Source: Nitrosopumilaceae archaeon (GTDB lineage: Archaea; Thermoproteota; Nitrososphaeria; Nitrososphaerales; Nitrosopumilaceae). Taken from it: DNA of 59,436 bases. Positions 1 through 59,436 of this stretch are shown here, in pieces (the stretch's first letter is position 1; each line of letters opens with the position of its first letter). Made by a program: the position numbers and the translations under genes. The notes below the pieces were generated by a model that saw nothing but the letters and a program-made list of their open reading frames with translations, did no database searches and was not told the DNA's origin. The DNA lies in contig JASHNR010000036.1 of the NCBI GenBank assembly GCA_030041535.1, forward strand, positions 1 to 59,436. The letters run 5' to 3'.

Positions 1-82
1 AGCCGCCTATTGAGGCAATCACTGCAACGCCCACAATCATTGCAAGTAGCTTCTGATGGGTCTTTAGTTCTTGTATGTTCAT
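1..82 (-). CDS. N-terminus of a membrane or exported protein (cut by window edge)
   Basis: Only the first 27 codons are inside the window; the gene runs off the left edge. It opens with ATG at 82 (reverse strand) and reads MNIQELKTHQKL followed by a hydrophobic run (LLAMIVGVAVIASIGG), which fits a signal anchor or first transmembrane helix. No function can be assigned from this fragment. Confidence 0.5.
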   Translation of the reverse strand, partial: MNIQELKTHQKLLAMIVGVAVIASIGG

Positions 83-479
83 TGTACTATACCATAGGTT
101 GCTCAATTTATAATGGATTGCTATACCTTGTTCGTTAACAAGGTTAGTGATCCCATTTCATGAGAGTGAGAAAGTGGTATATTTTTCTAAGTGGTATGTT
201 TTCAAGTGGTATACTTTCTCTCAAGTGGTATGTTTTCAAGTGGTATACTTTCTCTCAAGTGGTATACTTTCTCTAAAACGGTATGTGTATCCCTGATTGG
301 TTCATATAATCAAGACTGTGGTTTTGTAATTAAAGTGGCTTTGAGTGGATAAGGGGTTGTTATAAAAATATACTTTAAAGTTGTATCTTCATAAATTATT
401 TGGATTAAATTTTGTCGTAATAGATTCTGAATGGATGTGAATATGTCAATCATTTGGTGAGAAAGACAACTGAAAATAC
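83..479. other. Gene-free stretch with tandem repeats
   Basis: This stretch lies between the start of the truncated left gene and the stop of the 181-aa membrane protein. It holds the tandem repeat at 172-274 described separately. The rest is AT-rich; I see no reading frame with a convincing start, no tRNA and no strong hairpin. Confidence 0.5.
172..274. repeat. Tandem repeat of AAGTGGTAT units in an alternating 15/19-bp pattern
   Basis: Six consecutive units start with AAGTGGTAT: 172-188, 189-203, 204-222, 223-237, 238-256 and 257-274. Two forms alternate, a 15-bp unit ending GTTTTC and a 19-bp unit ending ACTTTCTCTC, so 189-222 and 223-256 are two copies of a 34-bp higher-order unit. A weaker copy (ACGGTATGTG) follows. 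It lies 200 bp downstream of the stop of the 181-aa protein and upstream of the truncated left gene; it is not a CRISPR because there are no unique spacers. Confidence 0.85.
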
Positions 480-1025
480 TTAGTCCTTGCCCAATTCGTC
501 ATCTATCTTGTCTTGCGTTGACCTGTATCTTTTGTATCTGACATTCCACTTTGCAAAGAAGCTATATTCTTTAAGTGCAACAAAGAGTAATACTGCAGCA
601 AATATTATGCAGATGAAGATGAATGCTTGTATGCCTGAGAATATTGGAGCATCTTGATGTATGGCATGAAGAGGAGGATGGAAAGGAATCTCTCTGATAA
701 TAGAACTACCGTTCTTTTCAACTAGAAATAATTGAGTACCATTATGTGTCATGTTGCTAACAGCGGTCATGTTACTACCCATCTCCTCGTGATATCTTTC
801 AAGGTTAGCTATGCTGTATCGTGGATGACCTAGAAGTATTCCTCCCGTCACAAGCGCGACAGGGGCAAAAATTAGGGCAGATGCAATAAAGATGAGAAAT
901 ATGCGCCTTGAACTATTTGTATGAGCAAGAAGATCATCTATTATTTTAAACATGTTTTCTGGAGATTCTTTATTGCCTGTATCTTCATTTGGTTCTTTAT
1001 CTGGATTAGACAATTTGATGACCAC
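480..1025 (-). CDS. Hypothetical protein with two transmembrane helices
   Basis: A 181-aa protein I do not recognise. It has a hydrophilic N-terminus (about 40 residues), a first helix around residues 42-66 (IFLIFIASALIFAPVALV), an extracellular loop of about 60 residues with several N-x-T/S sequons, a second helix around 130-150 (AFIFICIIFAAVLLFVAL) and a basic cytoplasmic tail. The gene follows the wHTH regulator on the same strand with a 29-bp gap, so the two may be co-transcribed. The role is unknown; a small membrane partner of the regulator is only a guess. Confidence 0.6.
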   Translation of the reverse strand: MVIKLSNPDKEPNEDTGNKESPENMFKIIDDLLAHTNSSRRIFLIFIASALIFAPVALVTGGILLGHPRYSIANLERYHEEMGSNMTAVSNMTHNGTQLFLVEKNGSSIIREIPFHPPLHAIHQDAPIFSGIQAFIFICIIFAAVLLFVALKEYSFFAKWNVRYKRYRSTQDKIDDELGKD

Positions 1026-1054
1026 CTAATCTTATGTACAAATAAAACATTTCG

Positions 1055-1444
1055 CTAACTTTGTTCCCGAACATGTTTCTCACTTCTTGGAAATATCTCC
1101 TCATAAGGCTCCAAAACCAACTTGCAGAATTGCAAGCCTTTTTCTGTAACTGAGTATTTTATGACTTTCTTATTTCCCCAGGGCGTCTCTGTCCTTTTTA
1201 TGAAGCCTTTTTGTTCCAGACTTTCTAGTATATCCTTATGTTTCATCAAGTTTAAACCACAATAGCTGAGCAGATTTGTTTGATTAAGTTCACCAAATTC
1301 TGTGAGTTTCAAAAGTATATCCTTTCTTATATAGATCCGATCACGATACTCATGCGACAAGGATATCGCCTTGTTGGAAGTAAAATTCTGTATTAAGCTT
1401 TTACATAATATTTTTGTGGGATCTATATTTCTTGATTGGTGCAT
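1055..1444 (-). CDS. Winged-helix transcriptional regulator
   Basis: A 129-aa protein with the layout of the archaeal winged-helix family often listed as HTH_45. Residues around 40-75 (ILLKLTEFGELNQTNLLSYC) form the first helices, 65-85 the recognition helix (NLMKHKDILESLEQKGFI), and 86-105 the wing (ETPWGNKKVIKYSVTEKG). A C-terminal helix would make the dimer. ATG at 1444 is the start. The 181-aa membrane protein lies 29 bp downstream on the same strand. DNA target unknown. Confidence 0.75.
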   Translation of the reverse strand: MHQSRNIDPTKILCKSLIQNFTSNKAISLSHEYRDRIYIRKDILLKLTEFGELNQTNLLSYCGLNLMKHKDILESLEQKGFIKRTETPWGNKKVIKYSVTEKGLQFCKLVLEPYEEIFPRSEKHVREQS

Positions 1445-1759
1445 TTACAGTAACAATGTTCCTGAACAAAGTTTGACAATTATTTAATTCCTCTATCTCA
1501 ACTATGAGTGTGGGCATGATTTTGAGTTCTACTGTGGAGGAAATGCAAGTTTTTCACAACCCCTTTGATCTTAGTACATGCTCCTTTGGTAGAGATGTCC
1601 ACAAACGCCATCTTGACGCAAATGCCAAACTCGTTCTTATAACAAAATCGTTGCCATCATGTAATCCGTATAACAATTATTTTTTTCACAATCTTGATAA
1701 ATTTTTTGCAAAGTCATTTAATTATACTACAAAAGGCAATCTGGAGTGTAACGAGAATC
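1445..1759. other. Divergent intergenic region with promoter for the ABC operon
   Basis: The region separates the wHTH gene (reverse) from the ABC operon (forward). It contains an archaeal box-A-like element TTTAATTATA at 1717-1726, which would place a transcription start near 1750, about 10 bp before the GTG at 1760. A frame open from 1504 crosses this region, but its composition and overlap with the ATPase gene do not suggest a real protein. Confidence 0.4.
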
Positions 1760-2524
1760 GTGAATAGAGATAAATCAGGCGCCACATCCAATTCTGCTAA
1801 AATGGTAAGCGAATCAACAGAGCTTGATGTCCGTTCAAGTTCAATAGCGCTTGGAGTCAAAAATTTATCCAAGATATTTGACTCTGTTGCGGGAAAAGTT
1901 GTAGCCTTGGACAACATTAATTTCACCGTGAAAAAAGGTGAGTTTCTTTCCATAGTGGGGCCTTCGGGCAGCGGTAAATCTACTCTTCTCAATATGATAG
2001 GCGCTCTAGACAGGCCTACTTCTGGCAATGTCTATATCGGTGGAATTGATATTTTCTCTTTGAGCGACTCTGAAATTGCCACAATGAGAAACAGTCACAT
2101 AGGATTTATTTTCCAGTCATTTAACCTTATAAACAGGACAACGGTTCTCAAGAATGTAAAATTACCCGGAACAATAGCTGGCATGGCTGGCTCTGAGGCT
2201 AACATGCGTTCGATAAAGATCTTGGAAGCTTTGGGAATTGCAGACAAGGCATCACAAAAACCATATAATCTCAGCGGAGGTCAGCAACAAAGGGTGGCAA
2301 TTGCTAGGTCTCTAGTAAATAATCCTACTATAGTTTTGGCAGATGAACCCACAGGCAATCTTGATACCAAAACTGGGGATGATGTATTTGAGATGCTCAA
2401 GACATTATCGCACAAGTTCAAACGTACAATTATCATGGTCACACACAATCCAGAGCTTGCAGAATCAACCGATAGATCTATATTGATAAAAGATGGGAGA
2501 ATCGAACGAGATGTCACAAACTAG
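1760..2524 (+). CDS. ABC transporter ATPase, MacB/LolD type
   Basis: ATP-binding subunit of an exporter-like or mechanotransmission ABC complex. The nucleotide-binding domain shows a Walker A (GPSGSGKS, about residues 67-74), a Q-loop (FQSFNL), the signature LSGGQQQR, a Walker B (IVLADEPTG) and the H-loop (MVTHNPE). The order and length match the LolD/MacB subfamily. I place the start at GTG 1760 because a TATA-like element ends 34 bp upstream; ATG 1802 is an alternative and a still longer frame from 1694 exists. It overlaps the next gene by 14 bp, so the three genes 1760-5830 form one operon. Confidence 0.88.
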   Translation: MNRDKSGATSNSAKMVSESTELDVRSSSIALGVKNLSKIFDSVAGKVVALDNINFTVKKGEFLSIVGPSGSGKSTLLNMIGALDRPTSGNVYIGGIDIFSLSDSEIATMRNSHIGFIFQSFNLINRTTVLKNVKLPGTIAGMAGSEANMRSIKILEALGIADKASQKPYNLSGGQQQRVAIARSLVNNPTIVLADEPTGNLDTKTGDDVFEMLKTLSHKFKRTIIMVTHNPELAESTDRSILIKDGRIERDVTN

Positions 2525-4592
2525 TTTATCTGAAATGCTCCGTGCTACTTTTAGAAGAGATATTGTACCAAAGATTGCTTGCTTTGCTCTGATTGTAATG
2601 TTGTTTGCTTCGTCATTTAGCATGCCGTCATATGAACAATCTTACCAATCAACAGACTGTTCAGCCCCGCTAACTACTACTATCCAGACTACCTATAACG
2701 GTCCTGTAGTGCTAGATGCGTATTGGGTGGATCAAGGCACCAACGTGAACCTTTCAGGTAATTCGACTAGTGGTAGTAACGTAGTCAAAAAGGAGATTGG
2801 GCCAGGGGAAGGAGCTGAAGTCTTTGCTGTTGTCCTAACCAACGTAGGTAATCTTCCAATTAATGCAATAACTGGATTTTTGAATCTGCCAGCTGGGTTT
2901 ACTCCGACTGGGGAAAGTAAGATACCTCAACTTCTCCAGAATTACAATCCTGCATCATCGGAGGCAAATAACTATGCACTGGGTAGCTACTACGGAACCG
3001 TTCAACCTACAGACACATTCATCTTGTACTTTAATGTAAATGTTTTACCGACTGCAGTGGTTGGAACACATTCTACTAATCTTGTAGTTGATTACCAACT
3101 GTATGAAAGTGCGGGAGTTGCCGCATTGACTCAGCATTGTACTTCGGCATTACTTGAAGTCCCGCTCGTTCTTCCTGGTAAAGTAATCATGGACGCCACA
3201 ACCGTCACAAACTCCATAGCTCCAGCGCAAGCGGATCCTATTAGCATTGATATTATAAACAAGGGTTCAGCTCCAGCAACCGGAGTCGTAGCGACTATTA
3301 CAAATCTTGGTCAAAAAGGAAATTCTGGTTCATCATCATCTACCAGTACTCTTACACTGTCATCTACTACAACCAATATTGTCAATCTCGGGGCTACTCA
3401 GTTCAACTTGGGCGTTATACCAGCTAATGGTTCTGCCCAGCTAAATACCACCGTATTTCCTGCCACTTCAGCAGCGGGTCAAACACAGGACGTATCAATA
3501 TCTGTCACATATGAAAATGCATGGGGCAAACAGATAACCACCGACCTGAATACTGGTCTAGTTGTTTCTCCTATACCTCCGCAATCACTAAGTCTTTCAT
3601 ATTCTGGTGGTAATCAATCTTCTCTCATTCCTGCAGGAAACATCGCGCCTTTGGATTTTGTCGTATCAAATAACGGTACAAATGATGCCCAAAACCTAGT
3701 GGTCACACTTGTGCCAGTAAATACTTCTTCTTCTTCTGTTTCTATTGTAGGGCAATCTACATGGAATATTCCAAATCTGGCACCAGGCCAACAACAAGCG
3801 TTAAACACTAGTGTATACGCTGCAACTACCTTGCTTGATACGCCAACATCGTTTACTTTGACTGCAAATTATATATCTCAAGGACAGACAGAAACTAATT
3901 CACTTACACTAGGCGCGTTTGTGGTTGGCAATATACAATTAGAACTATATGGTTTGTCAGTAAACTATGTCGGAAATACGCCAAACATAGCAGGCAGTCT
4001 ATTAAATCAAGGAAGTACAACTGGATTGTATACTACAGTACAGCTTTACAAATCTCCAATATTGCAAGACATAAGGGAGGCAAGAATGGCAAATGCAACT
4101 GGTAATGGTACTGAAAACCACGGCGGAGGAGGCGGCTACAGCGGTGGCGGTGGCGGCGGAGGAGGCGGCTACAGCGGTGGCGGTGGCGGCGGAGGATCTT
4201 CTGCTATGGCACCACAGTTTTTGGGCGACCTAACTCCAGATTCACCCATACCATTTAGTATTCCTCTTAGTGGCATAAACTCTCTCAAGCCAGGATCCTA
4301 TCCTGTATCATTCAAGGTTGTATATGCCGATGACCTAAAGAATCCACATACATTAATCATGAATGCAACAATATCTGTAGCAAAAGCACCGCGTACAAAT
4401 ACTGGGCATGAACAAGGCTCCATCCTTGATATGATCCCAATTCCTCTACCAATGCTAGTAGGAATTATCATAGCAGCTATTGCAGGTGTAATTGTGGTAA
4501 GGAAAATCAAGGCGAAAAAACGAAAAATGAAGATGCTTACAGGAAGCGAAACTGATATAGTGGCAGCACTAGACAGTTCTGACAAAAAGTAA
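2511..4592 (+). CDS. Large exported CARDB/NEW3-like protein of the ABC operon
   Basis: About 693 aa. A signal peptide (hydrophobic run ACFALIVMLFASSFS near residues 24-38) is followed by several Ig-like beta repeats rich in N, T and S of the CARDB/NEW3 kind (motifs such as NVGNLPINAITG and NKGSAPATGVVATI), a glycine-rich stretch near residue 540, and a C-terminal transmembrane helix (MLVGIIIAAIAGVIVV) with a strongly basic tail. The start at ATG 2511 is chosen so that the signal peptide is close to the N-terminus. It sits between the ATPase and the permease, 2 bp from the latter, so it is probably the extracellular partner of that complex; its ligand is unknown. Confidence 0.75.
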   Translation: MSQTSLSEMLRATFRRDIVPKIACFALIVMLFASSFSMPSYEQSYQSTDCSAPLTTTIQTTYNGPVVLDAYWVDQGTNVNLSGNSTSGSNVVKKEIGPGEGAEVFAVVLTNVGNLPINAITGFLNLPAGFTPTGESKIPQLLQNYNPASSEANNYALGSYYGTVQPTDTFILYFNVNVLPTAVVGTHSTNLVVDYQLYESAGVAALTQHCTSALLEVPLVLPGKVIMDATTVTNSIAPAQADPISIDIINKGSAPATGVVATITNLGQKGNSGSSSSTSTLTLSSTTTNIVNLGATQFNLGVIPANGSAQLNTTVFPATSAAGQTQDVSISVTYENAWGKQITTDLNTGLVVSPIPPQSLSLSYSGGNQSSLIPAGNIAPLDFVVSNNGTNDAQNLVVTLVPVNTSSSSVSIVGQSTWNIPNLAPGQQQALNTSVYAATTLLDTPTSFTLTANYISQGQTETNSLTLGAFVVGNIQLELYGLSVNYVGNTPNIAGSLLNQGSTTGLYTTVQLYKSPILQDIREARMANATGNGTENHGGGGGYSGGGGGGGGGYSGGGGGGGSSAMAPQFLGDLTPDSPIPFSIPLSGINSLKPGSYPVSFKVVYADDLKNPHTLIMNATISVAKAPRTNTGHEQGSILDMIPIPLPMLVGIIIAAIAGVIVVRKIKAKKRKMKMLTGSETDIVAALDSSDKK
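4122..4196 (+). repeat. 33-bp coding tandem repeat (glycine-rich linker)
   Basis: About 2.3 copies of a 33-bp unit (one begins at 4125, the next at 4158) that encode GGGGYSGGGGG repeats in the exported protein of the ABC operon. The stretch is far more GC-rich than its surroundings. It encodes a flexible linker between the extracellular beta domains and the domain before the membrane anchor and is a likely site of length variation. Confidence 0.85.
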
Positions 4593-4594
4593 CC

Positions 4595-5830
4595 ATGCAC
4601 CCTGGAGATATCTTTTCCTTATCATTTGATGCATTGATAGACCGAAAAGTCAGGACTGTACTGACAGTGTTGATGGTAGTTCTAGGTAGCAGTTTGGTTG
4701 TAGTACTCAATGGACTAAGTGCAGGCCAATCAGCATTTTTAGAAAGCCAATTTAGTGCATTGGCCGCAAATATAATTTATGTAGGTTCAGGACAGCATTC
4801 CTACCATGGTTCATCGTCCACGGTCTCAATCACAATCAATAATGCTGTATTGAGTAAGATAAGTACGCTACCATATATAGAATCCGTGACTCCAGAGTAT
4901 TCGGGATCTGTTGAAGTTGATACTGGGGGAGAGACTCAACATGTTACAGTAACAGCGATGGATCCCACAAAACTCACTGTGATTCTGCCAAATCTTCAGT
5001 ATGTTAACGGCTCTACTGTAAACCCAAATAATAGGGCATCTGCGCTAGTTGGAGACACAATAGCAAATCCTCCTGGAGCAACATCACCGTTTGTTGTTCT
5101 AGGACAAACAATCAAACTCACATATTCATATACAGCTACTACTGGCAAGTCCGCAACAGAAGTCCAAAATTACATCGTATCTGGAATAATGCAACCATCT
5201 GGAAATTCGAGAATTGATAGCTCGATTATAATTAGTTTGGCTGCAGGTAACCAGTTATTGCATAAATCCACAAAATATGATCAGCTAATTGTGGCTGCAG
5301 ACTCGTCTGATTATGTTACTACTGTACAACAGGAGCTAACAACTCTGTATGGCCCAACCCTTGGTGTGACAACCCCGTCAGCCATAATGGCAGTCACACA
5401 AAAGGCATCAAGTGGTAATGCTGCCTTTACCCTAATGGTGGGAATAATTGCACTTGTAGTGGGTGCTGTTGGAATTGTAACGACACTTTACAACTCTGTG
5501 ACAGAAAGAATTCGTGAGATAGGTACAATGAAGGCAATCGGAGCGCAGAATATTGATATTCTTGAGCTATTCATAGTGGAAGCCGCATTGATAGGCATCA
5601 TTGGAGCTTCTTTAGGATTGATAATTGGTATGGCCGCAGGTTATGTACTGAGTATATTTACCACTACCAATATACAGGGTTCAGGAGACGTTCATATTCC
5701 GCCAATCTATATTCCAACTGATCTTCTAAAGGTCTGGGTTCTCTCAGTTACCTTAAGCTTGGCAGCTGGAATATACCCAGCTTGGAAGGCATCGCGACTT
5801 TCCCCTATGGTAGCATTAAGAAGAGAATAA
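4595..5830 (+). CDS. ABC transporter permease, MacB/FtsX family
   Basis: A 411-aa permease with the standard MacB layout: an N-terminal transmembrane helix (VLTVLMVVLGSSLVVVLNGL, residues 21-40), a large extracytoplasmic MacB-PCD-like domain to about residue 270, then the FtsX domain with three helices (near 278-300, 325-350 and 380-400) and the conserved stretch ERIREIGTMKAIGAQ. It ends with SRLSPMVALRRE, typical for the family. It starts 2 bp after the exported protein and completes the three-gene operon. The substrate, or whether it moves one at all, cannot be read from sequence. Confidence 0.88.
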   Translation: MHPGDIFSLSFDALIDRKVRTVLTVLMVVLGSSLVVVLNGLSAGQSAFLESQFSALAANIIYVGSGQHSYHGSSSTVSITINNAVLSKISTLPYIESVTPEYSGSVEVDTGGETQHVTVTAMDPTKLTVILPNLQYVNGSTVNPNNRASALVGDTIANPPGATSPFVVLGQTIKLTYSYTATTGKSATEVQNYIVSGIMQPSGNSRIDSSIIISLAAGNQLLHKSTKYDQLIVAADSSDYVTTVQQELTTLYGPTLGVTTPSAIMAVTQKASSGNAAFTLMVGIIALVVGAVGIVTTLYNSVTERIREIGTMKAIGAQNIDILELFIVEAALIGIIGASLGLIIGMAAGYVLSIFTTTNIQGSGDVHIPPIYIPTDLLKVWVLSVTLSLAAGIYPAWKASRLSPMVALRRE

Positions 5831-6466
5831 ACTGTTTGAAGAAATTTAAAAATTCATAAGCCTATAGCAGTCAAGCTAAAGACATCAAGTAATCTTTTTG
5901 GCAGTTACAATTTTGGAACTCATGTAAGAAAATCTAAAAAGGATACTGTTGGGTTTTTCTAGTTGCTTTCTAAAAAATAGATAAACGCATTAAAAAAATG
6001 TCATGTTACATTGTAGACTAAACAGTATGTTTAATCTTAGTCATATCATGCAGTCTAGAAATTATGGTATAAAATTTGATTCCATTGTGGAATAATTCGA
6101 CAAAAAGACTATTGTCTCAACGCATGAAGAAGAAGCAGATGGCGAGACTAACGTGTATGAAATTTTGTTTGTCTGCATCCATCATACCGTCCCTTAAATA
6201 CAATAAATACGTAAATTGATCAATGCCTTGTGTAAGCGCAGATAACTAATCTGCGTGACCCTGCAGAAACTAGTGAGTGAAAGAGGTACTTTGGTACTGA
6301 TTCATTGGGAAGTGATTTCCCCCTGTTCTGCGTAAAGGGTCACGCCAGACATCTTAAAAATCACAACAAATTCTTGCAAGTTACTGATAATACAAATCAA
6401 TGAAACCCACTACGATTTTAATATGTCAGGGTTAATGATCATGGTGACATAATATGGCCCTGCCTC
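5831..6466. other. Long gene-free stretch with a decayed frame and a structured element
   Basis: 636 bp between the ABC permease and a convergent small gene. A frame from ATG 6027 to TAA 6197 would encode 56 residues but is broken by TAA at 6093; the two halves read like protein (KFDSIVE, then FDKKTIVSTHEEEADGETN), so it may be a decayed small gene. TTAAATA boxes lie at 6194-6200 and AATAAATA nearby at about 6202-6209. The structured element 6237-6345 is described separately. Confidence 0.4.
6237..6345 (+). ncRNA. Candidate structured RNA with nested long stem
   Basis: A 5' hairpin pairs CGCAGAT (6237-6243) with ATCTGCG (6249-6255). Next, GCGTGACCCT (6253-6262) pairs perfectly with AGGGTCACGC (6336-6345), and GCAGAA (6263-6268) with TTCTGC (6326-6331), giving 16 pairs interrupted only by a GTAA bulge. 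Inside are two further hairpins: AGTGAA/TTCATT enclosing GGTAC-TTTG-GTACT, and GGGAA/TTCCC. The 5' hairpin and the long stem share three bases, so they may exchange. TTAAATA at 6194-6200 could be the promoter. The structure is visible; that it is transcribed, and on which strand, is inference. I do not recognise a known family. Confidence 0.45.
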
Positions 6467-6802
6467 CTAAGAGCTTAAAATTGTAATTCCTGTGATTTTT
6501 TTGACATCTTCACGATTCATTCCGCTTGCAGCCAAAAATATTGCCATCTTTATTGCATCTTGTCCGCGTTCTGATATCTTCAAGAGGTTGACTGTGCCAA
6601 GCTCTTTTACAATGATGTCTACATCTGGGGCTGTCGCCTTTCTCAAGTTTTCTGCATCTGATGTAACTTCTTGCTTTTTGATGTTAAGCAGAGAATCTAT
6701 TCTATGAAGATCCATTTTTTTCAGCTGGTCTTCCAAGTCCTTCATATCTGTAAATTCTATTGTAATTTCTCCACATGATAGATTGATTTTTACTTTGGCC
6801 AT
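6467..6802 (-). CDS. Conserved-looking small hypothetical protein
   Basis: A 111-aa soluble protein starting at ATG 6802 (MAKVKINLSCGEITIEF). The first 45 residues look like a small alpha/beta element with an acidic helix (MKDLEDQLKKMDLHRID). A charged linker follows, and the C-terminal half reads like a small helical bundle (ISERGQDAIKMAIFLAASG, then NREDVKKITGI). No catalytic motif or metal site is evident. It is a single gene, convergent with the structured element. I do not recognise the family. Confidence 0.55.
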   Translation of the reverse strand: MAKVKINLSCGEITIEFTDMKDLEDQLKKMDLHRIDSLLNIKKQEVTSDAENLRKATAPDVDIIVKELGTVNLLKISERGQDAIKMAIFLAASGMNREDVKKITGITILSS

Positions 6803-7071
6803 AAGTCTACAAGTTCATACTTGAAACGCATTACTGAGTAATTATCTTTTTTCTAAGTTGGTATAACAAGACGTTAAACACACCAAAAATATGCAGTAAT
6901 TCTATTTGTTATATGGCATAAAAATTTTTACATTTTGATTGTCATAATACTGTTTCATCTTGTACGAGATGATGCACGAACTCTTTTCTATATGGTAAAG
7001 TGTGATTCAAAGAATCAATCTGGTTGCTTGAGGAATGAATGAATACTTTTGATCAGCAATTACAGATCCTG

Positions 7072-7470
7072 TCATCCACCAAAGCCAGAGTTTCCAACAA
7101 AAGGAACGCTCCACGGGGTAGTGTATGGCTGGGTTATGTCAATTCCTTGGTCTGTTGTAACTCGTACCTCAGTGAGGTCACTACCTTCAGGTGGAGAGAG
7201 TATAATTCTGTCCCCTGGATTGAGAATGGGAATTATGTCAGGTTTTGCGGTTCCACCATAGTTAACCGTAACATTAGTGAGCGCATCCATTCCAGTGTTC
7301 TTGATGGTGACGTGAGTCTCTGTACCCATTTCCTCCTTAACGAGAATAGGGTTAACTGAGATATCATATTTTTGAGAGGGTGGTAATACAGGAAGAAAAC
7401 TGAACACCAAAAATATGATAATTGTAGCAAGGATTCCGCCAATCACTATTGTAAGTATTGGTTTTTTCAA
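7072..7470 (-). CDS. Membrane-anchored CARDB-like protein
   Basis: A 132-aa protein with an N-terminal signal anchor (ILTIVIGGILATIIIFLVF, residues 5-23) and one extracytoplasmic beta-sandwich domain with the motif HVTIKNTGMDALTNVTVNY, typical of CARDB/NEW3 Ig-like domains. The C-terminus is rich in P, T and G. It is divergent from the J-domain gene; the shared 226-bp promoter region contains two CCTATAGG palindromes. The role is probably structural or adhesive outside the membrane. Confidence 0.6.
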   Translation of the reverse strand: MKKPILTIVIGGILATIIIFLVFSFLPVLPPSQKYDISVNPILVKEEMGTETHVTIKNTGMDALTNVTVNYGGTAKPDIIPILNPGDRIILSPPEGSDLTEVRVTTDQGIDITQPYTTPWSVPFVGNSGFGG

Positions 7471-7520
7471 CTAATAGTAAATTGATTACTAAATATTTCA
7501 ATGATACTATGATAATTTTG

Positions 7521-7566
7521 CCCTATAGGATGGTGTTGGATTGAACGACTTCTTACACCTATAGGG
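7521..7566. promoter_or_regulatory. Pair of CCTATAGG palindromes in a divergent promoter region
   Basis: The 8-bp palindrome CCTATAGG occurs at 7522-7529 and again at 7558-7565, 36 bp apart. As a pair they are also an inverted repeat (CCCTATAG at 7521-7528, CTATAGGG at 7559-7566). They lie between the divergent CARDB-like and J-domain genes and are followed by a T-rich run (7578-7585). Two operator sites for a dimeric regulator is one reading; a hairpin with T-tract is the other. Confidence 0.4.
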
Positions 7567-7696
7567 TTAATTGCAGTCTTTTTTTGCACGCCTGCCTGAA
7601 ATGTGGGCATAATTAAATCTTGATTGAATTTATTTTTCAATTAGAACAAAAAAATGAAATTAAACTTTTTTAAAATAGTCTAACAAATATTTTCCA

Positions 7697-8263
7697 TTGA
7701 ATAGCTGTACGTGCTATCGTCTACTTGGCCTGGAGAAAGGAGCATCCGTGCGGGAGATAAAAGATGCATATAGAAAGATGGCTCTAAAGTATCATCCCGA
7801 CAAAAGCACCTCAAAACAAAATGATGAAAAATTTAAGTTAATAAACGAGGCATATCAGATCCTTCGCACAGATCACGTTCGTTGTATTGATGAAAATCTA
7901 AATAATCAAAAACCTAATGATGGAATTTCCAACGTGAATGGCCTTGGCTCCAAAATTCCCTATTGGGATGAACTCAATCCAAATAAAATTCTCAAAGAGG
8001 ATTGGAGTAGATATGCTAAATATGCAGAAAAAGCATATCAGGACTTTTGCAAATATGAGGAGGAGATGTGGACTTACTCTGAAAAAATGGTAAAGCGCAC
8101 AACTTCAACGCTTATACCTCTGGTTGCTACGCAATACACTCGTATTCCTTTTCTTTTTGTCTCGCAAGTTTATACACCTATTCTAAAAAAAGGGCAGCGT
8201 ACTGGAGTACGTCTAAAAAATCGACTAAGACTATTAAACAAGAATTGTATTGATGAAAAATGA
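7697..8263 (+). CDS. J-domain (DnaJ-like) co-chaperone
   Basis: A 188-aa protein whose first 65 residues are a J domain: [19 protein letters not shown], then the invariant HPD in KYHPDK, then a final helix ([12 protein letters not shown]). It would stimulate the ATPase of an Hsp70 (DnaK). The glycine/phenylalanine region, zinc-binding domain and C-terminal substrate domains of full DnaJ are missing; instead there are about 120 residues rich in aromatic and charged residues of unknown role. The start is TTG 7697; no ATG lies in frame before the domain. It stands alone, with no dnaK or grpE nearby. Confidence 0.85.
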
Positions 8264-8483
8264 TGCAAAATTGATTTTAGAATAATTCCGTACTCTTTCC
8301 TTCTTGGTCCATATGTGATGACAAACATGGTTCATCATGAAAAGAAATAAAGAATATTGACAAATCTTTCTTTTTGAAAATGTAATCTGTTTAAAAATGA
8401 TTAATATCAAAACCTATATTCTTAATTAAAATGATTTATAAAAATAAAAAGAATGTAGTCTTTTTAGACTCCATTAGTTTATC

Positions 8484-9341
8484 CTATCTACGTCGTGCTG
8501 TTGTCCAGATTCCTATGCCGCTTAAGACTCCAGCTACTACCATTCCAACTCCCCATCCCACACTTTGAAGTGGACCTGAAGGATTGTCAGAATCGTCATA
8601 CCCTACTTGTGAAGTCGATGAAGCCTCGCTTGGTTGTGCTGGTGCTGATTGTGTACTAGATGGTGTACTAGATGGTGTACTAGATGGTGTCGAAGACATA
8701 TTTGCTGGTGCATTATATGATGATCCTAGAGGAATGCCACCTTGCTGTCCTTGTCCTGCTTGCTGAGCAAGTTGATTGGCTCCTTGTTGTTGTCGTGAAG
8801 CAAAGGAACTACCAGATGGTGTGTTCATGCTTGATGAATTATTGGACATTCCAGACATGCTGCTACCAGATGAAGACATTCCAGACATGCTGCTACCAGA
8901 TGACATGTTCATACTTGGAGCGGTACTTCCAGACGAACTAGAAGCTCCAGCTGCAACAATTACTTGACCTGTCATCCATGGATGAACTTGGCAAAAGTAG
9001 TTGTATGTGCCAGGATTATTGAAGGTAAATGAAAAATCCTTTCCAGATGCAATCAAACTACTATCGAAGATAGTACCGGTCTGATTGTCTGATGGATTAC
9101 CGCTTGTCACAGTATGGCTGACCTTGTCATTGTTTTGCCATGTTACGGTTGTACCTGGTGCTACAGTGATAACATCTTGGTCAAAACAGTTCTTTGTTTG
9201 TGAACAGTTTGGACTCGAGCCTGCGCCGGCTGAAATGTTTACTGTTGTTCCAGATTCTTGTGCAAAAGCTGAGGGAGCTATTGCAAGAATCGCAACTAGG
9301 GTCAATACACCAAATAACGCGTTTATTGGTTTTGACATCAT
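8484..9341 (-). CDS. Blue copper protein (plastocyanin-like) with Met/Ser-rich linker and C-terminal anchor
   Basis: A 285-aa exported cupredoxin. A signal peptide (ALFGVLTLVAILAIAPSAFA) is followed by one plastocyanin-like domain with a complete type-1 copper site: His76, Cys117, His120 and Met123 (in YFCQVHPWM). Cys46 and Cys52 may form a disulfide. Then comes a long low-complexity stretch with MSGMSSSGSSMSGM repeats, a Q/G-rich part and STPS repeats, and a C-terminal helix (VGMVVAGVLSGIGIWTTA) with RRR. Such proteins are thought to carry electrons outside the membrane in ammonia-oxidising archaea. The Met-rich part may bind extra copper. The start could be either of the two adjacent ATGs. 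Confidence 0.88.
   Translation of the reverse strand: MMSKPINALFGVLTLVAILAIAPSAFAQESGTTVNISAGAGSSPNCSQTKNCFDQDVITVAPGTTVTWQNNDKVSHTVTSGNPSDNQTGTIFDSSLIASGKDFSFTFNNPGTYNYFCQVHPWMTGQVIVAAGASSSSGSTAPSMNMSSGSSMSGMSSSGSSMSGMSNNSSSMNTPSGSSFASRQQQGANQLAQQAGQGQQGGIPLGSSYNAPANMSSTPSSTPSSTPSSTQSAPAQPSEASSTSQVGYDDSDNPSGPLQSVGWGVGMVVAGVLSGIGIWTTARRR
8652..8905 (-). repeat. Short tandem repeats coding the cupredoxin linker
   Basis: Inside the cupredoxin gene, a 12-bp unit (AGATGGTGTACT on the plus strand) is repeated three times near 8657-8692, encoding STPS repeats, and a roughly 27-bp unit beginning ATTCCAGACATGCTGC is repeated at about 8848 and 8879, encoding the MSGM/SSGSS repeats. Both are typical slippage-prone linker repeats. 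Confidence 0.7.
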
Positions 9342-9681
9342 ACCCAGATACCGACATAATCAATTAATAAATTCTATGAATTGGTGTATCTGATATTGTT
9401 GATGTTTGATGTCTATAAGAGGTTGGTTGTAGAAAATTAAATAAAAAGTAGCATCTATGTTCAAGATCTTGCAAAATATTGCATACTGGATTATCTGTAG
9501 GGACAAGCGTTTCATGTAAATTGATGAGGAAAATCAAGACAATCGCCAAAAATGTATGGAAATCTGGATTCTATTCCAATTTCTGTGTTAAGATCTTCAA
9601 GAACTCTGGTTTTCTTTGAACATCTCACATATTTTGTTCCAAAATCTGTATCAATAAATACAAGTAAAAAGTAATTCTTTT
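9342..9681. other. Gene-free stretch upstream of the cupredoxin gene
   Basis: 340 bp between the divergent cupredoxin gene and a small zinc-protein gene. Frames here are short and look non-coding. It must contain the promoters of both flanking genes, but I cannot single out a convincing box A. No tRNA or strong hairpin seen. Confidence 0.4.
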
Positions 9682-9822
9682 ATGACAAGCACTAAATGTG
9701 TCGTATGCGGAATAGGGTTTTTTTCTGCTACTGGCTCAGACAAATGTTCTAAATGTACAGGAAAGGAAATGCAAGGAACCGTAGAAAGCCATGATTCTTG
9801 TGGTTGTGGACATCACCACTAG
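9682..9822 (+). CDS. Small zinc-ribbon-like protein with CGCGHHH tail
   Basis: A 46-aa protein (ATG 9682 to TAG). It carries two CxxC knuckles (CVVC at residues 6-9, CSKC at 22-25) separated by 12 residues and ends in SCGCGHHH, a second possible metal site. The spacing fits a treble-clef or zinc-ribbon-like fold. Upstream sequence is AT-rich and the ATG follows directly after TTCTTTT. It may bind zinc or, given the copper proteins nearby, another metal; this is inference. Confidence 0.65.
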   Translation: MTSTKCVVCGIGFFSATGSDKCSKCTGKEMQGTVESHDSCGCGHHH

Positions 9823-9981
9823 AACTAATTTTTTAACGTCATAGTTTTTCTATTAGAATTCTTTGCGAAATTATTCTACGTGTTCTTATTATTGACGACG
9901 GTCATAACGTGATGTAATCGTACCCTGCTGACTAGTTTGATAATCAATTTCTTAATATTGCCATTTTGAGTCATGTGATTT

Positions 9982-11052
9982 GTGAAAGCTCTGGTTTATG
10001 AAGAGTATGCACCAGACGATGACTATGCAAAGATTCTGAAAATCAAGGAAGTACCTGATCCTAAACCAAAACCAAACGAAGTTGTTTTCAAAGTAAAGGT
10101 CGCAGGATTAAATCATGATGATATTTGGGGAATGAGAGGAAAACCAATCAAGATCCCCATGCCACATATTTCAGGAACTGATGCCGCGGGAGAAGTTGTT
10201 GCAGTGGGAGACGATGTGACTACAATTAAGGTTGGAGATAGAGTTGTATCACATGGTAACATGTCATGCCGAATCTGTATGGCATGCACTGAAGGTCGTG
10301 AATATGATTGCCAATACAGAAAAGTCTGGGGATTCCAAACAGGGCCTCTGTGGGGAGGATACTGCGAATATGCTCACCTACCAGAAGTAAACGTTGTAAA
10401 AATTCCAGAAAATATAAGCTATGAGGAGGCTGCAGGGTCCTCGATGGTCATGATGACTTCATGGCATATGCTAGTGGGCAGGGCAAAAATCAAACCGGGA
10501 CAAACAGTACTCGTAATGGGAGGTACTTCTGGGATGGGAACATTTGGAATCCAGATTGCAAAGCTATACAGTTGTGATGTCATTGCTACCGCAAGTCCCA
10601 ACAAGCTTGAAGAATGCATAAAACTTGGAGCAGATTTTGCAATAGATCACAGAAAGGATGACTGGCACAAAGAAGTCTTTGCAATTACAAAAGACATTGC
10701 AAAAAAGAAGGGAACCAATCCTGGAGTGGATGTTATCTTTGAACATATTGGAGGGTCTCATTGGAACAAGGAATTGACACTACTAAAATATGGAGCAACT
10801 CTAGTTACAACAGGGGCAACAACTGGATATGATGTACAGACTGATCTCAGGCACATATTTTTCAAAGGCATAAATGTCTTGGGCTCTACGCAGGGAACAC
10901 GCGCAGAACTAGAAGATGGACTGTATTGGATGTCGCAAGGGAAGATAAAAGCAATAATTGATTCAATCTATACCTTTGAAAATGCTGTAGAGGCGCATAC
11001 CAAGATGCTAAAAGGCGCATTTATTGGTAAAATTTTGATGAAACCAAATTAG
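9982..11052 (+). CDS. Zinc-binding MDR-family alcohol dehydrogenase / quinone oxidoreductase-like enzyme
   Basis: A 356-aa medium-chain dehydrogenase/reductase. The N-terminal GroES-like domain has HISGTDAAGEVVAVG and a structural zinc lobe CRICMACTEGREYDC (CxxCxxCx7C). The Rossmann domain starts at GQTVLVMGGTSGMGTFGIQ. At the place of the catalytic-zinc cysteine the protein has LNHDDIW, as in the NHxDLW subgroup, so a classical catalytic zinc is unlikely. It probably reduces or oxidises an aldehyde, alcohol or enoyl substrate with NAD(P)H; the substrate is unknown. Start is GTG 9982. Single gene. Confidence 0.85.
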   Translation: MKALVYEEYAPDDDYAKILKIKEVPDPKPKPNEVVFKVKVAGLNHDDIWGMRGKPIKIPMPHISGTDAAGEVVAVGDDVTTIKVGDRVVSHGNMSCRICMACTEGREYDCQYRKVWGFQTGPLWGGYCEYAHLPEVNVVKIPENISYEEAAGSSMVMMTSWHMLVGRAKIKPGQTVLVMGGTSGMGTFGIQIAKLYSCDVIATASPNKLEECIKLGADFAIDHRKDDWHKEVFAITKDIAKKKGTNPGVDVIFEHIGGSHWNKELTLLKYGATLVTTGATTGYDVQTDLRHIFFKGINVLGSTQGTRAELEDGLYWMSQGKIKAIIDSIYTFENAVEAHTKMLKGAFIGKILMKPN

Positions 11053-11198
11053 GTTTTGTCATCTACCTTTCAAGATTAACACATTTTCTATAATCCACTT
11101 GTAGAAATTCAAAAAAGAATTTGATCAATTTTACAAGCTCGTTAATTGATACTCATAGAAAATATGAAAACATATACCTATGATCTTATCATTGTAAA

Positions 11199-11528
11199 AT
11201 GTTCTTGATCTTACTGAGTATCTGGGGATGCATGCCAGAGCTTTCGCAAGATTGTGTTGACATGAGTAATGCTGCCTCTACATACTTGGGAATAATAGCA
11301 GGCGCGATAATAGGCGGCATAGTAAGTTGGTGGATTTATAACAGGCAGAAGAAGACCTCTGACTCGCAAGACTATATTTTGCATAGGATTGAAGAGTTGG
11401 AGGAGAACCACGACGCAATACTGAAAAAACTAGCAGATTTTGATGATAAACACGCATCAACTCTTGACGCAATGAATGAATTAAAAGGAAAAATTGACTC
11501 GCTTATCCTCTCCGATGATGAATCCTAA
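11199..11528 (+). CDS. Small membrane protein with coiled-coil tail
   Basis: About 109 aa from ATG 11199. One clear transmembrane helix (YLGIIAGAIIGGIVSWWIY, near residues 29-47) is followed by a cytoplasmic helical region with heptad-like spacing (ILHRIEELEENHDAILKKL) and an acidic end. A shorter start at ATG 11232 or 11262 is possible because the first 20 residues are poorly conserved-looking. No enzyme motif. The role is unknown. Confidence 0.5.
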   Translation: MFLILLSIWGCMPELSQDCVDMSNAASTYLGIIAGAIIGGIVSWWIYNRQKKTSDSQDYILHRIEELEENHDAILKKLADFDDKHASTLDAMNELKGKIDSLILSDDES

Positions 11529-11660
11529 GAAAATCTGACTTGATAACGACGTAATTTCTAAAATGCATGGATGCAGATCTTGAAAACACTGGCTGATTTC
11601 ATATCTCTTTATTTCATTTTCATGATAATAACTATGGAGACTGAAAATTTGTAACTTTTT

Positions 11661-11668
11661 TTTAAATA
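11661..11668 (+). promoter_or_regulatory. Box-A (TATA) element for the candidate small RNA
   Basis: TTTAAATA lies 26 bp before the first base of the long stem at 11691, the usual archaeal distance from box-A centre to transcription start. A second TTAAAATA follows at about 11681, inside the distance that would start transcription within the stem, so the first box is preferred. Confidence 0.35.
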
Positions 11669-11690
11669 GCCGAAATACGCTTAAAATACT

Positions 11691-11755
11691 GAAGAAAACC
11701 CAATTCCAGACACAAAAGTATCAAGGCACATGCTTTGGTACTAAGGGTTTTCTTC
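11691..11755 (+). ncRNA. Candidate small RNA: nested hairpin followed by T-rich tract
   Basis: GAAGAAAACCC (11691-11701) is perfectly complementary to GGGTTTTCTTC (11745-11755). Inside, AGTATCAA (11717-11724) pairs with TTGGTACT (11735-11742) with one G-U pair. A T-rich run (TTTGTTATG) follows, fitting archaeal termination. With the TTTAAATA box at 11661 this looks like a free-standing transcript of about 65-75 nt. The alternative is a terminator-like fold with no independent transcript. Confidence 0.4.
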
Positions 11756-11945
11756 TTTGTTATGTGATATTATGGTTTTTAAGATTTGTTATTTGCAGCA
11801 ATCAATAACTGCCAAGTGCAATCACTAGCCATTTTGACCAAATGTTAAAACAATATTTTTGGCAAAATCTTGCCAAATACATCTGATCCATAAATTAAAA
11901 GTTTTTTTACAATTGCTTATATAACGGTAAATTGATTCGCAATTA

Positions 11946-12869
11946 TTGAATATTCGACTTGATGGACTTTTGCTGCTTCTAGTCATACTTGGTTCTGCCG
12001 TGGCAGTTCCAGCATTTGCACAGTATACGAATAATACTTTTACACCTACTAATACTACCATGCCAAGCCAGGGAAAGTCACAATATCTGGGTCCTGCTTA
12101 TACGATTGCCAATATGACATCGTCAACGACAGCTCCATTATTAGTTACTACTGACAAAACGTCCTATAACAGCGGAGATACGGTAAACATATCTGGTACA
12201 ACGGCAAATTATCTTGGTGATACTCCTCTTACACTTGAAGTAAGAAGTCCAGTTGGAAACCTAGTCCATGCGGACCAGATCACGGTGACATCAGACAAGA
12301 CCTTTTCTGCTTCAATGGTTGCTATGGGTGCTTTGTGGTCATCTGCTGGGACATATACAGTAGATGTCTACTATGGAAATAACAATGCAACAGCAACATT
12401 CCAGTTCTCAGGTTCTTCTGTAGCCCCGCCGGCTCCAAGTACTATTCCAGTTGATGGTACAAGTTATTCGATAAGTTACACTATAACAAATGGTAAAGTT
12501 ACTGATATCAAGGCAGATCAAGCATCCAAGTCTTTGACAGTATCAATTCAGACCACTGGTAATGGCCTATTGACAATTACCATGCCTAGAGCATTAATTG
12601 ATGCTAAAAACTCAGACGGCAGTGATGCTAAATTCGTAGTGCTAAACGACGGTCAAGAAAATACCAACGCCACTGAGACCATGCCTGCAGGTGCAACCTC
12701 CAGGACACTTGCAATTCCATTTAACAATGGAACCCAGCAAATAGAAATAATTGGTACATTTGTAATTCCAGAATTTGGTCCAATTGCAGTTATGGTACTT
12801 GCAATTGCAATAGTATCCATAATTGCAATCTCAAAAAAGACAGGACTTAGATTCACCTCAAGATACTAG
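11946..12869 (+). CDS. Exported PEFG-CTERM protein
   Basis: A 307-aa exported protein. A signal peptide (LLLLLVILGSAVAVPAFAQ) is followed by an N/T-rich region, an Ig-like domain (TDKTSYNSGDTVNISGT), a second beta domain ending TQQIEIIGTF, and a PEFG-CTERM anchor: IPEFGPIAVMVLAIAIVSIIAIS then KK and a basic tail. The second domain is homologous to the protein at 38227-38730. PEFG tails are presumed to be handled by an archaeosortase; none is in the window. Start is TTG 11946. Role: cell-surface structural or binding protein, not further known. Confidence 0.8.
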   Translation: MNIRLDGLLLLLVILGSAVAVPAFAQYTNNTFTPTNTTMPSQGKSQYLGPAYTIANMTSSTTAPLLVTTDKTSYNSGDTVNISGTTANYLGDTPLTLEVRSPVGNLVHADQITVTSDKTFSASMVAMGALWSSAGTYTVDVYYGNNNATATFQFSGSSVAPPAPSTIPVDGTSYSISYTITNGKVTDIKADQASKSLTVSIQTTGNGLLTITMPRALIDAKNSDGSDAKFVVLNDGQENTNATETMPAGATSRTLAIPFNNGTQQIEIIGTFVIPEFGPIAVMVLAIAIVSIIAISKKTGLRFTSRY

Positions 12870-12936
12870 ATTGAAAGAAAAAGATCTGGATATATGCAGC
12901 AACACTATTTAGTGCTAATGCTGAAAAGGGGAAATT

Positions 12937-13068
12937 ATGGAAAATTTACTGACAAATGATGAAATCGTTTGGCTCTGTAAGTTCTTGGAAGGAAAAGGTA
13001 GTAACGACGAAATTATAATGAAAATAGTTACTATCACAACTAAACTTCAAAAGATGCAGCGTAGATGA
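12937..13068 (+). CDS. Very small hypothetical protein
   Basis: A 43-aa frame from ATG 12937 to TGA. It reads MENLLTNDEIVWLCKFL then a glycine-containing turn and a basic helix (IIMKIVTITTKLQKMQRR), so two amphipathic helices are plausible. The upstream AAGGGG could be a ribosome-binding site. I do not recognise it, and such short frames can occur by chance. Confidence 0.4.
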   Translation: MENLLTNDEIVWLCKFLEGKGSNDEIIMKIVTITTKLQKMQRR

Positions 13069-13151
13069 CTATATTTCCAATATGATCTTTTTTGATTAGG
13101 GTCAGAGATTCTGGTTTAGGATATAAATCAGGCTAATCAAATCATTATGAA

Positions 13152-13664
13152 ATGGAAGGTCCCACAAAAATTTTGTACCGGGAGGCACAAACCTTTTCAC
13201 ATTCTTTGGTGTGGTTAGTTGTTCTTTGTATCACCTTTAGCAGTGTTTATTTTGCATTACCGCCACTCTTTGAGATGACAGGAGACAGAGCTCCCACAAC
13301 TACAATAGCAGTTGCATCATCTATTTTTTTGGCAATCGGATTTATCTTGCCAGTTCTTTTGCTTACAATTAAGCTCAGAATTCAAGTGCGTGATGATGGT
13401 CTATACATAAGGGTAACACCATTCCAGTCTTCGTTCAAAAAGATCTCGCTTACAGATCTCAAAAACTGTGAACCCTATGAACAAAGTGAGAAGGAAAAAA
13501 ATAAACTAAGCCTAAGATATGCACTTTCAAAAAAAGCGTATTCTCTTGGAGGCAAACGTGGGATAAAACTAGAATTCAAAAACGGTCAAACAATAATGCT
13601 AGAATCAAAACGTCAAGAGAAAATCATTCAAGCTATAAAGGATGCAAGTAACAAGAACATCTAG
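13152..13664 (+). CDS. Membrane protein with PH-like cytoplasmic domain
   Basis: A 170-aa protein with two transmembrane helices (residues about 21-38, LVWLVVLCITFSSVYFAL, and 51-74, ASSIFLAIGFILPVLLL), then a soluble beta-rich domain (LRIQVRDDGLYIRVTPFQSSF ... GIKLEFKNGQTIMLES ... EKIIQAIKDA) that ends in a helix, the layout of bacterial/archaeal PH-like domains attached to membrane helices. Function of these proteins is generally unknown. It is a single gene. Confidence 0.6.
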   Translation: MEGPTKILYREAQTFSHSLVWLVVLCITFSSVYFALPPLFEMTGDRAPTTTIAVASSIFLAIGFILPVLLLTIKLRIQVRDDGLYIRVTPFQSSFKKISLTDLKNCEPYEQSEKEKNKLSLRYALSKKAYSLGGKRGIKLEFKNGQTIMLESKRQEKIIQAIKDASNKNI

Positions 13665-13754
13665 TACTGAAGAACACTTTATGATGGCTGACTTAAGATG
13701 GCACGCCTCAACCCGAGCATCAAACTTTATTACAATTGGCTTAATGCATAATGT

Positions 13755-13985
13755 GTGAATGAAGCATACATTCTGCTAAATGTAGATTATAAAAAACAAA
13801 ACAACATAATAGAACAAGCAAAAAAGCTTCCCACAATAAAATCCGTAAAAACTACTTATGGAATATATGATATTATAATCATACTCGAATCAAATAACAT
13901 GCAAGAAATTAAACAAACAATAGATGTAGACTTGCATAATATAGACGGTATAAACAATCTCACTTCGCTTATTTCTATTAACTAA
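13755..13985 (+). CDS. Standalone Lrp/AsnC-type ligand-binding (RAM) domain protein
   Basis: A 76-aa protein that covers only the effector-binding domain of Lrp/AsnC regulators: beta (AYILLNVDY), helix, beta (IKSVKTTYGIYDIIIILES), helix, beta (INNLTSLISI). There is no DNA-binding half. Such single-domain proteins form oligomers that bind amino acids or other small ligands. Start is GTG 13755, because ATG 13751 is out of frame and stops at once. The stop is 1 bp before the start of the flavoprotein gene, so the two are surely co-transcribed and the domain may sense a redox-related metabolite (inference). Confidence 0.8.
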   Translation: MNEAYILLNVDYKKQNNIIEQAKKLPTIKSVKTTYGIYDIIIILESNNMQEIKQTIDVDLHNIDGINNLTSLISIN

Positions 13986-13986
13986 G

Positions 13987-14961
13987 TTGGTTCAAGAATA
14001 TGAAATAATTGTAGTTGGAGGGGGTCCTGCGGGGTTGAGCGCGGGAATTTTTATTGCAAGACAAAAAATATCTTGTATGCTAATATCAAAAGATCTAGGA
14101 GGACAGATGAACCTAATTCCAAAGCTTGAGAACTATCCGGGAACATTAATGTCAAGTGGACCACTGCTTGCAAAAACACTGGAAAGTCAATACCTTTCGT
14201 TCAACGGTGAAATAGTTTACGATACTGTGGAAATGATAGAAGAAACTGAATCTGGGATGAAAGTAAAAACCAGCAGGTCTGAATATGTGGCAAAATCTAT
14301 AGTTCTTGCTCCTGGCAAAGTGCCAAATAATTTGGGCGTGGAAAACGAATCTATATTTTCAAACAAAGGTGTTCATTATTGTACAAAGTGTGATGCGCCA
14401 TTTTACCAAGGTAGGGTAACAGCTACAGTGGGTGTTGGTGGCTATCTCTTAGAGTCTGGGATCTTGCTTTCAAGGATGGCATCAAAAGTATACTTGATTT
14501 ACAAGGGAGGCACATTAGGTGGAGACAAAGATATGATTGCATCTATTGAAAAGAAAGAGAATGTACAACTAGTACCACAATCATCAATCAAGGCTATTTC
14601 TGGCAAGAACGCTCTTCAATCAATCATAGTTCTGGACAACTCTGGTAAGGAGACCACCCTACAGGTGGATGGTTTATTCATTGAGATGGGTTCAAAGATA
14701 AACTTGGATTTTGTAAAACATCTGGTAAAAATTAACACAAAGGGAGAAATTGAGATCTCTGCAGGAAATGCCACTTCACATCAAGCGATATTTGCCGCAG
14801 GTGATGCAACCAATATCCAATACAAACAGATTGTAGCAGCGTGTGCAGGTGGAGCAACCGCTGGACTCTCGGCATTCAATTACATAGAACGTCTAAAGGG
14901 AAGACCGGGAATTCGTGCTGATTGGAAGAAGACTATTGGAGATACCGTGTTTCACTACTAG
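13987..14961 (+). CDS. Thioredoxin reductase-like FAD disulfide oxidoreductase, atypical NAD(P)H site
   Basis: A 324-aa low-molecular-weight thioredoxin-reductase-fold flavoprotein. The N-terminal FAD site is VVGGGPAGLSAG, the redox disulfide is CTKC in HYCTKCDAPF, and the second FAD motif is FAAGDATN. The second Rossmann site is unusual: VGVGGYLLESGILL replaces the usual GGGxSAxEEA, and the HRRxxFRA stretch that binds the NADPH phosphate is replaced by YKGGTLGGDKDM. Family members with such changes do not use NADPH well; some use ferredoxin or another donor. It starts at TTG 13987, 1 bp after the Lrp-domain gene. Confidence 0.85.
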   Translation: MVQEYEIIVVGGGPAGLSAGIFIARQKISCMLISKDLGGQMNLIPKLENYPGTLMSSGPLLAKTLESQYLSFNGEIVYDTVEMIEETESGMKVKTSRSEYVAKSIVLAPGKVPNNLGVENESIFSNKGVHYCTKCDAPFYQGRVTATVGVGGYLLESGILLSRMASKVYLIYKGGTLGGDKDMIASIEKKENVQLVPQSSIKAISGKNALQSIIVLDNSGKETTLQVDGLFIEMGSKINLDFVKHLVKINTKGEIEISAGNATSHQAIFAAGDATNIQYKQIVAACAGGATAGLSAFNYIERLKGRPGIRADWKKTIGDTVFHY

Positions 14962-15314
14962 GTTTTATTTTATATGTGATTTAACAGAACTTGTTGATCA
15001 TAAGTCAGGTAAAGTTTTTGATCTTTTTGTTATCAAAAATACTTGTATCTTCTTATCTTTTCATAATGCGTACTTGTGGAAGGAACTGTGGTCTTATTAG
15101 TGCCTGTCAAGCCAGACCATGTCGCGCTTATCATGTCTTGACTTGACCACAGTTTCATTTTTTCTTATTTATCTTGGCACTAATGCTATAGTGTATAGCC
15201 ATGTCTAAATGTCATGCCGATGGAGTTTTGTCAGGACTAATAGACCTGCTTTAACTTGAATATCAATTACATAAAATGCTAGAGTTCTTATGTAACTGCC
15301 CTTTACTGAAACCT
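14962..15314. other. Gene-free stretch holding a nested hairpin
   Basis: 353 bp between the flavoprotein and the small CxxC protein. The nested hairpin 15084-15154 is described separately. Otherwise only very short frames (for example 17 codons at 15201) are seen. A 61-codon frame overlapping the flavoprotein 3' end looks non-coding. Confidence 0.4.
15084..15154 (+). ncRNA. Nested hairpin followed by T-rich tract: small RNA or terminator
   Basis: AACTGTGGTC (15084-15093) and GACCACAGTT (15145-15154) are perfectly complementary. Inside, GTCAAG (15106-15111) can pair with CTTGAC (15137-15142), and AGACCATG (15114-15121) with CATGTCT (15132-15138) with one bulged C; the last two helices compete for two bases. 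A T-rich run (TTTCATTTTTTCTT) follows directly. It lies 120 bp after the flavoprotein stop, far for a simple terminator. No clear box A precedes it, so a processed 3' UTR element is also possible. Confidence 0.4.
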
Positions 15315-15455
15315 ATGTCAGCAGACAGGGAAATGCATCCAGCAGTATGCTCGGATTGCAAAAAAGAGACACAGGTTCCTTTCAAACCCCTGGAAGGTAA
15401 ACCAGTGTATTGTCGTGAATGTTTACCCAAACATCGTACACAAAGAAGATTTTAG
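15315..15455 (+). CDS. CxxC-x17-CxxC small zinc protein
   Basis: A 46-aa protein from ATG 15315 to TAG. It has CSDC (Cys12, Cys15) and CREC (Cys33, Cys36) separated by exactly 17 residues, with the pattern VPFKPLEGKPVYC between them; this is the CxxC-x17-CxxC domain found in many bacteria and archaea. It ends in basic residues (KHRTQRRF), so nucleic-acid binding is plausible. Next to it lies the first DUF6659-like gene, 78 bp downstream on the same strand. Confidence 0.75.
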   Translation: MSADREMHPAVCSDCKKETQVPFKPLEGKPVYCRECLPKHRTQRRF

Positions 15456-15466
15456 GCTGAAATACG

Positions 15467-15474
15467 CTTAAATC
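15467..15474 (+). promoter_or_regulatory. Box-A element upstream of a DUF6659-like gene
   Basis: GAAATACGCTTAAATC, with the box CTTAAATC at 15467-15474, directly follows the stop of the CxxC protein. An almost identical block GAAATACGCTTAAAA occurs at about 11672, and CGCTTAAATCAA again at about 32210, so this is probably a common BRE/TATA arrangement in this genome. It would start transcription near 15495, giving a leader of about 40 nt before TTG 15534. Confidence 0.35.
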
Positions 15475-15533
15475 AATTTTTTACTTTTAATTGATTACCG
15501 AAGGTATTATCTATTTCATATGTTTGTGTATAG

Positions 15534-15911
15534 TTGGTCAAGTTGTCAAACAACAGATCTTTAGACTATGATTCTATGTGTGAAAAGGTGTTGAATCTTG
15601 ATTCTGCAATACGATTTGTAGGTGTAATAAATGAGAGAGGAAAACTCCTCTCAGGAGGTTTACGAGAAGGATTAAAATCTCTTGAGGATCCGAAGGATGA
15701 TGAAATGCTCTTTACAGAGGTTGCTCTGAGAGCTCGGATGAGAAAAGAATTTGACGGTCAATTAGGAAAGGTCAGGTTTGCAATGTCCCTTAGGGACAAA
15801 GTAATCATCATGAGTTTTCCAATCAATGACCATGATATATTGTATGTATCTGCAAATACTGATTTAGATCATGGCAAAATTTCAATGAAGATACTGGGAA
15901 TGCTTTGTTAG
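15534..15911 (+). CDS. DUF6659-like conserved protein, copy 1
   Basis: A 125-aa soluble alpha/beta protein of a family that occurs four times in this window (15534, 15916, 16899, 47373). Shared pattern: an N-terminal helix, then IRFVGVINERGKLLSGG, a middle helix ending in a basic stretch (RMRKEFDGQLGKVRF), then IIMSFPI and ILYVSANTDLDHGKI. The core (sensor-like beta sheet with VGVIN.RG.L) resembles a small-ligand or roadblock/PAS-like fold, but no function is established that I know of. Start is TTG 15534. The name DUF6659 is from memory. Confidence 0.7.
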   Translation: MVKLSNNRSLDYDSMCEKVLNLDSAIRFVGVINERGKLLSGGLREGLKSLEDPKDDEMLFTEVALRARMRKEFDGQLGKVRFAMSLRDKVIIMSFPINDHDILYVSANTDLDHGKISMKILGMLC

Positions 15912-15915
15912 GAAT

Positions 15916-16290
15916 TCACTGGTAATGTTTTACAATGGGAAGGCAATTGTCTATTATCCTGAGAACTTCTGAACGAACTACGTTTTTATCAATTGAAACC
16001 CACACCGTGTTCTTGCCTAGTGTAAATGCGATTGTCTGAACTTTTTCACGTTCTTCCCAGAGGAATTTCACATTTCCAAGCTGCTTGTTAAACTGTGTTG
16101 CCATGCCCCTTTGGGTTGCAAGATGAGAAAACTTGTTCTTTGTATTTTTCGTGTTAAGCAGGGGCTTCAAGTCTGCTCTTCTTACATGAGCGATCAACCA
16201 GCCATTGTTATTTATGATGCCTGCAAATCTGACATAGTGGCTCATCTCGCTTATTCTCTCTGCAATCTCTTGTGCTTCAACTTTGTTCAA
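15916..16290 (-). CDS. DUF6659-like conserved protein, copy 2
   Basis: A 124-aa paralogue of the preceding gene on the opposite strand; the stops are 4 bp apart (convergent). It keeps the family pattern: VRFAGIINNNGWLIAHVRR, GMATQFNKQLGNVKFLW, VQTIAFTLG and VWVSIDKNVVRSEVLRII. ATG 16290 is the start. Its 5' side faces the transposase remnant at 16331, so the insertion debris sits directly in its promoter region. Confidence 0.7.
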   Translation of the reverse strand: MNKVEAQEIAERISEMSHYVRFAGIINNNGWLIAHVRRADLKPLLNTKNTKNKFSHLATQRGMATQFNKQLGNVKFLWEEREKVQTIAFTLGKNTVWVSIDKNVVRSEVLRIIDNCLPIVKHYQ

Positions 16291-16330
16291 TACAACAACT
16301 CTAAGTGTTTGATATTTAACTATTCAGAAA

Positions 16331-16453
16331 AATGAATCTGCTCAAAAAATCATTGATACATTTAGGATTCATTATAATTTCATAAGAAACCATAGTTCTA
16401 TTGGTCAAACACCTGCGGAACTAGCAGGCATAAAATTAGAACTAGGACAATAA
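16331..16453 (+). pseudogene. C-terminal remnant of an IS6-like transposase
   Basis: A frame ending at TAA 16453 reads ...IIDTFRIHYNFIRNHSSIG then QTPAELAGIKLELGQ, which matches the C-terminal end of DDE transposases; the intact transposase at 23495-24610 has MYHNFIRPHMGLDGKTPAEKCGIKIE at the same place. No start or catalytic part precedes it; upstream lies the DUF6659-like promoter. It is a dead fragment of a related but not identical element. Confidence 0.8.
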
Positions 16454-16898
16454 AATTGAAAATCTTACCAAGTTAGCATCTCTAAAGTAGTAGATGAGTA
16501 ATAATTTTTTACCTTGTACGCAGTGAGGTAATACGGAGGAATGGAGAGTAGGTATTCGTGGAGCCGATCCAGTTCAGATGATGAATCACATTAAATAGAA
16601 AAAGATATGCAATTAAATTGTAAATGTGGGCACCGCAAGAGGGAATATTATTAGATTTAGTAACGGCTTCATAGGATCTCTATCTTTTACAGAATAAGCG
16701 TAGTTCCAAACCCCGAACTTAACACAGAAAATTAGTAACTCAGATCCCGATAACTCCCAGTACTAGAAAAATAATGCTAGGAATCATCACGTGTTTTAGT
16801 ATCCAAAACTCATATCATACGTTAGTTACCTTCCATTCTTTTCATTATTATCTCTCTATATTCCGAAATTCTCCAGCAAACTTTATCCCTCTCGAAGT
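16454..16898. other. Gene-free stretch downstream of the transposase remnant
   Basis: 445 bp with no convincing frame between the remnant and the third DUF6659-like gene. Parts may be decayed insertion-sequence DNA, but I could not find matching inverted ends. AT-rich runs before 16899 presumably hold the promoter of that gene. Confidence 0.35.
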
Positions 16899-17291
16899 AT
16901 GTTATACATTACGGATTACAAATCCCTGTTTGAAAAGGTAATGGCAATAGACCCAAAGATTCGCTTTGCTACGATATTTGATATGGGAGGAAAAGTATTA
17001 TACAGCAGTCATAGAGAGGGCGTGGAAAATTTTCTCTCTCCTGAAGAAAGTCAAAAATCGCTTCAGCTTGCCATAAATGCTTGGAAATCACGTAACGAAG
17101 TTTCAGACAAGATTGGAAGAGGAAAATATGCTCTAGTAGAATATGAAAAGATAAAGCGAATTACAATGCCATTGGATTTTGATCATATACTCTACATTAC
17201 AACAGATGTAGAGGCTGATCATGCACCAATAATATACAAAGCTCTCAGATTGAAACATGACATGCTTCACAGCCCAGAAGGATTCCCGTAA
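16899..17291 (+). CDS. DUF6659-like conserved protein, copy 3
   Basis: A 130-aa member of the same family (ATG 16899). Family pattern: IRFATIFDMGGKVLYSSHREG, a middle helix with AINAWKSRNEVSDKIGRGKY, then IKRITMPLDFDHILYITTDVEADH and a final helix. The copies differ enough that this is an old family expansion, not a recent duplication. Function unknown. Confidence 0.7.
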   Translation: MLYITDYKSLFEKVMAIDPKIRFATIFDMGGKVLYSSHREGVENFLSPEESQKSLQLAINAWKSRNEVSDKIGRGKYALVEYEKIKRITMPLDFDHILYITTDVEADHAPIIYKALRLKHDMLHSPEGFP

Positions 17292-17533
17292 ATATTTTTC
17301 CAAATTAATTTTGTTTGATTTATTACTTTCTCAAACTGTCCGCTTGAGAGTAGTATGACATAATGACACAGCACATGAATTTCTTCTCTTTCAAACCCGT
17401 AATTTATGCAATCATACTTAAAAGACAAAATTGAGTCTAATGGAAAACTTGTCTAGCTTTATGTTTACCTATAAAATGAAATTAAAAATTGAGAAAATTT
17501 TGGAAATCTAGTTCGTTGAACTAGGTATCTTGA

Positions 17534-17833
17534 TTATTCAGCTGCTGGCTGAGAACCTTCTACTATCTCTGCAGTAGCAAATCTTTGGCCTACCTCGGTA
17601 ATCTTTACCTTAGTGTTCTGGCCAACCTTGCCGTTTTTGACAAATATCACAAATCCTTCTACTCTTGCGATACCGTCGCCTTTTCTGCTAATTTCCGTTA
17701 CGGAAACATCGTATTCCTTTCCGGTCTCTACTGGTTTTGGTTTATTGTCGTCAAATCGTCTACCGCCTCCGAATCCTCGGCCGCCGTATCCACGGTTAGA
17801 CCTTCCTCCAAAACCGCCTTGGTTATAACTCAT
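17534..17833 (-). CDS. TRAM-domain RNA-binding protein with RGG-rich N-terminus
   Basis: About 99 aa from ATG 17833. The N-terminus is rich in G, R and F (GGFGGRSNRGYGGRGF), an RGG-type RNA-binding tail. The remainder is a TRAM domain (EYDVSVTEISRKGDGIARVEG then FVIFVKNGKVGQNTKVKITE). Single-TRAM proteins act as RNA chaperones in archaea, comparable in role to bacterial cold-shock proteins. A longer frame runs upstream to 17953, but the extra 40 residues look non-coding, so I prefer the internal ATG. Confidence 0.85.
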   Translation of the reverse strand: MSYNQGGFGGRSNRGYGGRGFGGGRRFDDNKPKPVETGKEYDVSVTEISRKGDGIARVEGFVIFVKNGKVGQNTKVKITEVGQRFATAEIVEGSQPAAE

Positions 17834-17975
17834 CGTTGCACCTCCTATCTTGATCCACGACATATTATCTCCTAATAAAAACGGATGTAAACTATCACTC
17901 AGTACGACCTCTGGTGTATGATGAAAACACTTCCTTAAACATTTCTGAGCCAATGGAGAAAAAATTTAGATTCCG

Positions 17976-18755
17976 GTGATTAACAATAAAAGCAAAAAGT
18001 ATTCAGAGTTGAAAGGAATCACGATAGTGCCAATCTCAGCAGTTCTTGTAGTCTTCATAATAGCTTTTTCAAGTATCCAAGTATCGCATTCTACACTTAC
18101 TTACAACATGCTTGTCAATGTGAGCCCTCAAACAAACCCCATCACACAAGGAGATTATCCAGTGATAATTGGAAATGTTACGGATCAAGCCTACCAGCCA
18201 GTCACCGGCGCAACTGTGCTCATCCTATTTGGCTCCGAAGCAGTAACAGTAACTACTGACAGTCAGGGTGACTTTAGATATCAGTCTGCCATACCTTCAA
18301 CACCGGGTACTTATCAAATAGATGTCACTGTTTCAAAAACTGGATACATAAATGCACTTGCAAGCTCAACTTATACTGTAAATCCTTATCCCATTAATGC
18401 AACCCAGACAAATGCCACTGCCGCAGTTTCAAATCCAGTAACCGGATTGCCAATATCTACTGGAAACTACACCGTATATCTTGGTAAAGTTACTCAATGG
18501 AATCTTGAAACCACTTGCTTTGTAGACTTTTCTACCCAGTACCTGAGATTCTTAAAAACATGCGATCTGTACAATTTGGCACCTGCAGACTTTCAAACAG
18601 ATCAACCAATTATACCAATGGTTACAGTCATACAGTATAACAACACATACCGACTCTTCTCAGAAAGTGTTTACAATGAGGCATATTATCTTGGAAATGG
18701 TACTCTAAATGGCTTCATAACAAAAGCATGGCAGAGTTATACTGCTCCACATTAA
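17976..18755 (+). CDS. Exported protein with carboxypeptidase-regulatory-like domain
   Basis: A 259-aa protein with an N-terminal signal anchor (ITIVPISAVLVVFIIAFSS). Residues 50-125 form an Ig-like domain of the carboxypeptidase-regulatory kind (GNVTDQAYQPVTGATVLILF, then VTTDSQGDFRY and TPGTYQIDVTVSKTGY). The C-terminal half has two cysteines (CFVDFS and CDLYN) that may pair. Start is GTG 17976, which places the signal near the N-terminus. Unknown surface role. Confidence 0.65.
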   Translation: MINNKSKKYSELKGITIVPISAVLVVFIIAFSSIQVSHSTLTYNMLVNVSPQTNPITQGDYPVIIGNVTDQAYQPVTGATVLILFGSEAVTVTTDSQGDFRYQSAIPSTPGTYQIDVTVSKTGYINALASSTYTVNPYPINATQTNATAAVSNPVTGLPISTGNYTVYLGKVTQWNLETTCFVDFSTQYLRFLKTCDLYNLAPADFQTDQPIIPMVTVIQYNNTYRLFSESVYNEAYYLGNGTLNGFITKAWQSYTAPH

Positions 18756-18788
18756 CCTAGTAATTATTTGATCAATCTTTCATATGCT

Positions 18789-19463
18789 CTAAGAGAAAAG
18801 ATCTTTCTCTCTCATCTTGATTGCATCTTTTTTCCACTCTGATGCAAAAAGATTGTCAGGCTCATATTCGAGTACCTTGTCAAAGTATGCAATCGCCTCG
18901 TCGTATTTGCCTAGATGAAGTAGTGCTAAACCCTTGTTTACTGATACGTTAAGCTCGTTTGGTTGTTGTTCTAATATTTTATCAAAACATCGTATAGCCT
19001 CTCTGTATCTGCCCAAGCTATCAAGAGAATAACCCTTCAAGGACAGTGCTCCAAGATCATTTGGATCTACTCTTAACGCTTCTTCAAAACAAAGTAATGC
19101 TTCTTCTTGTCGGTTCATACTGGGAGTTGATAGGCAAAGTCCTTTATTGATAAGAGCAGCAAAGTTATCTGATTCGATTTTCAATACCATGTCATAATAT
19201 TTTATTGCGTCATCAAAGCTAGGTATCATTTGAAGCGATATTGCCATGTCATACAAAAATTCAACATTATGTGGTTCCAGTCCTAATGCTTTATCAAAAC
19301 AAGAGATTGCCTCTTCCTGTCTTCCTATCTGCTGAAATTCAAGTCCGTCCTTATGGAGCAATTTGGCATTATCTGAAGAATTCTTGATTGATTCATCCAA
19401 TAACTGGTTTCGTGGTTTCATAACAGATAAAGATACACGTTGAAATATTGATAACTGGTTCAA
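18789..19463 (-). CDS. TPR-repeat protein
   Basis: A 224-aa protein made almost wholly of about five tetratricopeptide repeats, with motifs such as EAISCFDKALGLEPHNVEFL, EALLCFEEALRVDPNDLGAL and EAIAYFDKVLEYEPDNLFA. TPR arrays mediate protein-protein contact. No signal peptide. Start is TTG 19463. A second, larger TPR protein is encoded at 20877-22265; the repeats are similar, but the genes are not adjacent. Confidence 0.85.
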   Translation of the reverse strand: MNQLSIFQRVSLSVMKPRNQLLDESIKNSSDNAKLLHKDGLEFQQIGRQEEAISCFDKALGLEPHNVEFLYDMAISLQMIPSFDDAIKYYDMVLKIESDNFAALINKGLCLSTPSMNRQEEALLCFEEALRVDPNDLGALSLKGYSLDSLGRYREAIRCFDKILEQQPNELNVSVNKGLALLHLGKYDEAIAYFDKVLEYEPDNLFASEWKKDAIKMREKDLFS

Positions 19464-19520
19464 ATAATACTTGTAACTTTACTTTCAGGACCGGGCCTAG
19501 GATATCTGGGAATGAATTTT

Positions 19521-20024
19521 TTAAAATCTAAAAATCAATCTATTTTTGGTTAGAAGAATTGTTACAAAGACAGAGATTATAAAAACAAGAATGACTAAAG
19601 GGCCAAATTCTGGCGTAGTTGCATTGTTGCTTGATGAATTAGTTGCAAAGGGTGGCGCAACAACCACTTCTCCTGTCATCCAAGGATGGATTGAACAAAA
19701 ATAATCGTACGTGCCAGAGCTGATGAATATGAAAGAATACGTTCCACCAGGACCTATCATATCGCTATCAAATACTACTCCTGTATCATTCTCTGAGGGT
19801 GATCCGCTCGTTACGGTGTGTGCTGTATTATCTATGTTTATCCACGAAATCACTGTATTGGGTTGCACTGTTATTGTGTCAGGATCATAACAACTCTTAG
19901 CTGAAACGCAACTTTGACCTGCTTCGCTGCCACCCACAATATTTACTGAAGCATTAAACTCTTCTGCAGACGCGGGCAGGATGACCACTGCCAAAACCAA
20001 TGCCAAAATCCATACTAATCTCAT
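19521..20024 (-). CDS. Blue copper protein with PEFG-CTERM anchor
   Basis: A 167-aa exported plastocyanin-like protein. A signal peptide (WILALVLAVVILPASA) is followed by one cupredoxin domain with a full type-1 copper site: His69, Cys110, His113 and Met116 (YFCSIHPWM). Cys39 and Cys45 may form a disulfide. It ends TPEFGPLVILVFIISVFVTI then a basic tail, a PEFG anchor. It is close to the cupredoxin at 8484-9341 in the copper domain but lacks the Met-rich linker. Likely electron carrier on the outer face of the membrane. Confidence 0.88.
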   Translation of the reverse strand: MRLVWILALVLAVVILPASAEEFNASVNIVGGSEAGQSCVSAKSCYDPDTITVQPNTVISWINIDNTAHTVTSGSPSENDTGVVFDSDMIGPGGTYSFIFISSGTYDYFCSIHPWMTGEVVVAPPFATNSSSNNATTPEFGPLVILVFIISVFVTILLTKNRLIFRF

Positions 20025-20162
20025 TTTACTAACTGACTACCACCAAAACCCTGAATCAAATGTATCGATAATTATCAGATCTGCTCACAGTTACGCATGT
20101 TGGATGATAATATGTACGTAGAATCTAATGCATTAAAATATGAGAACTGTTGGACTTGATAC

Positions 20163-20525
20163 ATGCAAGGCTCCAGTGCACTTGATGGCTATGATCGTAA
20201 GAACGCGGACAAGGCGCTTAAGATGCTTTATGCTGATAAAAGTAATGAATTTCGGGAACTTGCAGACGCAATAGGCTATCCTGCAACAAAAAAAGACTGG
20301 GAAAAAGTCATATTGAATTTCTGTCTAGACTTTGATGATTGCTTTAAGTCTTGGTCTGATGAGCACACACCATCTGACCACAACAAAGTACACAAATGTA
20401 TGACCATGATGAGACAGATAGCACGTGGAAGAACAAACATGACTGAGGTTACAAAACTACAGACCATAGCCTATAGAATCGCAGAAGATTTCAAATCAAT
20501 CTATAAAGGAATAGATAATCTCTAA
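20163..20525 (+). CDS. Hypothetical helical protein
   Basis: A 120-aa protein, probably all helical, starting at ATG 20163. Visible features: a conserved-looking Trp/Cys/Asp segment (WEKVILNFCLDFDDCFKSW), HTPSDHNKVHKC, and a C-terminal helix. His and Cys residues could bind a metal, but no standard motif is formed. I do not recognise the family. The gene is single. Confidence 0.55.
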   Translation: MQGSSALDGYDRKNADKALKMLYADKSNEFRELADAIGYPATKKDWEKVILNFCLDFDDCFKSWSDEHTPSDHNKVHKCMTMMRQIARGRTNMTEVTKLQTIAYRIAEDFKSIYKGIDNL

Positions 20526-20642
20526 AACTTGCATAGTCTTATCTGTTAAGTCATCAATTTTTAGTTGATCAAACAAGCTGAGTAGGTACTATGAAAACCC
20601 TCACACCCAGTTATATTATTGGTCTTCGAAGATCCTCAATCA

Positions 20643-20795
20643 ATGTCAAATTCCGATAAAGTATCTGTAGACGAAATGTTAAAAGCTTTGGAGCACTATG
20701 GAGTAAAACGTGAGATGCTTGAGAAATTACATCCTTCTCCAGAAACCATTGCACATCTGTATTCCTCTATAAAAAAAACAAAGGCATATCAGTGA
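20643..20795 (+). CDS. Very small hypothetical helical protein
   Basis: A 50-aa frame, ATG 20643 to TGA: a helix (VSVDEMLKALEHYGVKREML), a turn with HPSPET, and a second helix with a basic end. The composition is protein-like and the ATG follows an AT-rich promoter-like stretch (TTATATTATTGG). Unknown function; possibly a two-helix adaptor. Confidence 0.5.
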   Translation: MSNSDKVSVDEMLKALEHYGVKREMLEKLHPSPETIAHLYSSIKKTKAYQ

Positions 20796-20876
20796 CTTTT
20801 CTGATTCGAGGAAAAATAACAAAAAAATGTTTTATAAATACACGTCTTCTAAACTCAAAACATCTTTTGTAAAATT

Positions 20877-22265
20877 CTAGTTTGATACATAGTTTACAAT
20901 GCCTTTGAAGCGTGAATTGTTCTTTAAACGTCCAAGGTCCTTATCCTGTGAAGCTGCCTCTTTCCATGAAGAGTCAAGACGAATTGCTCTTTCAAGAGAT
21001 GTGATCGCACCATATTCATCTCCCTTTATGGAACATAGACATGCTTTATTGTATAATGCTTCAGCATTACCACGGTCAAGCCTTATGATTCTGTTGTACA
21101 AGTCAAGTGCTTCACTATTTTTTCCAAGCCTGTATAATGAATGACCTTTGAATATGAGGGCATTGACATAGCTGACATCAATTTTTAGGGCAGCGTCAAA
21201 ACACTCAAGTGCCTGTTGATACATCTCATTCTTGTACAACGAAATTCCTTTGTTGGATAAAACATGGACATTCTCTGGAACGCGTTCTAATGCCTTGTTA
21301 AAACATTCCAGTGCACTATTGTGTTCCTCAATGGAATCCAAAACAACTCCTTTGTTGTTTAGGATCGCCATTTTAGTGGGATTTCTTTTGAGAATGTACT
21401 CGTACGTTTCAATTGCTTTCTGGGAATTGCCTATTAAATAATAAAAGTTGGCTATTCTGAGAAGATATTCATCTTCCTCAATTACTGGATTGTCTGTCTG
21501 TAGGAGTTTTTCTTTCAGTTTGCTGTTCTCTTCCAGAAGAGATGATATTTCCTGTTTTACTTGATCTTGCAGTGTAATGTTTTGTTCTGATCTGAGTACC
21601 AATGGTAGACCTGTCCCAGCCAAAATCTTTACAATGTATGCCTTGTTCTCTTCAAATTTGGCATTTTCATCTTGTGGAGGAGCTGGTGTTGTGGTAATTG
21701 CTTGGATCTGTACAGATTCTTGTCGTTTTTGTATTTGGTTGTTTTCTGTTTGTGTCACTGTGCTATTTTTCTTGATACTACTGGATATGATATCTTGAAT
21801 TTTTTTCATGTTATCCTGAGAATTCCAATATTGTGGTTCCTTAATTGAGATCGTTCCCTCTATTCTAGTTAATATTCTATTATATTGTGCTGTGTCGATA
21901 CTCTGCAGATTATTGAAAAACGAAAGCACGTATTCTGTTCTTTCTCTTGCAGACCCTGGTGAATCATCATAAATCCTGCTTGCAATTGAATCAAAAGGAG
22001 CAGGCAGTATGAGAAAGCTATCCTTTGCAGTGGATTTTAATGCGTAATCGTCTCTGGATTCTTTAATGACCTCGTCAATCTTTGCCTTGAATTTTGCTAT
22101 ATTTTTATCAAGTTCCTCTAATGTAGGGAAAGACTTCTCAGGTGACTTGAATCTATTCAGCGAGGGAAATTTCAAACCTAAACTAATGCTGTAATTCCGA
22201 CTAATAATGCAATCTCTTTTGATCGATTCTTTTCGATGATGCCTAAATAGGTGTGGTAACACCAC
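20877..22265 (-). CDS. TPR-repeat protein with long N-terminal region
   Basis: About 462 aa. The N-terminal half is helical and charged with a central coiled-coil candidate (QVKQEISSLLEENSKLKEKLLQ); the C-terminal half, from about residue 265, has five TPRs (KAIETYEYILKRNPTKMAIL, SALECFNKALERVPENVHVL and similar). No signal peptide. The start is uncertain: GTG 22265 is the farthest in-frame start, and no ATG follows soon. The IS6-like element is inserted only 20-28 bp upstream of it, so its promoter has probably been displaced. Confidence 0.75.
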   Translation of the reverse strand: MVLPHLFRHHRKESIKRDCIISRNYSISLGLKFPSLNRFKSPEKSFPTLEELDKNIAKFKAKIDEVIKESRDDYALKSTAKDSFLILPAPFDSIASRIYDDSPGSARERTEYVLSFFNNLQSIDTAQYNRILTRIEGTISIKEPQYWNSQDNMKKIQDIISSSIKKNSTVTQTENNQIQKRQESVQIQAITTTPAPPQDENAKFEENKAYIVKILAGTGLPLVLRSEQNITLQDQVKQEISSLLEENSKLKEKLLQTDNPVIEEDEYLLRIANFYYLIGNSQKAIETYEYILKRNPTKMAILNNKGVVLDSIEEHNSALECFNKALERVPENVHVLSNKGISLYKNEMYQQALECFDAALKIDVSYVNALIFKGHSLYRLGKNSEALDLYNRIIRLDRGNAEALYNKACLCSIKGDEYGAITSLERAIRLDSSWKEAASQDKDLGRLKNNSRFKGIVNYVSN

Positions 22266-22292
22266 TTGTTATCATCTTCTAGGCGTAAAAGA

Positions 22293-22317
22293 GGTGCTGT
22301 ACAGTTTGAGGGACATG
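22293..22317 (+). repeat. Left terminal inverted repeat of the element
   Basis: 25 bp, exact reverse complement of 25335-25359. It is preceded by the GTAAAAGA target duplication. It lies 2 bp before the peptidase ATG, so it may also hold part of that gene's promoter or leader. Confidence 0.93.
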
Positions 22318-22319
22318 AG

Positions 22320-23246
22320 ATGACTTTTTCTTCGTGTAAATATAGGGACATAGATCCATTCAAGGATCGTTTTATTAGGTACCGAAATATAGGAAAACCA
22401 GTGACATACCTAGTTGGTGCAAAATGTACCGATGGAATTGTAATTGTTAGTGATAGCAGGCTAATAGCAGAATATGATGTTGAAACTGGAAACAAAATAC
22501 TGCAACTTGACGATAATATAGTAATAGGTGCAGCAGGAGGTACAAGATTTTTTAAAAAATTCCTAAATCAACTTAATGATAGCCTGAAAGAAAAGCCACC
22601 AAAATCAGTAAATGAGACCATAACAACAGCAGAAGATATTATTTTTACATTGTATGAAAGATATGGAAAAAGAGCAAGGGGAGAGAGTATAGATTGTTTT
22701 ATTGCAATTAGTGATATTTGGAAAAAATACATGATTTATACGAACAACGTAAAGTTATTTGCATTGGATAAAGAAGGATCAGCAGTTCCGATCGATGGAA
22801 TAAAGGCATTAGGACATGCAGAGCCATATGGTGCAATGTTTCTCAAAATTTTATGGAATAAATCGTACTCCATGAGACAAACAGCAGAGTTGGTAAAGTT
22901 TGTGATAGATACAGTATATAGTCTAGGTCTCGATGTTACAGTAGATCACAGGTTGCAATATTTTTGCATACCGTATGAAGGAGAACCAGATTTTATGCCA
23001 TTTGAAGATATGGAAGTAATTAATGAGAATGTTAAAAAAATGATGGTAGTTTTTAATACAGCCATGAGTGACATTAGAGAAATGCAACATATAGAATCTT
23101 TGAAAGCGATCGATACGATGCATAATAAAAAACGCGGACGTATTAAAGAATATGACGATGTAGAAATTTATCCTGATGAATTATCTAAGAATAAATCTGA
23201 AAAACCATCTGGAAAAATATCTAAAAAGAAACGAACTATTTCTTAG
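22320..23246 (+). CDS. Proteasome-beta-like Ntn hydrolase carried by the element
   Basis: A 308-aa protein from ATG 22320 (the frame stays open 54 bp further upstream through the inverted repeat). Residues 28-230 resemble a 20S proteasome subunit: VTYLVGAKCTDGIVIVSDSR aligns with the N-terminal strand, with Thr29 at the place of catalytic Thr1, Asp at exactly position 17 counted from it, and Lys at 31 (usual Lys33). The strand IVIGAAGGTRFF also fits. The residue before the Thr is Val, not the usual Gly, so autocleavage is uncertain. A charged 80-residue tail rich in Lys follows. It is probably a self-compartmentalised or single peptidase; target unknown. Its 3' end overlaps the AbrB gene tail to tail. 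Confidence 0.75.
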   Translation: MTFSSCKYRDIDPFKDRFIRYRNIGKPVTYLVGAKCTDGIVIVSDSRLIAEYDVETGNKILQLDDNIVIGAAGGTRFFKKFLNQLNDSLKEKPPKSVNETITTAEDIIFTLYERYGKRARGESIDCFIAISDIWKKYMIYTNNVKLFALDKEGSAVPIDGIKALGHAEPYGAMFLKILWNKSYSMRQTAELVKFVIDTVYSLGLDVTVDHRLQYFCIPYEGEPDFMPFEDMEVINENVKKMMVVFNTAMSDIREMQHIESLKAIDTMHNKKRGRIKEYDDVEIYPDELSKNKSEKPSGKISKKKRTIS

Positions 23247-23400
23247 GTTTTAAAATCATTCTATCATCTTTGAAAACAACGTCTAATTCTTCACCTTCTT
23301 TCCAACCAGATTCTTTAATCTTCTCAGGAGGAATAACTACAACCCATTTGGCATACTCATCATTACCTACTTTACGTGACAGTTGTTTCTGTAATTTCAT
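23236..23400 (-). CDS. AbrB/SpoVT-type regulator of the element
   Basis: A 54-aa protein, ATG 23400 to TAG 23236. It has the swapped-hairpin AbrB layout: KLQKQLSRKVGNDEYAKWVV, IPPEKIKESGWKEGEELDV, then VFKDDRMILKPKK. Such proteins bind palindromic DNA as dimers and often serve as antitoxins or repressors. It is divergent from the transposase; the 94 bp between them contain three TTAGGTACCTAA palindromes. Its last 11 bp overlap the 3' end of the peptidase gene on the other strand. Confidence 0.8.
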   Translation of the reverse strand: MKLQKQLSRKVGNDEYAKWVVVIPPEKIKESGWKEGEELDVVFKDDRMILKPKK

Positions 23401-23431
23401 ATTATTATTTCGTAGTTCTAATACATAAGTG

Positions 23432-23486
23432 TTAGGTACCTATCATTACCTTAGGTACCTAACATTTATATACATTAGGTACCTAA
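23432..23486. promoter_or_regulatory. Three palindromic operators around the transposase promoter
   Basis: TTAGGTACCTA(T) at 23432-23443, TTAGGTACCTAA at 23451-23462 and TTAGGTACCTAA at 23475-23486. The last two are perfect 12-bp palindromes, the first has one mismatch. A box A, TTTATATA (23465-23472), lies between the second and third copy, and the transposase ATG at 23495 is at leaderless distance from it. A dimer bound to the second and third sites would block both promoter recognition and initiation. The AbrB-type protein encoded 30 bp away is the obvious candidate. Confidence 0.8.
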
Positions 23487-23494
23487 TACTATAC

Positions 23495-24610
23495 ATGACT
23501 GAACCAAATCATCGCGAAGAAAAAGGAAAACAAATCGCTTCCAGTCACGATGTTTTCAGAATTTCTGATCATCAATACAAGGTTCACTCTCAAACCACAA
23601 GCAAGCAATACGATGTAATAAGATCAGACAACGTATGGCGTTGTACGTGTCCTGACCACATTTACAGGCATATTTGCTGTAAACACATTCACGCAATAGA
23701 ATATTCAATCAAGATTAGAGAGGAAGTACGAAAACAGAATCAAGTTATCATAGAACCAATCACCGTTTCAGTCTGCCCACAATGCAAATCAGACAAGATA
23801 GTAAAGCATGGAATCAGGCATAACAAGTACGGTGACATTCAAAGATATTCTTGCAAGGACTGTCATAACAGATTCATAGTAAATCTAGGCTTTGAAAAGA
23901 TGGGTGCAACTCCACAATCAATTACCTCTGCAATGCAACTCTATTTCACAGGAGAATCTCTAAGAAGTGTTCAAAAGTTTCTCAAACTTCAAGGCGTAGA
24001 TGTATCCCATATGACGATCTATAACTGGATAACAAAATACACTGGATTGATGAAAGGATACCTAAGCAACATAACTCCACAGGTAGGAGATACTTGGAGA
24101 TCTGATGAATTATTTGTAAAAATCAGTGGCAACATGAAGTATCTTTACGCATTGATGGACGATGAAACACGCTTTTGGATTGCTTCACAAGTTGCAAACA
24201 CCAAATTCAAGGAAGATATTGGAAAACTATTCAGAGATGGAAAATCAATAGCACAAAAGAAACCCGAAGTTTTGATTACTGATGGTGCAAGGAATTTTCA
24301 TCAGGCTTACAGGAAGGAGTTTTGGGCAAAAGAAGTAAGCGAGAGAGCAATACACATTCAGCACATACACTTCAAACATGATATGAATAACAACAAGATG
24401 GAACGCCTAAATGGTGAATTTAGAGATAGAGAGAAAGTAATGAGAGGAATCAAAAAGGATGATTCAGTAATGTTTGATGGGTATCAGATGTATCATAACT
24501 TCATAAGACCACATATGGGACTAGATGGAAAGACGCCTGCGGAGAAATGCGGAATTAAGATTGAAGGTAATAACAAATGGTTAACGATAATTCAAAATGC
24601 CAGCCAATAG
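23495..24610 (+). CDS. IS6-like DDE transposase with SWIM zinc finger
   Basis: 372 aa from ATG 23495, which is a leaderless start after the TTTATATA box; a longer frame to 23429 runs through the operators and is rejected. Domain order: SWIM zinc finger (Cys50, Cys52, Cys62, His64), a C4 zinc ribbon (Cys94, Cys97, Cys120, Cys123), a helix-turn-helix near 140-180, and an RNase-H-fold core with DDE residues Asp204 (WRSDEL), Asp263 (ITDGARNF) and Glu303 (NNNKMERLNGEF). It ends with the family block YHNFIRPHMGLDGKTPAEKC. The DDE spacing and 8-bp duplication fit IS6. It moves the whole 3,067-bp element. Confidence 0.9.
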   Translation: MTEPNHREEKGKQIASSHDVFRISDHQYKVHSQTTSKQYDVIRSDNVWRCTCPDHIYRHICCKHIHAIEYSIKIREEVRKQNQVIIEPITVSVCPQCKSDKIVKHGIRHNKYGDIQRYSCKDCHNRFIVNLGFEKMGATPQSITSAMQLYFTGESLRSVQKFLKLQGVDVSHMTIYNWITKYTGLMKGYLSNITPQVGDTWRSDELFVKISGNMKYLYALMDDETRFWIASQVANTKFKEDIGKLFRDGKSIAQKKPEVLITDGARNFHQAYRKEFWAKEVSERAIHIQHIHFKHDMNNNKMERLNGEFRDREKVMRGIKKDDSVMFDGYQMYHNFIRPHMGLDGKTPAEKCGIKIEGNNKWLTIIQNASQ

Positions 24611-24649
24611 ACTAATAGAGTTTTAAAAGATCTTTATGTTGACTACAAT

Positions 24650-25333
24650 ATGGGATATCAAACTGCTAGAGAAATGGTAATTGCTATAATCAGTGGAGGT
24701 TTTGTCGTTACATTTCAAGCTGCGGCACATCAATTATTTGGATATTTTCCCAACATACCTTCAGAAATTACAAAAGAGTATTCAGGTATAGCAGTTGTAT
24801 TATTTGGTTTCAGTTGTGCCATGATATTAGTTATAAGAAAAAACAAATCTCGTTATGAACAAAAATGGGAAGAAAATCGTAAATCCATAGTGAAATTCAT
24901 GCTATCTGCTGTGGATGAAGATTTTATCGCCATGAAGCCAATTATTGAAAAATTGCAATCAAGGGGATTCGATTTTAACAATGAAAATGAGACAGTTACT
25001 CTGGAGGATGTTAATGAGATTAATCCTAATGCATTCAAAGACAGATTTGATAAATTGCCAATAATTCAAAATGTCTTAGGTTTTATCACACATGAACAAT
25101 ATTGCACTTTGTATAACTACATGAAAGATAGTTCATTATTCATTGATTATCTTTGTAAGCAGAATTATAGAAAAGAACTTTTAGAATCAAGAGCAGAGGA
25201 AGCGAAGAAAATTATAGAATTTTTTGGCTATGAAGAAAATGACCATATAGGAATAAAAGAATGGAAAAAACGCCTTTCACAGATTGATCAGAGTATAGGC
25301 ATGTCCCGACCTTTACAAGGAGAAAAACTGTAG
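24650..25333 (+). CDS. Membrane protein of unknown function carried by the element
   Basis: A 227-aa protein with two N-terminal transmembrane helices (about residues 8-30, MVIAIISGGFVVTFQAAAHQ, and 44-64, SGIAVVLFGFSCAMILVI) and a charged, mostly helical cytoplasmic part of about 160 residues with a repeated acidic/basic pattern. I see no catalytic motif. It follows the transposase by 39 bp on the same strand and its stop is 1 bp before the right inverted repeat. It could anchor or partner the Ntn peptidase, or be an independent passenger; nothing decides this. Confidence 0.65.
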   Translation: MGYQTAREMVIAIISGGFVVTFQAAAHQLFGYFPNIPSEITKEYSGIAVVLFGFSCAMILVIRKNKSRYEQKWEENRKSIVKFMLSAVDEDFIAMKPIIEKLQSRGFDFNNENETVTLEDVNEINPNAFKDRFDKLPIIQNVLGFITHEQYCTLYNYMKDSSLFIDYLCKQNYRKELLESRAEEAKKIIEFFGYEENDHIGIKEWKKRLSQIDQSIGMSRPLQGEKL

Positions 25334-25334
25334 G

Positions 25335-25359
25335 CATGTCCCTCAAACTGTACAGCACC
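25335..25359 (-). repeat. Right terminal inverted repeat of the element
   Basis: 25 bp, exact reverse complement of 22293-22317, followed by GTAAAAGA. A subterminal direct repeat AGGCATGTCCC occurs at 25297-25307 and again at 25332-25342 across the inner edge of this end, which may be a second transposase contact or a trace of slippage. Confidence 0.93.
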
Positions 25360-25387
25360 GTAAAAGATCATATTTTTCAATGATCAA

Positions 25388-26089
25388 GTGAAACATTATC
25401 TTATGATAGAGTCTGTTAAGAAGAAAGATTTTCTATTCTTCGTAGAAAAGGAAGCAAGAATCCACATTGATAGCTATATTGAAAGTGCCATACATTTGGC
25501 AGAGGAGGTCCATTCTGGAGTTAGAAGGGAAGATGGCGCGTCATCGTTTCTTGAGACTCATGTATTTCCAGTAACAATAAACGTAATTAGACACTACAAG
25601 CAGGCCAACAAACCCATGACTACCATTCAGATAGTCTCTGCAATATTGCATGATGTGATGGAAGATAATGACCGAATCTTGGATCTACACGCATCAAAAT
25701 CATATGGTTTTGATGCGTATTTTGGCCACAGGTTTGGTGAGTATGTTTACAAAACGGCTTCAACTCTGAAAACAAAACCGCTGGAAATCTATCCTGGACT
25801 AACTGACAAAGAACGCGAATTGGAGAGGTTTCGTGAATATTGCAATGTTTTAACGAAATCCGATTATGATGTCAAAGTAATCAAACTGGCAGATAGATTA
25901 AACAACATGAGATTCATTTCAAAGATTTCTGGACACGAGAAAGTAGCGCGATACATAAAAGAAGCTGAAGATTTTTACATTGCTTATACCATACTTGAAC
26001 CAAGGATGGATGACTTTTATTCAGAAATCAGGGGAGCATACGAAGATCTAAGAAAAATTGAAAAAGAAAAGACAAGAGTAACAGCATAA
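25388..26089 (+). CDS. HD-domain protein, RelA/SpoT hydrolase-like (MESH1 type)
   Basis: A 233-aa protein that contains only the hydrolase half of RelA/SpoT. Metal ligands are present: His in AEEVHSGVRRE, His-Asp in AILHDVMED, and Asp in KLADRLNNMRF. There is no synthetase, TGS or ACT domain, so it is comparable to small alarmone hydrolases; activity on (p)ppGpp or another nucleotide is inferred. Start GTG 25388 or ATG 25403. The IS6-like element ends 28 bp upstream, so its promoter may have been changed by the insertion. It is convergent with the ETF-oxidoreductase gene. Confidence 0.8.
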   Translation: MKHYLMIESVKKKDFLFFVEKEARIHIDSYIESAIHLAEEVHSGVRREDGASSFLETHVFPVTINVIRHYKQANKPMTTIQIVSAILHDVMEDNDRILDLHASKSYGFDAYFGHRFGEYVYKTASTLKTKPLEIYPGLTDKERELERFREYCNVLTKSDYDVKVIKLADRLNNMRFISKISGHEKVARYIKEAEDFYIAYTILEPRMDDFYSEIRGAYEDLRKIEKEKTRVTA

Positions 26090-26110
26090 GGTTTGAAACA
26101 ATTGTGTCGT

Positions 26111-27982
26111 CTATCCGTATTGGTAATTGATTCCCTTTTCTCCGCGAGGGTGTTTCCAGTCTGTCTCCTCTGAACAAGTGCCGCATTCGATACATCCTTC
26201 ATGTTGTATCATGACTCCCTCTTCTTCCATGAGGTAACATCTTGTAGGACACAAAGTTACCATTTTTTTCATGAATTCACTGGTGGGCTTTAGCACCTTG
26301 ATGTGTGAAATACTATCATCATTGAATTTTAATTTCGCTACCCTCTGTGCAATGGAAGGAAGTGTTGGAGTATAAGACGCAGATATGCTCTTGCCCAGTC
26401 TTTCTGCAAGTTCGGTTGGTACCTTGACGTAGGTGTCAACAGTTTCAATGATTGGCAATAGCTTTTCATATCCTAGAATGTTTGCAAACCCTACTGCAAA
26501 GCTCCTCAGAGTATCGCTTGACATCATCTTTACGACTAGGCCATATTTTGAACTAATGATATCCTTTGGGACTTCTTTTGCTGCATCAAGAAATATCTTC
26601 AGGTAGTCCTTGTCTATTGCTTTCAAGTCATGAGTGTAGGGGCTCTCTTCTATAGACTGTGAATAGTATTCTCCAAGATATTTTTCTGTAAAATCGCCTT
26701 TATCTAATGCTCTTGCAACTGTGTTTGCCGCTCTTACTGCATCATCAATTCCTACATTGAGTCCCTCTATTCTGGGACCTACAAATATGCCTCTCCCAGC
26801 TGCATCCCCTACAAATAATATGTTTCTGAAGTAAGGCTTTTCCATTCTGCATCGTTTCCCGTCTGGTACCAACTTTGCACTGTATTCTACTTCGACATAA
26901 TCTGTTTCAAATTTTATACCATATTTTGTTGACATCTGGTCTCTAAGAGACGATAACTGCGTTCCTATCTCTTCGGGGGATCCATACTTTCCTTCTTTGA
27001 TCAGTCTTTCTTTTCCCTTTTTTGAATAGTAGTTGTCTCTTAACTCTGACCAAGTCTTTATCATTTTTGTTACAGCAAAACGAATACGCATCTGTTCTTC
27101 TTTTGCAGCATCTTTATCGATCTCACCCCTTACTGGCACTTCATCTTTGACAAATTCACTTATCATGGGATTTTTCAGCAACGTGTTTACAAGTTCGTAA
27201 GGCTCATTTGGTGTTTCTAAAAGCGAATCAAGATGGTATACTGCTCCCAATGACAGGGTGTCACGATTAGTGTATAGAAAACCCCCTCCTATATGATTTA
27301 GCGTGACATCTCCAGCAAAAAGGTGTGCAGCGCCTTCATCTTGTCCAATTGAAAATCGTTGGTTAATAATTTCTTCAGGTAATTTTGCAACGACCTTGAC
27401 TCCTTGATAGAGCTCACTTGGAGAAAATTTTTGCCGTGCACCAGTCATGTATGCAACTTCAGAGTTTACCCCATCAGCAGCAATTATTGCCTTGACCTCA
27501 ATCTCTTCGAGTTCGTCTGTCTGTATGATGGTACGCCCGTCTTCCCATCTTATGGAACTGACATGAACTCCTGTCACTATCCCGCCACCATGTTTTTGAG
27601 CTGCTTCTCCTGCCTGCTGTGAAAACCATTGGTTTAGTTTATTCATAAGCACCGAACAACCAAAATTTGCTTCATACTCATGGGCGGCAGTCAGGTCTAT
27701 GGAAAAGACCTTGTCTTTTGAGGTCGCATGCAAAATGTATTTTGTTATCTTTCTCTCAAAAGGAGCATCTTGTAGAAAGTTTTCATATATGTCCTCCACA
27801 TTGTACACTTTTCCTTTTTTTGGTTTTTTAGAATAGAGGATACCGCCCGAAATATTTTTAGCGCCAATCTTATTTCCTGATTCGAAGAGAATTGCCTGTT
27901 TTCCTAACGTGGATAGCTGCTTCAATGCTGCAAGTCCTGCCGAACCTCCACCAATGATAGCTACATCATATTTTTCCAACAT
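26111..27982 (-). CDS. ETF-quinone oxidoreductase with fused ferredoxin domain (FixC-FixX-like)
   Basis: A 623-aa FAD protein. N-terminal FAD site AIIGGGSAGLAALKQL, then the substrate/quinone part and an FVGDAAGRG stretch (residues about 385-395). The C-terminal 60 residues form a ferredoxin-like domain with four cysteines for one 4Fe-4S cluster (Cys578, Cys597, Cys600, Cys603, in CIECGTC). This is the arrangement of ETF-ubiquinone oxidoreductase; bacterial systems usually encode FixC and FixX separately. It accepts electrons from ETF and passes them to the quinone pool at the membrane face. It follows etfA by 8 bp as last gene of a three-gene operon. Confidence 0.88.
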   Translation of the reverse strand: MLEKYDVAIIGGGSAGLAALKQLSTLGKQAILFESGNKIGAKNISGGILYSKKPKKGKVYNVEDIYENFLQDAPFERKITKYILHATSKDKVFSIDLTAAHEYEANFGCSVLMNKLNQWFSQQAGEAAQKHGGGIVTGVHVSSIRWEDGRTIIQTDELEEIEVKAIIAADGVNSEVAYMTGARQKFSPSELYQGVKVVAKLPEEIINQRFSIGQDEGAAHLFAGDVTLNHIGGGFLYTNRDTLSLGAVYHLDSLLETPNEPYELVNTLLKNPMISEFVKDEVPVRGEIDKDAAKEEQMRIRFAVTKMIKTWSELRDNYYSKKGKERLIKEGKYGSPEEIGTQLSSLRDQMSTKYGIKFETDYVEVEYSAKLVPDGKRCRMEKPYFRNILFVGDAAGRGIFVGPRIEGLNVGIDDAVRAANTVARALDKGDFTEKYLGEYYSQSIEESPYTHDLKAIDKDYLKIFLDAAKEVPKDIISSKYGLVVKMMSSDTLRSFAVGFANILGYEKLLPIIETVDTYVKVPTELAERLGKSISASYTPTLPSIAQRVAKLKFNDDSISHIKVLKPTSEFMKKMVTLCPTRCYLMEEEGVMIQHEGCIECGTCSEETDWKHPRGEKGINYQYG

Positions 27983-27990
27983 ATTTCACA

Positions 27991-29175
27991 CTACGCCTGA
28001 ATGACCTGTTTTTGTTTCCTTATCTCTTCTATGAGGACTGGAACGACATCTTCCATTCTTCCTTTTATGAAGACATCGCATTCATCTTTGATTAATGCAT
28101 TCTCATCTGGATTTATTGCAATGATGATCTCTGACTCTTTCATACCAGCTATGTGTTGCATAGCGCCGCTGATTCCAACAGCTATGTACAATTTTGGATT
28201 GACCTTTCTTCCACTAGTGCCTATTACTCTATCTGGTATCAGGTAAGTGGAGTCTACTGTTTGACTAACAGAAAATGGTCTTTTGGACAGTGGTAGAGTG
28301 ATCCCAATCTGTGCATCCAATTCTGCAGCAAGCTGTTCGATTAACTTGATGTTTTGTTCAGGAGAATCTTTGACTCCGCGACCAAAGCTTACTATTGTTT
28401 TGTGGCTATCAAAATCAATCTCACTTTTGATGATCTTACGGTCTATGATCTTGACTTTCAGATCTTGTTCGTCAAACTTTGGTGTGTACTCAATTATCTT
28501 GCCATCGCGATTTTGGTCAGGTTGGATTATTTCGAAAACTCCTGGTATTATGCTACAAGCTTGTGGATGATAATCTCTTGACACTGCTGGATTTTTATTA
28601 TCTAGACAAAGGATCGTGGTCCATAAAAATCCAGAAAAGTCTGGTCTGTACATCTCAAGTGTTTTTTCATAAGTGAGAGGTTTCCCACCTGTCTTGTTTT
28701 GATGAGTTATCTGAAGGTCGCCTACAACTAACTTGTTGATATCTGATGCAAGACCAGATTCTAGATGTGCTAAAACTGTTGCAGAAAGATGCCTTCCTAT
28801 ACTATCAGCTGCGAAGAACATGTATCTGGGCCTCTTGAATTGTGTCGCGTATTCCGGCTCTATCTTTGATGCCATGTCTCTATCTGTTGCTATCTGAGAT
28901 ATCGTCTTGGTATAAATCGTATTTCTAATATATTTTAATTCTGGATTGTCTGCACAAATTACTGCATCTGCTCCATGTTGAATCAAAGTTTTTGGTATGT
29001 CTTTTATGTTGTACCCCAATAAAACGGCAACAACTTTTTCTTTAGATGTGTATTTCTTGTTAAAATCATCCAGTATTCTTCTTGCTTCTCCGAGCATTTC
29101 AAGACTTACTTGTAATAGCCTTCCTTCTTCGTGCTCTATTACAATGTAAACGTGTCTGTAATCTCCCTCTGTCAT
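27991..29175 (-). CDS. etfA: Electron transfer flavoprotein alpha subunit
   Basis: A 394-aa EtfA/FixB homologue. The N-terminal domain has the EtfA pattern (VYIVIEHEEGRLLQVS), and the C-terminal FAD-binding domain is well kept: VSFGRGVKDSPEQ, IGTSGRKVNPKLYIAVGISGAMQHIAGM and IIAINPDENALI. The protein is longer than the usual 320 aa, with an insert between the two domains. It overlaps etfB by 4 bp (ATGA). With EtfB it forms the heterodimer that collects electrons from acyl-CoA or related dehydrogenases. Confidence 0.9.
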   Translation of the reverse strand: MTEGDYRHVYIVIEHEEGRLLQVSLEMLGEARRILDDFNKKYTSKEKVVAVLLGYNIKDIPKTLIQHGADAVICADNPELKYIRNTIYTKTISQIATDRDMASKIEPEYATQFKRPRYMFFAADSIGRHLSATVLAHLESGLASDINKLVVGDLQITHQNKTGGKPLTYEKTLEMYRPDFSGFLWTTILCLDNKNPAVSRDYHPQACSIIPGVFEIIQPDQNRDGKIIEYTPKFDEQDLKVKIIDRKIIKSEIDFDSHKTIVSFGRGVKDSPEQNIKLIEQLAAELDAQIGITLPLSKRPFSVSQTVDSTYLIPDRVIGTSGRKVNPKLYIAVGISGAMQHIAGMKESEIIIAINPDENALIKDECDVFIKGRMEDVVPVLIEEIRKQKQVIQA

Positions 29176-30068
29176 TTTATCACCGCTGTAGATAAGGACT
29201 GGCGCAATCTTACGACAACTTTGCGAATTTGTTCTTGGTTTGAACCATCTATAATCTCAGCTTGTCTGGCTGCCTTGCCTTTTGGTATGCGTTCTACTTT
29301 GTATACGATAGTTGGGGAGCCGGATATTCCGATAAGCTTTGGATCTGCTTCTATCTGTATGGCATTGAAGACTTTTAGATACTGTTTAAAGTTTTGAGCG
29401 CGTTCATTTGCCTCCTTTTGGTATTTCTCATAAGCTAACCGTTGTGACACTGTGTTGAACCTGGGTTTGTATGAAGGGTCTATTGCAATAAAAACAGGAA
29501 GTGGGGCTTCTACCTCTTCAACGACATCATAAACTCCCTGCATTCTGACGAGTCTCTTGGCCCTGATTGTTCTACTCTCGAGATTTATTTCATAGTCTAT
29601 TACGTGTCCTAGAAACGTCATTCCAAGCTTCCATGCTGTTTGCGGACCTGTCTGTCCAGTCTCGCCATCAGAAGCTCTATGCCCAGAAAATACAACGTCC
29701 ATCTTTCCCTGCATTTTTTGTACTCCTGCCTTGAGAACCTCTGCAGTTGCCAGTGTATCAGCTCCTGCAAAGATTCTGTCACTGAAAAGACAAAGCTCGT
29801 CTGCATTAGACATCAATTGGGCTTGCTGCAGCATAGATTCGGCCATAGGTGGTCCCATGGTACCTATTGAGATCTTGGCACCATATTTTACCTTGGCATA
29901 AAAGGCAGCAGAAACAGCTATAGCGCTGTGCGGGCCAAGTATGTTCTTTGTTTCGGCTCGATTAAGAGTGCCGTCTGGGTTGTAACTGACATTTCCTTCT
30001 GAAAAATCAGGTTCAAGTTTGACAATTACAGCAGTATTTATCGAATCCATCTGATTTTTAGAAGTCAT
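29172..30068 (-). CDS. etfB: Electron transfer flavoprotein beta subunit
   Basis: A 298-aa EtfB/FixA homologue and first gene of the operon etfB-etfA-ETF-oxidoreductase. Family signs: SVNTAVIVKLEPD-like start, EDxxALEEA-type region replaced by GPHSAIAVSAAFYAKVKYG, the AMP/FAD stretch FSGHRASDGETGQTGPQTAWKLG, and VEAPLPVFIAIDPSYKPRF. It binds AMP (or a second FAD in bifurcating members) and docks to partner dehydrogenases. None of these dehydrogenases is in the window. The AT-rich region before 30068 holds the operon promoter. Confidence 0.88.
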   Translation of the reverse strand: MTSKNQMDSINTAVIVKLEPDFSEGNVSYNPDGTLNRAETKNILGPHSAIAVSAAFYAKVKYGAKISIGTMGPPMAESMLQQAQLMSNADELCLFSDRIFAGADTLATAEVLKAGVQKMQGKMDVVFSGHRASDGETGQTGPQTAWKLGMTFLGHVIDYEINLESRTIRAKRLVRMQGVYDVVEEVEAPLPVFIAIDPSYKPRFNTVSQRLAYEKYQKEANERAQNFKQYLKVFNAIQIEADPKLIGISGSPTIVYKVERIPKGKAARQAEIIDGSNQEQIRKVVVRLRQSLSTAVIK

Positions 30069-30331
30069 GCTTTGATTTTATCTATTGTGGTCATTCTCAT
30101 ATGTATAAACTGGGAATTATGTTCTGATGATCTTGTATATTGCAAATGAATTCTATAAACTGATGATTTCGAATTGTAAAAAACTACTTGCTTGAATGTT
30201 AAATTTTTACAAATTTCCTACCATATTAGAATTTGAAGAATTTTTCTGTTGTTTGGCAAAAAATCTGGGTGGTAAATTTCAATAGTTCAGATTAAATAAT
30301 AGTATGAAAAGAAAATCTTAAGGATATACAG

Positions 30332-30727
30332 ATGGAACCATCTGACTTTCTCGATCATGGGCAAGAGACATGCCCTCGTTGTGGAGAACTCCGAAGATTA
30401 TCCACGGGCGGGATTAGCATATTCTGTCCTGTAATACAAATCTGCAGACTCTGCGTCAAGGCTGAAGTGTTGGTTAATAAATTCTGGAACAATATTTTAG
30501 ATCCCGAGGAATTGAAAGTAGAAGTAAAACAGCAAATTCAATGGATCTTAAGATATGTTGAACAGAACCAGTATGAACAAGATGTGACAAAAGATAAACT
30601 CGGTTTACACGATATGCAAAAACTACGAGAAATGACATTAAAGTTACCCGATATAATTGCTAGAAACACCATGCACTCTACCATGATATCAAACAATGAT
30701 ACCAGTATGATATCTCAAAAGGAATAG
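30332..30727 (+). CDS. Small zinc-binding hypothetical protein
   Basis: A 131-aa protein from ATG 30332. The N-terminus has two cysteine clusters, CPRC (Cys14, Cys17) and FCPVIQICRLC (Cys32, Cys38, Cys41), consistent with one zinc ribbon with an extra cysteine. The rest is helical and charged (LKVEVKQQIQWILRYVEQN). A nucleic-acid or protein adaptor is possible. It is followed by a small membrane protein 21 bp downstream, perhaps in one operon. Confidence 0.55.
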   Translation: MEPSDFLDHGQETCPRCGELRRLSTGGISIFCPVIQICRLCVKAEVLVNKFWNNILDPEELKVEVKQQIQWILRYVEQNQYEQDVTKDKLGLHDMQKLREMTLKLPDIIARNTMHSTMISNNDTSMISQKE

Positions 30728-30748
30728 CGTAGCACAAGTATACATGAT

Positions 30749-31042
30749 ATGATCAGACAAAACAAGCGTTCAATTAAACTAAGATTGATTATTCTTATTG
30801 CAATATATGCCGCCTTGATTCCGTTTTCTTTGGCATGGTATAACACACTTGTAAGCATTGATTGTAACCTAACCCAACCTCTCTCATCTAATTCTGTGAA
30901 AGTGGGATCGTCTGAAGAAAGAACACAAAATTGTGGTCAACAACTTAGCTTCCATTGGATAAAGTTCTATGGTATTAATGGAGTAATCTATGGAGCTTCG
31001 TTAATTGCTTTTGTTGCCAATATGAGAAAGAACAAAATCTAA
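30749..31042 (+). CDS. Small membrane protein with two helices
   Basis: A 97-aa protein with transmembrane helices near residues 10-28 (LRLIILIAIYAALIPFSLAW) and 72-90 (YGINGVIYGASLIAFVA), separated by an extracytoplasmic loop with two cysteines (IDCNL and QNCGQ) that may form a disulfide. Basic residues at both ends keep them inside. Unknown role. Confidence 0.5.
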   Translation: MIRQNKRSIKLRLIILIAIYAALIPFSLAWYNTLVSIDCNLTQPLSSNSVKVGSSEERTQNCGQQLSFHWIKFYGINGVIYGASLIAFVANMRKNKI

Positions 31043-31129
31043 GCAATTAAGAACATAGGTGTATTGTTATGCAACCTATTATTTGAGAATCTGGATAAAA
31101 ATTTATAATTGAGAAAATGAGTTTATCAA

Positions 31130-32173
31130 ATGAATCGCGACATAGTTATGAAAAAGATCGCAATTATCACATTATCATTAGTTTTGATAGCATCTGTTAC
31201 TATTGGATGTTCAATAAAAGCCTCTGCCCAAGAATCTTCTATACCAAGCTGGATTAAAAACACTGCACGATGGTGGTCACAGAATCAGACCAGCGATTCT
31301 GATTTTTTGGCTGCCATTCAATATCTGATTGATCAAGGCATGCTGCATACTTCTGAAACTCAGTCAAACATTTTGAATATGTCTAGTACACAAACTCAAA
31401 ACCCACAGCAGTTGTTGCAGAAGATAAATGACCTTAAAACTAGATATGATACTCTGCAATCCAAATACGATTTATTATTGCAACAGGTACGTAGCATAAC
31501 TGCGCAATCTTCCACCAATGACGAAAATAATGCCTCCATATCAGCTGTAGCCGTAACACCAGTAGTCGAAAGCGATGGGTTCTTTGAAACTACGAGCTAT
31601 CAGGGCTCAATACTGAAAATCACAGTTGAGATTAGAGATGGCACTGGACTTGTGTTAGTTAATACTGCCATTCCAACAGGCGTAGATTTCCAGTCTTCTG
31701 CACACACTGCTGTCATGGTGGCTCAAAATGTCACTGGAATAGATCTGTCAAAAAAAGATGTAATTTTTTCAGTTAGTTCTGGAAATAATCAAGACTTGCA
31801 GGCTGTTGATGGCGGTAGTGCAGGAGGGGCCATGACGGTATTGCTAGTTTCAGAACTACTTGGAAAACAAATCAATAATCAGGTATTGATGACTGGTACA
31901 ATCCAGCCAGATGGTACCATTGGGCAGATAGGTGAAGCAGACGTGAAGGCTGATGCGGCAGGTCAATATGGCGCAAAGATATTTCTTGTACCGCAAGGAC
32001 AAGCAGTAAGTACTGTTCAAAATTGTAGTGAAAAAAATGAGGGGCCTATAACGTATCAAACATGTACTACCGAACAAGAACCACTCTCACCACTAATGGA
32101 GAGCAAATACGGAATGAAGGTGATTGAGATAAACACAATTCAGGATGCGCTAAAATACTTTAATTCATCGTAA
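31130..32173 (+). CDS. Exported Lon-type (S16) serine protease
   Basis: A 347-aa protein. A signal peptide (IAIITLSLVLIASVTIGCS) is followed by the module SIPSWIKNTARWWSQNQTSD (residues 38-72), a coiled-coil stretch near 100-125, and a peptidase domain from about 150. Catalytic Ser230 lies in GGSAGGA and Lys273 in DVKADAAGQYGAK; the spacing of 43 equals that of Lon (Ser679-Lys722). No ATPase domain is present, so it resembles exported Lon-like proteases such as YlbL. Start ATG 31130, or ATG 31148 nearer the signal. It probably degrades or processes proteins outside the membrane. Confidence 0.85.
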   Translation: MNRDIVMKKIAIITLSLVLIASVTIGCSIKASAQESSIPSWIKNTARWWSQNQTSDSDFLAAIQYLIDQGMLHTSETQSNILNMSSTQTQNPQQLLQKINDLKTRYDTLQSKYDLLLQQVRSITAQSSTNDENNASISAVAVTPVVESDGFFETTSYQGSILKITVEIRDGTGLVLVNTAIPTGVDFQSSAHTAVMVAQNVTGIDLSKKDVIFSVSSGNNQDLQAVDGGSAGGAMTVLLVSELLGKQINNQVLMTGTIQPDGTIGQIGEADVKADAAGQYGAKIFLVPQGQAVSTVQNCSEKNEGPITYQTCTTEQEPLSPLMESKYGMKVIEINTIQDALKYFNSS

Positions 32174-32309
32174 TACCTTTTTATCTCATTTTTTGCAATC
32201 GTTTGCAACCGCTTAAATCAAGTTTATCTTTAGGAGTGTGATAATTTAATATGACACGATCAACACGCCTCAAAATAACCAAAAGGATGGGACAATTCCA
32301 GAACATCTA

Positions 32310-32582
32310 TTGAAGATACTCTCAGATGAAAGCGTAAAGCACATTCTACGATCTGCCACTTCTCCCAAAAGTGCCTATCAACTAAGTAAGGACTGTGACG
32401 TTTCCTTGACAACCATATATAGACAGGTTAAGAGACTAAGTGACAAAAAACTACTGCTAGTATCTGGCTCAATAGACAAAAGCGGTAAAAAACACTTTAC
32501 TTTCAAAAGTAAAAATAACGTGTATTGTAAGTGCGCTTGCTCCACCATAGACATATCGCCTTTTATTGAACTTAAGAAATGA
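32310..32582 (+). CDS. Winged-helix regulator (ArsR-like), start uncertain
   Basis: About 90 aa. The fold LLKILSDESVKHILRSATS, AYQLSKDCDVSLTTIYRQVKRL, then a wing (KLLLVSGSIDKSGKKHFTF) is an ArsR-like winged helix; three cysteines near the C-terminus (YCKCACS) may sense metal or redox. The frame stays open upstream (NTPQNNQKDGTIPEH) to a stop near 32247 but has no ATG, GTG or other TTG there; ATG 32251 is in another frame and stops at 32313. A TTG start at 32310 is the best guess; a sequencing or real frameshift close to the N-terminus is possible. A CGCTTAAATC box lies at about 32210-32219. Confidence 0.65.
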   Translation: MKILSDESVKHILRSATSPKSAYQLSKDCDVSLTTIYRQVKRLSDKKLLLVSGSIDKSGKKHFTFKSKNNVYCKCACSTIDISPFIELKK

Positions 32583-32676
32583 AGTAAATTTCCAACATCT
32601 TGTTGGATTCTGCAGACCTATTTCTCAAAATGACAGGGTAGTTTCTTATTAGGCAGATCTGTTTTGTAACTGCAAT

Positions 32677-33267
32677 TTGGCAAAATTATGGATTCTGCGT
32701 GGCCTGATAATTGTATCAATTGGAGCAGTCTTGCTTGTTGTGGGCTCTAACATCTTTGATAATTCATACGATATAGTTGAATCAATGATGAAGACAAAAC
32801 ATGACATAATTGAAGATAAGGAAGTATCACAGGGTCAGTCAATAAATTCGACAATTACTTGGGATGAATTGAGTGAACATACTGTACTTGTGGCTCATGT
32901 GATGCCTGTCTTGGGTTCAATAAAATTACAAGTAACAGAGCCCAATGGAGAAATATTTGAAAAGGAAAGCAACAATGGATTTGTGTACCATATCATAGAG
33001 AAAAGACCACAAGAACAAGGAAATTACTCCTTAAGCATACTAAATCTAGGCAACGCGCCAGTAAATGTCACTGTGGTATTAGGAGAAGATCCTTATCTTA
33101 GTGGAACATGTGATTCTGTTAATGGGATAAACTGTTATGTCATCCCTGCAGCAATTGGAATGGTCATAATAGGAATGATCACGTTGATAGTAGGTTCGCT
33201 AATAACTATAAATGATTTTAGGAAAAAAAGAAAACCAAGCACTGATTCAAATATTATCCAACATTGA
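32677..33267 (+). CDS. Membrane protein with two helices and beta-rich loop
   Basis: A 196-aa protein with a helix at residues 5-23 (LRGLIIVSIGAVLLVVGSNI), an extracytoplasmic domain of about 115 residues that looks like a beta-sandwich (HTVLVAHVMPVLGSIKLQV, QGNYSLSILNLGNAPVNVTV), a Cys pair (TCDSVNGINC) and a second helix (IPAAIGMVIIGMITLIVGSL). Start TTG 32677. The 3' end overlaps the NHL gene on the other strand by 14 bp. Confidence 0.55.
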   Translation: MAKLWILRGLIIVSIGAVLLVVGSNIFDNSYDIVESMMKTKHDIIEDKEVSQGQSINSTITWDELSEHTVLVAHVMPVLGSIKLQVTEPNGEIFEKESNNGFVYHIIEKRPQEQGNYSLSILNLGNAPVNVTVVLGEDPYLSGTCDSVNGINCYVIPAAIGMVIIGMITLIVGSLITINDFRKKRKPSTDSNIIQH

Positions 33268-34648
33268 TTATTCCATTGCTAATAAGATATTGGATTCCTT
33301 TCACAAAGCTGTCGTCTGATATCTGACCACTTGCCCACCATCCTGCTGAATTCTTTATCCATGACGGGATCTGCTGTGATTGACTAGTGCTAGAATTGGT
33401 AGATGGAACAACTATGATTCCCTCATTTATCATGTATTGAATTCCGCTTACAAATGTCTGGTCGCTAATAGTGTCTTCTGACCACCACTTGGCATTGTTT
33501 TTGACCCATGATGGAATCTGAGCGCTAGTGGCAGTTGTAGAAAATTCTAGCACTCTGTTGTTGTCAGTGTCTGCAACCCAAAGATTACCACTATTATCTA
33601 CTTTTACATCATATGGTTCAGCCAACAGGTTAGCCGCTGTACCGGAAATCATTTCAGCAAAATTTGTCTGACCTAAAACAAGAGACGCATTCATGCCATT
33701 GCTAAATGGTGGAGTATATTCCAAAACTCTGGCATTGTTCCCATCAGTAACCCACAAGTTTCCTGATTTGTCAAATATTATTCCGTATGGGGTATTCATG
33801 GAATCATCAGTAATGCCTGGAAGGTTTGTCGTAAAATTTTCTTGCCCAATTACCAATGTAGCAGATTGATCAGTAGAAAAGGGATAAGAAAACTCTAGTG
33901 CCCTGTTATTAAGACTGTCAGTCACCCATAGGTTGCCTTTTTCATCAAATGCAACAGCACTGGGTAAATTCAATCGATTTGCGGTTGTTCCATCTGAGTT
34001 GCTTGTAAGATCGGATTGTCCTATTACAAGTGATGCATTCATCTGATTTTTGAATGGTGGAACATATTCCAGTATTCTGTTATTATAATAATCTACGGCC
34101 CACAAGTTTCCTGATTTATCAAATGCAAGTCCATATGGTGCAGCAAGTGAACCTGCAGTTGTTGGATACACGCCTTTGTCAAAGCTTGGATATCCAATCA
34201 CCAGAGAGACTGTTTCGCCATTTGTAAAAGGTGTCTTGTATTCAACTATTCTATTGTTATTAGTATCAGCAACCCACATGTTTCCATCGCCATCAAATGC
34301 TAATCCATAGGGTTGGTCAAGACCAGTTGCGGACAATGCAGGACTAGTGGAAACAAAATCATCTTGCCCTAGTACAAGCGTTGCTTCTTCCCCGCTTGTA
34401 AACGGAGGAGTAAATTCTAGCAATCGATTGAATCCAGTATCAGCAATCCAAAGATTTCCAGATTTATCAAATGCTACACCGTCTGGAGAATACAAAACGT
34501 TTGATGTTGCATTATCATGGATTGTCCCTCCTGTATCAAAATCATCGTGCCCTATAACCAGAGTAGCATTCTGATCTGTTGTAAAGGCAAATGATTCAGT
34601 AGGAATAAAAAGCAAAAGAAGTAAAAAATATTTTAACATAAAATGCAT
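33254..34648 (-). CDS. Exported NHL-repeat beta-propeller protein with IPSWIKN modules
   Basis: A 464-aa exported protein. After a signal peptide (MLKYFLLLLLFIPTESFA) come six NHL repeats (repeat core: LDQPYGLAFDGDGNMWVADT and close variants) that would form a six-bladed propeller. The C-terminal 95 residues contain two IPSWIKN/WVKN modules (QIPSWVKNNAKWWSEDTISD and QIPSWIKNSAGWWASGQISD), the same module that precedes the Lon-type protease at 31130. The module may be a cell-surface binding or anchoring unit. Confidence 0.82.
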   Translation of the reverse strand: MHFMLKYFLLLLLFIPTESFAFTTDQNATLVIGHDDFDTGGTIHDNATSNVLYSPDGVAFDKSGNLWIADTGFNRLLEFTPPFTSGEEATLVLGQDDFVSTSPALSATGLDQPYGLAFDGDGNMWVADTNNNRIVEYKTPFTNGETVSLVIGYPSFDKGVYPTTAGSLAAPYGLAFDKSGNLWAVDYYNNRILEYVPPFKNQMNASLVIGQSDLTSNSDGTTANRLNLPSAVAFDEKGNLWVTDSLNNRALEFSYPFSTDQSATLVIGQENFTTNLPGITDDSMNTPYGIIFDKSGNLWVTDGNNARVLEYTPPFSNGMNASLVLGQTNFAEMISGTAANLLAEPYDVKVDNSGNLWVADTDNNRVLEFSTTATSAQIPSWVKNNAKWWSEDTISDQTFVSGIQYMINEGIIVVPSTNSSTSQSQQIPSWIKNSAGWWASGQISDDSFVKGIQYLISNGIINVG

Positions 34649-34786
34649 GCAACCAAGATAGGATAAAAAGTCTACTCAGTCTCAAATTACATGTAGTAAT
34701 AGAGTTATCTCTTTTTGCACCTAATTAGTTTTAAAACATGATACAATATAACAAATGAAAAATAGTATCAAATCTTATTTGTCTAT

Positions 34787-35449
34787 GTGCATTTTTGGGT
34801 AGGCTCTCTCTGCCATATTCAAGATAAGGGAAATGTATTTTTTCCTCCACGTGTTATTTCTATATCAGATATCATAACATTAGACGCAGATCTTGGAAAC
34901 AAAATACCTGACAAGTCATGGATGCTGTATCTACTGGAGTTGTTTAATAGACAAAACGTACCACTTGAGCTTAATCTTGTCTGTTCTTTTAATGACGACG
35001 GCAAGTTTCATGCAATATTTGGAGGAATAAATCAGTATGAATTCACTATGATACGACCAATAGTAGATCACTCCTACATGCGCCAGATAATTATGAATCC
35101 GACTTCCAAATCCATCATATACATTCTAAAGGACGTAACCGTAAACAAATCTGAGAAATTTAATTTCACCGTAGAAAACAGGTCGTTTATTTTCGAGGGT
35201 GCAAACCATTTTACTGGAATAGAATGGTGGAACAAGAGTGGAAATTTTCCTTATCCTATAAGATTTCATGTTGAAATCTCACAGCTTTTGTTTGGGCAGG
35301 GTGATGATCCCTCAGATCCACAATCAATATCGTACTATCCTTACAACAGGCTGATTCCAGACGGTGATGGAAGCATCAAAGAATATCCTGTTTCTTTTTC
35401 CAAACCTGAAATAAGAGACGGTTGTTTGTGCTATAGAATTATTTCATGA
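34787..35449 (+). CDS. Conserved-looking hypothetical protein
   Basis: A 220-aa protein that I do not recognise. No signal peptide or transmembrane helix is clear; the first 20 residues may not be coding, because the start is unclear (GTG 34787, and no near ATG). The middle part looks beta-rich and extracytoplasmic-like (FTVENRSFIFEGANHFTGIE), followed by an acidic C-terminal segment ending in CLCYRIIS. Position between two exported proteins suggests but does not prove a surface link. Confidence 0.5.
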   Translation: MHFWVGSLCHIQDKGNVFFPPRVISISDIITLDADLGNKIPDKSWMLYLLELFNRQNVPLELNLVCSFNDDGKFHAIFGGINQYEFTMIRPIVDHSYMRQIIMNPTSKSIIYILKDVTVNKSEKFNFTVENRSFIFEGANHFTGIEWWNKSGNFPYPIRFHVEISQLLFGQGDDPSDPQSISYYPYNRLIPDGDGSIKEYPVSFSKPEIRDGCLCYRIIS

Positions 35450-35532
35450 AACATATGATGTAAACCCAGCCTTAAAAAATAAAATCATCGTGCATCATAC
35501 TTCTTATAGTAGATGCTAGAAATTCTTTTAAA

Positions 35533-36258
35533 TTGAGATTAGTTTTTTGCTCTATTCTGTTAGGCTTTACCATAATTTTCTTAATGACAAATCACGCATG
35601 GGCCGAAGGAAACGCTACCCAGAGTTTGTTACCTCCCATGTTTAATCCTGAAAACATTCAAACCAATACATATAATGATCCTACATACAACTTTTCCATT
35701 TTGCCTCCAAATGGGTGGATTCCAGTACCACAGACCAATCAGTCAGATTCAGCATTGGCAGTGTTTGAAGATGAGAATCAAAACAGTACAGCCAACTTTG
35801 CAATTTACTTTTATCAAGGTAAGCCCATACCTGACAAGGTATTCTCACTCCCAGATGATCAAATTCTAGATCTTGCCATTGCAAAGCTGTTTGATACCTC
35901 AAAATATGTTGTGTATCAAAAAAATATTCAGAGGTTTTCTGACGGCTTTGTGATTCAAGCAATTGTTGCAGAGAATCAAACGGCCTCAGGGAATCAAACT
36001 ACGCAGAACAGCCCAATCACCGAAGAATTTTCCTTTTGGTTAAAGGATGGTAGGCAGTATTTCCTTGTTATGGTCTCGTCACCAAATGGTTTTAATCAAA
36101 ATGCAGCAGATTTTGAGAGATCCGTGTACACATTTTATGTAGGACCACAGCCTGCTGTGCCAGAGTTTGGACCTGTTGTGGCATCAGTTCTTATTCTCTC
36201 CATGGTTTCTATCATAATTATTTCAGCAAAGGCAAAATTGAAATTTTCACTAAAGTGA
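35533..36258 (+). CDS. Exported PEFG-CTERM protein with PsbP-like domain
   Basis: A 241-aa exported protein. A signal peptide (LVFCSILLGFTIIFLMTNHAWA) is followed by one domain of the PsbP/MOG1 type (TYNDPTYNFSILPPNGWIPV, then ALAVFEDENQNSTANFAIYF) and an anchor VPEFGPVVASVLILSMVSII with a basic tail. PsbP-like domains in archaea have no known function. The region before the TTG 35533 start is AT-rich. One of five PEF(G)-anchored proteins in the window. Confidence 0.78.
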   Translation: MRLVFCSILLGFTIIFLMTNHAWAEGNATQSLLPPMFNPENIQTNTYNDPTYNFSILPPNGWIPVPQTNQSDSALAVFEDENQNSTANFAIYFYQGKPIPDKVFSLPDDQILDLAIAKLFDTSKYVVYQKNIQRFSDGFVIQAIVAENQTASGNQTTQNSPITEEFSFWLKDGRQYFLVMVSSPNGFNQNAADFERSVYTFYVGPQPAVPEFGPVVASVLILSMVSIIIISAKAKLKFSLK

Positions 36259-36349
36259 GTTGGAAATATAGATTGCAAATAGTTGCAACTTAATGCTATT
36301 CTCTTAATAATATATTATCAGCACAGCTCATAGAGACTGTAGGCTAAAG

Positions 36350-36961
36350 TTAGATATTCCAACCCCATCCTTCTAACTTACCTGCAGTTTCTTGGATATT
36401 GCAGCGATTTATCGTCTTATCAGTATGTGAAACATTCTTGTGTGATTTTATGAATTTTGCCAGATGTGCAGCGCCAATAAATGGCCACGCTGTTGCCATG
36501 CACATGAAAACTAGCCAAACCCAAGAGCTGGCATTAAAACTATTTGCCAACATGTTTAGTGGAAATAGATATTGTCCTATGTTGGAAGGCAAGTATGGTC
36601 CAAGAAAAGACATTGTATAACTCTGAAATACGTGCCAGCCCACAAATACAGTAGCAAAGAAAAAGATTGCTTTCTTACCGACATATCTCTCAAACCCTCT
36701 TTTCTCAAGACTCGAAAGTCTCTCATTGAGTACCCGGATCTCTCCATGCAGTGCATCTATCACGTTTTCCATGTGCTTTTGTAGAGATTCAGCATTTTGT
36801 GCGCCTAGGTACAAGGGAATGATACTTTCCAAATATTTTTGATCCGATATGGGCAAAGCTTTGCCTTTTGTTAAGAGTTCGAGAATGTATTCTAATCTTA
36901 GACGGTCTCCCTTACCAAGAATGATGATCTGTTGAACAGAATTTACCAAGTTATCAGACAA
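36350..36961 (-). CDS. Membrane protein of unknown function
   Basis: A 203-aa protein. The first half is helical and cytoplasmic (LVNSVQQIIILGKGDRLRLE ... MENVIDALHGEIRVLNERLS, a coiled-coil candidate). Two or three hydrophobic helices follow (AIFFFATVFVGWHVFQSY, FNASSWVWLVFMCMATAWPF). Start is TTG 36961. The gene precedes the small protein at 37004 on the same strand by about 40 bp in reverse order, so they may be co-transcribed. Confidence 0.5.
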   Translation of the reverse strand: MSDNLVNSVQQIIILGKGDRLRLEYILELLTKGKALPISDQKYLESIIPLYLGAQNAESLQKHMENVIDALHGEIRVLNERLSSLEKRGFERYVGKKAIFFFATVFVGWHVFQSYTMSFLGPYLPSNIGQYLFPLNMLANSFNASSWVWLVFMCMATAWPFIGAAHLAKFIKSHKNVSHTDKTINRCNIQETAGKLEGWGWNI

Positions 36962-37003
36962 TAAATGTGGGTATTCAATCCCAGATAAAAGCGATAGGAT
37001 ATG

Positions 37004-37147
37004 TCACAAAGACTTGAATTTCTTAATTGCCTCTCGTGCTAATGTCTCTTGGGCATACTTTGATATTTTGGTTGGATCATCAGAGACCAAGGCATTGTTG
37101 TATTCATCCGCTGTGGTTGACTTTATTTTCTTTTTTTCTTCTACCAT
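37004..37147 (-). CDS. Small charged hypothetical protein
   Basis: A 47-aa frame from ATG 37147 to TGA 37004: MVEEKKKIKSTTADEYNNAL then a helix (KYAQETLAREAIKKFKSL). A stop in frame just upstream fixes the start. The composition is clearly protein-like. It lies between the degenerate HD protein (stop 37206) and the 203-aa membrane protein, all on the reverse strand. Function unknown. Confidence 0.55.
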   Translation of the reverse strand: MVEEKKKIKSTTADEYNNALVSDDPTKISKYAQETLAREAIKKFKSL

Positions 37148-37205
37148 TGTAATGTGCTATGGGGCATTCATTGATATCTCTTCTGATGTCAGACAAGTCT
37201 TCTAA

Positions 37206-37754
37206 TCACAACACAATTGGTCTTTGACCATATGTTGAAATTACTTCATTTATGCCATTTACGATATTTTCAATCTCTGGATACTGGGTTTTATTATTGG
37301 ATAGTTCCAACTTTATTATATTGAGATAGTATAGATTCTTTTTAACCTGCTTTGCTTTTTTGGTCTTTGACCATGTGACATTTTTCAAATCTTTAAGATT
37401 TGCTGAAATATCACAAAGCTTGATTAGCTTCGCTTCAATGGGAGATTCCTTTAATTGCTTGACATGCTGCTTTTCTATCTGATCCCTTGGAAGGTTTTTG
37501 TCTTTGTGTGATGCAAGAACCAGAACCGCTATCCTGCTACCAAATCTTTTATCAATTTCATCAAATGTCGTGTTGGTTTCTTCCATGATGCCATATAGCC
37601 ATGCTGCTGCAAGGACTTCTTGGTCTAGTATCCCAAGATTTTTCAGCCTATTTACCATTCCTTTCAAATGATCCAAGTAAGAAGTACTGTCATTTCTTGT
37701 CCTGCCTGCATGTCTTTCCTTGGCAAATAACTCGGCAGACTCTATTATTTGCAT
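37206..37754 (-). CDS. Degenerate HD-domain (RelA/SpoT hydrolase-like) protein
   Basis: A 182-aa protein with the fold of the small alarmone hydrolases: AELFAKERHAGRTRNDSTSYLDHLKGMV aligns with the first metal ligand region, but the diagnostic His-Asp is replaced (AAWLYGIMEETN instead of HDxxED), while Asp remains in KLCDISANLKDL. Without the HD pair, metal-dependent hydrolysis is unlikely. It may be a regulator or a binder. Compare the intact paralogue at 25388-26089. It overlaps the upstream coiled-coil gene by 1 bp. Confidence 0.65.
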   Translation of the reverse strand: MQIIESAELFAKERHAGRTRNDSTSYLDHLKGMVNRLKNLGILDQEVLAAAWLYGIMEETNTTFDEIDKRFGSRIAVLVLASHKDKNLPRDQIEKQHVKQLKESPIEAKLIKLCDISANLKDLKNVTWSKTKKAKQVKKNLYYLNIIKLELSNNKTQYPEIENIVNGINEVISTYGQRPIVL

Positions 37755-38071
37755 TATTCATCTATTTTTTCTAGTTCTCGGCAGAGGCTCTTGTAATTTT
37801 CAATTAAATCATTGAAGGAGGAAAATATGGTAGTAATATTTTTTTGTGCAAGCTCAAAACGCATAGTTTTTTCTACAAGGTAGGAAGAATCTCTTGGGTC
37901 TAGACTAGTTTCTTCCCAAATGCTTTCGCACTCGGTCATCAATCTTTGTAGACGGTTCTCATTCTGACTTATTTTTTCCTTTAATTTTTTTATCAGAACT
38001 GGATTAGACAAGTCTTTCATTACTAGAAGGTAAAAAAGCACTATAATAACTTGAATTAAAAATTGACGCAA
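37754..38071 (-). CDS. Small coiled-coil protein in operon with the HD-like protein
   Basis: About 105 aa; a later start at ATG 38020 (MKDLSNPVLI) gives 88 aa and would remove a short hydrophobic run at the N-terminus. The rest is helical with heptad character (KLKEKISQNENRLQRLMTE, then FNDLIENYKSLCRELEKI). It overlaps the degenerate HD gene by one base (TAATG), so the two are translationally coupled. Unknown function. Confidence 0.55.
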   Translation of the reverse strand: MRQFLIQVIIVLFYLLVMKDLSNPVLIKKLKEKISQNENRLQRLMTECESIWEETSLDPRDSSYLVEKTMRFELAQKNITTIFSSFNDLIENYKSLCRELEKIDE

Positions 38072-38226
38072 GCATTCAGATCAAGTCCTTGGTCTAGTTT
38101 TACTAGTCGTTGCTATGACTGGCAAAACTGAGTATATGAGTCAAAACAACAGACTCTTGATTCTAGAACAATCTGAGAGGCCAAATTACTCGCAAAGGAA
38201 AAATACAAGTCATTGTCAAACCTCTT

Positions 38227-38730
38227 GTGCACTGGAAACTATATTTGATTTTGGCTGTATTTGTGATCTCTTTGGCAGGTGCACCGTCTTTTGCACAATC
38301 AACTAATATCTATGTCATAAAGAATCCTGCAGGTGGGCAACCTTACAACATTAACTACACGATAACAGGGGCAACGATAAACGATATGCTGATTAGCACT
38401 CATGAAACATCGCTTGTAATTTCACTAAATTCTACAAGCGATGGAAATTTGATTATAGATCTGCCTAGAACTCTAATTGACGCAAAGGTTGGTGCAAACG
38501 ATGATCAGTTCATTGTTCTTGTGGATGATACTTATACTGACTTTCATGAAACCAAAACAGGCACTGATAGAACTCTCTCAATCGCATTCACTAATGGCAC
38601 TGAAAGAATTGAAATAATAGGAACACAAGTTCTTCCAGAGTTTGGTTCTCTGTCATTTGCTATTCTTGCTGTCTCAATTTTATCAATAATTGTAATTTCT
38701 TCAAAGACCAAGTTCAAGTTTGGTTTGTAG
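38227..38730 (+). CDS. Exported PEFG-CTERM protein, paralogue of 11946
   Basis: A 167-aa exported protein: signal peptide (LYLILAVFVISLAGAPSFAQ), one beta domain, and the anchor LPEFGSLSFAILAVSILSII then a basic tail. The domain is homologous to the second domain of the protein at 11946-12869; both share INYTITG/ISYTITNG, a LPRTLIDAK/MPRALIDAK block and TERIEIIGT/TQQIEIIGT. Start is GTG 38227. Confidence 0.78.
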   Translation: MHWKLYLILAVFVISLAGAPSFAQSTNIYVIKNPAGGQPYNINYTITGATINDMLISTHETSLVISLNSTSDGNLIIDLPRTLIDAKVGANDDQFIVLVDDTYTDFHETKTGTDRTLSIAFTNGTERIEIIGTQVLPEFGSLSFAILAVSILSIIVISSKTKFKFGL

Positions 38731-38757
38731 GCTGGTGTATTGTGAGAACCTCTTAAT

Positions 38758-39012
38758 TCAGCTAAAACCTGCTCCAAACTCATCTCCATGCTGGAGAGGA
38801 TCTATGGAATCTGATTTTTTCAGTTTTAGATACAAAAATGCTTCGTTAACTAATTGAATGACAGGTTCGCCATCCATGTGAAAATGTTTTTTCACAAAAT
38901 CATAATATTTTTGAAGTTTCATGGGATCTTGCTCATCAAGAGACATGTTATCCTCCGTAATCATCAATGAAATTTTCTCAATTTGGGAATTATACTCTGA
39001 TTCACTCAACAC
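38758..39012 (-). CDS. Small hypothetical protein
   Basis: An 84-aa protein starting with GTG 39012. It is acidic and helical (YNSQIEKISLMITEDNMSLD, then PMKLQKYYDFVKKHFHMDGE), and ends GDEFGAGFS. No motif recognised. Convergent with the PEFG protein at 38227. Confidence 0.45.
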   Translation of the reverse strand: MLSESEYNSQIEKISLMITEDNMSLDEQDPMKLQKYYDFVKKHFHMDGEPVIQLVNEAFLYLKLKKSDSIDPLQHGDEFGAGFS

Positions 39013-39117
39013 AATCTAAAAGTTAGTCTATCTTTTAAGTGATTAGAACGAATGATTCTCTCAATCAAATGCCGAGTTTTGGCAAATCTCTGATGTGTTT
39101 CTAATATATGGTGGCAC

Positions 39118-39228
39118 TCATTTGTCTTTTGAATTGTCCTCTTCGAATTCATCATCTAGGTATTCTGTGTCTTTTTCGTTATCTTCTGGTTCCTCGTCAA
39201 GAAATTCATCGCTTTGTTTGTTAACCAT
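39118..39228 (-). CDS. Very small acidic protein
   Basis: A 36-aa frame (ATG 39228 to TGA): MVNKQSDEFLDEEPEDNE then YLDDEFEEDNSKDK. About half the residues are D or E, so it would be disordered and very acidic. The composition supports coding, but a frame of this size needs confirmation. Possibly a small acidic regulator or mimic of nucleic acid. Confidence 0.4.
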   Translation of the reverse strand: MVNKQSDEFLDEEPEDNEKDTEYLDDEFEEDNSKDK

Positions 39229-39351
39229 GTACTAAAATTATCAACATAATACATGAATATTGCGTAAGATAAAAAGTACAAAATAATTATCTTGTCTGTA
39301 ATTGGTTTATTTTGAATTAGTATGTGTTTACTGTTAGTATCTGATCTTGAT

Positions 39352-39696
39352 CTATTTTTGCATGTATTCTTGTAGAAAAACTGCGTTATTGTACTCTTTA
39401 TCTTTTGCAGAATAGAGAAATGTCACCGTTTTCTTTTCTTTTTCAAGCGACCGGATCTTTGAAACCATGTCTTTTTTCTCCTTGAGTTCTTCACGATATC
39501 TCTTCTTGAACTCGATCCATTTTTTTGGATCGTGGGAAAACCATTTTCTGAGATCACTGCTAGGTGCTATATCCTTTAACCATGTATCTATCTGCGCAGA
39601 TTCTTTTGATAATCCGCGCGGCCATAATCTGTCAATGAGAATTCTAAAACCGTCTTCTTTGGATGAGGATTCGTAAACTCTTTTTATTTTTATCAA
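39352..39696 (-). CDS. DUF488 family protein
   Basis: A 114-aa protein with the DUF488 pattern: [67 protein letters not shown]. The family is widespread; its function is not settled. It stands 18 bp after the alpha/beta hydrolase stop in reverse order, so it may be part of that unit. Confidence 0.85.
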
Positions 39697-39714
39697 GAGG
39701 AATCCATGACTCCT

Positions 39715-40518
39715 TTACCTAGATAAAAAGTCAAGCACTATTTTTGAAAACTCATCAGGTTTTTCTTCGTAAGGTGTATGCCCACATCCGTTCATAACTA
39801 CAAAATCGCAACTTGAAATCGAGCTCACAAACCCTTTGGAATATTCTATTGGAATCATCTTGTCCTCCTTTCCCCATATGAGAAGCGTAGGTACTTTGAT
39901 TAGCTTTAGTTTCTCTGTTATGACAGGAGAATTTTTCATCCCTAAAAGTGTGGAAAGAAACACCATCTTGGAATTGGGTCTAGTCATACTAGAAATGAAG
40001 TTCTCAACTGACTGGGGACGTATCTCTTTATTTTCTCCCATCATCATTTGATATGCTATTTTTACAGATTCATGATTTGGATATAGTGCGGCCATAGTAT
40101 ATGCATCAAGAACAGGAGTATGACTTTTCATTATCCCAGCTGGTGCCACCATGACTATTTTTCTAATCACAGGATTTTGTGTAGCTGCACATTCTGCCAC
40201 TATCTCACCTCCAAGAGATGTGCCGACCATAACTGTCTTCTGCAATGACAATGTTTCTAGGAAACCAAGTACGGAATCTCTGAAGAACTCTGGTGTGTAA
40301 TCTATCTGTGGTTTATCACTCTGACCGTATCCGATCAAATCAAGTGCAATCACTCTGTATTTTTTACTCAGAAATGGAACTACAGGTAACCATCTCTCTG
40401 CTATTCCTCCTAAGCCATGAAGTAAAATTATGGTATTTTCCGAGTCTCCTTCTTCAATATACCTTATCTTATTTCCGTTGACTGTGATATATTTTTCTTG
40501 CATATATAATTTGGTCAA
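39715..40518 (-). CDS. Alpha/beta hydrolase, copy 1 of PHA island
   Basis: A 267-aa alpha/beta hydrolase. Oxyanion region LLHGLGG, nucleophile Ser101 in GTSLGG, acid Asp219 (WGKEDKMIP) and His247 (CGHTPYEEKP). It is paralogous to the hydrolase at 43815-44612, which suggests one duplicated gene around the PHA synthase block. Possible roles are PHA oligomer or ester hydrolysis; the substrate is not visible. Start is ATG 40518. Confidence 0.82.
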   Translation of the reverse strand: MTKLYMQEKYITVNGNKIRYIEEGDSENTIILLHGLGGIAERWLPVVPFLSKKYRVIALDLIGYGQSDKPQIDYTPEFFRDSVLGFLETLSLQKTVMVGTSLGGEIVAECAATQNPVIRKIVMVAPAGIMKSHTPVLDAYTMAALYPNHESVKIAYQMMMGENKEIRPQSVENFISSMTRPNSKMVFLSTLLGMKNSPVITEKLKLIKVPTLLIWGKEDKMIPIEYSKGFVSSISSCDFVVMNGCGHTPYEEKPDEFSKIVLDFLSR

Positions 40519-40619
40519 TTCTATCGTGACATAAGTTTTTGTCGAGCTATATTATTTACCAATTTTGGCAATTTATTGAATCTAACTACAACTAAAGGCA
40601 TTGCTCTGAGAAAAAGAAC

Positions 40620-41126
40620 CTAGTGATTTGAAATTTTCTGAAAAGGAGAGTTGAGAGACATGGAAAGCATCCTAGAGTAATAATCAAGTGTAAGACGTAT
40701 GTATTCATCAAGTGTTTTAATGGCTGATATCTGAGTTTGTAGATATGTCTTTTGTACATTGTTAGCCATTTCAATTTGAACAATTGTTGATCTGGTCGCC
40801 GTCTTGGTATATGTGTCAAAGGACTGCAGAGCTTTCTGGTCAATTCCCATCTTGGACAAAATTTCGTTTTCTGCTATATAACATGCTCCAAAAAGATCTT
40901 GTAATGAATGTAGGTATTCTGTGTAAAAATCAGAATACATCTGCATGTTTATGGGTAAAAGTGATTCTATCTTCTCAATTACATTAGTGGCATTAGTGTG
41001 TATAATATCACAAACAGAAATAGTTGGCTTGTTCTCAACAGTATTAGGCTTTGTAGGCTGTGGTCTCTTTTGCGCCATCACATTGCTATAGTGCAAGGTA
41101 TCTTTTAATGATTTGTGGGTGAACAT
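40620..41126 (-). CDS. Phasin-like helical protein
   Basis: About 168 aa; ATG 41078 (MAQKRPQPTKP) may be the true start (152 aa). It is all helical and amphipathic, with repeated blocks such as MYSDFYTEYLHSLQDLFGA and ETYTKTATRSTIVQIEMANN-like stretches, the pattern of phasins that coat PHA granules. It is divergent from phaE with 165 bp between them. The phasin call rests on helix pattern and neighbourhood, not on a recognised motif. Confidence 0.55.
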   Translation of the reverse strand: MFTHKSLKDTLHYSNVMAQKRPQPTKPNTVENKPTISVCDIIHTNATNVIEKIESLLPINMQMYSDFYTEYLHSLQDLFGACYIAENEILSKMGIDQKALQSFDTYTKTATRSTIVQIEMANNVQKTYLQTQISAIKTLDEYIRLTLDYYSRMLSMSLNSPFQKISNH

Positions 41127-41258
41127 GTTAAGATTTGAACTGAGATAAAACCACTCCTTTCGAATATCAATACTACGGCTATTCCTTAACTTTGTTAATC
41201 GTTATTTAATATCTGTGAGACATTCTGTGATCTTTATCTCAATACAAAGTAGCAATCT

Positions 41259-41265
41259 CTATAAG
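41259..41265 (+). promoter_or_regulatory. Box-A element for phaE-phaC
   Basis: CTATAAG is centred about 29 bp before the ATG of phaE (41291), the distance expected for a leaderless archaeal transcript. No palindrome of the AbrB-type operator seen at the phaR-like gene is found here. Confidence 0.35.
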
Positions 41266-41290
41266 ATGTGAATGTTACTTAATACACTTA

Positions 41291-41869
41291 ATGAGTTATA
41301 CGGAAGAGTATAAGAAATCATTAGGGTATTACAAGCATGTTTCCTTATTTTGGACAGATTTGGTATCGTTGATGTCAAGTAGACCCCAATCACTCATGGC
41401 CACAGGACCCTTTAGGAAACTAGGTGTTAATGCCAAAAAGGCCAATGCTGAAATGATAGAAATCAACCAAGGGCTGGCTGAATTTAATGCAAGACTTGGT
41501 GAATATTATAAACAACTTACAGATACGTGGAATGAGGCACAAAAACAATTTAGCAAAAAAGTGCCAGAGATCCCAACTGATACGGAACATCTTGACGCTA
41601 CCAAGCGTATTTGGATAGACATATTCGAAAATTACTTTACAAGATTGTTTGATTCTTCGGAATTTGCAGAAAATTTTGGGAAACTAGTATCAAGTGAACT
41701 TGATCTTGCAAAACACTGGAATAATGTGGCATCACTCATGTTGGAGACTGTTAACATGCCAACAAAGAAAGAAATTGACGAGCTGTATAAAGAATTACAC
41801 TTGTTGCGAAAAAGAGTTGCCAAACTTGAAAAAATATCTAACCATGGAGAAAATGGAAATGGAAAGTGA
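41291..41869 (+). CDS. phaE: PHA synthase subunit PhaE-like
   Basis: A 192-aa helical protein in front of phaC with an overlap of 26 bp. The C-terminal block, SLMLETVNMPTKKEIDELYKELHLL (positions about 157-180, quoted in part) then RKRVAKLEKI, is the PhaE C-terminal signature of class III synthases, where it binds PhaC. The rest is variable in the family. In class III enzymes PhaE is needed for full activity of the PhaC catalytic subunit at the granule surface. Confidence 0.82.
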   Translation: MSYTEEYKKSLGYYKHVSLFWTDLVSLMSSRPQSLMATGPFRKLGVNAKKANAEMIEINQGLAEFNARLGEYYKQLTDTWNEAQKQFSKKVPEIPTDTEHLDATKRIWIDIFENYFTRLFDSSEFAENFGKLVSSELDLAKHWNNVASLMLETVNMPTKKEIDELYKELHLLRKRVAKLEKISNHGENGNGK

Positions 41870-42929
41870 GCTTAGAATAGACCCAAAGATATTGGAGGAG
41901 TTCCTGCAAATGAACAAAAACATTCTTGATGCGCCAAAGTTGGTTGCGGCGCCAGATGAGATCAGCATGGAAATGACCCCCTACGATGTTGTATGTTCTG
42001 AAGGAAAGATGAGATTATTACATTTTAATTCTGCCCAGAAAAAACAGGTAAAAACTCCTCTTTTGATTACGTATGCTTTGATAAACAGATATCATATACT
42101 AGATATTCATCCGCAAAAAAGCTGGGTGAGAAATATGTTGGAACAAGGTCTAGATGTATATTTGATAGATTGGGGAACCCCAACTACTATGGATAGGTAT
42201 CTCGGGTTTGATGATTATGTAAATGGTTACATGGATAACTGTGTAGATTTTATTCTTAAAGAATCAGGTATTGATAATGTTTCAATGCAAGGATACTGTA
42301 CGGGAGGTACTCTTGCTACAGTTTATGCGTCATTGCATCCTAAAAAAATAAAAAACTTGATTTTAACGGCTCCAGTAATTGACGGAAGCAGGGATAGTAC
42401 AGTGGTAGCAAACTTGGCAAAACATATGGATGTGGACAAGATGGCTGATATCATAGGTAATGTACCTCCTGAATTCATGTATTACGTGTTCTCTATTCTC
42501 AAGCCCTTCGAACAGGGCCTAGAAAAATATGTTCAATTCTTTAAAAACATTCACAACAAAGAGTATGTTGAAAACTTTATTCGAGTGGAAAAGTGGCTAA
42601 GCGATACCCCGCCTATTCCAGGCGAACTTTTCAGGGAATGGATAAAGAATGTCTATCAGGACAATTTACTGATTAGGAACCAAATGCACGTATCAGGCAG
42701 GCAGATAAATCTCAAAAATATATCAATGCCTGTCTTCACCCAAGTGGCAGTGGGAGATCATCTGGTATCTCCAGAGTGTAGCATGCCAATACATTATGCT
42801 GTATCTAGCGAAGACAAAACGTTGAGAATGTATGCTACAGGGCATGTGGGTATGATAGCAAGCTCATTTTCTCAAAAAAAGGTACTGCCAGAACTAGGTC
42901 AATGGATAAAAGAAAGATCTGAAAAATAA
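41844..42929 (+). CDS. phaC: Class III poly(3-hydroxyalkanoate) synthase, PhaC subunit
   Basis: 361 aa from ATG 41844. The enzyme polymerises hydroxyacyl-CoA to PHA. The lipase-like box is GYCTGG with Cys152 as nucleophile; Asp305 (VGDHLVSP) and His334 (TGHVGM) complete the triad, each three residues further than in the Allochromatium enzyme. Length and motifs fit class III. A longer frame from 41694 exists but its first 50 residues lie over phaE and look non-coding. It overlaps phaE, and both are surrounded by granule-associated genes. Confidence 0.92.
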   Translation: MEKMEMESELRIDPKILEEFLQMNKNILDAPKLVAAPDEISMEMTPYDVVCSEGKMRLLHFNSAQKKQVKTPLLITYALINRYHILDIHPQKSWVRNMLEQGLDVYLIDWGTPTTMDRYLGFDDYVNGYMDNCVDFILKESGIDNVSMQGYCTGGTLATVYASLHPKKIKNLILTAPVIDGSRDSTVVANLAKHMDVDKMADIIGNVPPEFMYYVFSILKPFEQGLEKYVQFFKNIHNKEYVENFIRVEKWLSDTPPIPGELFREWIKNVYQDNLLIRNQMHVSGRQINLKNISMPVFTQVAVGDHLVSPECSMPIHYAVSSEDKTLRMYATGHVGMIASSFSQKKVLPELGQWIKERSEK

Positions 42930-42948
42930 AAAAAGAGTTAGATACTAA

Positions 42949-43365
42949 CTAATTTCTTGTTGGCGTCCATGCTGAGAACCAAGATTGCAGTATGTTTGCA
43001 TTCATATCAGAAAACGCTTTTGTATTGTCGTTGAATGTCTTTACGTTTTGTCTGATTGCATCGATTGTTGCAAGCACTGCTTTGCTTTGGACAGAACCTG
43101 TCTTGACTATCTCTTCTGTTGCATCATTGACTATTTTGAAGTATGATGATGGTACATTTGTAGATAGGCCTGTTCTTGAGGTATATTCCTGTTGCATTGA
43201 AATTGCATTCTCGATTGTATTTTTACATGCTGTTGCGTATTCCTGCTGTAGATTGGTTACTGCCTGTAAACACTGTGCAACATTCTTCTCTGCCTCATCA
43301 AAGCATCGGTTAACGTTCTGCTTGTACACTGCAAAGATCTCTTTTGTCTCTGTTGTCTTACTCAT
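42949..43365 (-). CDS. Phasin-like granule protein
   Basis: A 138-aa all-helical protein with phasin character: EIFAVYKQNVNRCFDEAEKN, CLQAVTNLQQEYATACKNTI, AVLATIDAIRQNVKTFNDNT, ending SAWTPTRN. It is convergent with phaC (19 bp between stops) and overlaps the AbrB-domain gene by 4 bp (ATGA), so it is translated together with the regulator. Phasins coat PHA granules and control their number and size. A gene symbol such as phaP would be by analogy only. Confidence 0.7.
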   Translation of the reverse strand: MSKTTETKEIFAVYKQNVNRCFDEAEKNVAQCLQAVTNLQQEYATACKNTIENAISMQQEYTSRTGLSTNVPSSYFKIVNDATEEIVKTGSVQSKAVLATIDAIRQNVKTFNDNTKAFSDMNANILQSWFSAWTPTRN

Positions 43366-43781
43366 TCTTTCACCTCCTCTTTTTGTTTTCTCCTTTCGAC
43401 CGGTATGACGATTACTTGTACAAGGTCTTCTTCCTTGATTCCAAGAGCTTCTCGTTCTGCTTCCGGTATCGAAATGCGACCATTACTTCCTACTGACGTT
43501 TTGAAGGTACCCCATGATAGGAGTGAGGGTAGTAGCTGTGAGGGGTTGAACATGTTGTACATTCCCTTTGACTGCATATCTGTAAAATTTTGGACAAAAT
43601 CGTACTGTGCTTTTGTAGTCTTGTTTGTTATTTCTTTTAGTGCGTCAAGCGGATTGATTTGGTTGTTTCTGCTCATCATCTCGCCAAAAGTCTTTATGAA
43701 ATCCATCTGTGCCTTTCCACTTCGTTGTATCCATTCATGGAACATCTCAGTCGGATTGTATTGGTTGTTGTTACCAGTCAT
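43362..43781 (-). CDS. PHA-associated regulator: phasin-like N-terminus and AbrB domain
   Basis: A 139-aa two-domain protein. Residues 1-85 are helical and phasin-like (EWIQRSGKAQMDFIKTFGEM, AQYDFVQNFTDMQSKGMYN), and residues 90-135 form an AbrB/SpoVT DNA-binding domain (TFKTSVGSNGRISIPEAERE then ALGIKEEDLVQVIVIPVERR). It is comparable to the AbrB-type PhaR of haloarchaea, which binds PHA granules and represses phaRP. Its own start codon lies inside a palindrome and a second copy lies directly upstream, so autoregulation is likely. First gene of a two-gene unit with the phasin. Confidence 0.8.
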   Translation of the reverse strand: MTGNNNQYNPTEMFHEWIQRSGKAQMDFIKTFGEMMSRNNQINPLDALKEITNKTTKAQYDFVQNFTDMQSKGMYNMFNPSQLLPSLLSWGTFKTSVGSNGRISIPEAEREALGIKEEDLVQVIVIPVERRKQKEEVKE

Positions 43782-43812
43782 TGGTAATAACTACCAGTTA
43801 ATGGTATTTAAC
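43772..43812 (-). promoter_or_regulatory. Twin palindromic operators over the promoter and start of the PHA regulator
   Basis: TACCAGTCATTGGTA at 43772-43786 and TACCAGTTAATGGTA at 43792-43806 have the same half-sites (TACCA...TGGTA) and centres 20 bp apart, two helical turns. The first contains the ATG of the regulator (43779-43781); the second touches the TTAAATA-like box (43806-43812, reverse strand), which lies at leaderless distance from that ATG. Binding would block the promoter. The AbrB-type protein encoded directly behind is the natural candidate. Confidence 0.8.
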
Positions 43813-43814
43813 TC

Positions 43815-44612
43815 TTACTTGGCTAGAATGAGCCTTGAATCTAGGAATTCTAGTATGGATTCGGAGAGTATGTCTGGCTTTTCTACATGTGGCAAGTGAC
43901 CACAGTCGTTTAACTCTAAGAATTTACAATTCCTAATTGAGGAGACAAATTGCTTAGCATGCTCAATGGGTATCATTCTGTCTTGTTTTCCCCATACCAA
44001 TAATGTGGGCACCATGATCTTCTCCAAACTTTCATCTATTTTTGAGTTCTTTATTCCTAGTACTGAAGAGATAAACGCAAGCTTTGCGTTTGGGATGGAC
44101 ATTCTTTTTACAAAATCAGATACTGTAAATTCATCAACTGTGCCTGAATTGGACATCATCTCAAATGCGGTTCTAGCACTTGCATGGTTAGGATAGAGGG
44201 CCGCCATCATGTATGCATCCACAGCCGCAGTAGACTGTTTCATCGTCCCCGAAGGGGAAACAAGGACTAATTTTTCTATGGCCTTGTTGGTGTTGGTACA
44301 TTCTGCTGCAATCTGCCCTCCAAGAGAGGTGCCTACCAGAATCGCTGTTTTCAGGCCTAATGTATCAATAAAAGCAGATAGGAACTTGCCAAAAAATTCT
44401 ATTGTATAGTCAACTGAAGGCTTGTCGCTATATCCAAAACCGATCATATCGGGGGCAATAACCCTGTACTTTGGACTCAAAATAGGGATGACTCTTAACC
44501 ATCTCTCTGCAGAACCGCCTAATCCGTGTATAAGCAGGATCGTTTTACCTGACTTACCTTCCTCAAGGTATCTTACTTTGTGCCCCCAGACATCTGCAAA
44601 CTTGGTTTGCAA
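43815..44612 (-). CDS. Alpha/beta hydrolase, copy 2 of PHA island
   Basis: A 265-aa paralogue of the hydrolase at 39715-40518, with HGLGGSAERWL, nucleophile Ser96 (GTSLGG), Asp211 (WGKQDRMIP) and His239 (CGHLPHVEKP). It lies upstream of the PHA regulator on the same strand, 33 bp before the regulator start; the regulator has its own promoter in this gap and in the end of this gene. It may release hydroxyacids from PHA or CoA esters, but the substrate is open. Confidence 0.8.
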   Translation of the reverse strand: MQTKFADVWGHKVRYLEEGKSGKTILLIHGLGGSAERWLRVIPILSPKYRVIAPDMIGFGYSDKPSVDYTIEFFGKFLSAFIDTLGLKTAILVGTSLGGQIAAECTNTNKAIEKLVLVSPSGTMKQSTAAVDAYMMAALYPNHASARTAFEMMSNSGTVDEFTVSDFVKRMSIPNAKLAFISSVLGIKNSKIDESLEKIMVPTLLVWGKQDRMIPIEHAKQFVSSIRNCKFLELNDCGHLPHVEKPDILSESILEFLDSRLILAK

Positions 44613-44713
44613 CTATACGTAGGGAGAAAGCATGTATGATAAGTCTTTTTCGTTATAATCCTTTGACACTGTGTAAATTGTCTTTGGTCTATTTTTTGAC
44701 TCTGTCTTGCGAT

Positions 44714-45814
44714 CTACTGTTCCACGCTGTTTGTAGCAAGCGCTTCCTTTGCGTCTCTTTCGCCTCTTTCTATCAGTTCTTTGATTGTAGCAATTGAAAA
44801 ATCCGCATCTTCTAAGAGAAAATGAACATGTTCATGACGTTGTATTTTTACTATCTGATTTATGATGCTACCTCGTTCTGAGGCAAGCTTGTGATATTCT
44901 AGTTCCAACTGTGCAAGTTTAGATTTGGCCTTTTCGTCAAGTGTGGAAGAACTGAGAATTTCATGCATCTCTCGTATTAATTTCAAGTATCGAGTGATTA
45001 TCTTTGACATGTGTATGTTATGTTCTGTCTTGTCAGTATGTATGATGTCTCTTGCTCTATGCCAGACTTCAAACATGTTATTTGGAAGCTCGGGCTGATT
45101 TTTTGGAAAAAGATCAACTACGTAAACCTTCTTGTCATGTTTTGGCGAAGCGTTTATCACTTCGCGAAGGGGCGTATTACTCAGAAGAGTTCCATCCCAT
45201 AAATATTTTCCACTCTTATGGGTCCAAGATATGCCATAAAATGGATATCCTGCACTAGCAAGTACATGGTCTGCTTCTATGCTATCGTACTCGCTATCAA
45301 AAACAGAGGGTTTTGCATTTTGAACGTCGGTAGATGTTATTATGAGTCTTGGTCTATCGTGGCTCTGAATTTTTTGAAAATCAACATATTGGTTTAATGT
45401 ATTCTTGAGCGGGGTTATGTCGTAAAGATATTGCCAAAAATATGGCATAAAATAATCTGCACTTGGGATAAACCATTTTGGAAAGAACATCCTAGGATTT
45501 CCAAAAACTGCAGAATACATTGATGCAAAGTATGGCCGTATCTTGTCAGGCAAGCTAGAGGAAGTCACGCCTTCTGCCAAATCAAGCCAAAAATCCTCCA
45601 ATGCCTTTGCCGGATCATCGCTTTTACTTCCCGTAATGATAGATGCATTAACTGCTCCGATAGAAGTCCCTGCTACAATGTCAAACTTGATTCCATGTCT
45701 ATGCAATGCCTTGTAGACCCCACATTCATAAGCCCCTAGCGATCCTCCTCCTTGCAAGACAAGAACAGTCTCAAATTGCAAGTTTTGCTTTTCACGAGAA
45801 GAGAGAGACTGCAT
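44714..45814 (-). CDS. Patatin-like phospholipase / depolymerase
   Basis: A 366-aa patatin-like hydrolase. Glycine-rich oxyanion loop QGGGSLGAYECGVY, nucleophile Ser51 in GTSIGA and catalytic Asp207 in WDGT, the Ser-Asp dyad of the family. A helical C-terminal part (residues 270-366) is unusual in length. Patatin-like proteins act on lipids, and some are found on PHA granules as intracellular depolymerases. The place between the PHA genes and the aldehyde dehydrogenase fits a role in PHA mobilisation (inference). Confidence 0.85.
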   Translation of the reverse strand: MQSLSSREKQNLQFETVLVLQGGGSLGAYECGVYKALHRHGIKFDIVAGTSIGAVNASIITGSKSDDPAKALEDFWLDLAEGVTSSSLPDKIRPYFASMYSAVFGNPRMFFPKWFIPSADYFMPYFWQYLYDITPLKNTLNQYVDFQKIQSHDRPRLIITSTDVQNAKPSVFDSEYDSIEADHVLASAGYPFYGISWTHKSGKYLWDGTLLSNTPLREVINASPKHDKKVYVVDLFPKNQPELPNNMFEVWHRARDIIHTDKTEHNIHMSKIITRYLKLIREMHEILSSSTLDEKAKSKLAQLELEYHKLASERGSIINQIVKIQRHEHVHFLLEDADFSIATIKELIERGERDAKEALATNSVEQ

Positions 45815-45921
45815 ATGGTTTGCCTTATTGATTAAAATATTAAAAGCTTCAAAAATTGCAAATTATTCGCTTGCAAGCAGGCAGTTGGAGGATTATATAC
45901 GACACCTTATCTTATCCTGAT

Positions 45922-47307
45922 ATGGTAATCAAAACAGTTAATCCTACGACAGAGGAGATTTTGGCGCAATACGATGTTATAACAAAAGATGAACTGGATA
46001 AAAAAATAGAAAAAGCAAAAAAGGCTTTTTCTGATTGGAAAAAAGATATCAAAAGAAGATCTGATTTTATCAATATTTTCGCTGATGTTTTACGAAAAAA
46101 CAAACAACAATTGGCACTCACTGCAACAAAAGAGATGGGTAAGGCAATCAAGGAATCGTTATCCGAAGTTGAAAAGTGTGCTTGGGTTATGGAGTTTTAC
46201 GCAGATAACAGTGGAACTTTTCTTCATGATGAATCTGTAAACACTGATGCTAGAAAGAGCTTCATTGCGTTTGAGCCAATAGGGGTAATTGGCAGTATAA
46301 TGCCATGGAATTTTCCATATTGGCAAGCTTTGAGATTTGCGGCTCCTTCGTTGATGGCGGGAAATACTGTTGTTCTAAAGCCAGCTAGTGCCACAATGAA
46401 GTGTGGCATAGAAATTGAAAACATGTTCAAGAAAGCAGGATTGCCTGAAGGCATTTTCCAAACGGCGATTGCCGATTCTACCATGGCAGAACAACTCATA
46501 GATTCCGTTAACGCTGTGACATTTACTGGCAGCAACATGGCTGGTGCAAAAGTGGCACAACGGGCAACATCTAAAATAAAGAAATGTGTCCTAGAACTTG
46601 GTGGCAGCGATCCTTTCATAGTGTGCTCGGACGCAGATGCTGAAAAGGCATCAACAGGTGCAGTCAAAGGGCGTTTTATCAACTGTGGGCAAAGCTGTAT
46701 TGCATCAAAAAGATTTTTTGTAACAAAAAATCTTGCCAAAGAATTCATTGAAAAGTTTATTCAAAAAACGGAAAAACTCAGAGTGGGAGACCCAACATCT
46801 GAAGATACTGATATTGGGCCTATGGTAAATTCAGAAGGTCTTGAAAGAATAGAAGAACTTGTAAAAGATGCTGTAGACAAAGGCGCTGAAGTACTAACTG
46901 GTGGTAAGAGGCTGAACAGCAAAGGATACTTTTACAGTCCAACAATACTTGGTAATGTTACCGCCAGGATGCGTATGGCTAGTGAGGAAGCATTTGGACC
47001 AGTTGCACCAATAACTATAGTGGAAGATGAGATGGATGCCATACGCCTTGCTAACGAGTCACAATATGGCCTTGGCGGGAGTATTTGGACTCAAGATCTG
47101 GACAAAGCTGACAAGCTGTCAAGATTGGTCGAGTCTGGTCTTGTCGCAGTAAACAATGTCGTTGTCTCTGATCCAAGAATCCCTTTTGGTGGAGTAAAAC
47201 AAAGTGGCTTTGGAAGAGAACTCTCAAGATATGGCATGTTAGAGTTTGTCAATATCAAGTCAGTAAGATTCTATGACCAGTTGACAGTGCAACATCACGT
47301 TGAATGA
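45922..47307 (+). CDS. Aldehyde dehydrogenase, succinate-semialdehyde type
   Basis: 461 aa from ATG 45922; the 22 codons before it look non-coding. NAD(P)-dependent aldehyde dehydrogenase with Asn130 (MPWNFPYW), Lys153 (VLKPAS), general base Glu225 (LELGGSDPF) and nucleophile Cys259 (GQSCIASKR). Short N-terminus and sequence resemble succinate-semialdehyde dehydrogenases; in Nitrososphaeria such an enzyme serves the 3-hydroxypropionate/4-hydroxybutyrate carbon-fixation cycle. That assignment is plausible but not proven by sequence alone. It is divergent from the patatin gene. Confidence 0.82.
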   Translation: MVIKTVNPTTEEILAQYDVITKDELDKKIEKAKKAFSDWKKDIKRRSDFINIFADVLRKNKQQLALTATKEMGKAIKESLSEVEKCAWVMEFYADNSGTFLHDESVNTDARKSFIAFEPIGVIGSIMPWNFPYWQALRFAAPSLMAGNTVVLKPASATMKCGIEIENMFKKAGLPEGIFQTAIADSTMAEQLIDSVNAVTFTGSNMAGAKVAQRATSKIKKCVLELGGSDPFIVCSDADAEKASTGAVKGRFINCGQSCIASKRFFVTKNLAKEFIEKFIQKTEKLRVGDPTSEDTDIGPMVNSEGLERIEELVKDAVDKGAEVLTGGKRLNSKGYFYSPTILGNVTARMRMASEEAFGPVAPITIVEDEMDAIRLANESQYGLGGSIWTQDLDKADKLSRLVESGLVAVNNVVVSDPRIPFGGVKQSGFGRELSRYGMLEFVNIKSVRFYDQLTVQHHVE

Positions 47308-47372
47308 TCTTGATATTCTGACATACAGTTTTGTTGCCTAACCTTTCCAGTCTTGCAAACTAGTGCATAATA

Positions 47373-47816
47373 TTGCTCTCATTTTTTAGCATAAGAGCTA
47401 CATATGACTATGTGGAAGAGAAAGATTTAGCAGATCATCTAGATTCGTTGTTAAAATACAACTTGGAATACGTTGGAATAATAAATGCTCAAGGCAGGAT
47501 GCTAGAGCAAGCCACAAAAAATCTTACTTTGAGCAGAGAAAAGATGGAGATGCTGTGTATGGGCATAAGATTACAACACTCGATGCATGCTGATTTTGAT
47601 GAAGAATTAGGATCTGTTAACTATATCACAACAGAAAGAAACAAATTAAAATTCATATCAATACCGATCTTTTCAAACATAATGATTATCATCGTAAAGA
47701 AGGATGTAGATCATACTTCTTTAATTCAAAAGATTAATTCTAAACAATTCCTTGCCATCCTAAAAAATCAACTAGACAAATACGATATTGTTACTCCTAG
47801 AATTAGAAACAACTAA
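47373..47816 (+). CDS. DUF6659-like conserved protein, copy 4
   Basis: A 147-aa member of the family at 15534-17291. Pattern: LEYVGIINAQGRMLEQATKN, MCMGIRLQHSMHADFDEELGSVNY, LKFISIPIFSNIMIIIVKKDVDHTSL. It is more divergent and has a longer C-terminus. Start TTG 47373. It stands alone between the aldehyde dehydrogenase and a ribbon-helix-helix-like protein. Confidence 0.65.
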   Translation: MLSFFSIRATYDYVEEKDLADHLDSLLKYNLEYVGIINAQGRMLEQATKNLTLSREKMEMLCMGIRLQHSMHADFDEELGSVNYITTERNKLKFISIPIFSNIMIIIVKKDVDHTSLIQKINSKQFLAILKNQLDKYDIVTPRIRNN

Positions 47817-48021
47817 TCTGTAATGTAGATAGTACAGCCACTTGAACTGCTAGTCTAAATACTATCCACATACAATAAGCCATGATGCGAGTGCTGTAGT
47901 TGATACTCCTAGAACGCTAGAATTGTTCCTATGTTGTGATGTATTTGGCTATATCACAAGTGAGTGCAAGTGAACTCTGTTTCGCAATATTAATCAGTAC
48001 GCAATCAACAAAAACCATATA

Positions 48022-48579
48022 ATGGATGACGAGTCTACAATTGAGAAGAATAAGACAGTAACATTTAGGATAGACAAGGAGGTTCTAGACAAGATCAAAT
48101 CTCATGCCACATTTGAGAGAATTACACTTAACGCACTGGTAAATCAACTCCTTGCACATGCAGTAGATTGGGATATTGTGGCATCAAAATCTGGGTGGGT
48201 ACCAGTACCAAAAGCGCTTCTCACGTCTTGGTTTGATAAACTCGATGATAAGGTAATTATGAGCATTGCAGAAGAAAAAGGAAAACACGTTTCAAGAGAT
48301 ATGTTGTTTGCAATGAAAGGAACATACGATGTCTGGGAATGGATATCTGTTTTACGTGGCAGGGCAAAAGCTGCTGGCTTTAGTTTTACCCAGATCGAAG
48401 GTAAAAACGAAATCAAGTTCATCATGAGACATGATATGGGAATTAAATGGTCCAAACATTTCAAGACATTTTATGAAGCAGCATTCAAAGAGCTTGGATG
48501 CAATGTAAAATTTGATTTAACAGAAAACACTATCATATACAGACTTGACAAAAAATATGCATGCAATGACGACCGGTAA
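48022..48579 (+). CDS. Protein with RHH-like N-terminus and unknown C-terminal domain
   Basis: A 185-aa protein (ATG 48022). Residues 10-45 (NKTVTFRIDKEVLDKIKSHA then FERITLNALVNQLLAHA) have the strand-helix-helix pattern of ribbon-helix-helix DNA-binding domains. The remainder (VPVPKALLTSWFDKLDDKVI ... MRHDMGIKWSKHFKTFYEAAF) is an alpha/beta domain I cannot place; HDMG and a helix may form a sensor. It could be a stand-alone transcription regulator. Confidence 0.6.
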   Translation: MDDESTIEKNKTVTFRIDKEVLDKIKSHATFERITLNALVNQLLAHAVDWDIVASKSGWVPVPKALLTSWFDKLDDKVIMSIAEEKGKHVSRDMLFAMKGTYDVWEWISVLRGRAKAAGFSFTQIEGKNEIKFIMRHDMGIKWSKHFKTFYEAAFKELGCNVKFDLTENTIIYRLDKKYACNDDR

Positions 48580-48640
48580 GAAGGATTGTTTTGCAAGAAT
48601 GACTAAAAGACTTACAAAGCAGCTGTTAGAGTGATAATGT

Positions 48641-49810
48641 ATGATTTCTGACCAGAACTCAAAGAAGGCTCTTGCATTACACAAGAAATTAAAAGGAAAG
48701 ATAATTGTTACCGGAAAAATTAAGAATTTAAGATCAAGTGAGATAAAACTAATCTATACTCCAGGAGTTGCGGCAGTATGCAAAGAAATCTATCATCATC
48801 CTGAAAAAAAATATACTCTTACCTCAAAAGGAAATAATGTAGCCATAGTGACTGATGGTACCAGAATACTTGGATTGGGAAACATAGGCCCGTATGCTGC
48901 ATTGCCAGTTATGGAAGGAAAAGCAGTTCTTTACCAAGAATTCGGAGGTGTGAGCGCTTTTCCTATCTGTCTTGATACTATAAAGAAAGATGAAATCATT
49001 GCTACAATCAAAGCAATTGAACCTGTATTTGGTGCGATAAACTTGGAAGATATTGAATCTCCAAAAGTAATGGAAATATCTGACGAGTTGGAAAAATCAT
49101 TACCTATTCCAATCTTTCATGATGATAGACATGGGACTTCAGTAGTAGTGCTTTCCGCATTGCTGAACTCGTTAAAACTTACCAAAAAACAACTCTCCAC
49201 AATACGAGTGGTAGTGGCAGGAGCTGGCTCTGCAGGGTATGGTATATGTAAATTACTTGTTGCATCTGGCTGCAAAAATATACTTGTTACAGATTCTGAT
49301 GGCATAATTTACAAGGGGCGAACTGCAAATATGAACAAATACAAAAAAGAACTTGGAGATATAACAAATTCAAAAAAAGAAAAAGGTTCGTTGTGTGACG
49401 CACTGAAAAACGCTGATGTTTTCATTGGTGTATCAGGAAAGAAAAATCTACTAACTTTTAAAATAATAAAAACGATGAACAGAGATCCAATAGTTTTTGC
49501 ACTTACCAACCCAGATCCTGAAATAAAACCTGATATAGCAAAAGCAGCTGGTGCAAAAATTGTAGCAACTGGAAGTTATCTTTATCCTAATAAAGTCAAT
49601 AATGCACTAGTCTTTCCTCACCTTATGAGGGCAATACTGGATAAAAGAATAAACAAAATAACGATGAAATTATTACTTGTTACTGCAATGGCAATAGCAA
49701 AAACGGTTTCAAATAGGGAACTTCACTATGAACACATAATACCAAGCATGTATGACAAGAGAATTCAGAAAAACATCATAACCGCAATTTCAAAATTACA
49801 CCTGAAATAA
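48641..49810 (+). CDS. Malic enzyme (malate dehydrogenase, oxaloacetate-decarboxylating)
   Basis: A 389-aa enzyme that converts malate to pyruvate and CO2 with NAD(P). Visible: IYTPGVAAVC (catalytic Tyr region), IVTDGTRILGLGNIG, metal-binding part INLEDIESPK and IPIFHDDRHGTSVV, Rossmann site VVVAGAGSAGYGIC and the end block FALTNPDPEI. Length is that of the short prokaryotic class. Whether it prefers NAD or NADP cannot be told. It would link the C4 pool with pyruvate. Start ATG 48641. Confidence 0.92.
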   Translation: MISDQNSKKALALHKKLKGKIIVTGKIKNLRSSEIKLIYTPGVAAVCKEIYHHPEKKYTLTSKGNNVAIVTDGTRILGLGNIGPYAALPVMEGKAVLYQEFGGVSAFPICLDTIKKDEIIATIKAIEPVFGAINLEDIESPKVMEISDELEKSLPIPIFHDDRHGTSVVVLSALLNSLKLTKKQLSTIRVVVAGAGSAGYGICKLLVASGCKNILVTDSDGIIYKGRTANMNKYKKELGDITNSKKEKGSLCDALKNADVFIGVSGKKNLLTFKIIKTMNRDPIVFALTNPDPEIKPDIAKAAGAKIVATGSYLYPNKVNNALVFPHLMRAILDKRINKITMKLLLVTAMAIAKTVSNRELHYEHIIPSMYDKRIQKNIITAISKLHLK

Positions 49811-49954
49811 CTATTATTCAAGTGATTTACTTGTCTGGTTATCCTCAAGTGTCAACAAAAATGATTAGATGAAATTGCCATGGAAGGAAAGCTCAGAAAA
49901 TTATAGACCTGATAATCTAGCATACATTAAAATAGAAAAATCCCTGTTCTTAAA

Positions 49955-50116
49955 ATGATAATGGCTGGATTTGAGAAAGATTGTCCTATCTGCAAACAAA
50001 GATTCACTAGTCTTCTTGAATACACAACACATCTAAGCAAAGACCACAGCGATATCCCAATTGAAAAAATATTGAAGATGAATCAAGAAGAAAAGTGGAG
50101 CATGTCTGGCAGATAG
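49955..50116 (+). CDS. Small C2H2 zinc-finger protein
   Basis: A 53-aa protein from ATG 49955 (or ATG 49961). It contains CPICKQRFTSLLEYTTHLSK (then DH), a classical C2H2 finger with spacing C-x2-C-x12-H-x4-H, and a C-terminal helix with acidic and basic residues. Single C2H2 fingers occur in small archaeal proteins; DNA or protein binding is plausible. A box of A/T before the ATG (ACATTAAAATAG) may be its promoter. Confidence 0.7.
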   Translation: MIMAGFEKDCPICKQRFTSLLEYTTHLSKDHSDIPIEKILKMNQEEKWSMSGR

Positions 50117-50176
50117 AACTGTCTTGAAATTTTACTTGTCTGAAGACTGACATATTTTTAGACTTTTGTAATCTGC

Positions 50177-50461
50177 TTACTGTTTTATTTTCTCGATGAA
50201 TCTCTCTATAAGATATTCGTATCTGAATTCATTGAGGAACTCTTCAATAGATCTAATTATATCTGAATATGATTTGTCAAAAACTTCTCTTAAGACAGCA
50301 TTTAGGTACTGTGGATTATCATAACAATCTATTATAGAACACTGATATTTCTCGTGCAACTGACTTTCAACTTTATCAAAGACAGGCTTACCTATCTGCA
50401 AAAGAGTGTGCTCTATGGCCAAACCTACTAACACCTTTTCTATACTGTGGTTGTTGACCAC
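50177..50461 (-). CDS. Small helical protein, possibly conserved in the class
   Basis: A 94-aa helical protein with GTG 50461 as start. It opens SIEKVLVGLAIEHTLLQIGK and continues with KYQCSIIDCYDNPQYLNAVL, ending in a basic-acidic helix (YLIERFIEKIKQ). No DNA-binding or catalytic motif is visible. Small proteins with a similar opening are, from memory, common in Nitrososphaeria, but I cannot name a function. Confidence 0.55.
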   Translation of the reverse strand: MVNNHSIEKVLVGLAIEHTLLQIGKPVFDKVESQLHEKYQCSIIDCYDNPQYLNAVLREVFDKSYSDIIRSIEEFLNEFRYEYLIERFIEKIKQ

Positions 50462-50808
50462 ACTTGTGCTTATTAATAAAATACTAAAAAGCTGTGGAAG
50501 AATATCGCATATTCTGATTCCAAATTGGAATGTTGTATTAAGTCACTGATTATCTTATTCATATAATGTATTACTAGAGCGAACATCTAAATGTGAAATA
50601 ATTTCATTGTATAATTACAAGATCGACTCTGTCTATGAATTGGGCAGATTTGATGGAATCAATGAAAATTATAAGTCAAAACAATTCATTCTTTGATATA
50701 AGATTAAAAATAAAAAGTTTCAAGTATACTTGTTTAACATAACTTTCTCGTATACAATTGAGTTAAAACAAATTTTAATCAAAGCCTATATGAGATTACA
50801 TTTAATAC
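50462..50808. other. Gene-free stretch upstream of the SIMPL gene
   Basis: 347 bp. A 35-codon frame at 50635-50742 (MNWADLMESMKIIS...) is present but too short and weak to call. AT-rich sequence before 50809 (CATTTAATACATG) presumably holds the SIMPL promoter. No RNA structure stands out. Confidence 0.35.
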
Positions 50809-51612
50809 ATGTTAATGACAAATAAAACTACAATAATTCTGGCAGTATTTGCAACAATTGCAATTGGGTCTACAACGATCTCTATTGATATGCAAACCTA
50901 TGGCAATAAAGCATATGCACAACAAGCGCCATATTATTTCCTACCGCAACAGAACACTACCTCTGTGACTGGAACTGCAACCTTGTCAGCCTCTCCAGAT
51001 CTTGTAATCATACAGTTAGGTGTTGACACACAAGCAAAAACAGCGCAAGATGCAATGAGCGAAAACGCTCAAGCAACAAATGCCACAATTACTGCGATAC
51101 AAAATCTTGGCATCACCAACAATGAAACGGGTACTGGCAGCTTTACAATAGATCCAGTCTATAATCAAACTGGTCCCTATTCTCCATATAACGAATACGA
51201 AAATGAGCTTGTCGGATACCAAGTTTCTAATACATTGCTCATCAAAACAACCCAACTAAACCTAACAGGTAGAATACTTGATGCAGCAGTTGGAGCAGGA
51301 GCAAATAGGGTAGACAGTGTATCGTTCTTACTTTCACCGGCAAAACAACAGAGTGTTCAAAACGATCTAATTAGTCAGGCAGTTTTGGATGCACAATCAA
51401 AAGCTGAAAAGGCACTAGCTCCACTTGGTCAGAAAATCGTAGGTGTAAAAACGGTAAACCTATCTGAGTTTAACATGCCTTCGCCAGTTCAAGCCTATGG
51501 TATGACAGCTATGAGTGTTCCTGTACCTAAGATGGCACAAACGCCAATACTTGCATCAAATCAAGACATAACAGCAACGGTCAATGTCATTTTCTTAATT
51601 GGAGCACAGTAA
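50809..51612 (+). CDS. Exported SIMPL (DUF541) domain protein
   Basis: A 267-aa exported protein. The signal peptide (TTIILAVFATIAIGSTTIS) ends near a YAQ site. The rest is a SIMPL/DUF541 domain: VTGTATLSASPDLVIIQLGV, ENAQATNATITAIQNLGITN, YQVSNTLLIKTTQLNLTGRI, then an Ala-rich helix AKAEKALAPLGQKI and TATVNVIFLIGA. Proteins of this family occur across bacteria and archaea; their role outside the membrane (stress-linked in some bacteria) is not settled. Start ATG 50809 or 50815. Confidence 0.85.
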   Translation: MLMTNKTTIILAVFATIAIGSTTISIDMQTYGNKAYAQQAPYYFLPQQNTTSVTGTATLSASPDLVIIQLGVDTQAKTAQDAMSENAQATNATITAIQNLGITNNETGTGSFTIDPVYNQTGPYSPYNEYENELVGYQVSNTLLIKTTQLNLTGRILDAAVGAGANRVDSVSFLLSPAKQQSVQNDLISQAVLDAQSKAEKALAPLGQKIVGVKTVNLSEFNMPSPVQAYGMTAMSVPVPKMAQTPILASNQDITATVNVIFLIGAQ

Positions 51613-51687
51613 CTCCTACTTTTATTTTCATGATGATATCTGATGATATGTAAATATCATATACCGTAATTGCGTAATATTCACGGG

Positions 51688-51915
51688 TTGGAAACTGTCT
51701 ATGTGACAATTAACTGTGAAGTGGGGGTCAGAAAGTTTTGTCATAGACAAATTAAGACCAATAGAATGCGTCAAGGAGGTAACAGGAGTATTTGGTAACT
51801 ATGACATATTAGTCAAGATTTAATCTACAAAAGTTGATGAGTTTAAACAAACCATAACTACAAGAATTTGCGGTCGATAAAATTCGATGCATCACTACAT
51901 TGCTGCGTGCTAACT
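51688..51915 (+). pseudogene. Decayed standalone Lrp/AsnC ligand-binding domain gene
   Basis: From TTG 51688 the frame reads LETVYVTINCEVG, then a shift near 51720-51726 (a run of G) moves to a frame reading SESFVIDKLRPIECVKEVTG and VFGNYDILVKI, closed by TAA. After the stop STKVDEFKQTITTRI continues in the same frame. This is the beta-alpha-beta pattern of the Lrp ligand domain, as in the intact gene at 13755. Frameshift plus internal stop mark it as a pseudogene; a sequencing error could explain one but not both defects. Confidence 0.7.
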
Positions 51916-52019
51916 GAATACGTACACAGATCTTACAAAGACAGTAGTCGCAAGATTTCTAAAACATTATAATTAAAAAAAATAAAAAGATCTTATAAGC
52001 CGCTACGGCATATCTGGAA

Positions 52020-52970
52020 ATGATGGAAATAATGGGAAGAGGAGTAAGGCAAATAATTCAGGAAGCTCCAAGTTATGTGCACATATTTACCAAATTTGCC
52101 GGATACAAGTTATTTAACAAACGAAGTCCAGTATATGGCTCGGCAGATATAATCAATGTATGCAATCTTCATTGTACACATTGTTACTGGTGGCTCAATA
52201 GGAAGGAAAACGAAGAGCTGACTGTAGAGCAATGGAAAAAGGTAATAGATGATAAATTTAAGAAAAACCATGTTTTCATAATTACACTTGTTGGGGGTGA
52301 ACCTACTATGAGGCCAGACGTAATTGAATTATTCATAAAAGAATTTCCAAAAAGAATCTGTATAGTGTCCAATGGGACACTTCCACTGAAGAAATATGCT
52401 AATCTGTATTTCTATTGGATATCAATAGATGGAACAAAAGACATTCATGACAAGATTCGTGGTAACGGAGCATGGGATAAAACAAGAAATAACGTTATTG
52501 ATTACGTAGAAAAAAATGGTAAATTGGCTTACAAAGACATGTGGATTACAATGACTATAAACTCACTCAACTACAAAACTGTAAAATGTGTTGTAGAAGA
52601 ATGGCATAATTATTCAAATAAAATTGGATTTCAATTCCATACTCCATTTATGAAAAATGACCCTTTGTGGTTTCCATTTGGAGACGAAAGAACAAGAGTT
52701 GTTGATGAAATAATAGCGATGAGAGAAAAATATCCCGATTATATCATAAATCCTGACAGTCAACTTGAATTAATGAAAAAGAATTGGGGTGGAAAGGGAA
52801 CAACGCCAGTAGATTGCCCTACGTGGGCTATACTCTCAGTAGACCACCTTGGACGGGAAAAAAGGCCATGCTGTATTGGTAGCGCTGAGGGAAAATCCAT
52901 GAAACCTATTTGTGAAGATTGTGGTCTTGGGTGTTATTCAGTACTAGTCGGATATGGCATGAAAGGATAA
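52020..52970 (+). CDS. Radical SAM protein with SPASM-like cysteine tail
   Basis: A 316-aa radical SAM enzyme. Cys48, Cys52 and Cys55 (CNLHCTHC) bind the 4Fe-4S cluster; GGEPTMRPD is the SAM-binding GGE block. The C-terminus carries six cysteines (PCCIG, CEDCGLGC and one at DCPTW) that may bind an auxiliary cluster as in SPASM/twitch domains. Start ATG 52020, 52023 or 52032. Such proteins modify peptides, lipids or cofactors; no substrate gene is next to it, so the reaction is unknown. Confidence 0.82.
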   Translation: MMEIMGRGVRQIIQEAPSYVHIFTKFAGYKLFNKRSPVYGSADIINVCNLHCTHCYWWLNRKENEELTVEQWKKVIDDKFKKNHVFIITLVGGEPTMRPDVIELFIKEFPKRICIVSNGTLPLKKYANLYFYWISIDGTKDIHDKIRGNGAWDKTRNNVIDYVEKNGKLAYKDMWITMTINSLNYKTVKCVVEEWHNYSNKIGFQFHTPFMKNDPLWFPFGDERTRVVDEIIAMREKYPDYIINPDSQLELMKKNWGGKGTTPVDCPTWAILSVDHLGREKRPCCIGSAEGKSMKPICEDCGLGCYSVLVGYGMKG

Positions 52971-52971
52971 A

Positions 52972-54408
52972 TCAACTCTGCTTTGATTTGAGCAAACTCA
53001 TCTTTGAAAATGACACGACTAGTCCAAATACGGTTGCAAGCACTACAAATGTAGTTAACGGAAACTCTGGCACTGTAGACTGATTAGTTACTATTGCTGA
53101 GCTGTTGGCTGTTGATTGATTGGTTGTCATTGCTGGATTGCTAACTGTGGCTGGAAATTCTGTGGCAGAAAAACTACTTCCATTTAGGTTCTCAAACGCT
53201 ATTGTGATTGATCCTGTGTAATTAGATGGAAATGCGACATTGATGTTGTCTCCATAGCTTGTATCAGTTGTTTTTCCTATCTGGTGATATATCACTCCAT
53301 TTTCTCCTTCAAGTACCGAGAAATCATAAGAAATTGGGCTCACTGTTGTATTCATGGCAAATGGATCTAGAACCTTAAAGTTAAACTGTGTAGTGGAACC
53401 TGCTAGGATCTTTGGGGGGTCCCAACTTAGTGCTATTTTATATTGTGCATTTCTAGTGAACTGTATGATTGGGAAAGCATTATCATTGCTTGGCCTCATA
53501 GCAAAATTCATCACTTGACCAGGATCTTTTTGTTCTGAAAAAAGATTTTGCACATCGGGTTTGTATAAAATGAGATGCACTATTCTATATGCATCCATGG
53601 AATAATCATCTATTGATATAAGCTTGTCAGGTATCTTGATGTTGTTCACATAGGCGTCATATTTTGTTACCACTAGATCTCCAAGAGTTCTTGGAATCCT
53701 GATCTCCTGATGTACTACACTTAGCTGGTTTATGGTCTGCGCTGACCAGTCAAATGGCATGGTGAAATTAACAAATTTTTTGACTGGGTCATATGTGATG
53801 TTCTGTAACCTATCATAATACGCTATGATCTGCATCTGTTGAGTTCCATAACCTGGGTCGTTAATTGTGAGATTGTCATATTCTGGTATCGATATGCCAG
53901 CAGTATACGACTTGCTTACTTGATTATCATATGCACCCATAGTGATAACCTCGATTTTGAATCTATACAGTCCTGCTGTGTTAAAAATTGGGCCTTTTAT
54001 GTCGTAATTTCCACTATCTTGACCGAACAAGTCTGAAAGAAGCCCGCCCTGTTCGTCAAATGTCGTGTTGCCAGATTGTTGTGGATAAAAACTCAAAATA
54101 AAATTTCCGCTATCACTCTTGAATATGTGGCCAAAAACTGCGTTCTGACCCTTGAATGCTGAAATTGCAAGTGTTGCATCCTGAATTGGCTGTTGGGTGT
54201 CTGCATCCATCAGTACGAGATTCAACTGTGTCCCTGCACTAGTGTCGTTAATTAAAAATGGAACAGAACCAATAGACAAAGTAACATTTGTGCTTCCTAT
54301 CAGAGAAGGTGGAAGAATCTCACTAGCTAAACCATCGCCTTGTGCTTTTGAAACAAGGAAAAGGCAAACAGCAATGATGGAAATAACTAGAAAATATGTA
54401 GATCTCAT
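52972..54408 (-). CDS. Large exported protein with PEF-type anchor
   Basis: A 478-aa exported protein. A signal peptide (YFLVISIIAVCLFLVSKAQG) is followed by beta-rich domains with conserved-looking blocks (NLVLMDADTQQPIQDATLAI; FTMPFDWSAQTINQLSVVHQ) and a T/N/S-rich linker, then VPEFPLTTFVVLATVFGLVV and a basic tail, a PEF-CTERM variant lacking the G. The middle is a large extracytoplasmic domain of unknown role. It is convergent with the radical SAM gene (2 bp apart). Confidence 0.7.
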   Translation of the reverse strand: MRSTYFLVISIIAVCLFLVSKAQGDGLASEILPPSLIGSTNVTLSIGSVPFLINDTSAGTQLNLVLMDADTQQPIQDATLAISAFKGQNAVFGHIFKSDSGNFILSFYPQQSGNTTFDEQGGLLSDLFGQDSGNYDIKGPIFNTAGLYRFKIEVITMGAYDNQVSKSYTAGISIPEYDNLTINDPGYGTQQMQIIAYYDRLQNITYDPVKKFVNFTMPFDWSAQTINQLSVVHQEIRIPRTLGDLVVTKYDAYVNNIKIPDKLISIDDYSMDAYRIVHLILYKPDVQNLFSEQKDPGQVMNFAMRPSNDNAFPIIQFTRNAQYKIALSWDPPKILAGSTTQFNFKVLDPFAMNTTVSPISYDFSVLEGENGVIYHQIGKTTDTSYGDNINVAFPSNYTGSITIAFENLNGSSFSATEFPATVSNPAMTTNQSTANSSAIVTNQSTVPEFPLTTFVVLATVFGLVVSFSKMSLLKSKQS

Positions 54409-54524
54409 GACATATACACCCTCTTATCGTATGCATTCATCTGAACTCTAAATAAACGCTGATCTTCGTTCTTGGCTGTCTGCTTTTTAACTCAAATATT
54501 GTGAAAATAATATTTGTGATATTT

Positions 54525-55028
54525 TTAAAGTGATGAGAAAGTGTCGGCAAGACGATCCGCTGAACTTTCAATCAAACTTGGATGATATTTATCAATAATT
54601 TTTTGTAATTTTTCCATGTCTTTAACATAATATCTCTTTTTGAAATTGACAAGTTTACTTTCAATGATGTTGTCTCTTGTTACTTGTGCAAGATAGAGAG
54701 AAACCGTAGCTGGCGATTTTTGTGTCTTCTCAACTAGCTCATTGAATGATAACATTCCATATTGCAATAAAGATGCAAGAATCTGCCTCGGTGTCTCCTG
54801 TCTTAGATTCTTTATCAGTAATGTGTCATCTTCTGATATTCCGGGAGGATAAAATCTAGTCTGGCCAGGACTTCTATCTACTTTTACAGATCCATCTCTT
54901 TCTAGCTTATCTGCATAATATTCTAGAACACCGTTTTTCATTCCAGTCTCTCGCATTATCTCGCGAAACTTTATTCCAGGATTTTTTTCAATAATCTCAA
55001 TTAACTGTGTAACCCTATTCATTTTCAA
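54525..55028 (-). CDS. Transcription regulator with two winged-helix units
   Basis: About 167 aa. Two wHTH units: residues 5-60 (VTQLIEIIEKNPGIKFREIM, GVLEYYADKLERDGSVKV) and 75-130 (RQILASLLQYGMLSFNELVE, SPATVSLYLAQVTRDNIIES), the layout of archaeal two-wHTH proteins that act with a membrane partner. Start is TTG 55028, overlapping the upstream membrane gene by 4 bp, or ATG 55022. The coupling suggests that the four-helix membrane protein upstream controls it. Confidence 0.8.
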   Translation of the reverse strand: MKMNRVTQLIEIIEKNPGIKFREIMRETGMKNGVLEYYADKLERDGSVKVDRSPGQTRFYPPGISEDDTLLIKNLRQETPRQILASLLQYGMLSFNELVEKTQKSPATVSLYLAQVTRDNIIESKLVNFKKRYYVKDMEKLQKIIDKYHPSLIESSADRLADTFSSL

Positions 55029-55417
55029 TCTCTCCTAAATACACTTAGTGCAAACATCAGTAATGTGAAGAACATTATAAGATGAGCTACTTCCGATGAT
55101 GAAAAACTCCAAAAATAATATTTTGATTGCCATGCTGCATCAATTAGATCAAATACCTCCGACAAAATAAAAGTGCCAAACGCAACGGCAGTGAAAAGAA
55201 GTCTGCGGGTCTTGACCTTGTGGTATGCCATTGCCGCTACTATTGTAAGAAAAGAAGCAAAACCTATTCCACTAATATGTAAAAGTATGTGGAAAAGCTC
55301 GTATTGCTGAAATATGTGAGGTAAAATGACAGGAATTGATAACGCAGCAACAAGCGCAAATATTATCACACTTAACAGTGTAGACTTGGTCTCGATCAGA
55401 GTCTGGGGTCTGAACAC
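55025..55417 (-). CDS. Four-helix membrane protein coupled to a wHTH regulator
   Basis: A 130-aa protein with four transmembrane helices (near residues 15-33, 43-63, 73-92 and 108-127), e.g. LLSVIIFALVAALSIPVILP and HILLHISGIGFASFLTIVAA. It contains His residues inside helices 2 and 4 (HILLHISG, SEVAHLIMFF), which might bind heme or a metal, but this is only a possibility. Start is GTG 55417. It overlaps the regulator gene by 4 bp, so both form one unit. Confidence 0.65.
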   Translation of the reverse strand: MFRPQTLIETKSTLLSVIIFALVAALSIPVILPHIFQQYELFHILLHISGIGFASFLTIVAAMAYHKVKTRRLLFTAVAFGTFILSEVFDLIDAAWQSKYYFWSFSSSEVAHLIMFFTLLMFALSVFRRD

Positions 55418-55534
55418 AATGAGAATTGGTCAAAACGAAATTTAAACCAAGTGGTACAGATGACAAACGCCCTTATTGGCCGTGCCTGCAAAGATAGCAT
55501 ATCTGTAAAATGCATTTTTGTTATAAATTTACAA

Positions 55535-58500
55535 TTATTGACTGTAATTTTTCTTTATCTGTCTTGTACTGTTTCTAATATCTAGGACGCTTTTTGAATA
55601 GAAAAAGGCCACCGATATAAGACCACCCGTAATTGCAGGGCCTACTACATCGGCATAACTGAACCAGAGTGGAACACCTAAACTTGTATTTGTCTGCTCT
55701 GCATTTTCAACAAATCCTGGCTTTAGACTTGTAGTGAGGATGCCAAGAGCGTTTGCCCTTTGTTCTGCCAGTATTATGTTCCCTTGAGAATCTGCTGTCA
55801 CCCACTGCGTAAAAGACGACGATGTCGGTATACTAAATTCATTAGTCTGACCAGTTCTTGGATCTATTACTGCAATTTTATCTAGAGTGTGTTGAGCTAA
55901 CCATAGGTCATGGTTTGCATCAAAGGCCATGCCAAATGGTAGGCCATTCTGGTCAGTATTGTATTTTTGAAAAGTTTTGGTTAGAGGATCAAAAGCTGAC
56001 ACTGCCTTACCATCATGTTCTGAGACAAAGACTTTGCCAGTTACCGAATCAAATAAAATGGCAGTGGGAGTTGAAAGAGTACTATTAGTCGGACTATATT
56101 CTGTAATTTTATAATTTTGTGCAGGATCTATATTTGCAATTTTACTAGAATTGCTTTCTGCTATCCATATCTGATTAGTTGATTGGTCTATTGATATACC
56201 AAGAGGTAATGAGTTTGCAGGCAGATTGATTGAATGAAATGTCTTTGCTGACGTATCAAACTCTAAGAGCTGATCAGTTGACGATGAAGTCATCCAGAGG
56301 TTCCCGGAATTGTCTATGGCAAGACCTGATATTGTATCATTACTTGGAACTTTGTATAATTGTTGTTTTCCAGTATCTGGTTCATAATATCCCAAAATTT
56401 TTGATATGGGATCGATGAACCATATGTTGTTATTAAAATCCATTATGGACTCAGTGATGATGTTTGTTCCATTAATTTTGTGTTCAGTATAATGTTTAGA
56501 GTCTAGATCAAATTCCCATAACCTCCCACTTCCAATGGCTGAATCCCCAACCCACACTACGTTTCTTATATTGTCATAAAGAGGATATAATGGCAAAGCC
56601 TTACTATCTGGCATTTTAAATTCTGTGATGTTTGCCTGCATCTGGTCCAAGTTAGGCTTGACGTATAGATCATCAAAAGTTGCAACCGCGTCAAGTGAGC
56701 CTGCCTGTGTGGTTATTCCTTCCACCTGTGCGTCCCAGTGACCCGGTATTGCAAAGGCACCTGTGCTAATGGAGAATACTCCAGGTGATATTTTGCCAGT
56801 GCTGTTGCTGTTGGCTTGTTGTTCGATCGGGTTATATCCTATCACTAATGGGCCTATGCCCTTGTCTACTTGGTTAAGCGTTATCGTTGTATAGTTTATG
56901 TTGTTCAGTGGGTTGCCATTTGAATCAAAAAACGAGAGTGTGACATTGTTCTTTCCAGAATAGAATGGATCAACTGATAAGACAATTTTATCTCCAGTAT
57001 CTGTAAACCTTGTTTCTGTAATGTGGCTCGATGAAGCTAGTGGTGTTGTAAAAGCATAGACGTGCGGAATCTGCTGTTGTTGCTGTACCAGCTCGTCTTG
57101 AAATTGAATCCCGGGAAGTCCCGAGTCTACAAGTAAAGCTATTGAAGCAATTAGAACAAACCCTATTATTGCTTCAATCTTTATGCTTTTGTTAAATTGT
57201 ATGAGGATTGATTTTTTGCCACTGTTGTTGTAGCTAGATCCATTCTGGATAATTGATATGGGAGTGTTGTGTGCAGATGGAGACAAAATAGAAATCGCAT
57301 CTAGTGCCTTTCGATAAATTATGCTTTGATTGAAAGCCCCAATACCAATCATGGCACCAGCTAATGAAAGCTTTACAATGAGTATCTCACCATATATAGA
57401 CGCAAGAGTAAGCGAAAGATTACTTTCAAGCACGTAAAGAAGAGTGGGGCCTGTCATTACAACTATTCCAAGAAGTGCAACAACTATGGTGGAAAACCTT
57501 GGTATTACAAGGGATAAGACGGACACACCAGCACGATAGTCTTGTATCTTCTTGAGTTGTGGCATTACAACAAATGCAAGATATATGACACTGCCTATCC
57601 AAAGAGAAGCTACCACATTGTGGGCAAAATCTAGTATTGGCGGCAATATTTTTCCACTTGCTGCACCATGGCTGATCAAAGTAGTTGTAGCAAGCACCGC
57701 TATGCCAATCCCAAACAATGCGGCAACTTGACTCTTGGGTAACATTGTATTTGATTGCTTTTGCTTGATATATGCAACTAGGGCTATACCAAATAATGCT
57801 GAGGAAAGAACCATTCGTATAATCCACATGTTTCCAAAAGTCGTGTTTATGGCGTCAAGAAATCCTGCATTTATTGAAATTGCTACGGCTGCAATCATTG
57901 CAAAATTTCCTCCCAAAATAACTATTGAGCCAATCAATACGATCTTGGTCATTTTCTTGTCTATCTGGATGCGCGTTGAAACGAACGCATCTTTCAACGC
58001 AGGAATTCTAGAAACTGGTATCCATAACCAGAGGGATGAAAAGGCAGCTCCTACTACAATGATCTGACCTACAAGTGTTGGATATCTTGCTATTGCATTG
58101 GGAATAGATACAATGTCAGAAAAACTGACATTTGTTTTTGCATTTAAGAGATTTTGTGGTACTGGTTCGCCAACTGCAAAGACAAATGCATTGGTAGTTG
58201 TGTGTCCATCTGTAGCGTCAAGAACTTTGGTATACACAGTATAAATTCCATTTGGAATGGGAGGTAAAGTGACAACTGTTTTCTCATGATCAGCGGTGAT
58301 AAAATGCCAGTCGTTGTTATTGACAGCTTTTCCGTTAGAGTCCATGACCTTTATCTGGCTATATCGCATGTCTATGGGATCAACAAAATCTACTTCAACC
58401 TGCGACGGAGGTGTACTCAATGATGTTGCTGGGGCAGGGTTGCTGCCTATAACAAATGCATGGGCATAAGATTTGGGAATGTTTGGAACCACTATTAAAA

Positions 58501-58570
58501 CGGACACAGCCACGAAGACCAGCAAAATAATTTTGATTGTTGATCTTGTTTCTCTCTTTCTTTCTGTCAT
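55535..58570 (-). CDS. CopC-CopD fusion with C-terminal beta-propeller
   Basis: A 1,011-aa membrane protein. Signal peptide, then a CopC-like copper domain (mature start HAFVIGSNPAPATSLSTPP; DPIDMRYSQI; ATDGHTTTNAFVFAVG) with His and Asp ligands. Next comes a CopD-like set of about eight helices (residues 165-420, among them LVGQIIVVGAAFSSLWLWIP), one more helix near 470, a beta domain, and from about 650 a Vgb/NHL-like propeller (NNIWFIDPISKILGYYEPDT, GNLWMTSSSTDQLLEFDTSA and further blades). A last helix and basic tail close it. Copper uptake or delivery to outer copper enzymes is likely; the propeller addition is unusual. Confidence 0.82.
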   Translation of the reverse strand: MTERKRETRSTIKIILLVFVAVSVLIVVPNIPKSYAHAFVIGSNPAPATSLSTPPSQVEVDFVDPIDMRYSQIKVMDSNGKAVNNNDWHFITADHEKTVVTLPPIPNGIYTVYTKVLDATDGHTTTNAFVFAVGEPVPQNLLNAKTNVSFSDIVSIPNAIARYPTLVGQIIVVGAAFSSLWLWIPVSRIPALKDAFVSTRIQIDKKMTKIVLIGSIVILGGNFAMIAAVAISINAGFLDAINTTFGNMWIIRMVLSSALFGIALVAYIKQKQSNTMLPKSQVAALFGIGIAVLATTTLISHGAASGKILPPILDFAHNVVASLWIGSVIYLAFVVMPQLKKIQDYRAGVSVLSLVIPRFSTIVVALLGIVVMTGPTLLYVLESNLSLTLASIYGEILIVKLSLAGAMIGIGAFNQSIIYRKALDAISILSPSAHNTPISIIQNGSSYNNSGKKSILIQFNKSIKIEAIIGFVLIASIALLVDSGLPGIQFQDELVQQQQQIPHVYAFTTPLASSSHITETRFTDTGDKIVLSVDPFYSGKNNVTLSFFDSNGNPLNNINYTTITLNQVDKGIGPLVIGYNPIEQQANSNSTGKISPGVFSISTGAFAIPGHWDAQVEGITTQAGSLDAVATFDDLYVKPNLDQMQANITEFKMPDSKALPLYPLYDNIRNVVWVGDSAIGSGRLWEFDLDSKHYTEHKINGTNIITESIMDFNNNIWFIDPISKILGYYEPDTGKQQLYKVPSNDTISGLAIDNSGNLWMTSSSTDQLLEFDTSAKTFHSINLPANSLPLGISIDQSTNQIWIAESNSSKIANIDPAQNYKITEYSPTNSTLSTPTAILFDSVTGKVFVSEHDGKAVSAFDPLTKTFQKYNTDQNGLPFGMAFDANHDLWLAQHTLDKIAVIDPRTGQTNEFSIPTSSSFTQWVTADSQGNIILAEQRANALGILTTSLKPGFVENAEQTNTSLGVPLWFSYADVVGPAITGGLISVAFFYSKSVLDIRNSTRQIKKNYSQ

Positions 58571-58715
58571 AAATACAATCTATACATTTCATGAACACTT
58601 ATAATTTAATACAATAGTGGTACAATTATAAAATAACAAATAATTTCTTGTTTTGGTTTTGTACCATAATGTATATAAGAAAACGATTTTCATGAATGAT
58701 AGGTAGGAGAGGTAG

Positions 58716-59168
58716 ATGAAATCTAGAAAATTAGTAATACCGGTAATTCTCGTTTTGGCAGCAGTTATCATGGTTCCAATTGCACTTCATCCAGCAGAAG
58801 CACATACAACAAAAGTATTTGGAAATATTGCAGTAAAAATTGGTTGGGTAAACGAACCGCCACTAGTTGGCGATACAAATGCAGTGCAGATATTCATATA
58901 CAACGGAACAAATCCAGACACCTCGCCACCCATTGCAGATACAGGCATGGATAACATGACTGCAATAATCCAGTATGGTGGACAGACCAAGACACTATCC
59001 TTTGATGCAAGTGACGATACCCCTGGAGAATATGATTCTGCAGTAATCCCTACCCAGCCTGGAACTTATAATATGATCATCCAGGGTACAATAGACGGAA
59101 CAACAATTCCATCTACAACATATCCTCTACAAGAAGTTGAAACCAAGGACCAGTACAACTTTCCTTGA
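58716..59168 (+). CDS. Exported protein next to CopCD, copy 1 of a tandem pair
   Basis: A 150-aa exported protein. A signal peptide (LVIPVILVLAAVIMVPIALH) ends in AEAH, leaving a His at or near the mature N-terminus, as in copper-handling proteins. The domain is a single Ig-like beta-sandwich (KVFGNIAVKIGWVNEPPLVG, NAVQIFIYNGTNP, PGTYNMIIQGTIDGT). It is divergent from the CopC-CopD gene. A copper chaperone or copper-binding surface role is likely but unproven. Start is ATG 58716. Confidence 0.72.
   Translation: MKSRKLVIPVILVLAAVIMVPIALHPAEAHTTKVFGNIAVKIGWVNEPPLVGDTNAVQIFIYNGTNPDTSPPIADTGMDNMTAIIQYGGQTKTLSFDASDDTPGEYDSAVIPTQPGTYNMIIQGTIDGTTIPSTTYPLQEVETKDQYNFP
58781..58965 (+). repeat. Identical 185-bp segment shared by the tandem pair (copy in gene 1)
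   Basis: Bases 58781-58965 and 59252-59436 are identical, 471 bp apart; the segments before them (the signal-peptide codons) differ clearly. This pattern is that of a recent duplication with diverged 5' end or of gene conversion. The right limit is unknown because the window ends inside the second copy. Confidence 0.92.
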
Positions 59169-59186
59169 TAATGGAGTGGATGGTCC

Positions 59187-59436
59187 ATGAACTCTAGAAA
59201 ACTAATAATTCCTGTAGTTCTGGCTTTGGTTGCTCTTGTAATTGCACCATATGCACTTCATCCAGCAGAAGCACATACAACAAAAGTATTTGGAAATATT
59301 GCAGTAAAAATTGGTTGGGTAAACGAACCGCCACTAGTTGGCGATACAAATGCAGTGCAGATATTCATATACAACGGAACAAATCCAGACACCTCGCCAC
59401 CCATTGCAGATACAGGCATGGATAACATGACTGCAA
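59187..59436 (+). CDS. Tandem paralogue of the preceding exported protein (cut by window end)
   Basis: The first 83 codons of a second copy, ATG 59187, 18 bp after the first stop. The signal peptide differs (LIIPVVLALVALVIAPYALH), but from HPAEAH on the sequence is the same as in copy 1, at DNA level identical for at least 185 bp to the window edge. The two copies probably form one transcription unit. Confidence 0.85.
   Translation, partial: MNSRKLIIPVVLALVALVIAPYALHPAEAHTTKVFGNIAVKIGWVNEPPLVGDTNAVQIFIYNGTNPDTSPPIADTGMDNMTA
59252..59436 (+). repeat. Identical 185-bp segment (copy in gene 2)
   Basis: Second copy of the segment at 58781-58965, running to the window edge without a mismatch. 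The first differing base to the left is at 59251 (A against T at 58780). Confidence 0.92.

Follow-up and report, generated by a model that had tools for sequence, protein, structure and literature searches.

A complete cargo-carrying IS6-type transposon with a proteasome-like peptidase gene in an ammonia-oxidising archaeon

Background

In ordinary members of the IS6 family a transposase of 213–254 aa fills almost the whole insertion sequence (Varani et al. 2021, PMC7986276). The IS-like transposons of thaumarchaea consist of one to two genes, and passenger-carrying composite transposons were undetected in archaea as of Krupovic et al. 2019 (PMC6563490). A 59,436-nucleotide stretch from a Nitrosopumilaceae archaeon (contig JASHNR010000036.1, assembly GCA_030041535.1; hereafter the window) contains an IS6-type unit in which a gene for a proteasome-beta-like peptidase shares one pair of terminal repeats with the transposase gene. 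The locus raises the questions of whether this unit is a mobile element in its own right, whether the peptidase is regular cargo of such elements, and what purpose a protease could serve there.

Boundaries and gene content of the element

The unit occupies positions 22,293–25,359 of the window (3,067 bp), is intact and resides in an archaeal ammonia oxidiser. It is flanked by two copies of the 8-bp target site duplication (TSD) GTAAAAGA (22,285–22,292 and 25,360–25,367), and the sequence reads, in order, GTAAAAGA + GGTGCTGTACAGTTTGAGGGACATG ... CATGTCCCTCAAACTGTACAGCACC + GTAAAAGA. Scanning the 6-kb region for terminal repeats with 8-bp duplications returned this unit only, in agreement with the exact duplication and the 3,067-bp length originally predicted. 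The perfect 25-bp inverted repeats of that prediction were likewise found in place (22,293–22,317 and 25,335–25,359; sole matches in the window at up to three mismatches, none being expected from shuffles), but fall short of the full ends: they are enclosed by a 59-bp imperfect inverted repeat of 81% identity (left end, 22,293–22,351, forward strand; right end, 25,301–25,359, reverse strand) with a second GGGACAT box per end, the left end thus holding two. The terminal repeat is GG-tipped and contains a CTGT motif (GGTGCTGT), most relatives having GGTTCTGT or similar. A search with the 25-bp end, proposed earlier as a check, matched the source genome alone among 300 genomes of the class, and no exact copy was present in viral contigs. 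The source genome contains the element in one full-length copy, and another of its contigs carries a remnant of the transposase. A composite transposon was ruled out, as there is one transposase with one pair of ends and no two flanking IS copies.

Family searches bore out the predicted content of four genes (peptidase, AbrB, IS6 DDE transposase and two-TM protein), combined in one IS6-type unit. The peptidase gene (22,401–23,246, forward strand) very likely has a GTG start giving Met-Thr and would then code for a Thr peptidase of 281 aa (PF00227, 3.4e-10). A predicted AbrB/MazE-type repressor of 54 aa (PF04014, 2.1e-6; 77% identical in L042) is encoded on the reverse strand at 23,236–23,400, convergent with the peptidase gene and divergent from the transposase gene. 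The latter (23,495–24,610, forward strand; 371 aa) combines a SWIM-like zinc motif, a zinc ribbon and an IS6/IS240 DDE domain (PF13610, 1.2e-13, above cut-off; NF033587, 2.3e-31; NF050000, 1e-8; SWIM, 0.0012, weak). With 109 bits for NF033587 versus the NCBI IS6 cut-off of 125, its profile scores place it as IS6-like, outside the NCBI curated core. The fourth gene (24,650–25,333, forward strand) encodes a membrane protein, predicted to have two TM helices, with a soluble tail of about 165 aa; it lacks a significant family and has weak homologues in three genomes (G292, G175, G185).

Empty and occupied insertion sites

The joined flanks of the element were queried against 37 congeners. One of them, G105, has continuous DNA at this position, with a single copy of GTAAAAGA and flanks of 83% identity, and since the empty site carries one GTAAAAGA, the 3,067-bp unit entered as a whole. 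Movement of the unit as a whole had been proposed earlier, with the search for an empty site in related strains as a check; that this happened recently is supported by the cleanness of the site, the date being inexact. The contrary reading, namely an old fixed chromosomal block with incidental terminal repeats, could appeal to two further congeners (G133, G337) being occupied at the same intergenic site and to a remnant in a third (G401). The occupants differ, however, in ends, cargo and TSD variants: 1,849 bp with CTGAATGA in G133 and 3,871 bp with GCAAATGA in G337, next to a 27-bp end remnant beside ATAAAAGA in G401. Given the empty site and the differences among the occupants, the fixed block is refuted and retains next to no probability; the same gene order at a fixed, repeat-less locus was not encountered among congeners.

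In all four congeners the site maps to one and the same base position, ahead of TCATATTTTTC or a variant of it. The G133 occupant has 92% of its last 60 bp in common with the window element, whereas the left end and the peptidase are not common to both. Such a hot site may arise from strong target preference, or from a new element inserting into a resident's duplication, with later decay of the resident. The second route appears preferable from the sequences, because G133 displays an old end, 8 bp and then another element. The window element itself is single-copy and its transposition is deduced from sequence, a point that counts against the overall explanation favoured below.

Stacking at exactly shared 8-bp sites was evident from the spacing of facing element ends in 96 transposase loci: 21 junctions are separated by exactly 8 bp (one shared copy), compared to 0, 0, 2, 0, 0 and 3 junctions with spacings of 5, 6, 7, 9, 10 and 11 bp, respectively. 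Adjoining transposases are 42–82% identical where both are comparable, and the stacked neighbours are therefore different elements. At two loci (L042, L139) the 8-bp word of the junction recurs at the outer ends. The junction in the bacterial locus L103 may be a chance occurrence.

A family of elements with varied cargo

Since a peptidase-only query of genome contigs returned no match, loci were collected with a transposase profile. Public genomes yielded 52 loci, mostly from Nitrosopumilales and also from Methanoperedens and a few others, and transposase relatives were present in 145 of 400 Nitrososphaeria genomes. On the basis of GG-tipped repeats and 8-bp duplications, 37 elements were delimited (window included), ranging from 1,970 to 6,533 bp (median, 3,270 bp). 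The possibility that repeats elsewhere bound the transposase only was not borne out, as every one of the 37 contains at least 850 bp of non-transposase DNA (0.85–5.4 kb; median, 2.15 kb), which in 32 cases amounts to 300 bp or more on each side of the transposase. At least one further ORF of 60 aa or more is present in 36 of them; the shortest element, L059, has no convincing cargo ORF. Sequence comparison thus shows that the window unit is a complete IS6-type transposon with cargo and that its family is widespread among ammonia-oxidising archaea. A published description of this family was not found in the accessible literature, many subscription papers being outside reach; the family is large and apparently undescribed. 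Among the fetched loci, none of the delimited elements recurred as a near-identical copy. The TSD consensus resembles TGTTTTAG; this reference word was taken from the same data, and its p-value is not counted as proof.

The compared loci also show the proteasome-like peptidase to be a recurrent cargo. Besides the window element, four fully delimited elements contain it, namely L042:7,925–11,218 (TSD TGTTTTAG), L143:5,131–9,110 (CCCAAGCG), L160:5,194–10,271 (GCCTGGCG) and L165:5,201–8,397 (ATTTTAAA); each lies at an unrelated site and has its own duplication, which again speaks against a fixed locus. With these five, L055:3,604–5,560 is a probable sixth (TAAAAGGG, weak repeat), and in L043 (= L084) and L051 (= L098) the peptidase gene stands beside a transposase gene without both ends; L098 belongs to Ca. 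Nitrosotenuis chungbukensis MY2.

Other members carry a type IIG restriction-modification (R-M) system (L042:3,344–7,916; PADLOC, 1.4e-164), a type II D12 methyltransferase with an HNH protein (L078), DUF5131 with a PDC-M41A-like methyltransferase and a DNA methylase-HNH fusion (L088), or a cyclase weakly resembling PycC (L075). Further assigned cargo comprises GIY-YIG in L176, a ParA-like protein in L174 and pieces of GNAT in L090, and a small TA-like pair in L066/L138 has no significant family. In view of these sister elements, the peptidase could be cargo for defence or addiction that earns the element its upkeep in the host, as the R-M cargo would; in G054 a peptidase element even lies in tandem with an R-M element. 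PADLOC models, however, matched neither the peptidase nor the membrane protein at E 0.01, the phage records searched contained no match to the peptidase, and many other cargo genes, for unknown and membrane proteins, are without recognisable function. A role in defence or addiction is a tentative option, with the balance somewhat against it; host manipulation, also suggested earlier, would be a further conceivable role.

Probable control of the transposase and peptidase genes

By visual inspection, 23 elements or loci contain a small gene resembling AbrB or RHH; 11 of these genes match the Pfam MazE/AbrB family significantly, and single members match RHH families. The AbrB gene of the window had originally been regarded as cargo. 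Its presence in peptidase-less elements and the operators at the transposase promoter argue rather for a core circuit of the transposon. Three candidate TTAGGTACCTA(A/T) operators are located at 23,432, 23,451 and 23,475 (23,432–23,486), with the TATA-like TTTATATA (23,465–23,472) in their midst. Where the AbrB is of the MKLQK type, the transposase promoter bears three TAGGNNCCTA palindromes in six out of six cases (window, L042, L077, L160, L171 and L051), compared to an expectation of 0.01–0.06 per whole element in the five delimited ones (all but L051). The operator centre varies (TA, TG, CG, CA, AA), the palindrome being kept, and elements with other AbrB subtypes have ATCTACGTAGAT, ATCCACGTGGAT or ATCCGTACGGAT at the matching place.

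An extra operator, positioned about 22–31 bp before the Met-Thr start, was found in all four peptidase elements with the MKLQK-type AbrB; it is perfect in L051 and L160 and has one arm changed in L042 and the window, where the one-armed candidate TTAGGTACCGAA (22,375–22,386) is at the same place as in L042. L077 and L171, two elements with the MKLQK-type AbrB but without a peptidase, lack this copy, and L165 has no such copy before its peptidase. Because operators are situated at the transposase promoter and an extra copy precedes the peptidase gene, AbrB is assigned, on sequence grounds, to the transposon core, and there is a strong case for co-repression of transposase and peptidase. AbrB would bind all three promoter palindromes of the transposase gene as well as the copy next to the start of the peptidase gene, so that both genes would be repressed and released in concert. 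The putative targets are TTAGGTACCTAA and TTAGGTACCGAA.

Properties and possible role of the peptidase

The original prediction placed the peptidase start at ATG 22,320, 2 bp past the repeat. This longer ORF is unlikely and translation probably begins at GTG 22,401, since homologues begin with Met-Thr at the catalytic Thr and the conserved operator is located just upstream. In an alignment of ten Nitrososphaeria homologues including that of the window, to which the others are 19–29% identical, the equivalents of Thr1, Asp17, Lys33 and Gly47 are invariant (10/10), and the residue directly before Thr1 is Met, Leu or Val (ATG, TTG, GTG) in almost every one. The profile of these ten matched the archaeal proteasome beta subunit in PDB (1.9e-17), the alignment starting from mature Thr1. 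The position of canonical Ser129 is not kept in the window peptidase, which has His. Fold assignment rests on sequence profiles, because the AlphaFold model (pLDDT 41.5; single sequence and with three sequences) is too poor to use; in this weak model the C-terminal extension forms a long helix. Given the start at GTG 22,401, the protein has no propeptide. A canonical archaeal proteasome beta subunit was rejected as assignment (TIGR03634, 24 bits versus a cut-off of 224). The peptidase is likely proteolytically active: removal of Met would expose Thr1 as the catalytic N-terminus of an active threonine hydrolase, which would probably form oligomers like other proteasome homologues. Neither the single protein nor the profile detected the peptidase in viral contigs, and plasmids likewise gave no match.

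In the peptidase tree, element-borne and chromosomal copies are intermixed with at least five state changes (on long branches), and this mixing points to repeated exchange between chromosome and elements. Together with the existence of standalone copies, it would also suit a pure passenger, in which case elements would have picked up host genes for proteasome homologues by chance, more than once, with no function for the element. That the catalytic residues were kept through repeated capture, and that the transposon's own operator was repeatedly placed before the peptidase gene, speak against such a passenger, which is considered rather unlikely.

Taken as a whole, a cargo transposon with AbrB co-repression and an active Thr1 peptidase that acts when derepressed is regarded, with reasonable confidence, as the best explanation. 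Its least certain steps concern the timing and targets of proteolysis: the peptidase might act upon entry into a new cell, under stress or on loss of AbrB, and might then turn over host or element proteins, favouring establishment or host survival. A more far-reaching version, considered rather unlikely, is built-in, AbrB-co-repressed proteolysis (e.g., to clear the repressor, the transposase or barriers of the host once the element has entered), coupled to transposases that would recognise the 8-bp end junction of a resident in order to stack. Roles in the element life cycle, in defence or addiction, and as a passenger are all possible. The arrangement makes it testable how a protease serves a mobile element and how transposons accumulate at a single 8-bp target, a process that could assemble gene islands in nitrifiers of global abundance.

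Comparison with known systems

With IS26, IS240 and IS257 of the IS6 family (PMC7986276) the present elements share the IS6-type DDE transposase, GG-tipped ends with a cTGT motif and 8-bp duplications, the latter in the window and 36 further delimited elements. They differ in longer ends, in 0.85–5.4 kb of other DNA inside instead of a single ORF and, for the window, in a transposase of 371 aa with an N-terminal SWIM motif and zinc ribbon. As in passenger-carrying insertion sequences (tIS), passenger genes between inverted repeats are moved as one unit. ISDsp3 is the only IS6 member named as passenger-carrying (Varani et al. 2021, PMC7986276), whereas here a whole family combines stacking and diverse cargo with a circuit for its own repression. 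The integrated elements of thaumarchaea (PMC6563490) are similar in host group and in including IS-like transposons, and the reported gap of small passenger-carrying transposons in this group is filled by the present family.

Among proteasome homologues, those other than proteasome beta and HslV are without propeptides, C-terminal coiled coils are predicted in WPH, ACC and some PHI, and genomic contexts hinting at a specific function were not found (Fuchs et al. 2021, PMC8665760). The window-type peptidases resemble WPH, ACC, PHI and Anbu in Thr1/Asp17/Lys33/Gly47, the lack of a propeptide and a predicted C-terminal helix. In contrast to these, they are transposon-borne and apparently under transposon control, which supplies a genomic context for proteasome homologues lacking known function (PMC8665760).

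Insertion site and junctions of abutting elements

The intergenic position occupied by the element of the window (22285–22292 and 25360–25367) is empty in the congener G105, whereas G401 retains 27 bp of an element end there and the congeners G133 and G337 harbour different elements, located likewise before TCATATTTTTCAATGATC (loci L228, L056, L230 and L179). An inverted repeat, GATCATATTTTTCAATGATC, adjoins this position. Across 96 loci, 21 junctions were detected at which one common 8-bp copy exactly separates the ends of distinct abutting IS6-type elements, e.g., at 7917–7924 of locus L042 and at 11446–11453 and 13941–13948 of locus L139; spacings other than 8 bp between facing element ends were almost absent.

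Additionally, the window's own genome contains the degraded remains of a transposase gene from this family (contig C37, 97403–97626; loci L002 and L050). In locus L065, one element is flanked by CGATTAAA and TTTAATCG (1911 and 4954), which represent spacer copies in inverted orientation and suggest an inversion or an assembly fault. Locus L069 (BMAH01000059.1), the record of which is titled Gammaproteobacteria, encodes an archaeal-type transposase (63 % identical), reflecting either mis-binning or transfer.

Repressor subtypes and cargo genes

The palindromes ATCTACGTAGAT, ATCCACGTGGAT or ATCCGTACGGAT, located 5' of the transposase gene, accompany a second AbrB subtype (L071, L159, L148, L176 and L165). 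Together, the AbrB subtypes and their palindromes resemble a set of repressor-operator pairs that have diversified.

Sister elements carry other cargo: a type IIG restriction-modification system in an element of the same family directly beside a peptidase element (L042, 3344–7916), DUF5131 together with a methyltransferase resembling that of PDC-M41A and a DNA methylase-HNH fusion in a single element (L088, 2088–8285), and a gene for a class III nucleotide cyclase with weak similarity to PycC (L075, 4658–8456). As for the peptidase itself, the profile of the proteasome-like peptidase matches seven times in one genome of family f3 (G323), on several contigs; at least four of these matches clearly outscore the canonical subunits.
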